Translations under genes and position numbers: made by a program
The notes under the pieces: model-generated
What the model was told of the DNA's origin: nothing
Database searches by the model: none
Seen by the model: only the letters and a program-made list of their open reading frames with translations
Origin: an uncultured Bacteroidia bacterium
Lineage (GTDB): Bacteria > Bacteroidota > Bacteroidia > Bacteroidales > UBA932
DNA: 42,009 bases
Assembly: GCA_902778105.1 (NCBI GenBank)
Contig: CACYWN010000026.1
Span: forward strand, 1-42,009
Direction: 5' to 3'
Part shown: one piece after another, positions 1 to 42,009 of the stretch
How positions within the stretch are numbered: position 1 is the first letter of the stretch
How the letters are laid out: each line of letters opens with the position of its first letter

Positions 1-50
1 GAACGGAGTCCTCCGGGAGGGTACTCCCTTCCTCACTCACTCCATCATAC

Positions 51-99
51 AAAAAAGAGGATGACCTTAAGTCAATCTGACTTTTTGGTCACCCTCTTT
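51..99 (-). terminator. Rho-independent terminator ending the PUL
   Basis: Arms at 54-66 and 87-99 pair with one mismatch (AAAGAGG-x-TGACC against its complement), with a second small hairpin (AGTCA/TGACT, 70-82) inside the loop. Read on the minus strand the stem is followed by a run of six T (51-56). It lies just beyond the stop of the DUF4832-like gene, so it probably ends the whole minus-strand transcript. The first 50 bases of the window hold no gene that I can see. Confidence 0.8.
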
Positions 100-124
100 C
101 AAATCACGTATATTCCACGGCCTG

Positions 125-1399
125 CTATTTCACATCGGCTTGATACTGGATCTCCTGGCCGGGGACCAGGTGGTCACAGGCGATAGAGGGACGGGAGGCT
201 GACGTGGCGTTGCAGGGGATGGTGACCCAAGCTTCATCGCCAGGCATCAGGGTGCGGAGGTCGAAGTCTCCGCGGACGCCTTCCACCTCCACGAAGGCAG
301 AACGGTAAATGGGGGCGACGCCCACATTGGCGATGAGAACCTCCGCCTCCTTCCCTTCCTTAACCTTGAAGTCCCGTACTTCGAAGCGATAGCCCATGGA
401 CATGGCGGCCTCGGTGATGCGTTCCGGAGTCTGCTTGCCGGGTTGGTCATTGCCGATGATGAAGGTCATATGGGCCTTCGCCACCACGTCTTCGAACACA
501 CGGCCGTACATGCCCTCCTTGTCCAGGACATGCTTCTGGTCGTAGTTGGAATAGTAGCTGAATTCACCGCCGGCCGGGCCCTTCTTGTAACGTTCCAGGC
601 CGAAGAATCTCCATCCGGACCAGTTGTAACCGTCCCAGTCCTCACACATGAAGGAATCATCGAAGTTGCCGAAATTCAGCTCCAGCAGCTCTTTCTTCTT
701 GTGGAAAGGAGCATATTTGCTGTCGGATGCGTCGATGGAGAAGAGCCAGGGCGTATGCTGGAACCACTCGTCCATCTTAGGCAGGAACTCCGCCTGAAAA
801 TCATGGGAAGGGAAAGTCTGACCGCTGATGTACAGACCGTCGTAGACATGGTATTCGGCCCAATGACCGAAACCGATCTCCACGAAAGCCAGCCGGGGAT
901 CCTGGTCGTACCGCTCGGCAAAACGGCGATGGAACTCCAGGTGGAAACGCTGTAGTTCCTCGCAGCGCCAGTCAGGATACTCCGTGTCCGCCTTGGGCCG
1001 GCCGTCCGCCTTGGCCCACCGGGCCTCATAGCCCGGCCATTCCTTGATATAGTCCGGTACGGCGCTGGCATAACCCGGATAGGTGTAACGGAAACGCACC
1101 ACGACCTGGTGGCCGCGGGAAGCCGCCGTCTCCAGCAGCTTGTCCATGGGCGTCCAGTCAAACACGTCCTTTTCCTTGCACACGTCATTGTACAGCATAT
1201 AGGAATACTCCAGCTGTACATAGTCCTTCTTCACGGCGCTGCTGGTATTCCACAGGACGATACCCGTCATCGGCTGCACATGGGTGATGGAAGACTGGAG
1301 GGGAACCCGGACACTTTCCTCCGTCGGGACAGGCGAAGGGGTTTCCCTGCAGGCACAGGAGCCAAGGACCAGGGCCAGAAGAAGGATGAATCTTTTCAT
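125..1399 (-). CDS. DUF4832-like TIM-barrel lipoprotein, divergent member
   Basis: A 424-residue protein with a lipoprotein-type signal (hydrophobic stretch, then LGSC at about residues 12-15), so probably exported and lipid-anchored. The middle resembles a (beta/alpha)8 barrel and the last ~90 residues an Ig-like domain. It shares two landmarks with the DUF4832 proteins at 9232-12330: an IGFGHWAEYH segment (Glu182) where they have GFxGxWGEWYY, and a GGE triad (Glu279) where they have GGETC. No biochemical function is established to my knowledge. The two aligned glutamates would fit a retaining glycosidase, but that is inference. It starts 3 bases after the transporter stop and is the last gene of the operon, followed by a strong terminator. 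A non-catalytic glycan-binding role is the main alternative. Confidence 0.75.
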   Translation of the reverse strand: MKRFILLLALVLGSCACRETPSPVPTEESVRVPLQSSITHVQPMTGIVLWNTSSAVKKDYVQLEYSYMLYNDVCKEKDVFDWTPMDKLLETAASRGHQVVVRFRYTYPGYASAVPDYIKEWPGYEARWAKADGRPKADTEYPDWRCEELQRFHLEFHRRFAERYDQDPRLAFVEIGFGHWAEYHVYDGLYISGQTFPSHDFQAEFLPKMDEWFQHTPWLFSIDASDSKYAPFHKKKELLELNFGNFDDSFMCEDWDGYNWSGWRFFGLERYKKGPAGGEFSYYSNYDQKHVLDKEGMYGRVFEDVVAKAHMTFIIGNDQPGKQTPERITEAAMSMGYRFEVRDFKVKEGKEAEVLIANVGVAPIYRSAFVEVEGVRGDFDLRTLMPGDEAWVTIPCNATSASRPSIACDHLVPGQEIQYQADVK

Positions 1400-1402
1400 C
1401 GC

Positions 1403-2269
1403 TTACTCCCGGCTGAAAATGAACACGCAGCTGATCGCCGCCACGATACCGATGATCTGCGGCACCGTAGGGATGGCGGAATACAGGATCAGGGATATGA
1501 CGCACATGATGACCGGAGCGCAGGCGTCGGCCAGCGGAGCCACGATCATGGCCTTGCCGTACCGGTTCGCATATACCAGCGTAAAGGCACCAATGGCGTT
1601 CAGGATCTGGACAGCGAAGACCTTGCCCAGCTCACCCCATCCCTGCGAGGTGATGCAGGAACCGTCACCCATCGCCAGGGCGATGGGAATGAGCAGCACG
1701 GCTGCGATGGCCATGTACACAAATACGCTCTCAGCGTCCGGCGTGGAATTGTTCGCCAGTTTCATCACGAAGGCCTGGATACCCCAGGAGATGAAGACCA
1801 CCGAGGCATACACGATCCAAATCCAGCTCTTGACTGCACCGTCTGTATTGTCCGGAAGCGCGAAGCACACAAGGGCGACGAAGGCCAGGGCAATACCCAG
1901 GATACCCAGCTTACTGACCCTTTCCTTCAAAAAAACAGTGGAGAGTAGGACCGTTACGATGGGCGCCACCGAAATCATCGGCATCACCAGATATGCAGGC
2001 GCGTAATCCAAGGCCAGGAACAGCACCAATTGTCCGCCGGCACCCAGCAGGCCCACGGCGAGGCTCAGAAGCGCCGGCTTGCGGCGCACGTCCATCTTGA
2101 ATTTAATGTTAATGAGCGCCGCCAGGGCGCAGGGAACCATACTCAGGGCCCACACGACATAGACCAGCGTTTTGGGAAGGGTGGTCTGGTCGCTAAAAGC
2201 GCCCCAGATGCCCCAGGTAATCATCGTCACCAGGGCATACAGCAGCCAAGTATTCTTTTTCCGATTCAT
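1403..2269 (-). CDS. EamA/DMT-family inner-membrane transporter
   Basis: A 288-residue, highly hydrophobic protein with about ten predicted membrane segments arranged as two five-helix halves. This is the usual layout of the drug/metabolite transporter (EamA) superfamily and of sugar permeases related to GRP/RhaT. I placed the start at MNRKKNTWLL because upstream codons in the frame are hydrophilic, run into the hairpin at 2287-2323, and a purine-rich AAGGAAA precedes this ATG. Its position in a glycan-utilisation operon suggests it imports a mono- or disaccharide released in the periplasm. The substrate cannot be read from the sequence, and GalNAc or galactosamine is only a guess from the neighbours. 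The downstream gene follows after 3 bases. Confidence 0.82.
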   Translation of the reverse strand: MNRKKNTWLLYALVTMITWGIWGAFSDQTTLPKTLVYVVWALSMVPCALAALINIKFKMDVRRKPALLSLAVGLLGAGGQLVLFLALDYAPAYLVMPMISVAPIVTVLLSTVFLKERVSKLGILGIALAFVALVCFALPDNTDGAVKSWIWIVYASVVFISWGIQAFVMKLANNSTPDAESVFVYMAIAAVLLIPIALAMGDGSCITSQGWGELGKVFAVQILNAIGAFTLVYANRYGKAMIVAPLADACAPVIMCVISLILYSAIPTVPQIIGIVAAISCVFIFSRE

Positions 2270-2286
2270 TTTCCTTGTCGTCTTAT

Positions 2287-2323
2287 ATGAAGAAGCGTGG
2301 CCGTTACGGTCACGCTTCTTCAT
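2287..2323 (-). other. Strong intercistronic hairpin, no T-tract
   Basis: Thirteen-base arms (2287-2299 and 2311-2323, ATGAAGAAGCGTG and its exact complement) plus an inner CCG/CGG pair form a near-perfect stem-loop. It lies between the lipoprotein stop at 2337 and the transporter start at 2269. No T-run follows on the minus strand, so it is more likely an mRNA processing or stability hairpin, or a weak terminator, than a classic intrinsic terminator. Confidence 0.6.
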
Positions 2324-2336
2324 GCATGGACAGAGA

Positions 2337-3688
2337 CTACAGTCTGCAGTCAATCGTAACCTTGTTCATATCCTTGTTACCCCAGGATGTGATCTTGATG
2401 GTGGTATTGGGGATAGCGGGGAGGTCGGCACGAGGAATGCTGTACTCGATGAAGGCACCCTCGTCATTGGCGACACCCTTGCATTTCATGTTTGCGAGCG
2501 TGAATTCCTCAGGAAGCCAGCCGCCGCCCTCTCCCGGCGTCTCGATGATGGCGGGCGCTTCGGCCGTCCCGCCATAAGGGAAGAAGAAGCCGATGAAATC
2601 GTACATACCGTTACCGTTCAGTTCCACGCCGTTGGTTTCGTCACCATCCAGTTCGAAACCGAGGTAGAGATAACCTTCGCCTCCCCAGAGAGCCGAGTAT
2701 CGGCCACCCAGCCCCCTGTAGGAATAGAAATAGAGGTTCTCCTCGTCGGAACCGACCTTGAACTGGATATAGTTGCCATTGCTGACGCCCTCGATATCTT
2801 CCCATTCGTCAAAGTTTCCGTCAACGGCGAAAGAAGGCTTCGGGGCCTCACCGCCCACGTTCACGACGATGGGCTGACTTCTCAGGTTGCTCGCGCTTTT
2901 GTTACCGGAGGTGTAAACCTTGATGGTGCTTCCGTACGTAATGCCCAAATCGGCCAAGGGGATACGGATTTCCGTCTCAACCACATCCTCGGAGATCTTA
3001 CCGGCGAGCGCGTTAGCGGCACAGGCATATTCCTCTGTTTCAGTAGCGCCAGCCGGAGCATCAGGAATCTCGGGAGCTTCGGAGGAACCCAGGAAGAAAT
3101 ATAGGTACATCCATTTGTCAAGCCCGATCAGATTGTCCCTGTCGGCAGGGCCGGTAGCCACATTGTTGTCCGTATCGACGAAGAAGTAGTAATAACCGCC
3201 GCCCCACATGGCAGGATCGTTGTTCCGCTTGTGATAGAAGTAGATGTATTCCTTGTCGAAGGCCACTTTGAAGGCCTTCAGCGGCTTGGATTCGTCTTCG
3301 GAGATGAGCACAAAACCACACCGGCAACGGAAGCGGCCAGCTTCGCTGTCGTGGTCGTACCGGGGACAAGGGCGTCCTTGTCAATGACCAACTTCCCGGT
3401 CACTTCGCTTTCGCCGGCTTTCATAACCAACTCGGAGGGGAAGGACATGCCGGACTTCATGGTGGAAGTGGGATCCAAAGCGAGGGCGATGGCAACGTCG
3501 GCGGGGACAGGAACATTGGAAACGACCTTGAGAGTAGCCTCTGTTTCAGAAGTGGTTTTTGCCGAGAAAGTGAATTGGACGGGAGTGCCCTTCGGATTTA
3601 GCATCTCATTTTCCGGAACTTTATCGCAGGAGGCGAAAGCAAACGCGGAAAGTGTAGCAATGAACAAATACTTAGCTAATGATTTCAT
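2337..3688 (-). pseudogene. Surface glycan-binding-type lipoprotein, frameshifted
   Basis: Two overlapping frames make one gene. Frame 1 (3688 down to ~3316) starts MKSLAKYLF, has a lipoprotein signal (AFASC) and an Ig-like N-terminal domain of the DUF1735/BACON kind. Frame 2 (from ~3311 down to 2337) continues with two DOMON/CBM9-like modules, recognisable by the repeated DGNFDEW and ENLYFYSYRG patterns and by WGG(E)GYxY strands. The switch falls at a run of four A (3312-3315). A fifth A would restore an uninterrupted reading ...GVVFVLISEDES... of about 450 residues. The intact protein would be an outer-surface binding lipoprotein of the PUL, similar in design to the products at 8495-9217 and 12400-13143. 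The lesion may be genuine, phase-variable, or a sequencing/assembly slip in a homopolymer. Confidence 0.75.
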
Positions 3689-3738
3689 GGGTATCTGTGA
3701 TTAATTGATTATTCGTCGTTTGTTGTAAAAAATCCGAA

Positions 3739-4923
3739 TTATTCCAACATCAGGCTGCGGAACTCATCAATCTCTTCCTGCGAAATGCCGATGGTGAGGA
3801 GATAGGACTCAACGCCGTCCGCAAAACTTCCGTCCTCACCGGCCAGAGTCCAGATATACCTGGCAGCACTTGCATAATCCGCCTTACGGGTCATTTTGGT
3901 CTTCTCGCCGTCGGATGTAGCCCAGCCATGGGGAGCAAACTGGGTAAGCTCGTATTCCTTGGAGATATCCCCCTCGTTCACGCCCAGGAGGCCCAGAACG
4001 AGCATGGCAATCGTTCCAGTGCGGTCACGTCCCAGCGAGCAATGGAAATAGACAGGCTTGTCCTCGCGGACGCACTTCATGATAAACTCGATGCACTGCT
4101 TTGCCTTCTCCGAATCATTCCGAAGCAAATGCGTATAACCTTCCTCGATAACCGGAGCGCAGAATTCAATGCCTTCGATGGGGCTTTCGCTGAGCACATC
4201 GCTTTTTCCACGAAGGTCCAACTGGGCCTTGATGCCCTCCGCCAGGATATCTTTCTTTCCGCTGGTCACGAGTTTGCCCTTCTCCAGCCGGCCACCGCGG
4301 TAGATCTTGCGGTACTTGACGGTCTTACTCCCATCCTTTGTCATCCAGCCACCCAGGTCACGGACGTTCCGGACGCCCGAGGAAAAGAACAGTTGATGGA
4401 CATGTCCCGTCGTCTTGAAGGCACCGGAAGTAAGCACCTTGCCACCGGCCTTCACTTCGAAATGATAATTCGCATTGGGGCGCAGGTTGGAGATGGTCAG
4501 ATAGTAATCTTCAGCAACGAGGTTGGTGTATTCACGACTCCATCCGTCATCCTCCCACAGACGGGCGACCGGATCCCCAGCCAATTTGTCGGCGGTCCAG
4601 CGGATCGTAAAGGACTGCGGCTTGTCATACTTGCCGGGACAGGTCGGCTGATAAGCCTCATCCAGCAGGTGGGTTTCGGTATAATTGTTCTCCGGATATG
4701 TCACCTCCGTCATGAATTTTTCCACTGTTTCGTTGGTGACCAGGATGACATCCCCGTCCTTGACCTGGGGAGCCAGGTCGTCCTCCACCGGATCGACCGG
4801 AGTTACGGGCGTAGGATCTACGTTTTCCTTTTCTTCTTGATTCTCTTTGCTTCCCTCTTCCGGCTTTGTGCAACAGAATAGCATCGGAAGAATGACAAGC
4901 AACGCAAATAAACGGATTCTCAT
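3739..4923 (-). CDS. Secreted tyrosine/dual-specificity-type phosphatase lipoprotein
   Basis: A 394-residue protein. The start is taken at MRIRLFALL, directly before a lipoprotein signal ending LFCC. Upstream codons in the frame cover the promoter. Residues ~95-175 form a fibronectin-III-like domain (NLRPNANYHFEVKAGG). The C-terminal half is a Y_phosphatase3-type domain, with the entry motif RNVRDLGGW near 185 and the P-loop HCSLGRDRTG, giving Cys295-x5-Arg301 as catalytic pair. Family members hydrolyse phosphotyrosine, phosphoinositides or other small phosphomonoesters. The substrate here is unknown, but an exported phosphatase next to an alkaline phosphatase in a PUL points to removal of phosphate from a glycan or lipid. 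It appears to have its own promoter with DeoR-type operator repeats just upstream. Confidence 0.88.
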   Translation of the reverse strand: MRIRLFALLVILPMLFCCTKPEEGSKENQEEKENVDPTPVTPVDPVEDDLAPQVKDGDVILVTNETVEKFMTEVTYPENNYTETHLLDEAYQPTCPGKYDKPQSFTIRWTADKLAGDPVARLWEDDGWSREYTNLVAEDYYLTISNLRPNANYHFEVKAGGKVLTSGAFKTTGHVHQLFFSSGVRNVRDLGGWMTKDGSKTVKYRKIYRGGRLEKGKLVTSGKKDILAEGIKAQLDLRGKSDVLSESPIEGIEFCAPVIEEGYTHLLRNDSEKAKQCIEFIMKCVREDKPVYFHCSLGRDRTGTIAMLVLGLLGVNEGDISKEYELTQFAPHGWATSDGEKTKMTRKADYASAARYIWTLAGEDGSFADGVESYLLTIGISQEEIDEFRSLMLE

Positions 4924-4948
4924 AGTGCAACTAAAAGTGATTACTTGG

Positions 4949-4980
4949 CAAATATAATGAATAAAACGTTTCAATTGAAA
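4949..4980 (-). promoter_or_regulatory. Bacteroidetes-type promoter for the phosphatase gene
   Basis: On the minus strand TATATTTG (4949-4956) matches the TAnnTTTG -7 box exactly. With a 20-base spacer, TTTC (4977-4980) lies where TTTG is expected for the -33 box. The start codon is at 4923. An intrapromoter copy of AAAACGTTTCAATTG (4963-4977) overlaps the spacer and reaches the -33 region, which would allow repression. Confidence 0.55.
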
Positions 4981-5032
4981 GCTTTTGTTTCATTTTATCG
5001 GATAAAAAACGTTTCAATTGGTTTCGTTTCGA
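4963..5032. promoter_or_regulatory. Putative DeoR-family operator cluster
   Basis: A 15-base direct repeat AAAACGTTTCAATTG occurs at 4963-4977 and 5006-5020. The second copy continues into GTTTC, giving GTTTC-AATTG-GTTTC (5011-5025) with a 10-base period and a further GTTTC at 5026-5030. A perfect palindrome TTTTATC-G-GATAAAA (4993-5007) sits between them. The same GTTTC-N5-GTTTC arrangement occurs around the DeoR-family gene at 20668-20682 and, in complement, at 21533-21547 and 21568-21582. The second copy overlaps the last codons of the alkaline phosphatase gene. Confidence 0.5.
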
Positions 5033-6165
5033 GAAACAAAGGACGCAACGAGCCTCCCCCATTCATCATTCTCCCGGATACCGGTGAACGCCGCTGAGCC
5101 GGGGCCCCAGGCATAGAAGGGAACGGCGATGCCGTTATGGCTTTCGCTGGCGAAGGACACGCCGATCTCCCCTTTCTCCAGGTTCCCGTCCCGAAGGGTG
5201 AGACAGCCGGTGGCATGGTCGGCGGTCAGGACCACCAGGGTGTGGCCGTCGGCGGCCGCCCACGCGAGAACGTCACCCAGGGTGCGGTCGAAGTCCAGGA
5301 GTTCTTCCATGGCCTTCGCGATGTCGTTCCCGTGCAGCCAGTCGTCGATGCAGGAGCCTTCCAGCATCATCACGAAACCATTTTCACCGCTTTCGCGGGA
5401 CAGGATGTCCAGTCCGCGGGCCACGGTGTGGCGGTACAGGTCACCGCGTTCCATCGCCACGGGCAGGTTGTCCGGGGCGAGGATGCCGATGACCGGCAGT
5501 TCCGCCTGCATCAGGGCTTCTTCCGTCAGGGCCACGGTATAGCCTGCCGCCGCCATCTCCTTCGTAATGTCACGGCCGTCGGTCCGATTCACGGTAAACC
5601 AGTCCAGGCCGCCCCCGGAGAGATAATCCACGCCGCATTCCACATAATCGGCGATAAGGTCCTCCTGGTTATAGCGGTACTCGTTGTGGCAGCAGAAATC
5701 GCAGGGCGTCGCATCGGCGAAATGGCAGGTGACGGCGACGCCGGTTTTCTTGCCCAGCTCCCGGGCCTTTACCAGGATGGAAGGGATATCGGTGCTGTCC
5801 GGCGCCGTACCCACATGGCTGTAGGCCGTCTTCACGCCGGAGGAAAGGGCCGTTCCGCCCGCCCCGGAATCCGTGATGAGCTCATTGGTACACCAGGTGC
5901 GGGACAGGCCCACGTGGGTCATGTTGTCCAGGTTCAGCTTGCCGCGGTTCAGCACCCACGCGCAACTGACCTGCTCCAGGCCCATGCCGTCGCCGATCAT
6001 GAAGATGATGTTGCGCACCGCGTTGTCCTGCGGAGGTTCCTGGACGGAAACGACGTCGTAGGTGTACGGGGTGGCATAATACTGCAGGGCGGTCTCTTTC
6101 TCCTTCTGCTTGCAGGAAACGGCCGCCAGGGATACGGCAAGGGCGAAGAGGGCGATCTTATTCAT
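5014..6165 (-). CDS. Alkaline phosphatase (PhoA superfamily), lipoprotein
   Basis: A 383-residue enzyme starting MNKIALFAL with lipoprotein signal LAAVSC. I rejected the longer upstream start because it runs antisense-like through the preceding gene. Metal-binding and catalytic landmarks of the alkaline phosphatase fold are present: IGDGMG (Asp59), TDSGAGGTA with nucleophile Ser100, LEGSCIDDWLHGND (Glu269 and downstream ligands), TADHATG (Asp316/His317) and a late SHNG histidine. It hydrolyses phosphomonoesters in the periplasm or at the cell surface. The ATG is one base after the TAA of the upstream propeller gene, so the two are probably translationally coupled. Its placement in a SusC/D operon rather than near phosphate-starvation genes suggests a role in dephosphorylating the imported glycan. 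Confidence 0.92.
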   Translation of the reverse strand: MNKIALFALAVSLAAVSCKQKEKETALQYYATPYTYDVVSVQEPPQDNAVRNIIFMIGDGMGLEQVSCAWVLNRGKLNLDNMTHVGLSRTWCTNELITDSGAGGTALSSGVKTAYSHVGTAPDSTDIPSILVKARELGKKTGVAVTCHFADATPCDFCCHNEYRYNQEDLIADYVECGVDYLSGGGLDWFTVNRTDGRDITKEMAAAGYTVALTEEALMQAELPVIGILAPDNLPVAMERGDLYRHTVARGLDILSRESGENGFVMMLEGSCIDDWLHGNDIAKAMEELLDFDRTLGDVLAWAAADGHTLVVLTADHATGCLTLRDGNLEKGEIGVSFASESHNGIAVPFYAWGPGSAAFTGIRENDEWGRLVASFVSRNETN

Positions 6166-6166
6166 T

Positions 6167-7777
6167 TTATTCGGCAGGAATGATGGCCTCGTCCAGGCCG
6201 GTGAATTCGAAACGGTACAGGTAGGAAGTGGAGCCGTAGTCGTCACCCACCCAGATGCAGCTGTGGGCATGATCCACGCAGATGGATTCGGGATTCTCGA
6301 TCTTCCCTTTCTGGAAGGTGGAATAGGAACCGAGCAAGGTTTCAGCATCACCGGTCAGGGCGAAGAAATACCGGGACTCCGAATCGATAATCCACAGCCA
6401 GTCCGTCAGCGGATCATAGCACAGGTCGGCGATTTCGGTGATGGCCGGGAAGATGGTCCGCAGATCCTTCCTCCATTTCACTTCACCGGTTGCCAGGTCA
6501 CAGAGGTAGAGGTAGGAACCGGTCTGCGTGCCGGCATAGGCCAATCCGTCCTTGTAATAGGTGAGACCCTCCAGGCCGGCATTGCTGAAGCCCTTCGCAT
6601 CGTCGATCTTGAAAAGGGCGTCGACGCCCTTGAACGTGCTTGCACTGAAAATACCGCCGACCTTGTCCTTCGGGATGTTGCACACGCTGGCAGGCTCCCC
6701 GCCGATCAGGAGATCTCCGGTATCATAATTCAGGGATATGGCTTCCGAGTCAATGGAAGAGCCGCCCGTGGTCTTCAGACTCGCCTTTTCCAGCACCTCT
6801 CCCTCAAAAGAAAGCCGGGCGATTTCACTGCCGTCTCCGAGTCCCCAGAGAAAACTGCCGTCCTCACTCAGGCAGAGACCCGACAGTTCATTGAATTGAA
6901 CGGCATATTTGGTGCGCTTCCCGATTTCCGGCATCCTGGGCTCAGGCCCGTCATAGGGCACCAGTGCCGACGTAATATCTCCGAGATCGACGATTTTTCC
7001 AGCGGTCAACTTGATGTCGCCCGCCTGGACATAGGAAAAAGGCCAGGTTCCGTCATTTCCGAAATAGAGCGTCACACCCTCCTTCAGGGTAAGGTTGCCG
7101 GGGAACCAAAGCAGGACCTTTCCCTCCGTGACCGTTCCCTCCAGGAAAGGATACCCGTCGTTTTTCCGGTTATAGAAGGATTCGATAAGGGAGGTGAATT
7201 CCACTTCATAGTCCGTGAAGCGGAGACCGGGACGCTGGTTGCCGGCGAGCACGAACCGGGAATATCCCGACACCGAAAAGGAAAGGCCGGAGGAGGCATC
7301 GACAAACTCGAAACGGTCATCGGTGAGGTAGGCGACGGACAGGAGCCCGTCCGTGCGGTTAAACCCCGTTGTTCCCTCCGTAATACCCTCTTCCTCGATG
7401 ACCGCTTCACCAGGCCAGGCGGCATACAGTCCGTCTGGCTGTGCAGGATACTCCGTGACGGCATCCAGTCTGACACTGGCTGTGCGGCCGTCCGATGAAA
7501 TGTCCGATGCCGAAAGCGTGACCATCTGCGCGGCAGGTCCATAAGCCCCGTGCACATAGATCTTGTCTCCCTCCTCCCATTTCCCTTTCAGGGACGATGC
7601 GACGAAGGTATAGGTACCAGGCTGGGGGCCCGTAGGTTTCGGTTGGGGATCGACCGGAGTGATATCCACCACTTCCTCCTGCCGGGAATCATCCTTGACC
7701 TTCGTGCAGGACAGACCGCACGACACAAACAAGGAGGCCGTTGCAACAGAAAGGATGGAAAAGATGTTCATTCTCAT
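6167..7777 (-). CDS. Lipoprotein with SdiA-regulated/phytase-esterase-type beta-propeller
   Basis: A 536-residue exported protein (hydrophobic N-terminus with two candidate lipobox cysteines, VSCGLSC). Residues ~50-285 form an all-beta region resembling fimbrillin-like modules (GDKIYVHGAYG, GLYAAWPG). Residues ~290-536 form a propeller with repeated blades such as LSGLCLSEDGSFLWGLGD, IADLCYDPLTDWLWIID and SICVDHAHSCIWVGDDYG. This matches the SdiA-regulated / esterase-like-activity-of-phytase superfamily. Members of that group are poorly characterised and some are annotated as phosphoesterases, so catalysis here is uncertain. The gene follows the thioredoxin-fold lipoprotein by 11 bases and is directly coupled to the alkaline phosphatase gene. 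Confidence 0.7.
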   Translation of the reverse strand: MRMNIFSILSVATASLFVSCGLSCTKVKDDSRQEEVVDITPVDPQPKPTGPQPGTYTFVASSLKGKWEEGDKIYVHGAYGPAAQMVTLSASDISSDGRTASVRLDAVTEYPAQPDGLYAAWPGEAVIEEEGITEGTTGFNRTDGLLSVAYLTDDRFEFVDASSGLSFSVSGYSRFVLAGNQRPGLRFTDYEVEFTSLIESFYNRKNDGYPFLEGTVTEGKVLLWFPGNLTLKEGVTLYFGNDGTWPFSYVQAGDIKLTAGKIVDLGDITSALVPYDGPEPRMPEIGKRTKYAVQFNELSGLCLSEDGSFLWGLGDGSEIARLSFEGEVLEKASLKTTGGSSIDSEAISLNYDTGDLLIGGEPASVCNIPKDKVGGIFSASTFKGVDALFKIDDAKGFSNAGLEGLTYYKDGLAYAGTQTGSYLYLCDLATGEVKWRKDLRTIFPAITEIADLCYDPLTDWLWIIDSESRYFFALTGDAETLLGSYSTFQKGKIENPESICVDHAHSCIWVGDDYGSTSYLYRFEFTGLDEAIIPAE

Positions 7778-7788
7778 GGTATAGGTCT

Positions 7789-8487
7789 TTAAAGGGCAAG
7801 GGCATACGGAATCTCCACCTTTCCGTCAGGGGAAACCACGAAATAGACCGGCGTAAGATGCGGATCGAAGATGTCCGTGGCGTTGTCAGGGAAGTAATAT
7901 TCCCATCCGGGGACGTCGGGACGGGCTCCCGGTCCGCAGCCGATGGCGACATGCCGGCAGTCGGCCCATTCCGGTTTGCCGGCCAGGACCGTGAGGGCCT
8001 CCCGGCAGGAAGGACAGCCCAGGTCAAGGACCAGCACCAGGGTACGCATGCCTTGCGGCACGACAACGGGGAGGGTGGCGGGGGCACCTTCCTGATTGAA
8101 CTGGATCCAACCGGCTTTCTGAAGATAGGGGGCACACTCTCCCTCGGACAGGATCCCGTCGACGGCCATCCGCTCCACGGCTTTCGCAAAAACCGCAGCA
8201 TTGCGGCAGGGTGAGAGGAGATGGTAGAAAGCATCGTCAATCCAGTCGGTATAGAGATAATAAGCCACATCGTCCTCTTTCAGTCTGTCAAAAAGGACAT
8301 CTATGGCGGCAAGGGCATCGGCCTCCGGGGCCGCCACGGCTTTCTCAGCGAAGATGGCAAACTGGTCCTGTGCCGCATCGACATCGCTATAATCGATGCT
8401 GTGGGTCCTCCAGAAATCCTGCACACCCGCTTCCCGGCACCCCGCAAGGAGCGTCAGGAACAGGAATATGGAAACCATCCGCCTCAT
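7789..8487 (-). CDS. Thioredoxin-fold lipoprotein (DUF5106-like)
   Basis: A 232-residue protein with lipoprotein signal LLAGC. The N-terminal half is helical. The C-terminal half looks like a thioredoxin fold, with LDLGCPSCREAL (a CPSC motif near residue 158) following a beta strand, and TPVYFVVSPDGKV matching the cis-proline strand. Proteins of this arrangement (DUF5106 plus AhpC/TSA-like domain) are common in Bacteroidales next to PULs and SusC/D genes. The CxxC suggests disulfide exchange or reduction in the periplasm, perhaps maintaining the cysteine-rich DUF4832 proteins encoded upstream. That link is inference. Spacing to both neighbours is under 15 bases, which supports a single transcript. 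Confidence 0.7.
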   Translation of the reverse strand: MRRMVSIFLFLTLLAGCREAGVQDFWRTHSIDYSDVDAAQDQFAIFAEKAVAAPEADALAAIDVLFDRLKEDDVAYYLYTDWIDDAFYHLLSPCRNAAVFAKAVERMAVDGILSEGECAPYLQKAGWIQFNQEGAPATLPVVVPQGMRTLVLVLDLGCPSCREALTVLAGKPEWADCRHVAIGCGPGARPDVPGWEYYFPDNATDIFDPHLTPVYFVVSPDGKVEIPYALAL

Positions 8488-8494
8488 GTAAAAA

Positions 8495-9217
8495 CTACTT
8501 GGAGAAAGTTACTTCCAGGAGGTTTCCGTAACCGCCGTCAGCGTTGGGCATGTTGGAGAGTTCCTCCCATTTGCCGGAAGATGAAGTCTCATAAAAGCGC
8601 ATGCTGGTCTGGAATGTGTTCCCCATAGGCATGGGCACCGCGCTTTTTGCCACCGCGTCGTTGAAGATGGTGCGATCCAGCATCAACTCATACTCATACC
8701 CGTTGCCTTTACCGATGGTAAGGCCGCTGTTCTCTCCCAGAAGTTCGGACCAGCCGTCGTTGATGCGCTGACAGAGCGTACCGTTCTCGGCCGTAGCCCA
8801 GCCGCCGGCACCGTTTCCGAGGGACATCTCGATGATGAAGTCATAGCCCTGAAGGAAATAATTCTGATAGCCGGAAGAGAACTCCCCGTCGGTATTGAGG
8901 TTCACGCGGGCGGGGAAGGTATCATTGGCCTCGAAAAACTCCTTCATCGTTTCCTTGTCGAAACGGATGTAGTAATAGACATAGTCTCCCTGGGCGTATA
9001 CACGCAGTTCCTTGACCGCTTCCCAAAGGGATTCCGAACTGTTCCTTGCGGATACGGCGCCTTTCAGGTCAGCCCAGTCGGTGAAATCACCGTCGATGGT
9101 GATGGGGGCTTCCGTCTCGTCCTGCTTTTTGTCCTCTTTCTTGTCATTCTGGCCAGGTTTGCTACAGGAAAGCGCAAACAAGGTCATCGCTGCAAGAAGC
9201 CATGCAATCTTTTTCAT
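8495..9217 (-). CDS. DGDFxDW (DOMON/CBM9-like) surface lipoprotein
   Basis: A 240-residue lipoprotein (signal LFALSC, then a short Lys/Asp/Glu-rich linker). One domain begins IDGDFTDWADL at about residue 41 and continues with YVYYYIRFDKETMKEFF and a Gly-rich beta-sandwich. It is typical of the sugar-binding CBM9/DOMON-like modules of Bacteroidetes outer-surface lipoproteins. No catalytic motif is visible. The product probably binds the glycan at the cell surface or holds it for the DUF4832 proteins. It is of the same design as the product at 12400-13143 and the C-terminal modules of the broken gene at 2337-3688, which suggests repeated duplication inside the locus. Confidence 0.75.
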   Translation of the reverse strand: MKKIAWLLAAMTLFALSCSKPGQNDKKEDKKQDETEAPITIDGDFTDWADLKGAVSARNSSESLWEAVKELRVYAQGDYVYYYIRFDKETMKEFFEANDTFPARVNLNTDGEFSSGYQNYFLQGYDFIIEMSLGNGAGGWATAENGTLCQRINDGWSELLGENSGLTIGKGNGYEYELMLDRTIFNDAVAKSAVPMPMGNTFQTSMRFYETSSSGKWEELSNMPNADGGYGNLLEVTFSK

Positions 9218-9231
9218 CGTTGATTCTGGAT

Positions 9232-10923
9232 TTATTGGATTTCAAACAGTTTGTTCAACCCGGTACCGGGATCGAAGACCTGCTCGTTGGCAAGGGCGAT
9301 GCAGTATTCGGGGCGCTCGCGGAGGAGCGGATCGGACAGTTTCAGATACAGGGTTCCCTTGGAGGTGGAAGGAGTGAAGTTTCCCGCCACCGTATGATAA
9401 CCAGGCTGCCAAGTCCGGGGATCACTGCCCAGGGGCGTTTCTACCCTTTCCCCATCCGGCGTTTCCCACACCAGAATGGCATCACGCGGATTCATGGGGG
9501 CGGCGAAGCCGGTATTGTAGAAACGGAGGGTCACGGAGCAAGGTTTCCCCACCGTGAAATCCCGGGCGTAGAAAAGATCCGTCATGACCAGACGGTAGCC
9601 CAGCCGGCTCACGACTTCGTTGTAACAACCTGAAGACTTCCAACGGTTGAGCACATCCGAATGATAATCCTTGTTCAGGTAGGTCCAGTGGTAGTCTGCC
9701 ATGTCCTTCAGGGAGGCGGTGCAAGTGCAGTAATCCGACAGGCCGCAGGTTTCCCCGCCCATGATGGTGTAGCGCGTTTCGGCTTTCCAGAATTCACGGT
9801 CCTTGGTTTCGTTGTCGAAAGTACCGTAATCCGTCTCAGAAGCGCCAAAGCAGTCGTTGTGACCAGCCAAGCGGGAGAGGGGGCTGCCGTCGTGGGACGT
9901 GGCTGCCGTGAGCGTATCCTGGACCGAAAGGCCGAACATGCGCATCTTGAACTGCGGCGTACGTAACTGAACCTGCCGTGATATGGGAAGGGCGTCCAAC
10001 AGAGCGTCCGTCAGCCGTTTGCGGGGAAGATAGTCGGCGTCTGTCCTGGGATTGAAGCCGAAGTGGGAAGTATAATACCATTCGCCCCAGGCGCCCACGA
10101 AACCGGCCTGCAGGACGAAGATGACATCCTCGTTCCGCTGCAGGAGCGGTTTCAGCTGCTCTACGTGGTGAAGTACGATCTCCACGTCGGGATCCATCTC
10201 ATCCTTGTCGTTGTGGTAATCCCTGTACGCGAAGCGCAAAACGCATTTGGCTCCTCCTTCGCGGAGGGCGTCCATGCTGGCCTGGAAGGTATCCAGAAAA
10301 TCAGACGAAATGTTTCCCTCCATGAAATCGGTCAGATAGAAGCCGAGATACCACAGCGTATAGCCGGCCATACGCTGAGCCTTCACTTCGGAAGCCTTCA
10401 GCTCGTCGGAAGGATGGTAGATGTTCCGGGCCCGGTAATGGCCACGTTCGGGATTGACCAAGGGAGCCGTGGACTCCGTGAAAACAACCTTCACACCCTC
10501 CAGATCCGGATGATGCTCGGAAGGAACTGTCGGTCCGACCTCCGTCGATTCCGGCAACACGGTGAAACGAACCTCTTTCCTGACCTCGGGATACTCCCCT
10601 TGGGCGGCCTGGACAAAGGTGATGGTTACCGGAGTTTCCTGCGCGGGGGCTTTGACTGACACCTTGTACTGCCGCCTGGCCGCCAGAGCGATGGCGGCTA
10701 CGTCAGGACGGTCGGACTTGAAATCAATGCCCCCCTTCGACTGGGATGAAACGGTGAGGATAAACGATTCGTAAGCCTTCACCGCCTCTTCCGGAACGCC
10801 CGAAACCGTAAACTCCGGATCTGGCGGCGTGGTCTGCTTGTCCACAGGGGAATCTTGGCCAGCGGGAGAGCTGCAGGCCATCAGGCCCAGAAGGACCAAA
10901 GGGCAGAACAACCAACGTTTCAT
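9232..10923 (-). CDS. DUF4874/DUF4832-type lipoprotein with N-terminal Ig-like domain
   Basis: A 563-residue protein with lipoprotein signal LLGLMAC. Residues ~35-125 form an extra Ig/Big_2-like domain absent from its neighbour. Residues ~155-470 match the DUF4874/DUF4832 arrangement (LVNPERGHY, CVLRFAYRDY, QAGFVGAWGEWYY, MGGETCGLSDYC), and the last ~90 residues are a beta-sandwich. Clear paralogue of the downstream-coordinate protein at 10939-12330. Conserved acidic residues are Glu281 in WGEW and Glu391 in GGETC, about 110 residues apart, as expected for the acid/base and nucleophile of a clan-A-like barrel. I know of no assigned activity for this family. The locus has no classical glycosidase in the SusC/D operon, so a hydrolytic role is plausible. 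Confidence 0.8.
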   Translation of the reverse strand: MKRWLFCPLVLLGLMACSSPAGQDSPVDKQTTPPDPEFTVSGVPEEAVKAYESFILTVSSQSKGGIDFKSDRPDVAAIALAARRQYKVSVKAPAQETPVTITFVQAAQGEYPEVRKEVRFTVLPESTEVGPTVPSEHHPDLEGVKVVFTESTAPLVNPERGHYRARNIYHPSDELKASEVKAQRMAGYTLWYLGFYLTDFMEGNISSDFLDTFQASMDALREGGAKCVLRFAYRDYHNDKDEMDPDVEIVLHHVEQLKPLLQRNEDVIFVLQAGFVGAWGEWYYTSHFGFNPRTDADYLPRKRLTDALLDALPISRQVQLRTPQFKMRMFGLSVQDTLTAATSHDGSPLSRLAGHNDCFGASETDYGTFDNETKDREFWKAETRYTIMGGETCGLSDYCTCTASLKDMADYHWTYLNKDYHSDVLNRWKSSGCYNEVVSRLGYRLVMTDLFYARDFTVGKPCSVTLRFYNTGFAAPMNPRDAILVWETPDGERVETPLGSDPRTWQPGYHTVAGNFTPSTSKGTLYLKLSDPLLRERPEYCIALANEQVFDPGTGLNKLFEIQ

Positions 10924-10938
10924 AGCCGGCGTAAAGGA

Positions 10939-12330
10939 CTAAAGGGTGATGGTCCGAAGCAGGTTGAATCCGGTTGCCTCATCCCAGATATCCTCGTTGG
11001 CAAGGCGGATGGAGAAGAGCGGATTGTCACGCAGTTTTTCGGAGGGATCCGGCAGGTTCAGAGATAGCGTGTACTCACCGGACAGACCCTCGGGAAGGTT
11101 GATGGTCTGGTCCACAACCGTTGTGGTTCCAGGCATCCAGAAACGAGGGTCGGAACTGACCGGATAAGTCTTGACGACCTTCCCGTCTTTATCCGCAAGG
11201 ACAAGTTCCGCATCGCGCGGGTTCATCACGGAGGCAAAGCCGTCGTTCCGAATCTTCAGGACAACGCGGAACGGGCTTCCGGCGGCGGGATGATCGGTAT
11301 AGCTGCCCTCCGTAAGGGCAAGGCGGTAACCCAGGCGGGCCTTGATCTCGTCGTAGCAGCCATTCTTCTCCCAGTACCGCAGCACTTCTTTGTTATAGCT
11401 GACGTTGAGATAGGAGAAATGCTGTTCGGCAAGGCTCTTCAGCGTATTGTCGCATTTGCAGAAATTGGACAGGTCGCAGGTTTCTCCGCCCATGATCGTA
11501 TATTTGGTTTCCGCTTTCCAATACTCCTTATCACTGCCGCCGTTGAAGGTGCCCTGGTCCGTAGCGCTGGCCAGGTAGCAGTCGTTATGCCCGGCGAGGC
11601 GTGCCTTCACAGTGGGCTGATGAGCCTCGGCGCGGGTAATGGTATCGGCCAGGGTATAGCCGTACATTTTCATTTTGAATGCCGGGGTGCGCAGTTCGAC
11701 CTGCCGGTCCCCGGGAAGTGCGTCCAGCAGGGCATCGCAAACCCGCTTTCTGGGCAGGAAATCCTCTGTGGTGACGGGCCCTTGGACAAAGTGATCGGTA
11801 TAATACCATTCTCCCCAGCAGCCGATGAAGCCAGCCTGAAGGACATAGATTACGTCGGAGTACTCCTGGAGAATGGGTTTGAGCTGTGCGATATGCCGGA
11901 GAATCTGCTCCTCGGTCGCATCGAAGGGAGCGCTCTCATAGGGGTGGGAAAGGTCTTTGATGCTGTTCGAATAGCCGAAACGGAGGATACACTTGGAGCC
12001 GCCTTTCCGATATACTTCCAAATTCTTACGGATGAGCTGCAGATACCCTTCCGAAATGTCCGACTCAAAGAAGTCCCTCAGCCAGAACTCCAGCATGTAC
12101 AAGGTCCGCTTTTGCGCATGTTCCGCCGTAAGCCTGCTCAGCGTGATGGGACTCTCCGTTTCCGAACTGAAACTGGTCCCGGAATACATGCCACGCTCCG
12201 GATTAGCGATCAGCTCGTCCGTTACCGTGTAGGAAACCTTTACCAGGCCTTTGTCGGCTGCTCCTTCCCGATGGCAGGCGGACAGAAGAAGCATACAGGC
12301 CACCCCGATTGAAATGTGGAAATGTCTCAT
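10939..12330 (-). CDS. DUF4874/DUF4832-type lipoprotein
   Basis: A 463-residue lipoprotein (signal LLLSAC) without the extra Ig domain of its paralogue. Landmarks in order: LIANPERGMYSG near residue 40, KCILRFGYS near 115, QAGFIGCWGEWYY (Glu174), LAGHNDCYLAS near 248, YTIMGGETCDLSNFCKC (Glu283) and a C-terminal beta domain from ~370. The cysteine pairs after GGE are conserved with the paralogue and may be disulfides. The gene begins only 14 bases beyond an intrinsic terminator that follows the lipoprotein gene at 12400, so its expression may depend on read-through. Family function is unknown. A carbohydrate-active role is inferred from fold, glutamates and context. Confidence 0.8.
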   Translation of the reverse strand: MRHFHISIGVACMLLLSACHREGAADKGLVKVSYTVTDELIANPERGMYSGTSFSSETESPITLSRLTAEHAQKRTLYMLEFWLRDFFESDISEGYLQLIRKNLEVYRKGGSKCILRFGYSNSIKDLSHPYESAPFDATEEQILRHIAQLKPILQEYSDVIYVLQAGFIGCWGEWYYTDHFVQGPVTTEDFLPRKRVCDALLDALPGDRQVELRTPAFKMKMYGYTLADTITRAEAHQPTVKARLAGHNDCYLASATDQGTFNGGSDKEYWKAETKYTIMGGETCDLSNFCKCDNTLKSLAEQHFSYLNVSYNKEVLRYWEKNGCYDEIKARLGYRLALTEGSYTDHPAAGSPFRVVLKIRNDGFASVMNPRDAELVLADKDGKVVKTYPVSSDPRFWMPGTTTVVDQTINLPEGLSGEYTLSLNLPDPSEKLRDNPLFSIRLANEDIWDEATGFNLLRTITL

Positions 12331-12343
12331 TCGCCGTATCCAT

Positions 12344-12387
12344 AAAAAAGAAGGACATAGAACTGCCCGGAGCAGTCTATGTCCTTC
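12344..12387 (-). terminator. Intrinsic terminator inside the PUL
   Basis: Arms 12350-12366 and 12372-12387 pair over about 16 bases with one bulge, and on the minus strand the stem is followed by six T (12344-12349). It sits between the SusC-SusD-lipoprotein group and the DUF4832 genes, which remain in the same orientation with no visible new promoter. It probably acts as a partial terminator lowering expression of the distal genes. Confidence 0.8.
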
Positions 12388-12399
12388 CAGAGAAAAAAA

Positions 12400-13143
12400 C
12401 TATTTGTTCACCTTCACGGTCAGCAGCGGAGCCTTGCCGCTGGGGTTGTCATCGGACGGCTCTGCGTTCGGAAGGGCGCCGGTGGCATCCCAACCGTTGG
12501 TCTGGAGCTGGAAGCCGATGGAGAACTCCTCGGCGAAGGTGCCGGCCGGATAGAGGTCGCGGGACAGCGCAAACTCCATACCCTTGTTGGTGCACTTGCC
12601 CTGGGCAAAGTCAGCGACTTCGACGTCACCCCAACTCCAGCCGTCTGTGTTGGGCTCGCCGTTCCAGGCGTAGACTTCGCAGTCAAGATCCTTGATCCAG
12701 CCGCCGGCATCGGGATCGAAGTAGGTACCCATGACGAGGACGTCGATGCAAGGGGTTTCACCTTGATCCCACTGGCCATTGTACCCACCGGTAGCCGTGT
12801 TTCCGTCACCGTTGATGTACAGCGCGAAATGCGAGCCGGATTCCGGAGACAGTACGGCGGTGTTGAACTCCATGTAGACAAAGACGAAGAGTTCGTCGGC
12901 ATAGACTTTCGCGGACTTGATCTCGGGATAGGCCCATGTGTCAGCAGCCTTCAGGGTGCAGGATGCCGTCTTGGAAGCATCCAGCTTCGCCCAGTCGGAG
13001 AAATCACCGTCGAGGGTGATGGGCGCTACATACTCTTTCTCTTCATCTTTTTTGTCATCCGGCTTTTTCGGATCGTCGTTCTTCTTGCAGGAGACGGAGA
13101 GAATCATTGCCGTCAAGGCAAGGAAAGAAAGGATTCTTTTCAT
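12400..13143 (-). CDS. DGDFxDW (DOMON/CBM9-like) lipoprotein downstream of SusD
   Basis: A 247-residue lipoprotein (signal ILSVSC followed by a very Lys/Asp-rich linker DDPKKPDDKKDEEKE). The single module starts LDGDFSDWAKL and contains paired strands LFVFVYMEFN and SHFALYINGDGNTATGGYNG, typical of DOMON/CBM9-like sugar-binding folds. Immediately downstream of susD, the usual slot for a surface glycan-binding protein, so it most likely binds the target glycan next to the SusCD complex. No enzymatic motif is visible. The start follows a 49-base gap after the SusD stop. Confidence 0.8.
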   Translation of the reverse strand: MKRILSFLALTAMILSVSCKKNDDPKKPDDKKDEEKEYVAPITLDGDFSDWAKLDASKTASCTLKAADTWAYPEIKSAKVYADELFVFVYMEFNTAVLSPESGSHFALYINGDGNTATGGYNGQWDQGETPCIDVLVMGTYFDPDAGGWIKDLDCEVYAWNGEPNTDGWSWGDVEVADFAQGKCTNKGMEFALSRDLYPAGTFAEEFSIGFQLQTNGWDATGALPNAEPSDDNPSGKAPLLTVKVNK

Positions 13144-13192
13144 AATGCTTAATGATTAAAGGTTAAATAATGATTGGTAACGTTGATTCGAT

Positions 13193-14989
13193 TTATCGGG
13201 GATTCTGCTCGATGCCGCTGCTGTTGATCTCGTCCAGCGGGATCTGAAGTGCCAGTCGCTTGTCGGTGTAGTCGATGAAGTCAAACGCGTGATAGCCCAC
13301 ATAGCGGCGGTCCATCTTCCTGCGATTGCGGAATACATCGAAGTAGCGGTGACCCTCGAAGCAGAGTTCCATGCGGCGCTCGTCCAGGACAACGTCCAGG
13401 ATGGAGTCGTAACCACGGGCCTTGTAGTTGGAGGATGTCATCAGGGCGTCTCCGGAAAGACCGGCGCGCTGGCGGATAAGGTTCACGTCGTCCAACGCTT
13501 TCTGGTCCTGTCCCAGTTTGGCTTCCGCTTCGGCGCGGTTCAGGATCACTTCACCCCAACGGAGGAACACCGGGGAGGTAAGCATGGCCTGGCCGTCCTG
13601 GCCGGCGAACTTCGTGTTATAGTAGATGGCATACTGGCCACCATTATCACGGACACCGCCCTTACCCACGTTGCCACCGTCGGGACGGACGAACACACGG
13701 GCCTTGCCGTCCACCTTGATGCCCGGGAAACCGGCATCGTTGACATAGTACTCCGTATAGGTGTTCACCGTGGTGGGAACCGCCGTGTAGGTCTTCTTCT
13801 CGTAGGTAAAATCGATGGAGCCGTCCGCCTTGGGCGTGAGGCCGTTGACGATCGCACTCGAACAGTTCTTGTTGGTGTCCTTCGTCTTGATGGGGAAGGT
13901 CACCATCAACTTGCCGTCATTGGTCGGCTTCGGCATCAGGAAATAGGCGGCAAAACGCTTGTCCTCCGGATAACGCTGGAAAAGATCAATCAGGATATCG
14001 CTCCAGTAGTGTTCTCCCCAACCCTGGTCTCCATTGTTGAAATACATGGAGCTGATGGATGAAGTGGGGTGATCCACGAAGAACTTGTCGGAAACATCCA
14101 TCTTGACGCACCAGATGGTTTCGTCGGAATTATAGGTATGGGCAGGATACCGGCTCTGGTCCGGATTCTTGAGCTCGCCATACGGAAGAAGACCGTAATC
14201 ACCACTCTTCGCGACGGCGGGAATGTGTCCCATCAGGTCGTTGCAGATATCCAGGCATTCCTGGTTCTTTTCCATGTACAGATAAACTCGGGCCAACAGG
14301 GCCTTGGCCGCATCAACGGACACATAGGAATGGTCCCCGCGCGGCGTTCCGTCGGCCATGAACCGGATCGCCTCCTGGAGGTCATTCACGACGGCTTCAT
14401 AAACGTCGCCGACCTTGGCGCGAGTCACGGCGTCATTGGAATAAGAATCCATCCCCTGATGCAGGATGACACCCGGATTGTCGACACCGCACACATAAGG
14501 CATGGCATAGAGTGTCACCAGATGGAAGTGGGCAAGGGCGCGGAAGAAATAGTTCTCACCCAGCATGTGGTCGGTTTCCGCAGAGGCGCCGGCCTCGATG
14601 GCGTCGATATTGGAGTTGGCAGCGTAGATGATCTTATAGGCCATCCACCAGGTATAGTACATATTCTCCTCCGTGGGAACATCCGCATAGTCATAAGGAT
14701 GGATGAACGGGTCGGAGGTAACACCGGAGATGGTTACATTGTCAGAACGCAACTCGGTGATCTGGAAGTAGTGACGCATATACTGGTTGCGTCCGTTCGG
14801 ATAGGCCTCGCTCTCTCCCTTGTACGCGATGGCGTCCTTGAACATGGAATAGATGCCGTCGGTGGTATAAACAGCCGATGCGGGATTGTCCTTGAGCTGG
14901 GAGGAGGTCATCGAGTCGGACTGGTAGAAGTCCATCTTGCAGGACGCGAGGGCCAGTGCAGCGATTAAAAATGCAAATATCTTTTTCAT
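13193..14989 (-). CDS. susD-like: SusD/RagB-family outer-membrane nutrient-binding lipoprotein
   Basis: A 598-residue lipoprotein (signal ALALASC at ~13-18). It has the SusD architecture: helical TPR-like body (YTTDGIYSMFKDAI, NIDAIEAGAS, GENYFFRALAHFHLV near 170, AKALLARVYLYM) and the C-terminal SusD signature (RWGEVILNRAEAEAKLG, VNLIRQRAG, LDVVLDERRMELCFEGHRYFDVFR). The protein caps the SusC barrel as the lid of the pedal-bin complex and binds oligosaccharide at the cell surface. Its stop-to-start spacing from susC is 11 bases. Ligand specificity cannot be deduced from sequence alone. Context suggests a GalNAc-containing glycan. Confidence 0.95.
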   Translation of the reverse strand: MKKIFAFLIAALALASCKMDFYQSDSMTSSQLKDNPASAVYTTDGIYSMFKDAIAYKGESEAYPNGRNQYMRHYFQITELRSDNVTISGVTSDPFIHPYDYADVPTEENMYYTWWMAYKIIYAANSNIDAIEAGASAETDHMLGENYFFRALAHFHLVTLYAMPYVCGVDNPGVILHQGMDSYSNDAVTRAKVGDVYEAVVNDLQEAIRFMADGTPRGDHSYVSVDAAKALLARVYLYMEKNQECLDICNDLMGHIPAVAKSGDYGLLPYGELKNPDQSRYPAHTYNSDETIWCVKMDVSDKFFVDHPTSSISSMYFNNGDQGWGEHYWSDILIDLFQRYPEDKRFAAYFLMPKPTNDGKLMVTFPIKTKDTNKNCSSAIVNGLTPKADGSIDFTYEKKTYTAVPTTVNTYTEYYVNDAGFPGIKVDGKARVFVRPDGGNVGKGGVRDNGGQYAIYYNTKFAGQDGQAMLTSPVFLRWGEVILNRAEAEAKLGQDQKALDDVNLIRQRAGLSGDALMTSSNYKARGYDSILDVVLDERRMELCFEGHRYFDVFRNRRKMDRRYVGYHAFDFIDYTDKRLALQIPLDEINSSGIEQNPR

Positions 14990-15000
14990 GACGGAATCTT

Positions 15001-18000
15001 TTAGAACTTGAGATCAATGCCAAGAACGACAGAAAGCGGAACGGGATAGTTCTTACCGCAAACACCGGCACTGCCGACGTCACTAAGGCTGACTTCAGGG
15101 TCCATACCGGAGAACCGGGAAATCGTGAGGAGATTGTCGCCCGATACATAAATCCTTCCGCCGCCCATCTTCATCTTCCTCAGGAAGGTTGCAGGGAGGT
15201 CATAGGAGAAGGTGACATTGCGGAGACGGAAGAAACTTCCGTTTTCAAGGAATCGGGAAGACAACTTATTGGTGCTGTCGGTACGGCCGCCGATGGCGTA
15301 AGGATGGGTGGCGGACTTGTTGTATTCGATAGCGGTCTGCCTGTCCTCCTCATTGTCATAGGAAGCGACGTCAAGGGCGCGGATCCATCCGAGACCATTG
15401 TTGAGCGACATCTGGTTCAGGTTGGTGTAACCACCATCGGAGTCCATGTTCTCACGGGCTTCGTTGTAGATGGTGTTACCTACGATGAAGCTGCCGGTGG
15501 CGCTGAGGGTGAAATTCCTGTAACGGAAGCCCATGTTGAGACCGCCGCTGAACCAAGGAGATGCGGAACCCACGATCTGCTGGGTCGCCTTGGAATAGTC
15601 GTTGGTCGTCGATGCGACCATCTTGGCCTGGGTTTTTCCGTTCTCATCGACGTAGAAGGTGGGGTTTCCGGCCTCATCCAGTTCTGGAATGAAGGTCTCC
15701 CACAGCGGGCCGCCGGTTTCCGGATCGACACCCATCCACTTCGGCATGTACCAGGAGAAAATGTCCCTGCCTTCCCGGAGAATCTGGGGAGACATGACCA
15801 TATCATCGTGGTTTGGAAGTTCCAGAACGCGGTTCTGGTTGTAGCCCATGTTCAGGCCGAAAGTCCAGCCGAAGTCCTTGTTGTTTATGATGGCACCGTC
15901 AATGGCGAGTTCGACACCGCGGTTCCGCACCTTTCCCACATTGTCGAACTTGGCGAAGAAGCCGGTCGAAGGGGCCATCGGGGCCTCCAGAAGGATGCGG
16001 GAGTTGAGGGTATTGTAGGCGTCCACCGTAATGTTCCAGTTGTTCCGGATCGTAGCGTCGATACCAAGGCTGGCCATATAGGCTTCCTCCCAACCGAGGT
16101 TGAAGTTTGCCTGACGACGGAGCACGGCCGCCGTCTTGCCGTTATACAGGGTGCTGAGGGCGAAAGTATCTTGATACTGAAATGCGGGAATGTTGTCGTT
16201 ACCCGTCTTACCGTAACCGGCACGCAGTTTCAGGAAGCTGAAGAAACCGTTGTCCTTCATGAAGTTCTCCTTGGAGATGATCCAGGCCGCGGAGGCGCCA
16301 GGGAAGAAACCGCCCCGATTGTAAGGTCCGAACTTATAGCTTTCATCGTAACGGATGGAGGCCGTGAAAACGTACTTGCCCAGATAGGAATACTGGGCCT
16401 GGCCCAGGACCGCCCAGGAACGGGAATGGTAGTCGGAACCGGAGATTTTGCTCATCACGGTGTTGGACAGGGCGCGCTGGCCTTCCGGGAAACTGGTTCC
16501 AGCCGCACCCATGCTGCGGGAATAGCCTTCGCCGTATTCCCAGCCGATGGTGGCGTTCACATCGTGGTCGCCAAAGGTCTTGAAGAACTTGGCGAGGTTG
16601 GTGGTGCCCCAACCGTTCCATTCGCCATTCGTATTCTCCAGTTCGCCGCCGGTCGCCGCTCCGTCATAAGTGCGCGGATCCACATAAGACTCCCAGTAGG
16701 AGGTGGAGGTATCGTACCGGTTCGTGGAGGTAAGGGTAAGCCAGTCGGTCACATTCCAGACGAGCTGCAAGTCGGCGGTCAGGGACTCGCCATGGCCTTT
16801 GGAATAGTTGTACTGCTCACTGTGCAGGACGTTGGAAGGGTTTTGGGTCCACCACTTTCCATCACGGGCCCCGTAACCGTCGGAACGGGCCGTCTTGTCA
16901 TCGGTCTGATAGAGGACCTCATCGGTCTGATACCAGTTGCCGTCTTCGTCCTTGGCCATCACATAGGGGACGTCCCAAGGCATGGCGTAATAAGAATATT
17001 CCAACAGTCTCCAGGAGGATCTGCCCTGCTCGTTGGACTTGGCGTAACTCGTACGCACGTGCATGGTGAGACGGTCCGTAATGGGGGCGGAAAGGTTCAG
17101 ACGGGCGGAAGTCTTCTTGTAATTGGTATTGATCAGGGTTCCCTTCTCGTTGTAGTGGTCCACGCTGGCGAAGTAGTTCACCTTGTTGGCCCGACCGGAA
17201 ACGGAGCCATAATAATCCTGGACGAATCCGATCTTGAAACAGTTGTTCACCCAGTCGAAATTCTGGTCCATCAGGGTTTCCGGATACTGCGACTTGAAAT
17301 AGGCCGGCTTGAACATCGTCTTCTCGTATTCGTAGAGTTCGACGGCGTCCATGGCATGGAAACGACCCATCAGGGCTTTTTTGATACCGCCGTTGGCCTT
17401 GAATTCCACGGTAGTCTTGTCCCCGGAGCCGGTCTTGGTGGTAACCACGATGACACCGCCGGAAGCGGCTGCACCGTACAGGGCGGTGGCGGAAGCGTCC
17501 TTCAGGACGGTGATGGTTTCGATATCGTTGGGGTTGAAGGAGCCGCCGGCGACGCCGTCCACCACATAGAGGGGACCTGCGCCCGCGGTGATGGAACCGG
17601 TACCGCGGATACGGATGTCAGCGGAGGAACCCGGCTGACCGGAGCTGTTCATGACCACGACACCGGCAACCTTGCCCTGCAGCATGTTACCTACGTCGGA
17701 GGTGCTCACGTCACGAAGCTTCTCTCCGCTCATGGAGACAACGGCACTGGAAAGTTCCGCCTTCTTCTGCGTAGTGTAACCCAGGACCACGACTTCGTCG
17801 AGGGCCTCGGTGTCGGGGCTGAGGGCTACATTGATGACAGTACGGCCGTTGATGGCTTCCGTCACGCTGACATAGCCCAGGGAAGAGAATGTAATTGTCG
17901 CATTCGCGGGCGCCTGGATAACGAAATTGCCATCGTAGTCGGTAATGGTACCATTACCGCCAGAGAGCATGACACCCGCCCCGATGAGGGGCTGGCCGTC

Positions 18001-18108
18001 CGAGGCGTCCGTAACCTGGCCAGAGACGGTGACGTTCTGGGCCGTTGCAGGGATGGCGAGCGCGACGGCGGCCATTACCGCAAGCAGGTAGGAATAGATT
18101 TTTCTCAT
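15001..18108 (-). CDS. susC-like: SusC/RagA-family TonB-dependent transporter
   Basis: A 1035-residue outer-membrane protein with a cleavable signal (AIPATAQ), a carboxypeptidase-regulatory-like domain (about 28-105, VSGQVTDASDGQPLIGAGV), a TonB-box-like EALDEVVVLGY, a plug domain with the SusC signature (LQGKVAGVVVMNSSGQPG, IRIRGTGSI, LYVVDGV, VLKDASATALYGAAASGGVIVVTTK) and a long barrel ending in an aromatic-terminated strand (GIDLKF). It imports the oligosaccharides captured by SusD using TonB energy. There is no long N-terminal STN domain, so anti-sigma signalling through this protein is unlikely and regulation probably falls to the DeoR-family gene. It begins 62 bases after the GatZ/KbaZ-type gene, consistent with one operon. 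Confidence 0.97.
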   Translation of the reverse strand: MRKIYSYLLAVMAAVALAIPATAQNVTVSGQVTDASDGQPLIGAGVMLSGGNGTITDYDGNFVIQAPANATITFSSLGYVSVTEAINGRTVINVALSPDTEALDEVVVLGYTTQKKAELSSAVVSMSGEKLRDVSTSDVGNMLQGKVAGVVVMNSSGQPGSSADIRIRGTGSITAGAGPLYVVDGVAGGSFNPNDIETITVLKDASATALYGAAASGGVIVVTTKTGSGDKTTVEFKANGGIKKALMGRFHAMDAVELYEYEKTMFKPAYFKSQYPETLMDQNFDWVNNCFKIGFVQDYYGSVSGRANKVNYFASVDHYNEKGTLINTNYKKTSARLNLSAPITDRLTMHVRTSYAKSNEQGRSSWRLLEYSYYAMPWDVPYVMAKDEDGNWYQTDEVLYQTDDKTARSDGYGARDGKWWTQNPSNVLHSEQYNYSKGHGESLTADLQLVWNVTDWLTLTSTNRYDTSTSYWESYVDPRTYDGAATGGELENTNGEWNGWGTTNLAKFFKTFGDHDVNATIGWEYGEGYSRSMGAAGTSFPEGQRALSNTVMSKISGSDYHSRSWAVLGQAQYSYLGKYVFTASIRYDESYKFGPYNRGGFFPGASAAWIISKENFMKDNGFFSFLKLRAGYGKTGNDNIPAFQYQDTFALSTLYNGKTAAVLRRQANFNLGWEEAYMASLGIDATIRNNWNITVDAYNTLNSRILLEAPMAPSTGFFAKFDNVGKVRNRGVELAIDGAIINNKDFGWTFGLNMGYNQNRVLELPNHDDMVMSPQILREGRDIFSWYMPKWMGVDPETGGPLWETFIPELDEAGNPTFYVDENGKTQAKMVASTTNDYSKATQQIVGSASPWFSGGLNMGFRYRNFTLSATGSFIVGNTIYNEARENMDSDGGYTNLNQMSLNNGLGWIRALDVASYDNEEDRQTAIEYNKSATHPYAIGGRTDSTNKLSSRFLENGSFFRLRNVTFSYDLPATFLRKMKMGGGRIYVSGDNLLTISRFSGMDPEVSLSDVGSAGVCGKNYPVPLSVVLGIDLKF

Positions 18109-18170
18109 GGCGAGATCTATTGGTTATTGACTATAATAAGATGAAAAAAAAAATCACTTGTTGCCGAGGC

Positions 18171-19397
18171 CTATAATAAATCGTTCAGGCCGATCAGGTT
18201 GAACGCCCGGAAATACTTGTCCATGTCGCGTTCGATCCGGCCCAGGACCACCTCTTCCGCGTCGATGCCGACCCGCTTCAGGTTGTCATACAGGAAGCCG
18301 CGGGCGGAGAGGGGTTTCGGCTGCTGCCAGATATAGCGGCAGCAGGTCGCGACGATCCAGTCCTGACGCTCCGGCGTGAGCTCGTGAAGGTCCTTTCCCT
18401 GCTCATCCTCATGGAGCCACTTTTCCCAACGATGGGAAGCGTGGACAGCTTCCAGGAGGGTTTCCTTCATCCGGGACGGGACGGCGATACGGCCTTCCGC
18501 ATCCAGTTCCTTCTCCACTTCCTCCAGCTCGCAGAGGGCGCGATACTCGCTCATCGTGAATTCGGGACCCACGTTGGCGGCGCCCATGCCGCAGAGAGGA
18601 TACTCCTCAGGGTTAGCTACATCATCGGTATAATGACCCTTGATGTAGCTACCCAGAGGACGTACCTTGGATGTCAGCCGCTTCGCCACTTCACCGTCAA
18701 ACACCGTCGTATCCAGGTCGGTGCCCACTTTCCCGACGATGAAGCAGGGCCACACATCCCCCAAACCAACGTTTACCAACCCTATTTTCAAATCATGGAT
18801 GAAAGTGTCGAAAGTCGTTTCGTCCGCGAGACCGCCGTGGACTTCTTCCGTACCCACTTCGTAGGAGATGGGAGGAAGACCCTTTTCCTTGCGGAAACGC
18901 TCCACATGGTCGATCAGCTCGACGGTACGGGCAGCTACCAGATGGATGTCGATGATCTCCCCCTTGGGGACGTTGATGTCCACCGTGGGATCCACGTGGA
19001 TCAGGTCATATCCGGCGAGGACGGCCGCCTCGAAGGACTTCTTCACTCCGTCCATCGCATCTTTCACGGACCATTTCTCCGTACGCTGGCGGTCCTTGAG
19101 CCAGGGTCCGCCGTGGTCGATGGCGATGATGACGGGGCCGGTAAAATGGACCCGCTCGGTTTCAAAACGGACCAGCCGCGTGAACTGCTCCTGGGTCATC
19201 CCGGTATAACCGCCGTCGCAGTCCACCTGGTTGAGGGTGGCCGCGAAGTAGATGGGCGCGTTGTTGCGCTTGGCGGCGCGCAGGGAGGCGCGGATGACGG
19301 ACGGGGAGTTGGGGCAGGCCGCGAAGATCGTGCGGCGGACACCCGTCTCACGCTCCAGCTGGTCGATGCGGTGAAGAAGATTTTCAGTTTTTGCCAT
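18171..19397 (-). CDS. GatZ/KbaZ/AgaZ-type tagatose-bisphosphate pathway protein
   Basis: A 408-residue cytoplasmic protein of about the usual length (~420) for the GatZ/KbaZ family. Characteristic segments are TIFAACPNSPSVIRASL near 22, PIYFAATLNQVDCDGGYTGMT near 48, AIDHGGPWLKDRQ near 93, YDLIHVDPTVD near 125 and VGTEEVHGGL near 190. E. coli members are described as the non-catalytic subunit of the class II tagatose-1,6-bisphosphate aldolase, while AgaZ homologues in GalNAc clusters have been proposed to be tagatose-6-phosphate kinases. No GatY/KbaY catalytic partner lies in this window. With the SIS isomerase just upstream (4-base gap) it would handle tagatose-6-phosphate derived from galactosamine-6-phosphate. 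Confidence 0.88.
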   Translation of the reverse strand: MAKTENLLHRIDQLERETGVRRTIFAACPNSPSVIRASLRAAKRNNAPIYFAATLNQVDCDGGYTGMTQEQFTRLVRFETERVHFTGPVIIAIDHGGPWLKDRQRTEKWSVKDAMDGVKKSFEAAVLAGYDLIHVDPTVDINVPKGEIIDIHLVAARTVELIDHVERFRKEKGLPPISYEVGTEEVHGGLADETTFDTFIHDLKIGLVNVGLGDVWPCFIVGKVGTDLDTTVFDGEVAKRLTSKVRPLGSYIKGHYTDDVANPEEYPLCGMGAANVGPEFTMSEYRALCELEEVEKELDAEGRIAVPSRMKETLLEAVHASHRWEKWLHEDEQGKDLHELTPERQDWIVATCCRYIWQQPKPLSARGFLYDNLKRVGIDAEEVVLGRIERDMDKYFRAFNLIGLNDLL

Positions 19398-19401
19398 AGT
19401 T

Positions 19402-20526
19402 CTAATTATATAAGGTCACGCCTTCCACCACGCGGGAAATGTTTCCGGACACGGAAGGGGTATCGGGGCAGAGCCCCTTGTCAATCGATTTGAACAATCC
19501 CAGCATCTGGCCCACGAACGCATAGCTCACGCACCCGTAGCAGGGGGGCATGGAGGGCGTGATGCCGGTTTCCACACAGAGGTCGTAGCTGTCCTCTTCC
19601 AGTTCGGGTTTCTCGAAACAGGCCACCAGGACTCCTTCCACCCGGTTGTTGGCCTTGACCTGGCGGATAAGGTCCAGTTCGTAGCGGCGGACGGCCGGAT
19701 TCGGGGAGACCAGATATACCAGCAGGGAGTCCTCCTTCACGATGGCCTTGGGACCGTGGCGGAAGCCCAGGAAGGAGTCGAAGGCACACATGACGGCGCC
19801 GTCGGTGAGTTCCTGCAGCTTGAGCCGGCATTCTTCGGCCACGCCCTTCAAGGGACCGGAGCCCAGGAAGATCGCACGGTTGAATTTCCGGGAAGCCAGC
19901 CGCTCTATGGCCGGCTCGTACTTGTACATGGCCTTTTCCACGCAGGAAGCCACCTCCCTGATCAGGGGGGCGTCTTCCTCGATGCGGCTGATATTGGCGA
20001 TCATCGAGCAGCAGAGCAGCATGGTGGAATAGCTGCTGGTCATCGCCAGGGACAGGTCGTTGGTCTCCGGAGGGAGGAGGATGCAAAGGATGTTGTCCCC
20101 CTTGGTCCGGGCCAGCTGGCCGTCCTTGTTGCAGGTGATGAAGATATGGGCCACCTTTCCGGCGGTCTTCTCCACGGCCTTGATGGCGCCCACGCTCTCC
20201 GGACTGTTGCCGGAACGGGCGAACGACACCAGCAGCACCTTGCTGTCGCTGTCGAAGTACATCTGCGGATTGGTGATGATATCGGTGGTGGCGATGGCGC
20301 GTGCGCCTTTGAAGCCGGTCGTGTACAGGGCGGGTTCCAGGGCGTCGCCGATGTAGGCCGACGTGCCGGCGCCCGTCAGGACGATCTCATAGCCTTCCTG
20401 AAGATATTTCGCAGTGAATTCCCTGATCTCCCGCTTGCGCGCACGGACATAATCCAGGGTCTTCAACCACATCTTCGGCTGCTGAAGGATCTCCTTATAC
20501 GTGTTATAATCGTGTGTCATCGACAT
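19402..20526 (-). CDS. agaS: SIS-domain amino-sugar-phosphate isomerase/deaminase, AgaS type
   Basis: A 374-residue protein with two SIS (sugar isomerase) domains. The first has VLTGAGTSAYIGDALEP, the Ser-rich loop FARSGNSPESVGAI and FITCNKDGQLA. The second has FLGSGPLKGVAEECRLKLQELTDG and FRHGPKAIV. This pattern matches the AgaS branch, which converts galactosamine-6-phosphate to tagatose-6-phosphate and ammonia. I chose the start at MSMTHDY (20526). The alternative is the ATG six bases later, and a further upstream ATG runs through the -7 box. It is the first gene of the long minus-strand operon, 4 bases ahead of the GatZ/KbaZ-type gene. Assignment to galactosamine rather than another amino sugar rests on family resemblance and neighbours. 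Confidence 0.87.
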   Translation of the reverse strand: MSMTHDYNTYKEILQQPKMWLKTLDYVRARKREIREFTAKYLQEGYEIVLTGAGTSAYIGDALEPALYTTGFKGARAIATTDIITNPQMYFDSDSKVLLVSFARSGNSPESVGAIKAVEKTAGKVAHIFITCNKDGQLARTKGDNILCILLPPETNDLSLAMTSSYSTMLLCCSMIANISRIEEDAPLIREVASCVEKAMYKYEPAIERLASRKFNRAIFLGSGPLKGVAEECRLKLQELTDGAVMCAFDSFLGFRHGPKAIVKEDSLLVYLVSPNPAVRRYELDLIRQVKANNRVEGVLVACFEKPELEEDSYDLCVETGITPSMPPCYGCVSYAFVGQMLGLFKSIDKGLCPDTPSVSGNISRVVEGVTLYN

Positions 20527-20540
20527 GGTATCTAGCTTTG

Positions 20541-20548
20541 CAAATGTA
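20541..20548 (-). promoter_or_regulatory. -7 box of the SIS/SusC operon
   Basis: TACATTTG on the minus strand matches TAnnTTTG exactly, 15 bases before the chosen ATG. No TTTG lies at the right distance for a -33 box, so the promoter may need an activator or be intrinsically weak. A GTTTC half-site (20567-20571) lies just upstream of it. Confidence 0.4.
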
Positions 20549-20597
20549 TAAAACATCCGGCAAAATGTTTCGATTTGTGTTTTGAAATTTTGGATTG

Positions 20598-20642
20598 AAA
20601 AAACCGAAACAGAGCTCGAAATAATCTAACGAGCTCTGTTTC
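20598..20642 (-). terminator. Intrinsic terminator of the DeoR-family gene
   Basis: Perfect 13-base arms GAAACAGAGCTCG (20606-20618) and its complement (20630-20642) enclose an 11-base loop. On the minus strand the stem is followed within three bases by six T (20598-20603). It separates the regulator transcript from the SIS-SusC operon. Confidence 0.88.
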
Positions 20643-20667
20643 AATGTGCTGCTGATATTTTAAAAAC

Positions 20668-20682
20668 GTTTCAGTGCGTTTC
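20668..20682. promoter_or_regulatory. Putative DeoR-family operator, GTTTC-N5-GTTTC
   Basis: GTTTC-AGTGC-GTTTC with 10-base period lies between the regulator stop (20690) and its terminator, about 140 bases upstream of the SIS gene. It shares the 11-mer AAAACGTTTCA with the repeats at 4963-5020. Confidence 0.4.
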
Positions 20683-20689
20683 GAATATT

Positions 20690-21481
20690 TTACAAGACGA
20701 CCGTTTCAACATTGATCTTCATGGCCTTCAGCTGCCGTTTCACATTGGCGGGCAAGTTATTGTCCGTAATGATCGTATGGATTTTCTGGGTCTCTGCGAT
20801 AAAGGCGAGGGCGCGCTTGTTCACCTTGGACGAATCGAATACGGCGATGACTTCCCGGGCACGGGAGATCATCACCTGGTTCGTACTGGCTTCCTCCACG
20901 CTGGGAGTGGAAAGGCCGGTCTCCACCGAAAAGCTGTCCACGCCCAAGAAGAGCTTGTCGCAGTAGAAAAGCTTGAGGTTGCTCTCTGCCAGCGGCCCGA
21001 CGATGGAAAGGCTGCTCTCCCGGACCGATCCACCCAGCAAGATCACCTTGAAACGCTTATATTTCAGAGCCTCCATCATGGCGACGATGGAGTTCGTAAT
21101 GATGGTGAGATCGTCGAACCGATGCAGGTTCTTGACCACTTCCAGGGCAGTGGACCCGGAGTCGACGAGGATGGTGTCCCCGTTCTTGATATGGGCGGCC
21201 GCCGCGCGGCCGATGGCCTCCTTCTCGCGCGCGTTAACCAGTTTCTTGAAGTTCACATGCCGCTCCTCCACCTCGTCATTGATGGGGGAAGCACCGAGAA
21301 TGGCGCCTCCGTGTACACGAACCAGCAATTTCCTTTCCTTCAGGATACGAAGGTCTTTTCGGATCGTCACTTCCGAAACGCCGAAACGTTTGCTGAGTTC
21401 GGTGACATTGACGGAGGAATCGTCCTTCAGGAGCTGAAGGATGGCAGAACGGCGGCCTTGGGCAGAATCAAAGATGTCCAT
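20690..21481 (-). CDS. DeoR/GlpR-family sugar-phosphate-responsive repressor
   Basis: A 263-residue protein of standard DeoR-family length. The N-terminal winged helix-turn-helix spans about 10-65 (VTELSKRFGVSEVTIRKDLRIL, then the wing KLLVRVHGGAI). The C-terminal DeoRC sensor domain contains the phosphosugar-binding GDTILVDSGSTALEVVKNL near 112 and the GGSVRESSLSIVG and DKLFLGVDSFS segments. Such proteins usually repress sugar catabolic genes until a phosphorylated intermediate binds. It is transcribed divergently from the PfkB kinase gene and lies beside the SIS gene, so it is the best candidate controller of the whole locus. Tagatose-6-phosphate or galactosamine-6-phosphate is a reasonable effector guess. 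Confidence 0.94.
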   Translation of the reverse strand: MDIFDSAQGRRSAILQLLKDDSSVNVTELSKRFGVSEVTIRKDLRILKERKLLVRVHGGAILGASPINDEVEERHVNFKKLVNAREKEAIGRAAAAHIKNGDTILVDSGSTALEVVKNLHRFDDLTIITNSIVAMMEALKYKRFKVILLGGSVRESSLSIVGPLAESNLKLFYCDKLFLGVDSFSVETGLSTPSVEEASTNQVMISRAREVIAVFDSSKVNKRALAFIAETQKIHTIITDNNLPANVKRQLKAMKINVETVVL

Positions 21482-21509
21482 GTAGATAGCATTAGGTTTA
21501 GTACTGGGG

Positions 21510-21540
21510 CAAAGATAAGGATTTTTTTATACGAAACAAA
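21510..21540 (-). promoter_or_regulatory. Promoter of the DeoR-family gene
   Basis: On the minus strand TTTG (21537-21540) and TATCTTTG (21510-21517) are separated by 19 bases, a full match to the Bacteroidetes housekeeping consensus. The -33 box overlaps the operator-like repeat at 21533-21547, which suggests autorepression. Confidence 0.75.
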
Positions 21541-21582
21541 ACGAAATACTTTTTTTACCCATAAATCGAAACCAAGTGAAAT
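21533..21582. promoter_or_regulatory. Tandem putative DeoR-family operators
   Basis: GAAAC-AAAAC-GAAAT (21533-21547) and GAAAC-CAAGT-GAAAT (21568-21582), each with a 10-base period, lie in the 146-base gap between the divergent regulator and kinase genes. They are complements of the GTTTC-N5-GTTTC form seen at 5011 and 20668. Direct repeats with this spacing are usual for DeoR-family repressors. Confidence 0.6.
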
Positions 21583-21627
21583 CTTTTACGATTTTTTTTG
21601 CATCTTCGCATCATAAAACCACATAGC

Positions 21628-22581
21628 ATGAAAAAGTACGACATCGCAGCCATCGGAGAACTCAACGTGGACATCATCCTGAACGGTATCGAATCGGAGC
21701 CGGAGATCGGCAAGGAAAAATTCTGCAGGGACATGACGGTCACCCTCGGCAGTTCCACGGCCATCTTTGCCGCCAATGCGGCGGCTCTCGGGAGCAAGGT
21801 CTGCTTCGTAGGGATGGTCGGCAGGGATTCCTTCGGCGACCTGGTGAATGCCTCCCTGCAGGCCAAGGGCGTGGATACCGGCTATCTGATCCATGGAAAC
21901 ACGCCTACGGGTGCGACGATCTGCATGAACTATGGGGAGGACCGCGCCAATCTCACCTACCAGGGGGCGATGGACGTGATGGGCTTCGACGACATCACCC
22001 CCGAGGTCTTCCGGGAAACCCGGCACATCCATCTCTCCTCCCTCTTCATGCAAAGCGGTCTGCTGAGGGACATCCACAAGATCCTGGACGCGGCCGCCGA
22101 AAACGGCGTGACCGTTTCCCTGGACACGCAGTGGGACCCGATGGAAACCTGGAAGCTGGACTACAAGAGCGTCCTTCCCAAGATTACGGTCTTCATGCCC
22201 AATGAGAAGGAGCTTCAGGCCCTCACCGGCACCACCGACCTGGAAAGCGCCATCAGCGCCGTTCTCCCCTGTCTCGGCAACGCCATGGTCGTCAAATGCG
22301 GATCCAAGGGATCCCTCCTAGTCCGCAAGGACGGCACCATGAAGCTTCTTCCCGCCTTCCTCAACAAGGACGTCGTGGACGCCATCGGCGCAGGCGACAG
22401 CTTCAACTCCGGCTTTATCAGCGCCTTCGTGAAGGGACTTTTCCTGGAAGACTGCCAGAAGACGGGGAACCTCACCGGCGCCGTCAACACCACCGCCGCG
22501 GGCGGAACGGGGGCTTTCACCTCCCTGGACGCCGTGCGCAGCATCTGTAAGGAGCGTTTCGGACAGGAATTCGCATGGTAA
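21628..22581 (+). CDS. PfkB-family sugar kinase
   Basis: A 317-residue cytoplasmic kinase starting MKKYDIAAIGELNVD. It has the ribokinase/PfkB features: an N-terminal GELNVDIIL strand, the TLGSSTAIFAANAAALGSKV substrate region, FVGMVGRDSFG near 70 and the C-terminal signature DAIGAGDSFNSGF near 256 with the catalytic Asp (GAGD). It phosphorylates a sugar using ATP. In this setting the substrate may be GalNAc/galactosamine, tagatose-6-phosphate or a related sugar, and sequence alone does not decide between them. The gene is divergent from the DeoR regulator with two operator-like repeats in between, and is followed after 20 bases by the GH109 gene. Confidence 0.9.
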   Translation: MKKYDIAAIGELNVDIILNGIESEPEIGKEKFCRDMTVTLGSSTAIFAANAAALGSKVCFVGMVGRDSFGDLVNASLQAKGVDTGYLIHGNTPTGATICMNYGEDRANLTYQGAMDVMGFDDITPEVFRETRHIHLSSLFMQSGLLRDIHKILDAAAENGVTVSLDTQWDPMETWKLDYKSVLPKITVFMPNEKELQALTGTTDLESAISAVLPCLGNAMVVKCGSKGSLLVRKDGTMKLLPAFLNKDVVDAIGAGDSFNSGFISAFVKGLFLEDCQKTGNLTGAVNTTAAGGTGAFTSLDAVRSICKERFGQEFAW

Positions 22582-22601
22582 ATCAGAATAGAATACAGTA
22601 T

Positions 22602-24002
22602 ATGAAGAAGTTTTTAGTCCTGGCGGCCCTCGCCGCCGTAGCCCTCTCCTGCGCCAAGAAGGACGAGTACGGCTACACCATCAAAGACAACCAGATCGTC
22701 TACAACACGCCTGCCCGTCCGGCGGACCAGCAGTCCATGCTGGGCTTCGCCGCCGAGCCCATCGAGCACGTCCGGGTAGGTCTCGTCGGCCTGGGCGACC
22801 GCGGCACGGGCGCCGTCCGCCGCTTCCCCTTCATCGAGGACGCCACCATCGTCGCCCTCTGCGACCTGATGCCCGATCGCGTGGAGAATGCGCAGAAGAT
22901 CCTAGAAGAGCTGGGAGCCCCCCGCGCCCAGTATGAGTTCAGCGGAGAAGAAGGCTACAAGCAGCTTTGCGAACGGGACGATATCGACCTCGTGTACCTG
23001 GCCGTTCCCTGGCAGCTCCACACGCCCATCGCCGTCTATGCGATGGAGCATGGGAAGCATGTCGCCATCGAAGTTCCCGCCGCCACCTCCATCAAGGAGT
23101 GCTGGGACCTGGTGAACACCTCCGAGCGCACGCGCAGGCACTGCATGATGCTGGAGAACTGCTGCTACGATTTCTTCGAGCTCACCTGCCTGAACATGAT
23201 CCAGCAGGGCCTGTTCGGCGAGGTCGTCCACGTGGAAGGTTCCTACTGCCACAACCTGGAGCCCTATTGGGACCAGTACCAGGGAGACTGGCGGATGACC
23301 TACAACAAGGACCACCACGGCGACGTGTATCCCACGCACGGCATCGGCCCCATCTGCCAGGACCTCAACATCCACCGCGGCGACAGGATGGAAATCCTGG
23401 TGTCGATGGACACGGACGCCTTCGCCGGCCAGGAAATAGCGGACAAGCGCTACGGCAAGGGCTCCGTGGCGAAATACGCCAATGGCGACAACACCTCCAC
23501 CCTCATCCGTACCCATAACGGCAAATCCCTCCTCGTGGAGCACAACGTGGTGACCCCCCGTCCCTACAACCGGATGTACCAGGTGACGGGCACCAAGGGA
23601 TTCGCGAACAAGTATCCCAACGAAGGCCTCGCCCTGGGTTCCGACCTGGTGAAGGCACCCGTCGCCTACGACGACCTGGATGCCGAAGAGTACATGTCCG
23701 ATGCCGACCGCGACGCCGTCATGGAGCAGTACAAGCACCCCATCATCAAGGAGTTGGAGGAAAAGGCCCGCGAAGTGGGCGGCCACGGCGGAATGGACTT
23801 CATCATGGACTACCGGCTCATCTACTGCCTCAAGCACGGCCTGCCGCTGGACCAGGATGTGTATGACGCCGCCGAATGGAGTTCCCTCGTGGAACTGACC
23901 GAGGTTTCCATCAACCACGGCAGCATGCCGGTCGTGATGCCGGACTTCACCCGCGGTGAATGGAACAAGATCCAGGGGCTGACCTTTGCCAAAGCGGAAT
24001 GA
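22602..24002 (+). CDS. GH109-type Gfo/Idh/MocA glycosidase (alpha-N-acetylgalactosaminidase family)
   Basis: A 466-residue exported protein with lipoprotein signal AVALSC (start MKKFLVLAAL chosen). It has the NAD-binding Rossmann start VRVGLVGLGDRGTGAV at ~56, the dinucleotide-fold segment YLAVPWQLHTPIAVYAMEHGKHVAIEVPAA, and GH109 hallmarks YPTHGIGPICQDLNIHRGD and GGHGGMDFIMDYRLI. Characterised GH109 enzymes release alpha-linked terminal GalNAc by an NAD-dependent redox mechanism, for example from blood-group A antigen. Not every family member has this activity. The ATGA overlap with the next gene shows translational coupling. Beside AgaS- and GatZ-type genes it strongly points to GalNAc as the released sugar. 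Confidence 0.9.
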   Translation: MKKFLVLAALAAVALSCAKKDEYGYTIKDNQIVYNTPARPADQQSMLGFAAEPIEHVRVGLVGLGDRGTGAVRRFPFIEDATIVALCDLMPDRVENAQKILEELGAPRAQYEFSGEEGYKQLCERDDIDLVYLAVPWQLHTPIAVYAMEHGKHVAIEVPAATSIKECWDLVNTSERTRRHCMMLENCCYDFFELTCLNMIQQGLFGEVVHVEGSYCHNLEPYWDQYQGDWRMTYNKDHHGDVYPTHGIGPICQDLNIHRGDRMEILVSMDTDAFAGQEIADKRYGKGSVAKYANGDNTSTLIRTHNGKSLLVEHNVVTPRPYNRMYQVTGTKGFANKYPNEGLALGSDLVKAPVAYDDLDAEEYMSDADRDAVMEQYKHPIIKELEEKAREVGGHGGMDFIMDYRLIYCLKHGLPLDQDVYDAAEWSSLVELTEVSINHGSMPVVMPDFTRGEWNKIQGLTFAKAE

Positions 24003-25369
24003 CCCTGTCCCGGAAACTGAATTGTCTCCTTACGGCCGCCGCCATCGCGACGGCCGTTATGGCAGGGTGCAACAAGCCCGAGCCCGAAAAGGAGCCGGAT
24101 TCCGTTGAACTGGAGGACCTCAAGCTCTCCGTGCCCGTGAAGGACAACTGGGTTTTCTCCGGCAGGCCTACGCTTACCATCAGCGTGGAGAATCCGAATC
24201 CGGTCGCCGCGAAAGCGGAAGTGAAGGTCCGGATCGCCACCGACACGAAGAAGGAAGTGACCACTTTCACCCAGGCGGCGGAGGTGCCCGCCAAGGGGTC
24301 GATGGACATTGACATGACCGTTCCCGAGGAACTGGCGCCGGGTTTCTACAAGGCTTCCTGCTATGTCAACAACCGGTCTGCCCGGATGTTCAACTTCGGC
24401 GTATCGCCCGAAAAGATCGTCTCAGCGCCCGACAAGCAGGCCGACTTCGACACCTTCTGGGATGCGACCCTCACTCAGCTCGAAAACGTGGAAATGAACG
24501 CGACCCTCACCGAGCTTCCGGACCGGAGCTCCAGTGCGGTGAAAGTGTACCTCGTTGAGATTCAGTCGATTCCGGATGGCCTGGAAGGTGACCCCGTCCT
24601 CATCCACGGCTACTACCTGGAGCCGCAGGACGGACAGAAACACCCCGTCCTCATCCATTATTTCGGCTACGACGACCTCAAACCCGGCGGTAAGCTGGAC
24701 TGCCCCTCCGGCGGTTCCAAGGCGGAGTTCGCCGAGTTCTACCTGTCCACCCGCGGGCAGATCATCAACAACCGGACGGCCGCCCAGCGGAAGGACGGCG
24801 TGGAGAAGGATTTCGTGAACACCTACGGAGACTGGTTCGCCTTCCAATTCGGCGACCGCGACGGCTACTACTACCGCGGCGCCTTCATGGACTGCGTCCA
24901 GGCCGTCCGCTTCATGGCGACGCGACAGACCAGCGACATGGACAATGTCTTCGCCGAAGGCTCCAGCCAGGGCGGTGCTTTCTCCTATGCGGCTGCCGCC
25001 TTGAGTCCCTATCCGCTCCGGGCCGTCGCCCCCTGCGTGGCCTTCCTCGGCGACTTCCCGGACTATTTCAGCATCGTGGACTGGCCCGCGAACGTAGCCA
25101 GGAAGAACCAGGGCTCGATGACCGATGCGGAAATGTACACCTTCCTGTCCTACTTCGACACGAAGAACCTCGCCACACGCATCACCTGCTCCGTCATCGC
25201 ATGCAGCGGCCTGCAGGACGGAACCTGCCCGCCGCACACCAACACGGCCCCGTACAACAACCTGACCGTCGAAGACAAGCAGATGTTCTACTACCCGCAA
25301 CTCTCCCACCAGATCCCCGGTGACTGGAACAGCAAGTACATGAAGTTTTTCAAGGATCGCATCCGGTAA
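23999..25369 (+). CDS. Acetyl xylan esterase/cephalosporin-C deacetylase-type (AXE1) esterase
   Basis: A 456-residue lipoprotein (signal AVMAGC; start ATGA overlapping the GH109 stop). Residues ~35-130 are an Ig-like domain (SVPVKDNWVFSGRPTLTISV). The rest is an AXE1 alpha/beta-hydrolase with the nucleophile elbow EGSSQGGAFSYAAA, the Asp region SGLQDGTCPPHTNTAPYN and the C-terminal His in SHQIPGDW. Family members remove acetyl groups from sugars, usually O-acetyl. Here it may unmask O-acetylated glycan, and an N-deacetylase role, which the GalNAc pathway would need, is not supported by the family. It is the last gene of the plus-strand operon, followed by a strong bidirectional terminator. 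Confidence 0.9.
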   Translation: MTLSRKLNCLLTAAAIATAVMAGCNKPEPEKEPDSVELEDLKLSVPVKDNWVFSGRPTLTISVENPNPVAAKAEVKVRIATDTKKEVTTFTQAAEVPAKGSMDIDMTVPEELAPGFYKASCYVNNRSARMFNFGVSPEKIVSAPDKQADFDTFWDATLTQLENVEMNATLTELPDRSSSAVKVYLVEIQSIPDGLEGDPVLIHGYYLEPQDGQKHPVLIHYFGYDDLKPGGKLDCPSGGSKAEFAEFYLSTRGQIINNRTAAQRKDGVEKDFVNTYGDWFAFQFGDRDGYYYRGAFMDCVQAVRFMATRQTSDMDNVFAEGSSQGGAFSYAAAALSPYPLRAVAPCVAFLGDFPDYFSIVDWPANVARKNQGSMTDAEMYTFLSYFDTKNLATRITCSVIACSGLQDGTCPPHTNTAPYNNLTVEDKQMFYYPQLSHQIPGDWNSKYMKFFKDRIR

Positions 25370-25394
25370 AGGTTATCTCCACTTTTCCGGGGAA

Positions 25395-25457
25395 TAAAAG
25401 AAAGACACAGGGTTCGGGCTCCGAAAAAAGTCGCCCGAACCCTATGTCTTTCTTTTA
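25395..25457. terminator. Bidirectional terminator between convergent genes
   Basis: Arms of 25 bases (25395-25419 and 25433-25457) are complementary except for one position. The outer ends are TAAAAG and CTTTTA, giving a T-rich tail in both directions. It lies between the esterase stop (25369) and the GH97 stop (25484). Confidence 0.9.
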
Positions 25458-25483
25458 CCGTCAATGATAGAACGGCTTCGCCG

Positions 25484-27736
<2,253 letters not shown>

Positions 27737-27747
27737 TTAAAACGAAA

Positions 27748-29763
27748 TTAATCAATTGCTTGAGCGCCACGCTTGAATTCAACGATAAGGGCGGAACGGG
27801 GACCGACAGCAAGGCCGTCACAAAGGGTGACCGGCTCGCCGGAGAGGACGTCGCGTCCCGTGACGGGGCCGGAGACGAACTCGTCATAGTGGGCCCAGTC
27901 GAGGGTGCGTTCCTCCTCCGTGTTGTTGATATACACGAAGACCGCGTCCGTATCGTCATAGCGGAAATACGCATAGGTGTTGTCGGTATAGTTCACGTCA
28001 TCCACATTCTTCCGGGAAAGGAAATGGAGGGTCTTGCCGTGGTGGATGACCGGGCAGCCCTTGCGCCAGCGGAAAAGGGCGCGCGCATAGTCATGCAGGC
28101 CCGCCGCAGCCGTATAGTCCGCCTCGGATGTGTACCCCGCCGCAGCACGGCCTTCTTCCGTGAACAGGTCGGCCTCATCCCCTTCCCAGCCACCCGGGAA
28201 GTCGATCCGCTTGGACCCGTCGTGATGGAATCCCGGGCGTTCGCAGAACATCATCTCGTCGCCGTAGTACAGTTGCGGGATTCCCCGGAGGGTGGCGAGC
28301 AGCGTCAGCGCCAGCCGCATCCGGGAGGGATCGTGCCGGAGCACATCGCCTGTCCGGGCATGGTCGTGATTGGCGAAGAAGATCATCAGGTTGTCGAGAT
28401 CCTTATAGGCGAAATCTTGTGCCAGAACACTGTACACCCGGGTCATCCCCTCATCCCACCACACCTGATCCTCGGTCAGGGCACGGAGCATCGCCTGCTG
28501 GAGCGGGAAGTCCATGATGCAGGGAAGATGGCTGTCGAAGCCGTTCTTGTTGGGATTTCCGGCCTGCCAGTAAGCCACCTGCGGGATGTTCATGTCCCAG
28601 CACTCTCCCACGATGTTCATGTTCGGATACTCCCGCCGCACCGCCTTGCACCACTCGGCCATCGGCTCGGGCTCGTTGTAGGGGTACGTGTCCACGCGGA
28701 GGCCGTCCAGCCCCGCATACTCGATCCACCACACGGCCCACTGCTGGAAATACCGCAGCACGTAGGGGTTGTCCAGGTTCATGTCCGGCATCGACGGCAC
28801 AAACCAGCCGCTCTGCTGCCGTTCCCGGTCCTTCACGGAAGCATGCGGGTCCATATACACGGAGAACAGGGCGTTCATCTGCATATAGGGCTCGGTGACG
28901 TGATACCAGTCGGGGAAAGGCGGATTGTCCATCCACCAATGGGCCGTGCCGCAATGGTTAGTGACGATGTCCATGATGACCTTCAGCCCTTTTCCGTGGG
29001 CCTGGTCTACAAATTCCTTGTAGAGGGCATTGTCGCCGAAGCGCGGGTCGATGTGATAGTAGTCCCCGCAGGCGTAGCCGTGATAGGACTCCTTCGGCTG
29101 GTTGTCCAGCAGGAGCGGAGTGCTCCAGATGGCCGTCGCACCGAGGTCGGCGACATAATCCAGATGGTCGATAAGTCCCTGAATATCACCGCCATGTCGG
29201 GCAACGGGATTCTGCCGGTCCACGACATCGGGCGTTTCGGGAACGGCCCACGGAACCGCGGAGCCGTCGTCATAGGACTCCCCGTCCCAGGCCCGGTCGT
29301 TACCGGAACGGGCCGACGCGAACCGGTCGGGCATGATGAGATAAACCAGGTCGGCCGTGGTGAAACTCACCCGGTCGGCACTCCCCTTTTCCCGCTCGCG
29401 GATCAGGTACGGATACTTGACTTCCTTCTCGCCGTCATCCACCACCAGGTAGTAGGTTCCCGGCTCGGCATTGGCCTGGATTTCCACGTCGACGAACAGA
29501 TAATCCGGACTGGCGGCGGGATGGAGGGCCTTAACCACAACGCCTTTCCCGCCTTCGATGCGGATTTCCTTGCCACCGATGCCGGTTCCCTGCACCATCA
29601 GCTGCAAGGGAGTCTTCATCCCCGTCCACCAGCTCAGCGGTTCCACGCGCGTCACCTCTTCCCGGGTCGCATCGGGAACCTTCGCCGGGTCGAAAGCGGT
29701 ATTGCAGCCAGTCAGCCCGGCCACCACGGCCGTCGCCATCATCACTTTCTTGATTTCATTCAT
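27748..29763 (-). CDS. GH13 cyclomaltodextrinase/neopullulanase-type amylase lipoprotein
   Basis: A 671-residue lipoprotein (signal GLTGC). Residues ~35-125 form the N-terminal beta domain typical of SusA-like neopullulanases (VQGTGIGGKEIRIEGGKG). The catalytic barrel follows from ~135 (DLVYLIMPDRFA). GH13 regions are clear: DIVTNHCG, GLRVDTY with nucleophile Asp358, VGECWD with acid/base Glu387, and FANHDHARTG with Asp467. It likely cleaves starch, maltodextrin or pullulan oligosaccharides in the periplasm or at the surface. A 134-base gap to the upstream GH13 gene contains an unusual 116-bp inverted-repeat element. No SusC/D or SusR for starch is near. Confidence 0.92.
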   Translation of the reverse strand: MNEIKKVMMATAVVAGLTGCNTAFDPAKVPDATREEVTRVEPLSWWTGMKTPLQLMVQGTGIGGKEIRIEGGKGVVVKALHPAASPDYLFVDVEIQANAEPGTYYLVVDDGEKEVKYPYLIREREKGSADRVSFTTADLVYLIMPDRFASARSGNDRAWDGESYDDGSAVPWAVPETPDVVDRQNPVARHGGDIQGLIDHLDYVADLGATAIWSTPLLLDNQPKESYHGYACGDYYHIDPRFGDNALYKEFVDQAHGKGLKVIMDIVTNHCGTAHWWMDNPPFPDWYHVTEPYMQMNALFSVYMDPHASVKDRERQQSGWFVPSMPDMNLDNPYVLRYFQQWAVWWIEYAGLDGLRVDTYPYNEPEPMAEWCKAVRREYPNMNIVGECWDMNIPQVAYWQAGNPNKNGFDSHLPCIMDFPLQQAMLRALTEDQVWWDEGMTRVYSVLAQDFAYKDLDNLMIFFANHDHARTGDVLRHDPSRMRLALTLLATLRGIPQLYYGDEMMFCERPGFHHDGSKRIDFPGGWEGDEADLFTEEGRAAAGYTSEADYTAAAGLHDYARALFRWRKGCPVIHHGKTLHFLSRKNVDDVNYTDNTYAYFRYDDTDAVFVYINNTEEERTLDWAHYDEFVSGPVTGRDVLSGEPVTLCDGLAVGPRSALIVEFKRGAQAID

Positions 29764-29778
29764 TTCCTTGAAATGCTA

Positions 29779-29894
29779 TTCCGGAGGGCTGACCTCCCTG
29801 AATCGTCGCTGCGCGACCCCTCCCATCAAGATGGGCCCCTCCCTCTTATACGGCCGAGGGTGGCCATAGATTCAGGGAGGTCAGCCCTCCGGAA
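29779..29894. repeat. 116-bp palindromic element with perfect 26-bp inverted ends
   Basis: Arms 29779-29804 and 29869-29894 (both ending in TTCCGG/CCGGAA) are exact complements. The 64-base centre holds further small hairpins, for example CCCATC-AA-GATGGG at 29822-29835 and GTCG/CGAC at 29804-29816. There is no T-run on either side, so it does not look like a standard terminator. It fits a MITE- or REP/BIME-like dispersed element, or an intercistronic mRNA-stability structure between the two GH13 genes. I found no target-site duplication. Confidence 0.75.
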
Positions 29895-29897
29895 AGT

Positions 29898-31328
29898 CTA
29901 TTTGGTCAATACAATGTATTCTCCCGGAGCCAGGGTGGTCGTGAAGGTGCCCTTGGGAACTTTCTCACCGGTGAACCAGTTGGTGAAACCGCGGCCGACG
30001 GGTACGGAAACCTCCACCGGGTCGGATTCCAGGTTCAGGAACGGGGTGATGACCCGTTCGGTCGCGGGCCGGTTGTCCACCGCCTCCGGATTCCCGGCGG
30101 GAACCGGATCGACGGACAGTTCGGGAGTCACGCCGAAGTTCGCAGCCACGATGACTTCGTTGCCTTTTACCTTGCGGGAGAAAGCGATGACCCCGTCGGG
30201 GGCGTCAAGGTACGTGATGGGGCCGCCCTTCTCGCCGGCGGCAAGGGCGGGATTACCGTGCTTGAGGTCCACGAGCTTCTTCCAGAATGTCGTGTATTCA
30301 TTGGCACTCCAGTCCGTAATCGGGTCTTTCTCAAAGAATTCCAGCCGGCGGGAAAGGCCGATTTCCTGACCGGTGTAGATGAGCGGCTGGCTGCCCGGAA
30401 GGGTGAAGCAAAGGACGGCGCAGGCATCCGCGGCGGCGCCTTCGCGCTCGAACTCCGTGCCTGACCAGGAGTTCTCGTCATGGTTGGACGTGAAAGTCAG
30501 GCGGAAAGCCTCCTTCGGGAACCGCGCGGCGTCCCGGGCGATATAGTCCTTCAGGTCAGCGACCGTCTTGCCACCCTGGGCAAGGCCGTTCAGAAGATGG
30601 TGCAGCTCCCAGGCATAGTTGGCATCAAAGGTTTCGGTGGCATCGGCCAGGTTGTCACGCTCGGCTTCGGCGAGGAGATAGATGTCGGGATAATCGGCGT
30701 TCATCTGGGGAAGGATACCCTTCCAGAACTCGGCGGGAACCTCACCGGCCGCGTCGCAGCGGAAGCCGTCCACGCCCTTTTCCAGCCAGAAACGCATGGC
30801 GTCGTCCTGGGCATGCCAGACCTCCTGGTTGTCATAGTTGAGGCTGCGGGTATCGGTCCAGTCATACTCCCAGATGGCGTTGCCCAGGGAGTCCCGCTCG
30901 TAGAAGTCGGCCGGTTTTTCACGCATCCATACATTGTCCGGGGCCGTCTGGTTGGCCACCCAGTCCAGGATGACCTTGAAACCGAGCCGATGGGCCTCGG
31001 CCAGAAGGTGTTCGAAATCCTCCATCGTCCCGAATTCGGGATTGACTTTCTTGTAGTCGGAGATGGCATAGTAGGAGCCGAGGGTGCCCTTGCGGCCTTC
31101 GGTGCCGATTTCGTACATCGGCATGAACCAGAGGATATCCACCCCGAGGTCCTTCAGGCGGGGCAGCTGGGCTTCCACGCCCTGGAACGTGCCTTCGGGC
31201 GAGAACTGGCGGATATTGACTTCATACATCACGGAGTTGTAGGTCCAGTCAGGATGGACCGACGGGGCGGTCTTCTTGCAGGCGGAGAGGGACAGCAAGG
31301 CGACACAGAGAATCAGGAGTTTTTTCAT
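29898..31328 (-). CDS. GH13 alpha-amylase-family lipoprotein
   Basis: A 476-residue lipoprotein (signal LLSLSAC). It is a compact GH13 enzyme with barrel start NSVMYEVNIRQFSPEGTF at ~31, DWVANQTAPDN, GFRCDAAGEVP with nucleophile Asp192, LLAEAERD with acid/base Glu221, FTSNHDENSW with Asp284, and a short C-terminal beta domain. It resembles extracellular alpha-amylase-type enzymes acting on maltooligosaccharides. A weak -7-like TATCTTTA (31350-31357) lies about 20 bases upstream of the start and downstream of the terminator at 31360-31392, so it is probably the first gene of the alpha-glucan operon. Confidence 0.92.
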   Translation of the reverse strand: MKKLLILCVALLSLSACKKTAPSVHPDWTYNSVMYEVNIRQFSPEGTFQGVEAQLPRLKDLGVDILWFMPMYEIGTEGRKGTLGSYYAISDYKKVNPEFGTMEDFEHLLAEAHRLGFKVILDWVANQTAPDNVWMREKPADFYERDSLGNAIWEYDWTDTRSLNYDNQEVWHAQDDAMRFWLEKGVDGFRCDAAGEVPAEFWKGILPQMNADYPDIYLLAEAERDNLADATETFDANYAWELHHLLNGLAQGGKTVADLKDYIARDAARFPKEAFRLTFTSNHDENSWSGTEFEREGAAADACAVLCFTLPGSQPLIYTGQEIGLSRRLEFFEKDPITDWSANEYTTFWKKLVDLKHGNPALAAGEKGGPITYLDAPDGVIAFSRKVKGNEVIVAANFGVTPELSVDPVPAGNPEAVDNRPATERVITPFLNLESDPVEVSVPVGRGFTNWFTGEKVPKGTFTTTLAPGEYIVLTK

Positions 31329-31359
31329 ACGCGCGTGTTATTAATCGGTTAAAGATAAG

Positions 31360-31392
31360 AAAAAACCGGGAGCGCCGCATCCGGAACTCCCG
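31360..31392 (-). terminator. Intrinsic terminator after the epimerase gene
   Basis: CGGGAG (31367-31372) pairs with CTCCCG (31387-31392) around an inner CCG/CGG stem. On the minus strand it is followed by six T (31360-31365). It ends the oxidoreductase-epimerase transcript just before the GH13 gene. Confidence 0.8.
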
Positions 31393-31430
31393 ATTTTTCC
31401 GACGAAAGGCCCGTTTGGGCGGACGGACTG

Positions 31431-32459
31431 TCAACGGAGCGAAGCCTTCGCCGTCTCCAGGGCCCCGATGACCCGGTCGCACCAGGCGTCAAAGGCAGGG
31501 TCCGGGCGCTGCAGTCCGGGATGGGCAAGGATGTTGGCAATTGTCCGGCGTACGCCCTGTTCGAAACGGACGGTAGCCTGGAAACCCGGGACGGCGCGCT
31601 TGAGTTTCGCGTTGTCAAAAAGGACCGTTGTCGCCTTGTCGCCGATGAGGCCGCCGCGGAAGTCGTAAGGGCCCACCGCATCCAGGAACTCCGAGGAGAC
31701 ATGGACCGCCTTCAGCGGGACCCCGAGGGCATCGGCGATCGTCTGGTAGATCTGGTTCCAGGTCAGCGTCTCGTCGGAGGTGATGTGGAAGGTGTTTCCC
31801 AAGGCATGCGGGTTGCCCATCAGGCCGATGAACCCCTTTGCAAAGTCGCTGTTGTGGGTAAGGGTCCACTGGGACGTGCCGTCGCCGTGGATGATGACCG
31901 GCTTCCCGTCCAGCATCCGCTGCAGGACCTGCCAGGAACCGTTGTCGCCATGGACCCCGAGGGGCACGGAGCGCTCGTCATAGGTGTGGGACGGACGGAT
32001 GACGGTCACGGGAAATCCCTCGCCGCGATGCTTTTCCATCAGGAAGTCCTCGCACGCGATCTTGTCGCGGGAATACTGCCAGAAGGGATTCACCAGGGGC
32101 GTCCCTTCCGTGATGAACGGGCTCGCCGCCGGCTTCTGGTAGGCCGATGCGCTGCTGATGTACATGTACTGCTTCGTGCGGCCTTTGAACAGCCGCCAGT
32201 CCCGTTCCACCTGCGCCGGGACAAAGCCGATGAAATCGCATACGCAATCCCACTGCGTGCCTTCCAGCAGTTTTTCCACGGCCGCCTCGTCGTTGATGTC
32301 GGCCTTGAGGATCTTCACGTTCGCGGGGACTCCGTCATTCCGGTTCCCCCGGTTCAGGAGCGTCAGTTCCCACTCCCCTTCCGCCGCGAGCTGCGCGGTG
32401 ATGGCGGAACTGATCGTTCCCGTTCCGCCGATGAACAAAGCCTTGCGTTTCATTTCCAT
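31431..32459 (-). CDS. NAD-dependent epimerase/dehydratase (extended SDR)
   Basis: A 342-residue cytoplasmic protein with Rossmann motif FIGGTGTISSAI at ~8 (GGTGxIS, characteristic of the atypical nucleotide-sugar epimerase/CSP41-like branch), the ILKADINDEAAVEKLL segment and an active-site style SSASAYQ followed by YSRDK (YxxxK). Substrates in this branch are poorly defined; nucleotide sugars are usual for extended SDRs. It overlaps the stop of the Gfo/Idh/MocA gene by about 10 bases, so the two are co-translated and may act on the same sugar. An initiation six bases further in (MKRKALF) would reduce the overlap to four bases. Confidence 0.88.
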   Translation of the reverse strand: MEMKRKALFIGGTGTISSAITAQLAAEGEWELTLLNRGNRNDGVPANVKILKADINDEAAVEKLLEGTQWDCVCDFIGFVPAQVERDWRLFKGRTKQYMYISSASAYQKPAASPFITEGTPLVNPFWQYSRDKIACEDFLMEKHRGEGFPVTVIRPSHTYDERSVPLGVHGDNGSWQVLQRMLDGKPVIIHGDGTSQWTLTHNSDFAKGFIGLMGNPHALGNTFHITSDETLTWNQIYQTIADALGVPLKAVHVSSEFLDAVGPYDFRGGLIGDKATTVLFDNAKLKRAVPGFQATVRFEQGVRRTIANILAHPGLQRPDPAFDAWCDRVIGALETAKASLR

Positions 32460-33481
32460 TCCCGGTCATCCATCGGATAGTGGACGCCCCATTCCTTGCG
32501 GAGGCCGTCCATCAGTTCCATGATATACAGCGTCTCTTCCAACGGCATCTGCGGAGGCTCGATGAGCCCCTCCGCGATGGCATCCCGGCAGGCAACAAAC
32601 TGGTATTCATAGCCCGTAATCTGCTGAGGTACATGGATTTCCTCCACGAAAACGCGGTCGGGTCCGTTCACGGTAATACGCTGGGGATTGTTGACATTGT
32701 CGATGACGATGTTCCCCACCGTCCCGGCGATGACGCCGGTATTGTCACCGACACAGGCGGCCGAAGTCTGCATATTGGCCAGGATTCCCTCGCCCAGGAC
32801 GACGGAGATGGCATTGGTGAGATCCATCCCGGTGCCGGTCTTCACGCACTGCGAGTTGATGGACAGGATGGGCTCGTCGCAGAACATCCGGACGAAATTC
32901 AGGGTATAAACCCCGAGATCCAGGAGGGAACCGCCGCACAGGTCCGCCCGCATGATCCGCTCCTTGTCCTCCATGCTGTAGCAAAGGGTCGCGGTAAGGA
33001 GCCTGGGCCGGCCGATGCGACCTTCCTGCAAGAGGTTCCGGACAATCTGGACCGCCGGCTGGTACCGGGTCCAGATGGCCTCGGCGAGAAAGACTTTCTT
33101 CTCCCGGGACAAGTCCACGATGGCCTTCGACTGGGCAAAATTCGCCATGAAAGCCTTTTCCACGAGACACGGCTTGCCCTTTTCGAGCGCCTCCTTCGTG
33201 ATGTCAAAATGGTGCGAATGCGGCGTAGCCACATAAATGAGGTCTACGTCCGGGTCGTCCACCACCTCGGAATACGAGCCATAGGCGCGGGAAACGCCCC
33301 ATTTGGCCGCAAAAGCCTGCGCCTTCCCCAGCGACCGGGACCCGATCGCCAGGCAGCGGATCCCCGGCTTGCCATCCGGCGCGGACCGATGGGCCTCCCA
33401 CAGCCCGTTCAGCGTTTCCGCCGCCTTCTCGGCGATCCATCCGGCGCCGACGATACCTACATTGAAAGATTGTCCGTTCAT
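32450..33481 (-). CDS. Gfo/Idh/MocA-family oxidoreductase
   Basis: A 343-residue cytoplasmic dehydrogenase: N-terminal Rossmann fold VGIVGAGWIAEKAAETL, dinucleotide-fold segment YVATPHSHHFDITKEALEKGKPCLVEKAFM (the usual EKP is EKA here), and a C-terminal alpha/beta domain (GGSLLDLGVYTLNFV). Members oxidise or reduce sugars, inositols or sugar acids with NAD(P). Unlike the GH109 protein it has no signal peptide, so it is intracellular. It precedes the SDR gene with overlap. A consensus promoter at 33603-33634 drives it, together with a possible 29-residue peptide. Substrate unknown. Confidence 0.9.
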   Translation of the reverse strand: MNGQSFNVGIVGAGWIAEKAAETLNGLWEAHRSAPDGKPGIRCLAIGSRSLGKAQAFAAKWGVSRAYGSYSEVVDDPDVDLIYVATPHSHHFDITKEALEKGKPCLVEKAFMANFAQSKAIVDLSREKKVFLAEAIWTRYQPAVQIVRNLLQEGRIGRPRLLTATLCYSMEDKERIMRADLCGGSLLDLGVYTLNFVRMFCDEPILSINSQCVKTGTGMDLTNAISVVLGEGILANMQTSAACVGDNTGVIAGTVGNIVIDNVNNPQRITVNGPDRVFVEEIHVPQQITGYEYQFVACRDAIAEGLIEPPQMPLEETLYIMELMDGLRKEWGVHYPMDDREWK

Positions 33482-33483
33482 GC

Positions 33484-33573
33484 TTATTTGTTTTTACGTT
33501 TTTCCAAAAAGCGGTCCAGCCCGGCCGTCACCACCCCATACAAGAGGCCCGCGATGACATATTCCCTGTTCAT
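33484..33573 (-). CDS. Possible 29-residue membrane peptide
   Basis: A short frame starting ATG at 33573 encodes 29 residues with a central hydrophobic stretch (YVIAGLLYGVVTAGL) and a basic tail (EKRKNK), and stops 2 bases before the oxidoreductase ATG. A consensus promoter lies just upstream, so the frame is inside the leader of the transcript. The amphipathic layout is that of a single-span small protein, but with no comparison available it could be chance or a leader peptide. Confidence 0.35.
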   Translation of the reverse strand: MNREYVIAGLLYGVVTAGLDRFLEKRKNK

Positions 33574-33602
33574 AAGGAATTCATTTTAAGTGGTCAGTAT
33601 CA

Positions 33603-33634
33603 CAAAGATACGCTTTCCCCTCCGTATTTGCAAC
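33603..33634 (-). promoter_or_regulatory. Promoter of the oxidoreductase-epimerase operon
   Basis: TATCTTTG (33603-33610) on the minus strand is a perfect -7 box. GTTG (33631-33634) lies 20 bases upstream as a three-of-four match to the -33 TTTG. Confidence 0.65.
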
Positions 33635-33659
33635 CCTCACACCAAAACCAACCTGCGCC

Positions 33660-33699
33660 AAAACAGGAGGCCGACTCACTTCCGAGCCAGCCTCCTGTT
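33660..33699 (-). terminator. Terminator of the small lipoprotein gene
   Basis: Ten-base perfect arms AACAGGAGGC (33662-33671) and its complement (33690-33699), followed on the minus strand by TTTT. The flank at 33651-33660 (ACCTGCGCCA) is identical to part of the tandem units at 34250 and beyond, so the repeat family touches this site. Confidence 0.65.
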
Positions 33700-33757
33700 C
33701 CGAGCCTCCATTTATCGGTTCCGATCATGGAGATCCGTCAACGGACCGTTTTCCGTA

Positions 33758-34102
33758 TCATTCCTCCCCGGACAAGCCCTCAAGGATTCCGTCAACCGCA
33801 CTTCCAACACGTTCCAAGGCTTTTTGGGTAATGGCCTTCGTGAAACGCGCGCTGAGCTGCGCAACCTCCTTGAGCTGCTCGTTGGTGAAGTCACAATCCT
33901 TCGCCTGTTCGGTAATCGCATCGAACTTGGCTTTGAGAGCATCGATATCCTTGACATCGAAACTGTCCTTTTCCACCGTCTTGCAGAGCGATTCCATCTG
34001 AGAAATGACCTTTTCCTCCTTCGACTGGCAGGAAGTCAGCAAAGAGAAAGCAAAAAGCAGGGCGACGACCGTCGCGACCTTGGTAATAACGTTGATTTTC
34101 AT
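33758..34102 (-). CDS. Small helical lipoprotein of unknown function
   Basis: A 114-residue protein with a clear signal and lipobox (FSLLTSC at ~19-25). The mature part is almost wholly helical and charged (EEKVISQMESLCKTVEKDSF, LKAKFDAITEQAKDCDF), with two further cysteines, and could form a helical bundle or coiled coil. No catalytic motif. Proteins of this size and style are frequent orphan lipoproteins in Bacteroidales. It has its own full-consensus promoter and terminator, so it is a single-gene unit unrelated to the neighbouring operons. Confidence 0.75.
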   Translation of the reverse strand: MKINVITKVATVVALLFAFSLLTSCQSKEEKVISQMESLCKTVEKDSFDVKDIDALKAKFDAITEQAKDCDFTNEQLKEVAQLSARFTKAITQKALERVGSAVDGILEGLSGEE

Positions 34103-34126
34103 AAGATAGAAGATTAATCAGTGTGA

Positions 34127-34157
34127 CAAAGATAAACAATTCAACGGCATTCGCAAA
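34127..34157 (-). promoter_or_regulatory. Consensus promoter of the small lipoprotein gene
   Basis: TTTG (34154-34157), 19-base spacer, TATCTTTG (34127-34134), all on the minus strand: an exact match to the Bacteroidetes consensus, 25 bases before the ATG at 34102. It abuts the repeat island that begins at about 34177. Confidence 0.78.
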
Positions 34158-34176
34158 GCCCGTTACCCCCCGGGTC

Positions 34177-34375
34177 AAAGATGGTGGGACCGGCGCCACT
34201 GGAGTGCGCAGGGACGCGATCTGCGGTGCAGGTCCCCCACCAAAAATCCCACCTGCGCCAAGACTGGGTGTCACCTGCGCCAAGGTCGGGAAATACCTGC
34301 ACTGTTTCGGCAGCACATACAATTTGCCACACCGCAAACGCCAGGCGGGAAACAAAAGTGAGAGACCACTGATGA
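34177..34375 (-). repeat. Composite repeat copy A (core plus short 22-bp array)
   Basis: The conserved core is 34177-34264. Its outer GGTGGGACC and GGTCCCCCACC segments are imperfect inverted repeats, and it ends with CCCACCTGCGCCAAGAC. Two 22-bp units starting CACCTGCGCCA follow (34250-34271, 34272-34293) and a degenerate third (34294-34315). The copy ends with GTGAGAGACCACTGATGA (34358-34375), a motif also found beside copy C at 36623-36640. No plausible coding content. Confidence 0.8.
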
Positions 34376-34637
34376 GTGGTCAATGATATTGCTGAAACTG
34401 GTGGGATGGGCCAGTTGCTTAGCAGGCAAGCTAGGCTACTGGAGCAGGTGGGGGCGGTTGCTGGTATAGGCATGCGAGGCTACTGGAGCAGGTAGGTAAA
34501 GCTATTGGCGCAGGTGGGGGCGGTTGCTGGAGCAGGTGGGAAAAAGATGGTGGGACCGGCGCCACTGGAGTGCGCAGGGACGTGATTTGCGGTGCAGGTC
34601 CCCCACCAAAAATCCCACCTGCGCCAAGACCATGTAT
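34376..34637 (-). repeat. Composite repeat copy B (degenerate array plus core)
   Basis: 34430-34540 holds irregular units around GGTTGCTGG and GCAGGTGGGG in the orientation opposite to the CACCTGC units. The core at 34543-34630 is nearly identical to copy A over all 88 bases (differences at a few positions such as GACGTGATTTGCGG). It runs directly into the 37-bp tandem array at 34638. Confidence 0.8.
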
Positions 34638-34821
34638 CACCTGCCCACGACCAGGACTTTCCTGCAATAGCAGCATCCGTACCATGACCAGGACTTTCCT
34701 GCACTGACAGCACCTGCGCCACGACCAGGACCCTCCTGCACCAGCAGCATCTGCCCCACGGCCAGAGTTTTCCTTCACAAGCAGCATCTGCCCCACGACC
34801 AGGACTTTCCTGCACTGACGG
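34638..34821 (-). repeat. Five-unit 36-37-bp tandem repeat
   Basis: Units at 34638-34673, 34674-34710, 34711-34747, 34748-34784 and 34785-34821 share CCACGACCAGGAC near the start and TTCCTGCA near the end. The unit differs in length and sequence from the 22-bp arrays but takes the same position next to a core. A GC-rich hairpin, CCGGCAC (34824-34830) with GTGCCGG (34854-34860), separates it from the transposase gene. Confidence 0.8.
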
Positions 34822-34883
34822 CGCCGGCACCGGCCCCGGGGCATGCCCTCGCCGTGCCGGATCACGTCCGCTCCCATATGGAC

Positions 34884-35843
34884 TTACGCCTCAACTTTTC
34901 CGATACCCGCTCCGATACCCGGACAAGCCTTTCCGAGCAGCCGGGCGACGATATCCTGTCCAAGGCCGAAACAGCGGGCGAGCTGTGGAATGGAGGTGCG
35001 GTAAGAACGATAGACATAAGGGAGCAGGCGGGCTTTTTTCTCCCGAGGCAACTCCAGGAGAGGGCAGTTGAACCAGCCTTTCGCGATGCTGTCGATGGTT
35101 TTGAGCATTTCGGTGTCATTTTGCCGTTGCCGGGGGTTGTCGACCAACTTCTGATGCATTTCGGCCATATTGACCGTGCCGATGGTTCTGAGGAAGAACG
35201 CCTGGTCGTTTCTGAAGGCGGATTCCAGGTAAGCATGGTCGCAGGCCGATGCGGGTTCCAACTCGCCATCGGCATTGACGACCCAGGGAAGACCGACCAG
35301 CGAATCATGGGTATGGAAGCAGGCCTCCTTTTCCCTTCGCGTCATGGCGTCCGCCCTGCGGAAGCCGCCGGAGGCCTTTCCCTGGCAGAACATGCCCCGG
35401 TAGCCGGACCACCGGTAGTCTTCCACCCGGGACAGGGCGTCCAGCGCATTTTTTGGGACATAGGCCAAGGTGTTCCGGAGATACCAGTCGGAATCCAGGT
35501 AAATGGCGACGGCCGATGTATGTTTCAGCACCCTTCGCTGCCGGTATTTGTTGCTGTAATACTGGGAATACATCCGCAGCCATTCCACCTTGAAGGCATC
35601 GGCATCCTCCTGGCCGGAGGCGAGGATGGTGGCATGGCCATGGTTGGACATGGCAATGTGGATGACGACGAGCACATTTTTCCGCCGGGCACAGATGAAA
35701 ATGTATTTAACCATCACATCATAGTCCTCGTCATCCCGGCAGAGTACCAGTTGCGTCATTCCTTCCAGACTGACATGGTACGGGTAGACCTTCCGGACAC
35801 TGCCGTCCGGCAGCTTCCGGGTACAGATCCTTTCGAAAGACAT
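34884..35843 (-). CDS. REP-associated-type (RAYT, IS200/IS605-like Y1) transposase homologue
   Basis: A 319-residue protein. The N-terminal domain has the Y1-transposase pattern: strand YPYHVSLEGMTQLVL, helix DDEDYDVMVKYIFICARR, the HUH-type metal motif MSNHGHATIL (His-Gly-His) near 65-70, then WLRMYSQYYSNKYRQR with candidate catalytic tyrosines and VKxxxxxxYLRNTLAYVPKNAL. The C-terminal ~60 residues hold a helix-turn-helix-like QLARCFGLGQDIVARLLGK. Such stand-alone transposases are single-copy, chromosomally domesticated and linked to REP-type palindromes. No insertion-sequence ends flank this gene; instead copies of a local repeat lie on both sides. It starts 2 bases after the stop of the 151-residue gene, so the pair is translationally coupled. 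Confidence 0.85.
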   Translation of the reverse strand: MSFERICTRKLPDGSVRKVYPYHVSLEGMTQLVLCRDDEDYDVMVKYIFICARRKNVLVVIHIAMSNHGHATILASGQEDADAFKVEWLRMYSQYYSNKYRQRRVLKHTSAVAIYLDSDWYLRNTLAYVPKNALDALSRVEDYRWSGYRGMFCQGKASGGFRRADAMTRREKEACFHTHDSLVGLPWVVNADGELEPASACDHAYLESAFRNDQAFFLRTIGTVNMAEMHQKLVDNPRQRQNDTEMLKTIDSIAKGWFNCPLLELPREKKARLLPYVYRSYRTSIPQLARCFGLGQDIVARLLGKACPGIGAGIGKVEA

Positions 35844-35845
35844 AT

Positions 35846-36301
35846 TCAGTTGGCCTTCTTCCTGCGTGACGGGCGAATCGGAAAGGCCATCGGTTCCCGC
35901 CCGTCTACCAGGGGTCCGCCGATCAGGGGACGGGACACGGACCTGTCATCGAATCCATACGACCTTTTGATCGCTGCTGCAAACGCTTCGAGTTGGGGAA
36001 TGGTATCGAACATCATCAGGCTCCAGAACTCTTCCGCCCGTTCGTAAGGCTGGGCGCACCCCAGGATTTCCGCCATCGCCACCAGCCGGACGGCCTGGCA
36101 GACCGCCTGGTCCCTGGTCCGCCACATATACTCCGTCATGTCGTGGACCAACTGTCTGAGTCTTTTGTCACACTCTTCGGCGTGGTCCAGTTTCGCACGA
36201 TAATCCTCCGAAACGAACGCTTCCTCCGTAACGAACACTTCTTCCGTGGAGAAATGGAACTTCCCATCTTCGTCCACCAGCACTTCCAAAAACTTTTTCA
36301 T
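35846..36301 (-). CDS. Unknown 151-residue partner of the transposase homologue
   Basis: I do not recognise a family. The protein is acidic at the N-terminus (VDEDGKFHFSTEEVFVTEE), mostly helical in the middle (LDHAEECDKRLRQLVHDMTEYMW, AVCQAVRLVAMAEILGC) and ends in a basic, proline-rich tail (PIRPSRRKKAN). No signal peptide or membrane segment. The spacing to the transposase gene (2 bases) is a strong sign that the proteins are made together. A DNA-binding accessory or regulator would fit the basic tail, but that is a guess. No consensus promoter is visible upstream. An inverted pair AACGGGA/TCCCGTT (36317-36323 and 36363-36369) lies in its leader. Confidence 0.75.
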   Translation of the reverse strand: MKKFLEVLVDEDGKFHFSTEEVFVTEEAFVSEDYRAKLDHAEECDKRLRQLVHDMTEYMWRTRDQAVCQAVRLVAMAEILGCAQPYERAEEFWSLMMFDTIPQLEAFAAAIKRSYGFDDRSVSRPLIGGPLVDGREPMAFPIRPSRRKKAN

Positions 36302-36622
36302 GGCAGTTTATTCAATAACGGGACGCCACCGTTGGCAATCCAAATGCAAGAATAAGGAATTATCCCGTTTTGCAGCACGGATGGGAAGACCAGATTCTTG
36401 CAACTCAACCGGTTGGTTTCCAGGGACTTACGATGCAACGCGATTGTAATCACATTTTCAATCAGAACGAATCTCTTGATTGTCAGCTAATTACAGCCAT
36501 CTGAACAAGCAAGAAAGCGGAGGTGCGGCCACCAGTGGTTTCAGGGAAAGAACGCTATGATTAGCGCAGTTGAGAGCGGTTACGATAGTGACTGCACGAT
36601 CCACGCCGGGCGAGAAGCAAGA
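36302..36622. other. Non-coding stretch upstream of the transposase operon
   Basis: About 320 bases without a convincing gene. Frames across it are short or run into the repeat array. It should contain the operon promoter, but I see no TAnnTTTG/TTTG pair. The AACGGGA/TCCCGTT inverted pair (36317-36369) is the only structure noted. Confidence 0.5.
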
Positions 36623-36981
36623 GTGAGAGACCGCTGATGATGGCCGGTGCGGTCGCCGGTGCAGGTGGGGGCGGTTACCGGTGCAGGCGGGGGCGGTTGC
36701 TGGTGCAGGTGTGGGCGGTTGCTGGTGCAGGTGTGGGCGGTTGCTGGTGCAGGTGTGGGCGGTTGCTGGTGCAGGTGTGGGCGGTTGCTCCGGCGCCACT
36801 GGAGTGCGCAGGATCGTGATTTGCGGCGCTGGTCCCCCACCAAAAATCCCACCTGCGCCAAGACTGGGTACCACCTGCACCAAGACTGGGCAACACCTGC
36901 ACCAATGTCGGGCATCACCTGCACCAATGTCGGGCATCACCTGCACCGAAATCGGGCAATACCTGAACCATTTCGGCAGTA
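36623..36981 (-). repeat. Composite repeat copy C: two opposed 22-bp arrays around the core
   Basis: Starts with GTGAGAGACCGCTGATGA (36623-36640). Six 22-bp units run from 36649 to 36780 (four identical from 36693, containing GGTTGCTGGTGCAGGTGTGG) plus a 9-base stub. The core lies at 36790-36864. Then six 22-bp units run from 36850 to 36981 and begin CACCTGCACCA. CACCTGCACCA is the complement of TGGTGCAGGTG in the left units, so the two arrays are inverted relative to each other around the core and share the 22-base period, while the other half of each unit differs. Confidence 0.85.
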
Positions 36982-37080
36982 GCTGCGATACGCAACACCG
37001 TACCGAGCAGCTCCTGAGCCAAGAATGGGACACTCTTGCGCCAAGGCCGGAATACCTTTTCTCCAGGTCACGACACCCCC

Positions 37081-37155
37081 AAGCCCGGTCCTGCACAGAG
37101 CTGCACCCCAAAGCCCGGTCCTGCACAGAGCTGCACCCCAAGCCCGGTCCCGCGC
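37081..37155. repeat. 30-bp tandem repeat beyond the polymerase stop
   Basis: Two identical 30-base units (37081-37110, 37111-37140; each begins AAGCCCGGTCCTGCACAGAG) and a shorter diverged third to about 37155. They finish a few bases before the polymerase stop codon at 37160. The array is part of the same GC-rich, gene-free island as copies A-C but of different sequence. Confidence 0.8.
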
Positions 37156-37159
37156 AGAA

Positions 37160-38605
37160 CTACCCGGCTTGGACCACATGCCGCTCGACAACCTCGCCTT
37201 TGCGGTGGAGTTCGAAGCAGTCGGAGTTGTCGGGGAGCTTGACGTGGTGAATGCGGAGGGTCGGGTCGGAGCGCACGGCGCTCTTCGCGGCGGCGAGGGC
37301 CTTTTCGCCGTCAGGGTAGCGGAAGAGGAGCGGACCTTCTTGCACGCCCTCCTCCTGAGGCGGGGCGACCGGGAGTGTCAACGGAGACAATGGGGACGAC
37401 GACAACGACGAAGAAGACTGCGCCGGTTTTTTCCGTTCGTAGGCGAGCAGGCGGGCGTCTTCGGCCCGGGCGCGCTCAGCGTCGTACTGGCGGTCCCACT
37501 CGCGGTAGTACTCCATTTTCGGATCCTCGAAGAGGGACATCTGTTCGGTGGTTTCGTGGGTGAGTTTCGAAACGCCGAGGCCCACCTGGCGGAGGGGTGA
37601 CACTCCGTCCCAGACCTCGGAGAGCATCCGGCGGGCCTCGTTCAGGATGACGGCCGTGATGTCCGTCGGCTGACCCGTCTGGCACTGCCGCTGGGCGACG
37701 GAGAAGTCACTGTACTTGATGAACATGGACACGGTCGAGGCGCGGAAGCCGGCCCGGCGGATGCGGTGGGCGACGATGCAGGCCACGTTGAAGAGGGCCC
37801 GGTCGATGTCCTTCGGATCGGCCAGGTCCTTCGGGAAGGTCCGCTCCGCACTGTAGCTCTTGGCTTCCTGGACCTCCGTCTCCACCGGGGAATCATCCCG
37901 TCCGTTTGCATTCTGATGCAGTTGCACGGCGAACTTCTGGCCTACCAGGCGGGTGAGCTGCCCCACGCTGAGCCGCGCCAGGTCCCCGATGGTGCGGATG
38001 CCGTAGGCGAGGAGCCGCTCTTCGGTCTTTTTCCCCACCCAAAGGAGGTCCCGCACGCCCAGGGGCCACATCTTCTCCCGGACCTCGCTCTCCCAGAGGG
38101 TATGGACCTTGTCCGGCTTTTCGAAATCCGACGCCATCTTCGCCAGGAGCTTGTTCGAGCCTACGCCGACATTGACCGTGAATCCCAGGCGGGACTTGAT
38201 TTCGTCCTTGAGGCGGGTAGCAACTTCCACCGGGTCCTGCACCCCGCACCGGTGCGTCATGTCGAGGAAGCATTCGTCGATGGAAAACTGCTGCAGCACC
38301 GGGGAATAGCTCCGGCAGATGGCGATGAACCCCTCGGAACAGCGCTTGTACCATTCCCAGTCTCCGTGGACGATTACCAGTTGCGGGCATATCCGCAGCG
38401 CCATCGACACGGGGATGGCCGTCCGGATGCCCAGCTTCTTCGCCGGCATCGACGCGGCCGAGACGATGCTCCGCCGGTCGTTCGGGTCCCCGGACACGAC
38501 CGACGGGACCAGCCGGATATCCGGTCCTCCCGCCATGACGGTCTTCACCGCCGACCAACTGACGAAAGCGGAGTTCACATCGATATGGAAAATGATGCGG
38601 GGCAT
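37160..38605 (-). CDS. dinB: Y-family DNA polymerase (DinB/Pol IV type)
   Basis: A 481-residue translesion polymerase. The palm carries HIDVNSAFVSW (Asp9) and FSIDECFLDMT (Asp110/Glu111) as catalytic acids. The VGVGSNKLLAKMASDFEKPD and LWVGKKTEERLLAYGIRTIGDLA segments are the usual palm/thumb region with helix-hairpin-helix. The little-finger domain follows (YSAERTFPKDL). It is ~100 residues longer than typical Pol IV. The extra C-terminus has a Ser/Pro-rich linker (SSSSLSSSPLSPL) and a short compact end (RSDPTLRIHHVKLPDNSDCF). It probably copies damaged DNA. The -7-like box TATCTTTG at 38614-38621 is only nine bases before the ATG, so the mRNA may be almost leaderless. Confidence 0.93.
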   Translation of the reverse strand: MPRIIFHIDVNSAFVSWSAVKTVMAGGPDIRLVPSVVSGDPNDRRSIVSAASMPAKKLGIRTAIPVSMALRICPQLVIVHGDWEWYKRCSEGFIAICRSYSPVLQQFSIDECFLDMTHRCGVQDPVEVATRLKDEIKSRLGFTVNVGVGSNKLLAKMASDFEKPDKVHTLWESEVREKMWPLGVRDLLWVGKKTEERLLAYGIRTIGDLARLSVGQLTRLVGQKFAVQLHQNANGRDDSPVETEVQEAKSYSAERTFPKDLADPKDIDRALFNVACIVAHRIRRAGFRASTVSMFIKYSDFSVAQRQCQTGQPTDITAVILNEARRMLSEVWDGVSPLRQVGLGVSKLTHETTEQMSLFEDPKMEYYREWDRQYDAERARAEDARLLAYERKKPAQSSSSLSSSPLSPLTLPVAPPQEEGVQEGPLLFRYPDGEKALAAAKSAVRSDPTLRIHHVKLPDNSDCFELHRKGEVVERHVVQAG

Positions 38606-38613
38606 GTTTTCTA

Positions 38614-38621
38614 CAAAGATA
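38614..38621 (-). promoter_or_regulatory. -7 box of the polymerase gene
   Basis: TATCTTTG on the minus strand matches TAnnTTTG. No TTTG-like -33 box is found 19-21 bases upstream, so confidence is limited. Start of transcription would fall within a few bases of the ATG at 38605. Confidence 0.45.
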
Positions 38622-38704
38622 CGAAGAAAAACGTCCCCGCGTGCCGGCCAAGAGGACGGGGGGAGGCCGCAGGGGGGCGGGGAAACTATTCCCCTGGATG
38701 AATG

Positions 38705-38778
38705 TCGGGGTGATGTGACTCGAACACACGACCCTCTGGTCCCAAACCAGATACGCTAGCCAACTGCGCCACACCCCG
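38705..38778 (-). tRNA. tRNA-Pro (anticodon TGG)
   Basis: 74 bases fold as a cloverleaf on the minus strand: acceptor arms CGGGGTG and CACCCCG, D arm around GCGCAGTTGGCTAGC, anticodon stem TCTGG/CCAGA enclosing TTTGGGA (anticodon TGG, reads CCA), and T arm GTGTG-TTCGAGT-CACAT. The 3' CCA is not encoded. It lies between the polymerase gene and the xylose regulator. Confidence 0.95.
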
Positions 38779-38850
38779 ATGCCATGTGAGCGTAAAGGTA
38801 CGTGTTTTTCGCTGAACGGCAAAACAAAGCGAAGGAGACAATCCGTCAAT

Positions 38851-38865
38851 TTGTATCATATACAA
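38851..38865. promoter_or_regulatory. Putative operator palindrome upstream of the Nudix regulator
   Basis: TTGTAT-CAT-ATACAA, a perfect 6-base inverted repeat, lies about 50 bases upstream of the -33 box. A half-site TTGTATAT recurs at 38935-38942, overlapping the -7 box. A regulator of sugar-induced operons could bind here. Which protein binds is inference. Confidence 0.45.
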
Positions 38866-38915
38866 TATGAATTAATCTGATTTACAGATATTTAAGAAAA
38901 AATATCATTTTTCTT

Positions 38916-38947
38916 ATTGTTTAGAAGAAATTAATTGTATATCTTTG
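38916..38947 (+). promoter_or_regulatory. Promoter of the xylose operon
   Basis: TATCTTTG (38940-38947) is an exact -7 box; ATTG (38916-38919) lies 20 bases upstream as a three-of-four match to TTTG. The start codon is at 38968. Confidence 0.7.
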
Positions 38948-38967
38948 TCGGAACGAACACTGACATC

Positions 38968-39684
38968 ATGGAAAACGAACTGGCCAAGATTCACCTTTCG
39001 GTTGACTGCACGGTACTCGGTTTCGACGGAAACCGGCTGGAAGTGCTACTGATCCGCCGCACCGGCGAGGAAGGCGGGCGGGAGTTCCACGACATGAAAC
39101 TGCCCGGCAGCCTGATCCTGGACAACGAGGAACTGGACGATGCCGCCCGCCGCGTACTGACCGAACTCACCGGTCTCAAGAACATCACCCTGCAGCAGTT
39201 CAAGGCCTTCGGGTCGATGGACCGGACCAAGGATCCGAAAGACGTCCACTGGCTGGAACACGCCCAGAAGGCGCACGTCCACCGGATCGTCACGGTGGCC
39301 TACATGGCCCTGGTGAAGATCGGACGGGCCATGATCCGCGAAATGGAAGGCTCCGAGGCGCTGTGGGTCCCCGTCGGGGCCATCCCTCCCCTGGCGTTCG
39401 ACCATAACGAGATCATCGGCGAGGCCCTGGCGCACCTGCGGAGTTCAGCGTCGATGGACCCGTCCATCCTGTACGCCCTCCTCCCCCGGAAATTCACCGT
39501 CACCCAGCTCCGGAACCTCTACGAAATCGTCTTCGGGTCCAAACTGGACCCGGCCAACTTCTACAAGAAAATGATTCAGCTGCCCTACCTCGTCGCCCTG
39601 GACGAGCACGAGAAAGGGGTCGCCCACCGGGCCGCCCGGTACTTCCGCTTCGACAAGACTATCTACAACAAATCCCGCTTATAA
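38968..39684 (+). CDS. Nudix-family transcriptional regulator of sugar catabolism
   Basis: A 238-residue protein starting MENELAK. The N-terminal Nudix-like domain (LSVDCTVLGFDGNRLEVLLIRR, LPGSLILDNEELDDAARRVLTELTGL) has the fold but a degraded Nudix box: the expected GxxxxxEx7REUxEExGU lacks its usual catalytic glutamates (RRVLTELTGL instead of REL.EE.G). It is therefore probably a ligand sensor rather than a hydrolase. The C-terminal winged helix (FTVTQLRNLYEIVFGSKLDPANFYKKM) is as in NrtR-like regulators. Bacteroidetes use such proteins (e.g. AraR of Bacteroides) to control pentose genes. The xylulokinase ATG follows 2 bases after its stop, so it heads the xylose operon. Confidence 0.88.
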   Translation: MENELAKIHLSVDCTVLGFDGNRLEVLLIRRTGEEGGREFHDMKLPGSLILDNEELDDAARRVLTELTGLKNITLQQFKAFGSMDRTKDPKDVHWLEHAQKAHVHRIVTVAYMALVKIGRAMIREMEGSEALWVPVGAIPPLAFDHNEIIGEALAHLRSSASMDPSILYALLPRKFTVTQLRNLYEIVFGSKLDPANFYKKMIQLPYLVALDEHEKGVAHRAARYFRFDKTIYNKSRL

Positions 39685-39686
39685 CC

Positions 39687-41158
39687 ATGTACTTACTCGG
39701 TTACGACGTCGGAAGTTCTTCCGTCAAGGCCAGTCTCGTGAGCGTCGAGACCGGCAAATGCGTCGCCACGGCCTTCTATCCCAAGAGCGAGGCGCCCATC
39801 ATGTCCCGTCAACCCGGCTTCGCCGAACAGGATCCGGCCATGTGGTGGGCCAATCTGAAACTCGCCACCGCCGACATCCTGGAGCAGGTCCGCGGCAAAG
39901 CGACCCTCCAGAGCAAGACTTTCACCCCCGCGGACATCAAGGCCATCGGCATCTCCTACCAGATGCACGGCCTCGTGTGCGTGGACAAGGACCATAACGT
40001 CCTGCGCCCGTCCATCATCTGGTGCGACTCCCGCGCCGTACCCTACGGCAACAAGGCCTTCGGGGACCTGGGGGCCGACTGGTGCCTGGAGCACCTGCTC
40101 AACAACCCCGGCAACTTCACCGCGGCGAAGCTCGCCTGGGTGAAGGAGAACGAACCCCAGTTGTACGAGCGCATCAACAAGATCATGCTTCCGGGCGACT
40201 ACATCGCCATGCGCCTGACCGGGACGGTGTGCACCACTGTCAGCGGCCTTTCCGAGGGCATCTTCTGGGATTTCCGTGAGAACAAGGTGTCCGACCGCCT
40301 GCTGGATGAGTTCGGCTTCGACGCGAACGTCATCCCTCCGATCCGTCCCACCTTCGCCCCGCAGGGCGTCCTGTCCAGGGAAGCGGCGGAGGTCCTGGGC
40401 CTCGCCCCCGGCATCCCGGTCACCTACCGCGCCGGCGACCAGCCCAACAACGCCCTGTCCCTCAACGTCTTCAATCCGGGCGAAATCGCCTCCACCGCCG
40501 GCACCTCCGGCGTCGTGTACGGTGTGAACGGCACGGTCAACTATGACCCGCAGAGCCGCGTGATACGGCGGAACAGACCCGCCTGGGGGTCCTCCTGTGC
40601 ATCAACGGTACCGGCATCCTGAACTCCTGGATCCGCCGCAACATCGCCCCGGAGGGCATCTCCTACGCCGACATGAACGACGTCGCCGCCAACGTACCCA
40701 TCGGATCGGACGGCGTTTCCATCCTTCCCTTCGGCAACGGTGCCGAACGGATGCTCGGGAACAAGGACACCGGCTGCAGCATCCATGGGGTGAACTTCAA
40801 CCGCCACGGCAAGGCCCACCTGATGCGTGCCGCGCAGGAAGGCATCGTGTTCTCCTTCCAGTACGGGATCGAGATCATGGAGCAGATGGGCATCCCGGTG
40901 AAGATGATCCATGCCGGCAAGGCCAACATGTTCCTCTCCCCGATCTTCCGCAACACCCTTGCGGGCGTATCCGGGGCCACCATCGAACTGTATGACACCG
41001 ACGGTTCCGTGGGCGCCGCCAAGGGAGCGGGCATAGGCGCCGGCATCTACCGGGACAACAACGAAGCCTTCGCCACCCTGGAGAAGCTCGCCGTCATCAC
41101 CCCGGCGCACGAAGAGGAATACAAAGAAGCTTACGAAAACTGGAAATCAAACTTATAA
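39687..41158 (+). pseudogene. xylB: Xylulokinase, interrupted by a frameshift
   Basis: FGGY-family kinase in two frames. Frame 1 (39687-40622) starts MYLLGYDVGSSSVKASLVS with the N-terminal ATPase motif, then GISYQMHGLV, IIWCDSRA and AGDQPNNALSLN. After ...NYDPQSRV (~40560) it goes out of frame and stops. A second frame (open from ~40562, ending at 41158) continues EQTRLGVLLCINGTGILNSWIRR, GNGAERMLGNKDTG and GATIELYDTDGSVGAAKGAG. Between them the family normally has about seven residues that are missing here, so a deletion of about 22 bases would explain the shift. Normally it phosphorylates D-xylulose for the pentose phosphate pathway. If real, the lesion would disable xylose growth unless another kinase exists. 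Confidence 0.85.
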
Positions 41159-41175
41159 TTTTTTAAACACAAAAC

Positions 41176-42009
41176 ATGATGGCAAAAGAGTATTTCCCGA
41201 CAATCGGCAAGATCCCCTTCGAGGGCGCCGAGTCCAAGAACCCGATGGCGTTCCATTACTATGACGCAGAGCGCGTGGTGATGGGCAAGAAGATGAAGGA
41301 CTGGTTCAAGTTCGCGATGGCCTGGTGGCACACCCTGGGCCAGGCTTCCGCCGACCCGTTCGGCGGCCAGACCCGCTCCTACGAGTGGGACAAGGGCGAG
41401 TGCCCCTACTGCCGCGCCAAGGCCAAGGCCGACGCCGGTTTCGAGATCATGCAGAAGCTGGGCATCGAGTACTACTGCTTCCACGACATCGACCTGGTGG
41501 AGGACACCGAGGACATCGCCGAGTATGAAGCCCGCATGAAGGACATCACCGACTACCTCGTGGAGAAGCAGAAGGCGACCGGCATCAAGAACCTCTGGGG
41601 CACGGCCAACGTATTCGGCAACAAGCGCTACATGAACGGCGCCGCCACGAACCCGCAGTTCGACATCGTCGCCCGCGCCGCCGTCCAGATCAAGAACGCC
41701 ATCGATGCCACCATCAAGCTCGGCGGTACCTCGTACGTGTTCTGGGGCGGCCGTGAAGGCTACTACACCCTCCTGAACACCCAGATGCAGCGCGAGAAGG
41801 ACCACCTTGCCAAGATGCTCACCGCCGCCCGCGACTACGCCCGCGCCAACGGATTCAAGGGCACCTTCCTCATCGAGCCGAAGCCGATGGAGCCCACCAA
41901 GCACCAGTATGACGTGGACACGGAGACCGTGATCGGCTTCCTCCGCGCCAACGGCCTGGACAAGGACTTCAAGGTGAACATCGAGGTGAACCACGCCACC
42001 CTCGCCGGC
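41176..42009 (+). CDS. xylA: Xylose isomerase, 3' end beyond the window
   Basis: The first 278 residues of an enzyme that is about 440 residues in Bacteroidetes. It begins [20 protein letters not shown] (or at the next ATG) and contains [63 protein letters not shown] and the metal-site regions [16 protein letters not shown] and [12 protein letters not shown]. It interconverts D-xylose and D-xylulose using divalent metal. An oddity is a CPYC motif ([12 protein letters not shown] near 75-86) where relatives usually have no cysteines. It starts 17 bases after xylulokinase, in the same operon. Only the window end truncates it. Confidence 0.95.

Follow-up and report, generated by a model that had tools for sequence, protein, structure and literature searches.

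A probable REPtron-like module of a divergent RAYT lineage in rumen Bacteroidales

Results

The window, i.e., the whole analyzed stretch of 42,009 nucleotides, contains a two-gene operon enclosed by repeats (Table 1). Both reading frames are open, with 2 bases between them. The repeat cores of the original prediction were also recovered as three copies, all on the plus strand: with copy B (34543-34630) as the query, copy A (34177-34264) was 98% identical over 88 nt and copy C (36790-36864) was 95% identical over 75 nt. These coordinates stand; however, the extent of the unit was revised because the core begins within the loop of the first palindrome, H1. The complete unit is an approximately 97-nt pair of 35-nt palindromes, 62 bp from start to start, each consisting of NNNNNAGGT, 16-17 nt, and ACCTNNNNN. 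As single-stranded DNA, the 97 nt of copy B gave folding z values of -3.9 (plus strand) and -3.1 (minus strand). The arrays beside the cores are additional half-sites at 22-bp steps, with the same half-site as the palindromes, in the AGGT orientation on one side and the ACCT orientation on the other. The description of a core plus tandem arrays rather than a simple palindrome was incorrect or incomplete; the putative substrate is a REPIN-like palindrome pair, and the arrays are extra half-sites.

Table 1. Coordinates of the module and its repeats in the window
Feature	Position	Strand	Remarks
Copy A, H1 right arm	34189..34197	+	left arm lost; sequence compared with B
Copy A, palindrome H2	34225..34259	+	
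Half-sites at and right of A	34250..34300	+	ACCT orientation
22-bp array left of B	34433..34540	-	degenerate half-sites, AGGT orientation
Copy B, full unit	34529-34625	+	H1 (34529-34563), spacer, and H2 (34591-34625)
Copy B, palindrome H1	34529..34563	+	GGAGCAGGT-N17-ACCGGCGCC
Copy B, palindrome H2	34591..34625	+	GGTGCAGGT-N17-ACCTGCGCC; start 62 bp past H1 start
37-bp array between B and Y1 gene	34644..34816	.	4.7 copies; degenerate half-sites judged by eye
RAYT-like Y1/HUH protein, 319 aa	34884..35843	-	H68, H70, Y128; putative specificity segment about 169-179
Partner gene, 151 aa	35846..36301	-	upstream in operon, 2-bp gap to Y1 gene
22-bp array left of C	36649..36789	-	6.4 copies, AGGT orientation
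Copy C, H1 right arm	36789..36797	+	22-bp array in place of left half; sequence compared with B
Copy C, palindrome H2	36825..36859	+	
22-bp array right of C	36850..36970	+	5.5 copies, ACCT orientation

The AF2 model of the 319-aa protein (mean pLDDT 91.5) had RAYT and IS200 transposases as its top folds in Foldseek. Its best PDB match was 4er8, the Escherichia coli RAYT with a REP hairpin (E 4.3e-4), and no Rep protein was present among the 50 fold matches listed. The C-terminal part consists of helices, with weak HTH matches in some relatives. Pfam and NCBIfam, Y1_Tnp (PF01797) included, gave no match to the 319-aa protein at E≤1, and the gathering cut-off was not reached. Of the 27 members of set A1, 22 had a Y1_Tnp match at E≤1 (best 1e-4); the 319-aa protein was not among these. 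A profile sequence search of the PDB returned 2 weak matches, neither of which is a Y1 protein, and a PHROGs scan of both window proteins yielded chance-level matches only. Such proteins of gut and rumen bacteria match the Pfam Y1 model weakly.

Relatives were found by a pattern around the catalytic tyrosine, and the following locus counts hold for the 80 top-ranking relatives out of 147 that were confirmed, some of which are still close to one another. After the removal of genus rows nearly identical to pattern-scan rows, 92 proteins including the 319-aa protein were aligned, 87 of them with the tagged motif; L093 (29% identical) was excluded from the palindrome and code counts. H68, H70, and Y128 were present in 91, 91, and 92 of the aligned proteins, respectively. 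The conservation of Y128 among the pattern-scan relatives is by selection because the scan was built on the tyrosine motif. In the genus set, Y128 was found in 27/27 proteins, and H68 and H70 were conserved in 90% or more. A small residue (G, S, C, or A) separated the HUH histidines in 88/92; the published HUH motif, in the available text of one survey (PMC6006769), has a bulky middle residue.

The 151-residue gene, originally listed as unknown, belongs to a conserved partner family, which is found upstream at 52 of the 80 Y1 loci and is absent from 28. At 2 loci, L070 and L091, an HRDC-domain protein is in the partner position. Neither Pfam nor NCBIfam gave a match to the 151-aa protein at E≤1. 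Since its AF2 pLDDT was only 67 and there was no Foldseek match at E≤0.001, the function of the partner remains inferred.

Cognate palindromes occurred within 2.5 kb of the gene at 76/80 loci, against 2/80 with Markov-resampled flanks. The total was 223 palindromes (2 in resamples), with 1 inside the 80 gene bodies; they flanked the gene on at least one side at 76/80 loci and on both sides at 53/80. Their geometry was narrow. The loop was 17 nt long in 181 of 235 palindromes and 16 nt in 47, the start distance between neighboring palindromes was 61-63 or 73-76 in 90/94, direct half-sites lay 22 bp apart in 206 cases, and facing half-sites were mostly spaced at 26, 48, 70, and 92 (26+22n) or one less. 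An untagged search for exact palindromes found 331, of which 171 were runs of N; the arm tetramer AGGT was shared by 126 and the next real tetramer by 8. Five of the 92 proteins lacked the tagged motif: L125, L127, and L193 had repeated 10-mers resembling an altered tag, L145 had ACCT-bearing repeats, none of which passed the palindrome filter, and L091 had a broken HUH motif and unrelated arrays.

The repeats were present in 10 of 19 genomes with the gene family and in 1 of 30 without it, rather than equally in both (p 1e-4, phylogeny ignored). G011 carried such palindromes (1+3) with no gene detected. G023 had 8 GGGCAAGGT palindromes, yet the arms at its detected gene were of the GTWCA type.

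The core was predicted to recur in the source genome, and B-core matches were found on 6 other contigs of the 2.66-Mb draft (C3, C6, C13, C21, C22, and C43). With 0-2 mismatches, the 35-nt palindrome had 12 occurrences spread over 6 contigs, and the window accounted for 4 of these; C33 was a seventh further contig. The real pattern gave 16 matches at up to 3 mismatches and the reversed control pattern 10, both as totals over all mismatch levels; the counts were 11 and 0 within 191,549 bases of this genome sampled from regions picked around repeats and paralogues. The dispersed palindrome pairs at C3, C6, and C22 had a spacing of exactly 62. The palindromes of the paralogue on C8 were barely dispersed, 6 of 7 with 0-2 mismatches adjoining the gene, and at up to 3 mismatches the reversed pattern gave 9 matches and the real one 8. 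The picture of a single-copy gene proved incorrect or incomplete: the genome has 16 Y1 homologues at E≤0.1, counting the gene itself. The subfamily has 2 members only (49% identical). A repeat common to both flanks was found at 11 of the 16 loci; at the other 5, no flank-shared repeat exceeded the null.

The module occupies differing sites in related species. A 93% identical orthologue lies at the same dinB site and 82-83% orthologues elsewhere; between relatives at different sites, homology is limited to the operon and its repeats. The chromosomal dinB neighborhood is kept in L114. In G096, the module is found at a different locus and is missing beside dinB; however, this dinB site is not cleanly empty, as a small gene (s114) is also missing and approximately 0.4 kb is unrelated. 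An empty-site search with a gene flanking L118 gave no match in its own genome. Loci bracketed by two complete elements numbered 41; the brackets were direct in 25, inverted in 13, and unclear in 3, and the two brackets of a locus can be nearly identical. A model with fixed left and right ends was abandoned because bracket orientations were mixed.

Across the 87 enzyme-repeat pairs, the five variable arm bases occurred in 22 different combinations. Residues 169, 173, and 179, which form a short helix and the following turn beyond the Y1 core, closely tracked arm bases 3, 4, and 5. E173 occurred with G at arm 4 in 41/41 pairs and R173 with C in 34/35; H179 occurred with C at arm 5 in 28/28 and G179 with A in 45/45; K169 occurred with G at arm 3 in 43/44. 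When trained only on proteins less than 55% identical, residue 173 predicted arm 4 in 77/87, against 46/87 for the nearest neighbor. The partners on the ACCT strand were mostly sensible (R-G and E-C); D173 paired with arm C (2/2), contrary to the E-C logic, and R169 was found with two bases, C (25) and A (8). At arm 3, column 65 equaled residue 169 (69 vs. 68), and at arm 5, column 136 was close to residue 179 (77 vs. 79). Arm position 2 had no clear reader residue. Residue 176 and the C-terminal columns were also considered as readers, but none of them ranked first at arm positions 3 to 5. Strictly independent pairs were too few, with 3.8 same and 0 opposite of 7 for position 4 and R173 (p 0.125), and 3.8 same and 0 opposite of 4 for position 3 and R169.

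Discussion

We consider the locus, with a probability of approximately 0.78, to be a module of the REPtron type that belongs to a divergent lineage of RAYTs (REP-associated tyrosine transposases) in rumen Bacteroidales. The original view, a RAYT-like module that has a repeat of its own, agrees with the dispersed copies and with the repeats being commoner where the gene is present, but has to be modified to a palindrome-pair substrate and a conserved partner. Since the letters of the repeat change with a few enzyme residues across dozens of related species, the Y1 protein very probably reads its own flanking repeats. The chances appear even that the module represents a two-gene REPtron lineage in which the segment reads the arm base by base and the 26+22n lattice reflects the recognition of both duplex and hairpin. 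The simple code (169 to 3, 173 to 4, and 179 to 5) would then mean that repeat and enzyme have been re-matched many times.

We propose that segment 169-179 recognizes the paired repeat arm, which could be a duplex half-site or the stem of a hairpin in single-stranded DNA, e.g., at a replication fork, and that the HUH/Tyr center nicks and rejoins one strand close by. This may copy or move the palindrome pair to new sites and, now and then, the whole operon. Slippage or repeated processing may lengthen the half-site arrays by 22-bp steps, and the coupled partner, usually of the P0002 family, may be a DNA-binding protein or a helper or regulator of the nuclease. Several observations speak against the REPtron-like reading: the small middle residue of the HUH motif, the lack of GT[AG]G at the palindrome feet, the palindromes of G011 and G023 that do not go with a detected gene or its arm type, the barely dispersed palindromes of the C8 paralogue, the 28 loci that lack the partner, and, for the code, the exceptions at R169 and D173, the competing columns, and the small number of strictly independent pairs.

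Alternatively, the whole module may be mobile as an autonomous transposon, either IS200/IS605-like or TIR-bounded, with the two flanking elements as its left and right ends. The Y1 fold, the restriction of homology at different sites to the operon plus repeats, the missing module at the G096 dinB site, and the nearly identical brackets are as expected of such an element. However, its two subfamily members in the source genome are far from identical, its brackets have mixed orientations, palindrome pairs also occur at dispersed sites that lack the gene, and the G096 site is not clean; we regard this explanation as unlikely. It is very improbable that the module is what remains of a rolling-circle plasmid or phage replicon with an HUH initiator and iterons: although an HUH protein adjoins 22-bp iteron-like arrays, the top folds are transposases with no Rep among the 50 matches listed, the site by dinB is chromosomal and kept in L114, and flank-shared repeats accompany most Y1 loci of the genome.

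It is rather unlikely that the protein acts on duplex DNA, with the 22-bp-phased half-sites serving as iterons or operators for its own operon or in local chromosome structure and the hairpins being incidental. The retained catalytic residues and the nearly constant loop argue against this, and dispersed copies require mobilization, whereas the spacings (22, 26+22n, and 61-63 or 73-76) are near whole helical turns, arrays lie on both sides of the operon, and some relatives have weak HTH matches.

The REPtron-like reading has precedents; the earlier account could not name a described system of such a design, but REPtrons and TIRtrons are of a described kind. REPtrons, RAYT (TnpA-REP) genes with REP/REPIN sequences, correspond to class 2 of Quentin 2018 and groups 2-3 of Bertels in the available text (PMC6006769, PMC8266576). 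They share with the present module the Y1 core fold with HUH and one tyrosine, a gene between inverted pairs of cognate palindromes with one palindrome family per gene, and dispersed copies with a patchy distribution. In contrast, the present proteins have about 310 aa and a long helical C terminus, whereas subclasses 2.2, 2.4, and 2.5 have medians of 151-194 aa in the accessible part of the survey (PMC6006769); the tyrosine motif is Y[IV]P[RK]N rather than YIxxNP; AGGT lies within the stem, whereas canonical REPs have GT[AG]G at the foot, a motif found at 0 of 428 feet (214 palindromes, 80 loci); and the module has 22-bp half-site arrays and a coupled partner gene.

TIRYTs/TIRtrons (Di Nocera 2013) and Quentin subclass 2.1 are similar in their longer Y1 protein with a C-terminal HTH-like part and in flanking repeats that are unrelated to GTAG, some of which are genome families. 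However, GGGGWSAS, a motif common to some of the long terminal inverted repeats (TIRs), was absent from 33901-37200 and present on both sides within 1 kb at 6/80 loci; the part of the survey available reports no REP-like sequences for subclass 2.1, which has a C-terminal HTH (PMC6006769). Subclass 2.6, from the same phylum (Bacteroidetes), has atypical flanking structures copied elsewhere, a likeness by description alone in the available text; its median length there is 179 aa (PMC6006769). According to the same portion, proteins entered that dataset only with a Pfam Y1_Tnp match at E<0.01, a threshold that the 319-aa protein fails. IS200/IS605 TnpA shares Y1 chemistry and subterminal hairpins, but the present genome has no near-identical copies, bracket orientation is variable, and the size of the coupled gene does not fit TnpB.

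In our reading, the module is a two-gene, RAYT-like REPtron without a counterpart in the accessible parts of two surveys (PMC6006769, PMC3733652), set apart by its AGGT repeats, readable specificity segment, and partner protein. Among the matches listed from the open-licence literature, nothing was found on the family, the partner, or the code.

How RAYTs recognize REPs and stay matched to them as they change was addressed in 2021 with three RAYT-REP pairs, which were concluded to have co-evolved and to differ in their recognition strategies in the available text (PMC8266576). The 87 natural pairs of the present study bear on this question. Three residues follow most of the variation at three arm bases; therefore, the code is directly testable by point mutation. 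The present results add a partner gene and a GTAG-less repeat type in gut and rumen bacteria. If the proposed reading is true, the family would provide an HUH nickase with a stem specificity that is predictable, and perhaps changeable, from sequence.

The Y1/HUH gene and its partner

The draft genome (2.66 Mb, 48 contigs, 84% complete) carries a Y1/HUH gene, P0001, on the contig that forms the window (C26). A partner gene lies on the same minus strand, and the two genes are separated by 2 bases. P0001 had no match in Pfam or NCBIfam. Its predicted structure (pLDDT 91.5) best matched 4er8, the Escherichia coli RAYT with its REP hairpin (E 4.3e-4, target-normalised TM 0.60); most of the next-best matches were IS200/IS605 transposases. 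Tyr128 was conserved in 27/27 genus loci of the P0001 family. Among 92 aligned proteins, His68 and His70 were each present in 91, 88 had a small residue between them (G, S, C or A), and Tyr128 was present in all 92, a count partly due to selection because 80 relatives were found via a pattern around that residue. Weak HTH-type Pfam matches occurred in some relatives (e.g., HTH_PafC in 10/27 of the genus set). Named relatives were almost throughout Bacteroidales or Bacteroidia MAGs, mostly of ruminant origin as judged from titles. Two contigs labelled as Fibrobacter MAGs (L117 and L182) carry close P0001 homologues, which may reflect mis-binning or horizontal transfer.

The 151-aa protein or a homologue was encoded directly upstream of the Y1 gene at 11/27 genus loci, and upstream of it at 52 of the best 80 of 147 confirmed relatives, with a gap of 1-3 bases in 37 of the 52. 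At two genus loci, an HRDC-domain protein was upstream instead (L070, 6-base gap; L091, 112-base gap, adjoining a broken HUH gene). The partner family was present in 19/61 genus genomes, and a clear Y1-family gene was beside the partner at 15 of the 20 partner loci read. One contig ends just after the partner (L109). No Y1 gene directly followed the partner at L105, L107, L108 and L110 (L107 has a weak match at its end); therefore, the family also occurs alone. The structure prediction of the partner was of poor quality.

Features of the module and its surroundings in the window
Feature	Position	Strand	Length
Y1/HUH gene P0001	34884-35843	-	319 aa
Partner gene	35846-36301	-	151 aa
Complete repeat unit, copy B	34529-34625		
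30-bp tandem repeat, 2.8 copies, just downstream of dinB and outside the module	37077-37158		

Repeat unit and its association with the gene

Repeat copies A, B and C around the module agreed with their original description. However, the proposal that each element is a core plus arrays instead of a palindrome did not hold: on comparison of relatives, we redrew the unit as a pair of 35-nt palindromes (H1 and H2), with the arrays as additional half-sites. Each palindrome consists of a 9-nt arm ending in AGGT, a 16-17 nt loop and a complementary arm beginning with ACCT. Copy B is the complete unit in the window; copies A and C have each kept H2 but, of H1, just the right arm. Across 77 loci, the extra half-sites of the 22-bp arrays were mostly spaced 22 bp apart in the same orientation (206 cases; next commonest, 21 bp, 24 cases), and the distance from an AGGT half-site to the next ACCT half-site was mostly 26, 48, 70 or 92 bp or a value 1 bp shorter. 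Five single strands from 97-nt units of this kind folded better than their shuffles (z -3.1 to -6.5).

A tagged palindrome lay within 2.5 kb of the gene in 76 of the best 80 relatives, some of whose contigs end early (upstream in 67, downstream in 62, both in 53). These flanks contained 223 palindromes versus 2 after Markov resampling, and none of 428 palindrome feet carried GT[AG]G. Among the four exceptions, L125, L127 and L193 have repeated 10-mers resembling an altered tag; L145 contains ACCT repeats, which did not pass the palindrome filter. The broken HUH gene L091, from the genus set, has unrelated arrays.

Further copies were expected elsewhere in the genome and were found: with 0-2 mismatches, the palindrome occurs at 12 places on six contigs, four of them in the window. 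A backward-read pattern gave 10 matches versus 16 real at up to 3 mismatches, levels pooled, and 0 versus 11 in 191,549 fetched bases. C3, C6 and C22, contigs with no gene of the P0001 subfamily, carry both palindromes with starts exactly 62 bp apart. Two palindrome types were found in 7 and 9 of 61 genus genomes. The expectation that the core occurs only where the gene exists stood as an association in the 49 genomes that were searched for the gene too (E<=1e-30; at least one palindrome type in 10/19 genomes with it versus 1/30 without; Fisher p 1e-4, which ignores phylogeny), but not as a strict rule, since one genome lacking a detected gene has such palindromes.

On C13 and C43, a repeat copy runs into the apparent start of an insertion sequence where the contig ends; the same ORF start, probably of an insertion sequence, interrupts H2 in both (L041:1-90 and L039:1-93). 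H2 is also broken by other sequence at the end of L029 (C21). These broken copies suggest that an insertion sequence targets the hairpins.

Other Y1 genes

The genome contains 16 Y1 homologues at E<=0.1, including P0001. At least 16 nt were common to the upstream and downstream flanks of 11/16, versus a maximum of 14 nt in 400 random placements, which argues that eleven RAYT-like genes with their own repeats coexist in one small genome. A paralogue on C8, 49% identical to P0001, has its own palindrome type, and 6 of its 7 occurrences with 0-2 mismatches adjoin that paralogue (backward control, 9 matches versus 8 real at up to 3 mismatches).

In a plain tally, some Y1 paralogues, at L025, L026 and L028 (C23, C6 and C21), were next to DNA-repair genes by Pfam (SSB, an exo/endonuclease-family gene, MutS and RecA), as was the window module (DinB; 37160-38605); other paralogues had metabolic or transport neighbours. 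A divergent Y1 gene on C18 (L030) lies between tandem arrays of 50-bp units (3114-3514 and 4618-5327; about 8 and 10-14 copies) that differ between sides. A 29%-identical gene in another genome (L061, G039:C14) lies between arrays of 73-bp units (485-1323 and 2449-3247; about 11 copies each). The Y1 paralogue L033 (C14:49334-50216), in which HUH appears broken in translation, is possibly a decaying copy.

Mobility

A 93% orthologue (L114) has the same neighbours as the window module, dinB and s114. The 82-83% orthologues (L115-L118 and L126) are at other sites, and within the fetched flanks their homology to the window is limited to the operon and repeats. In G096, which carries L118, the order tRNA-Pro, dinB, up343 is kept and both the module and s114 are absent between them; this is not a clean empty site. 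Among 41 loci with both brackets complete, 25 were direct, 13 inverted and 3 unclear, and this mixture counts against fixed transposon ends.

Residues that track the arm bases

The first five arm bases took 22 forms among 87 proteins and tracked the protein tree (30 changes versus a mean of 61.9 and a minimum of 57 in 50 shuffles). Since arm changes are frequent along the tree, accompanying residues can be identified. When contrasting protein pairs were matched by their overall identity, only residue 173 stood out for base 4 (excess 0.78; next column 0.23), and residues 179 and 169 were foremost for bases 5 (0.78; 0.40) and 3 (0.69; 0.49). Base 2 had no clear reader column among the 87 proteins.

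Residues and the arm bases found with them
Residue	Arm base	Pairings
173	4	E-G 41/41; R-C 34/35; L or A-A 3/3; D-C 2/2; G-C 4/5
179	5	H-C 28/28; R-C 6/7; G-A 45/45; A-A 4/4; C or D-G 3/3
169	3	K-G 43/44; R-C or A 33/34

With training on proteins of <55% identity, bases 3, 4 and 5 were predicted correctly in 68, 77 and 79 of 87, versus 47, 46 and 62 from the nearest relative; column 65 and residue 169 predict base 3 equally well. Strictly independent pairs for residues 173 and 169 were few, with none in the wrong direction. Read on the ACCT strand, the chief pairings become R-G and E-C, which match the preferences usual in the major groove. However, D173 contradicts this logic. In the predicted model, residues 169-176 form a helix beyond the Y1 core. 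This helix may correspond to one in E. coli TnpA-REP, in which a short helix of the C-terminal extension matters for binding, according to PMC8266576.

Interpretation

The original prediction of a RAYT-like module with its own unusual repeat is supported: the anatomy is like that of a REPtron, and canonical REPs have a GTAG feature, whereas the AGGT repeats of this module are without it. Compared by description with the published subclasses, the new features are a lattice repeat built on AGGT, a partner gene and a code that links residues to arm bases. We infer the catalysis, strand choice and partner role of the module, which, as judged from its sequence anatomy, would work like a REPtron.
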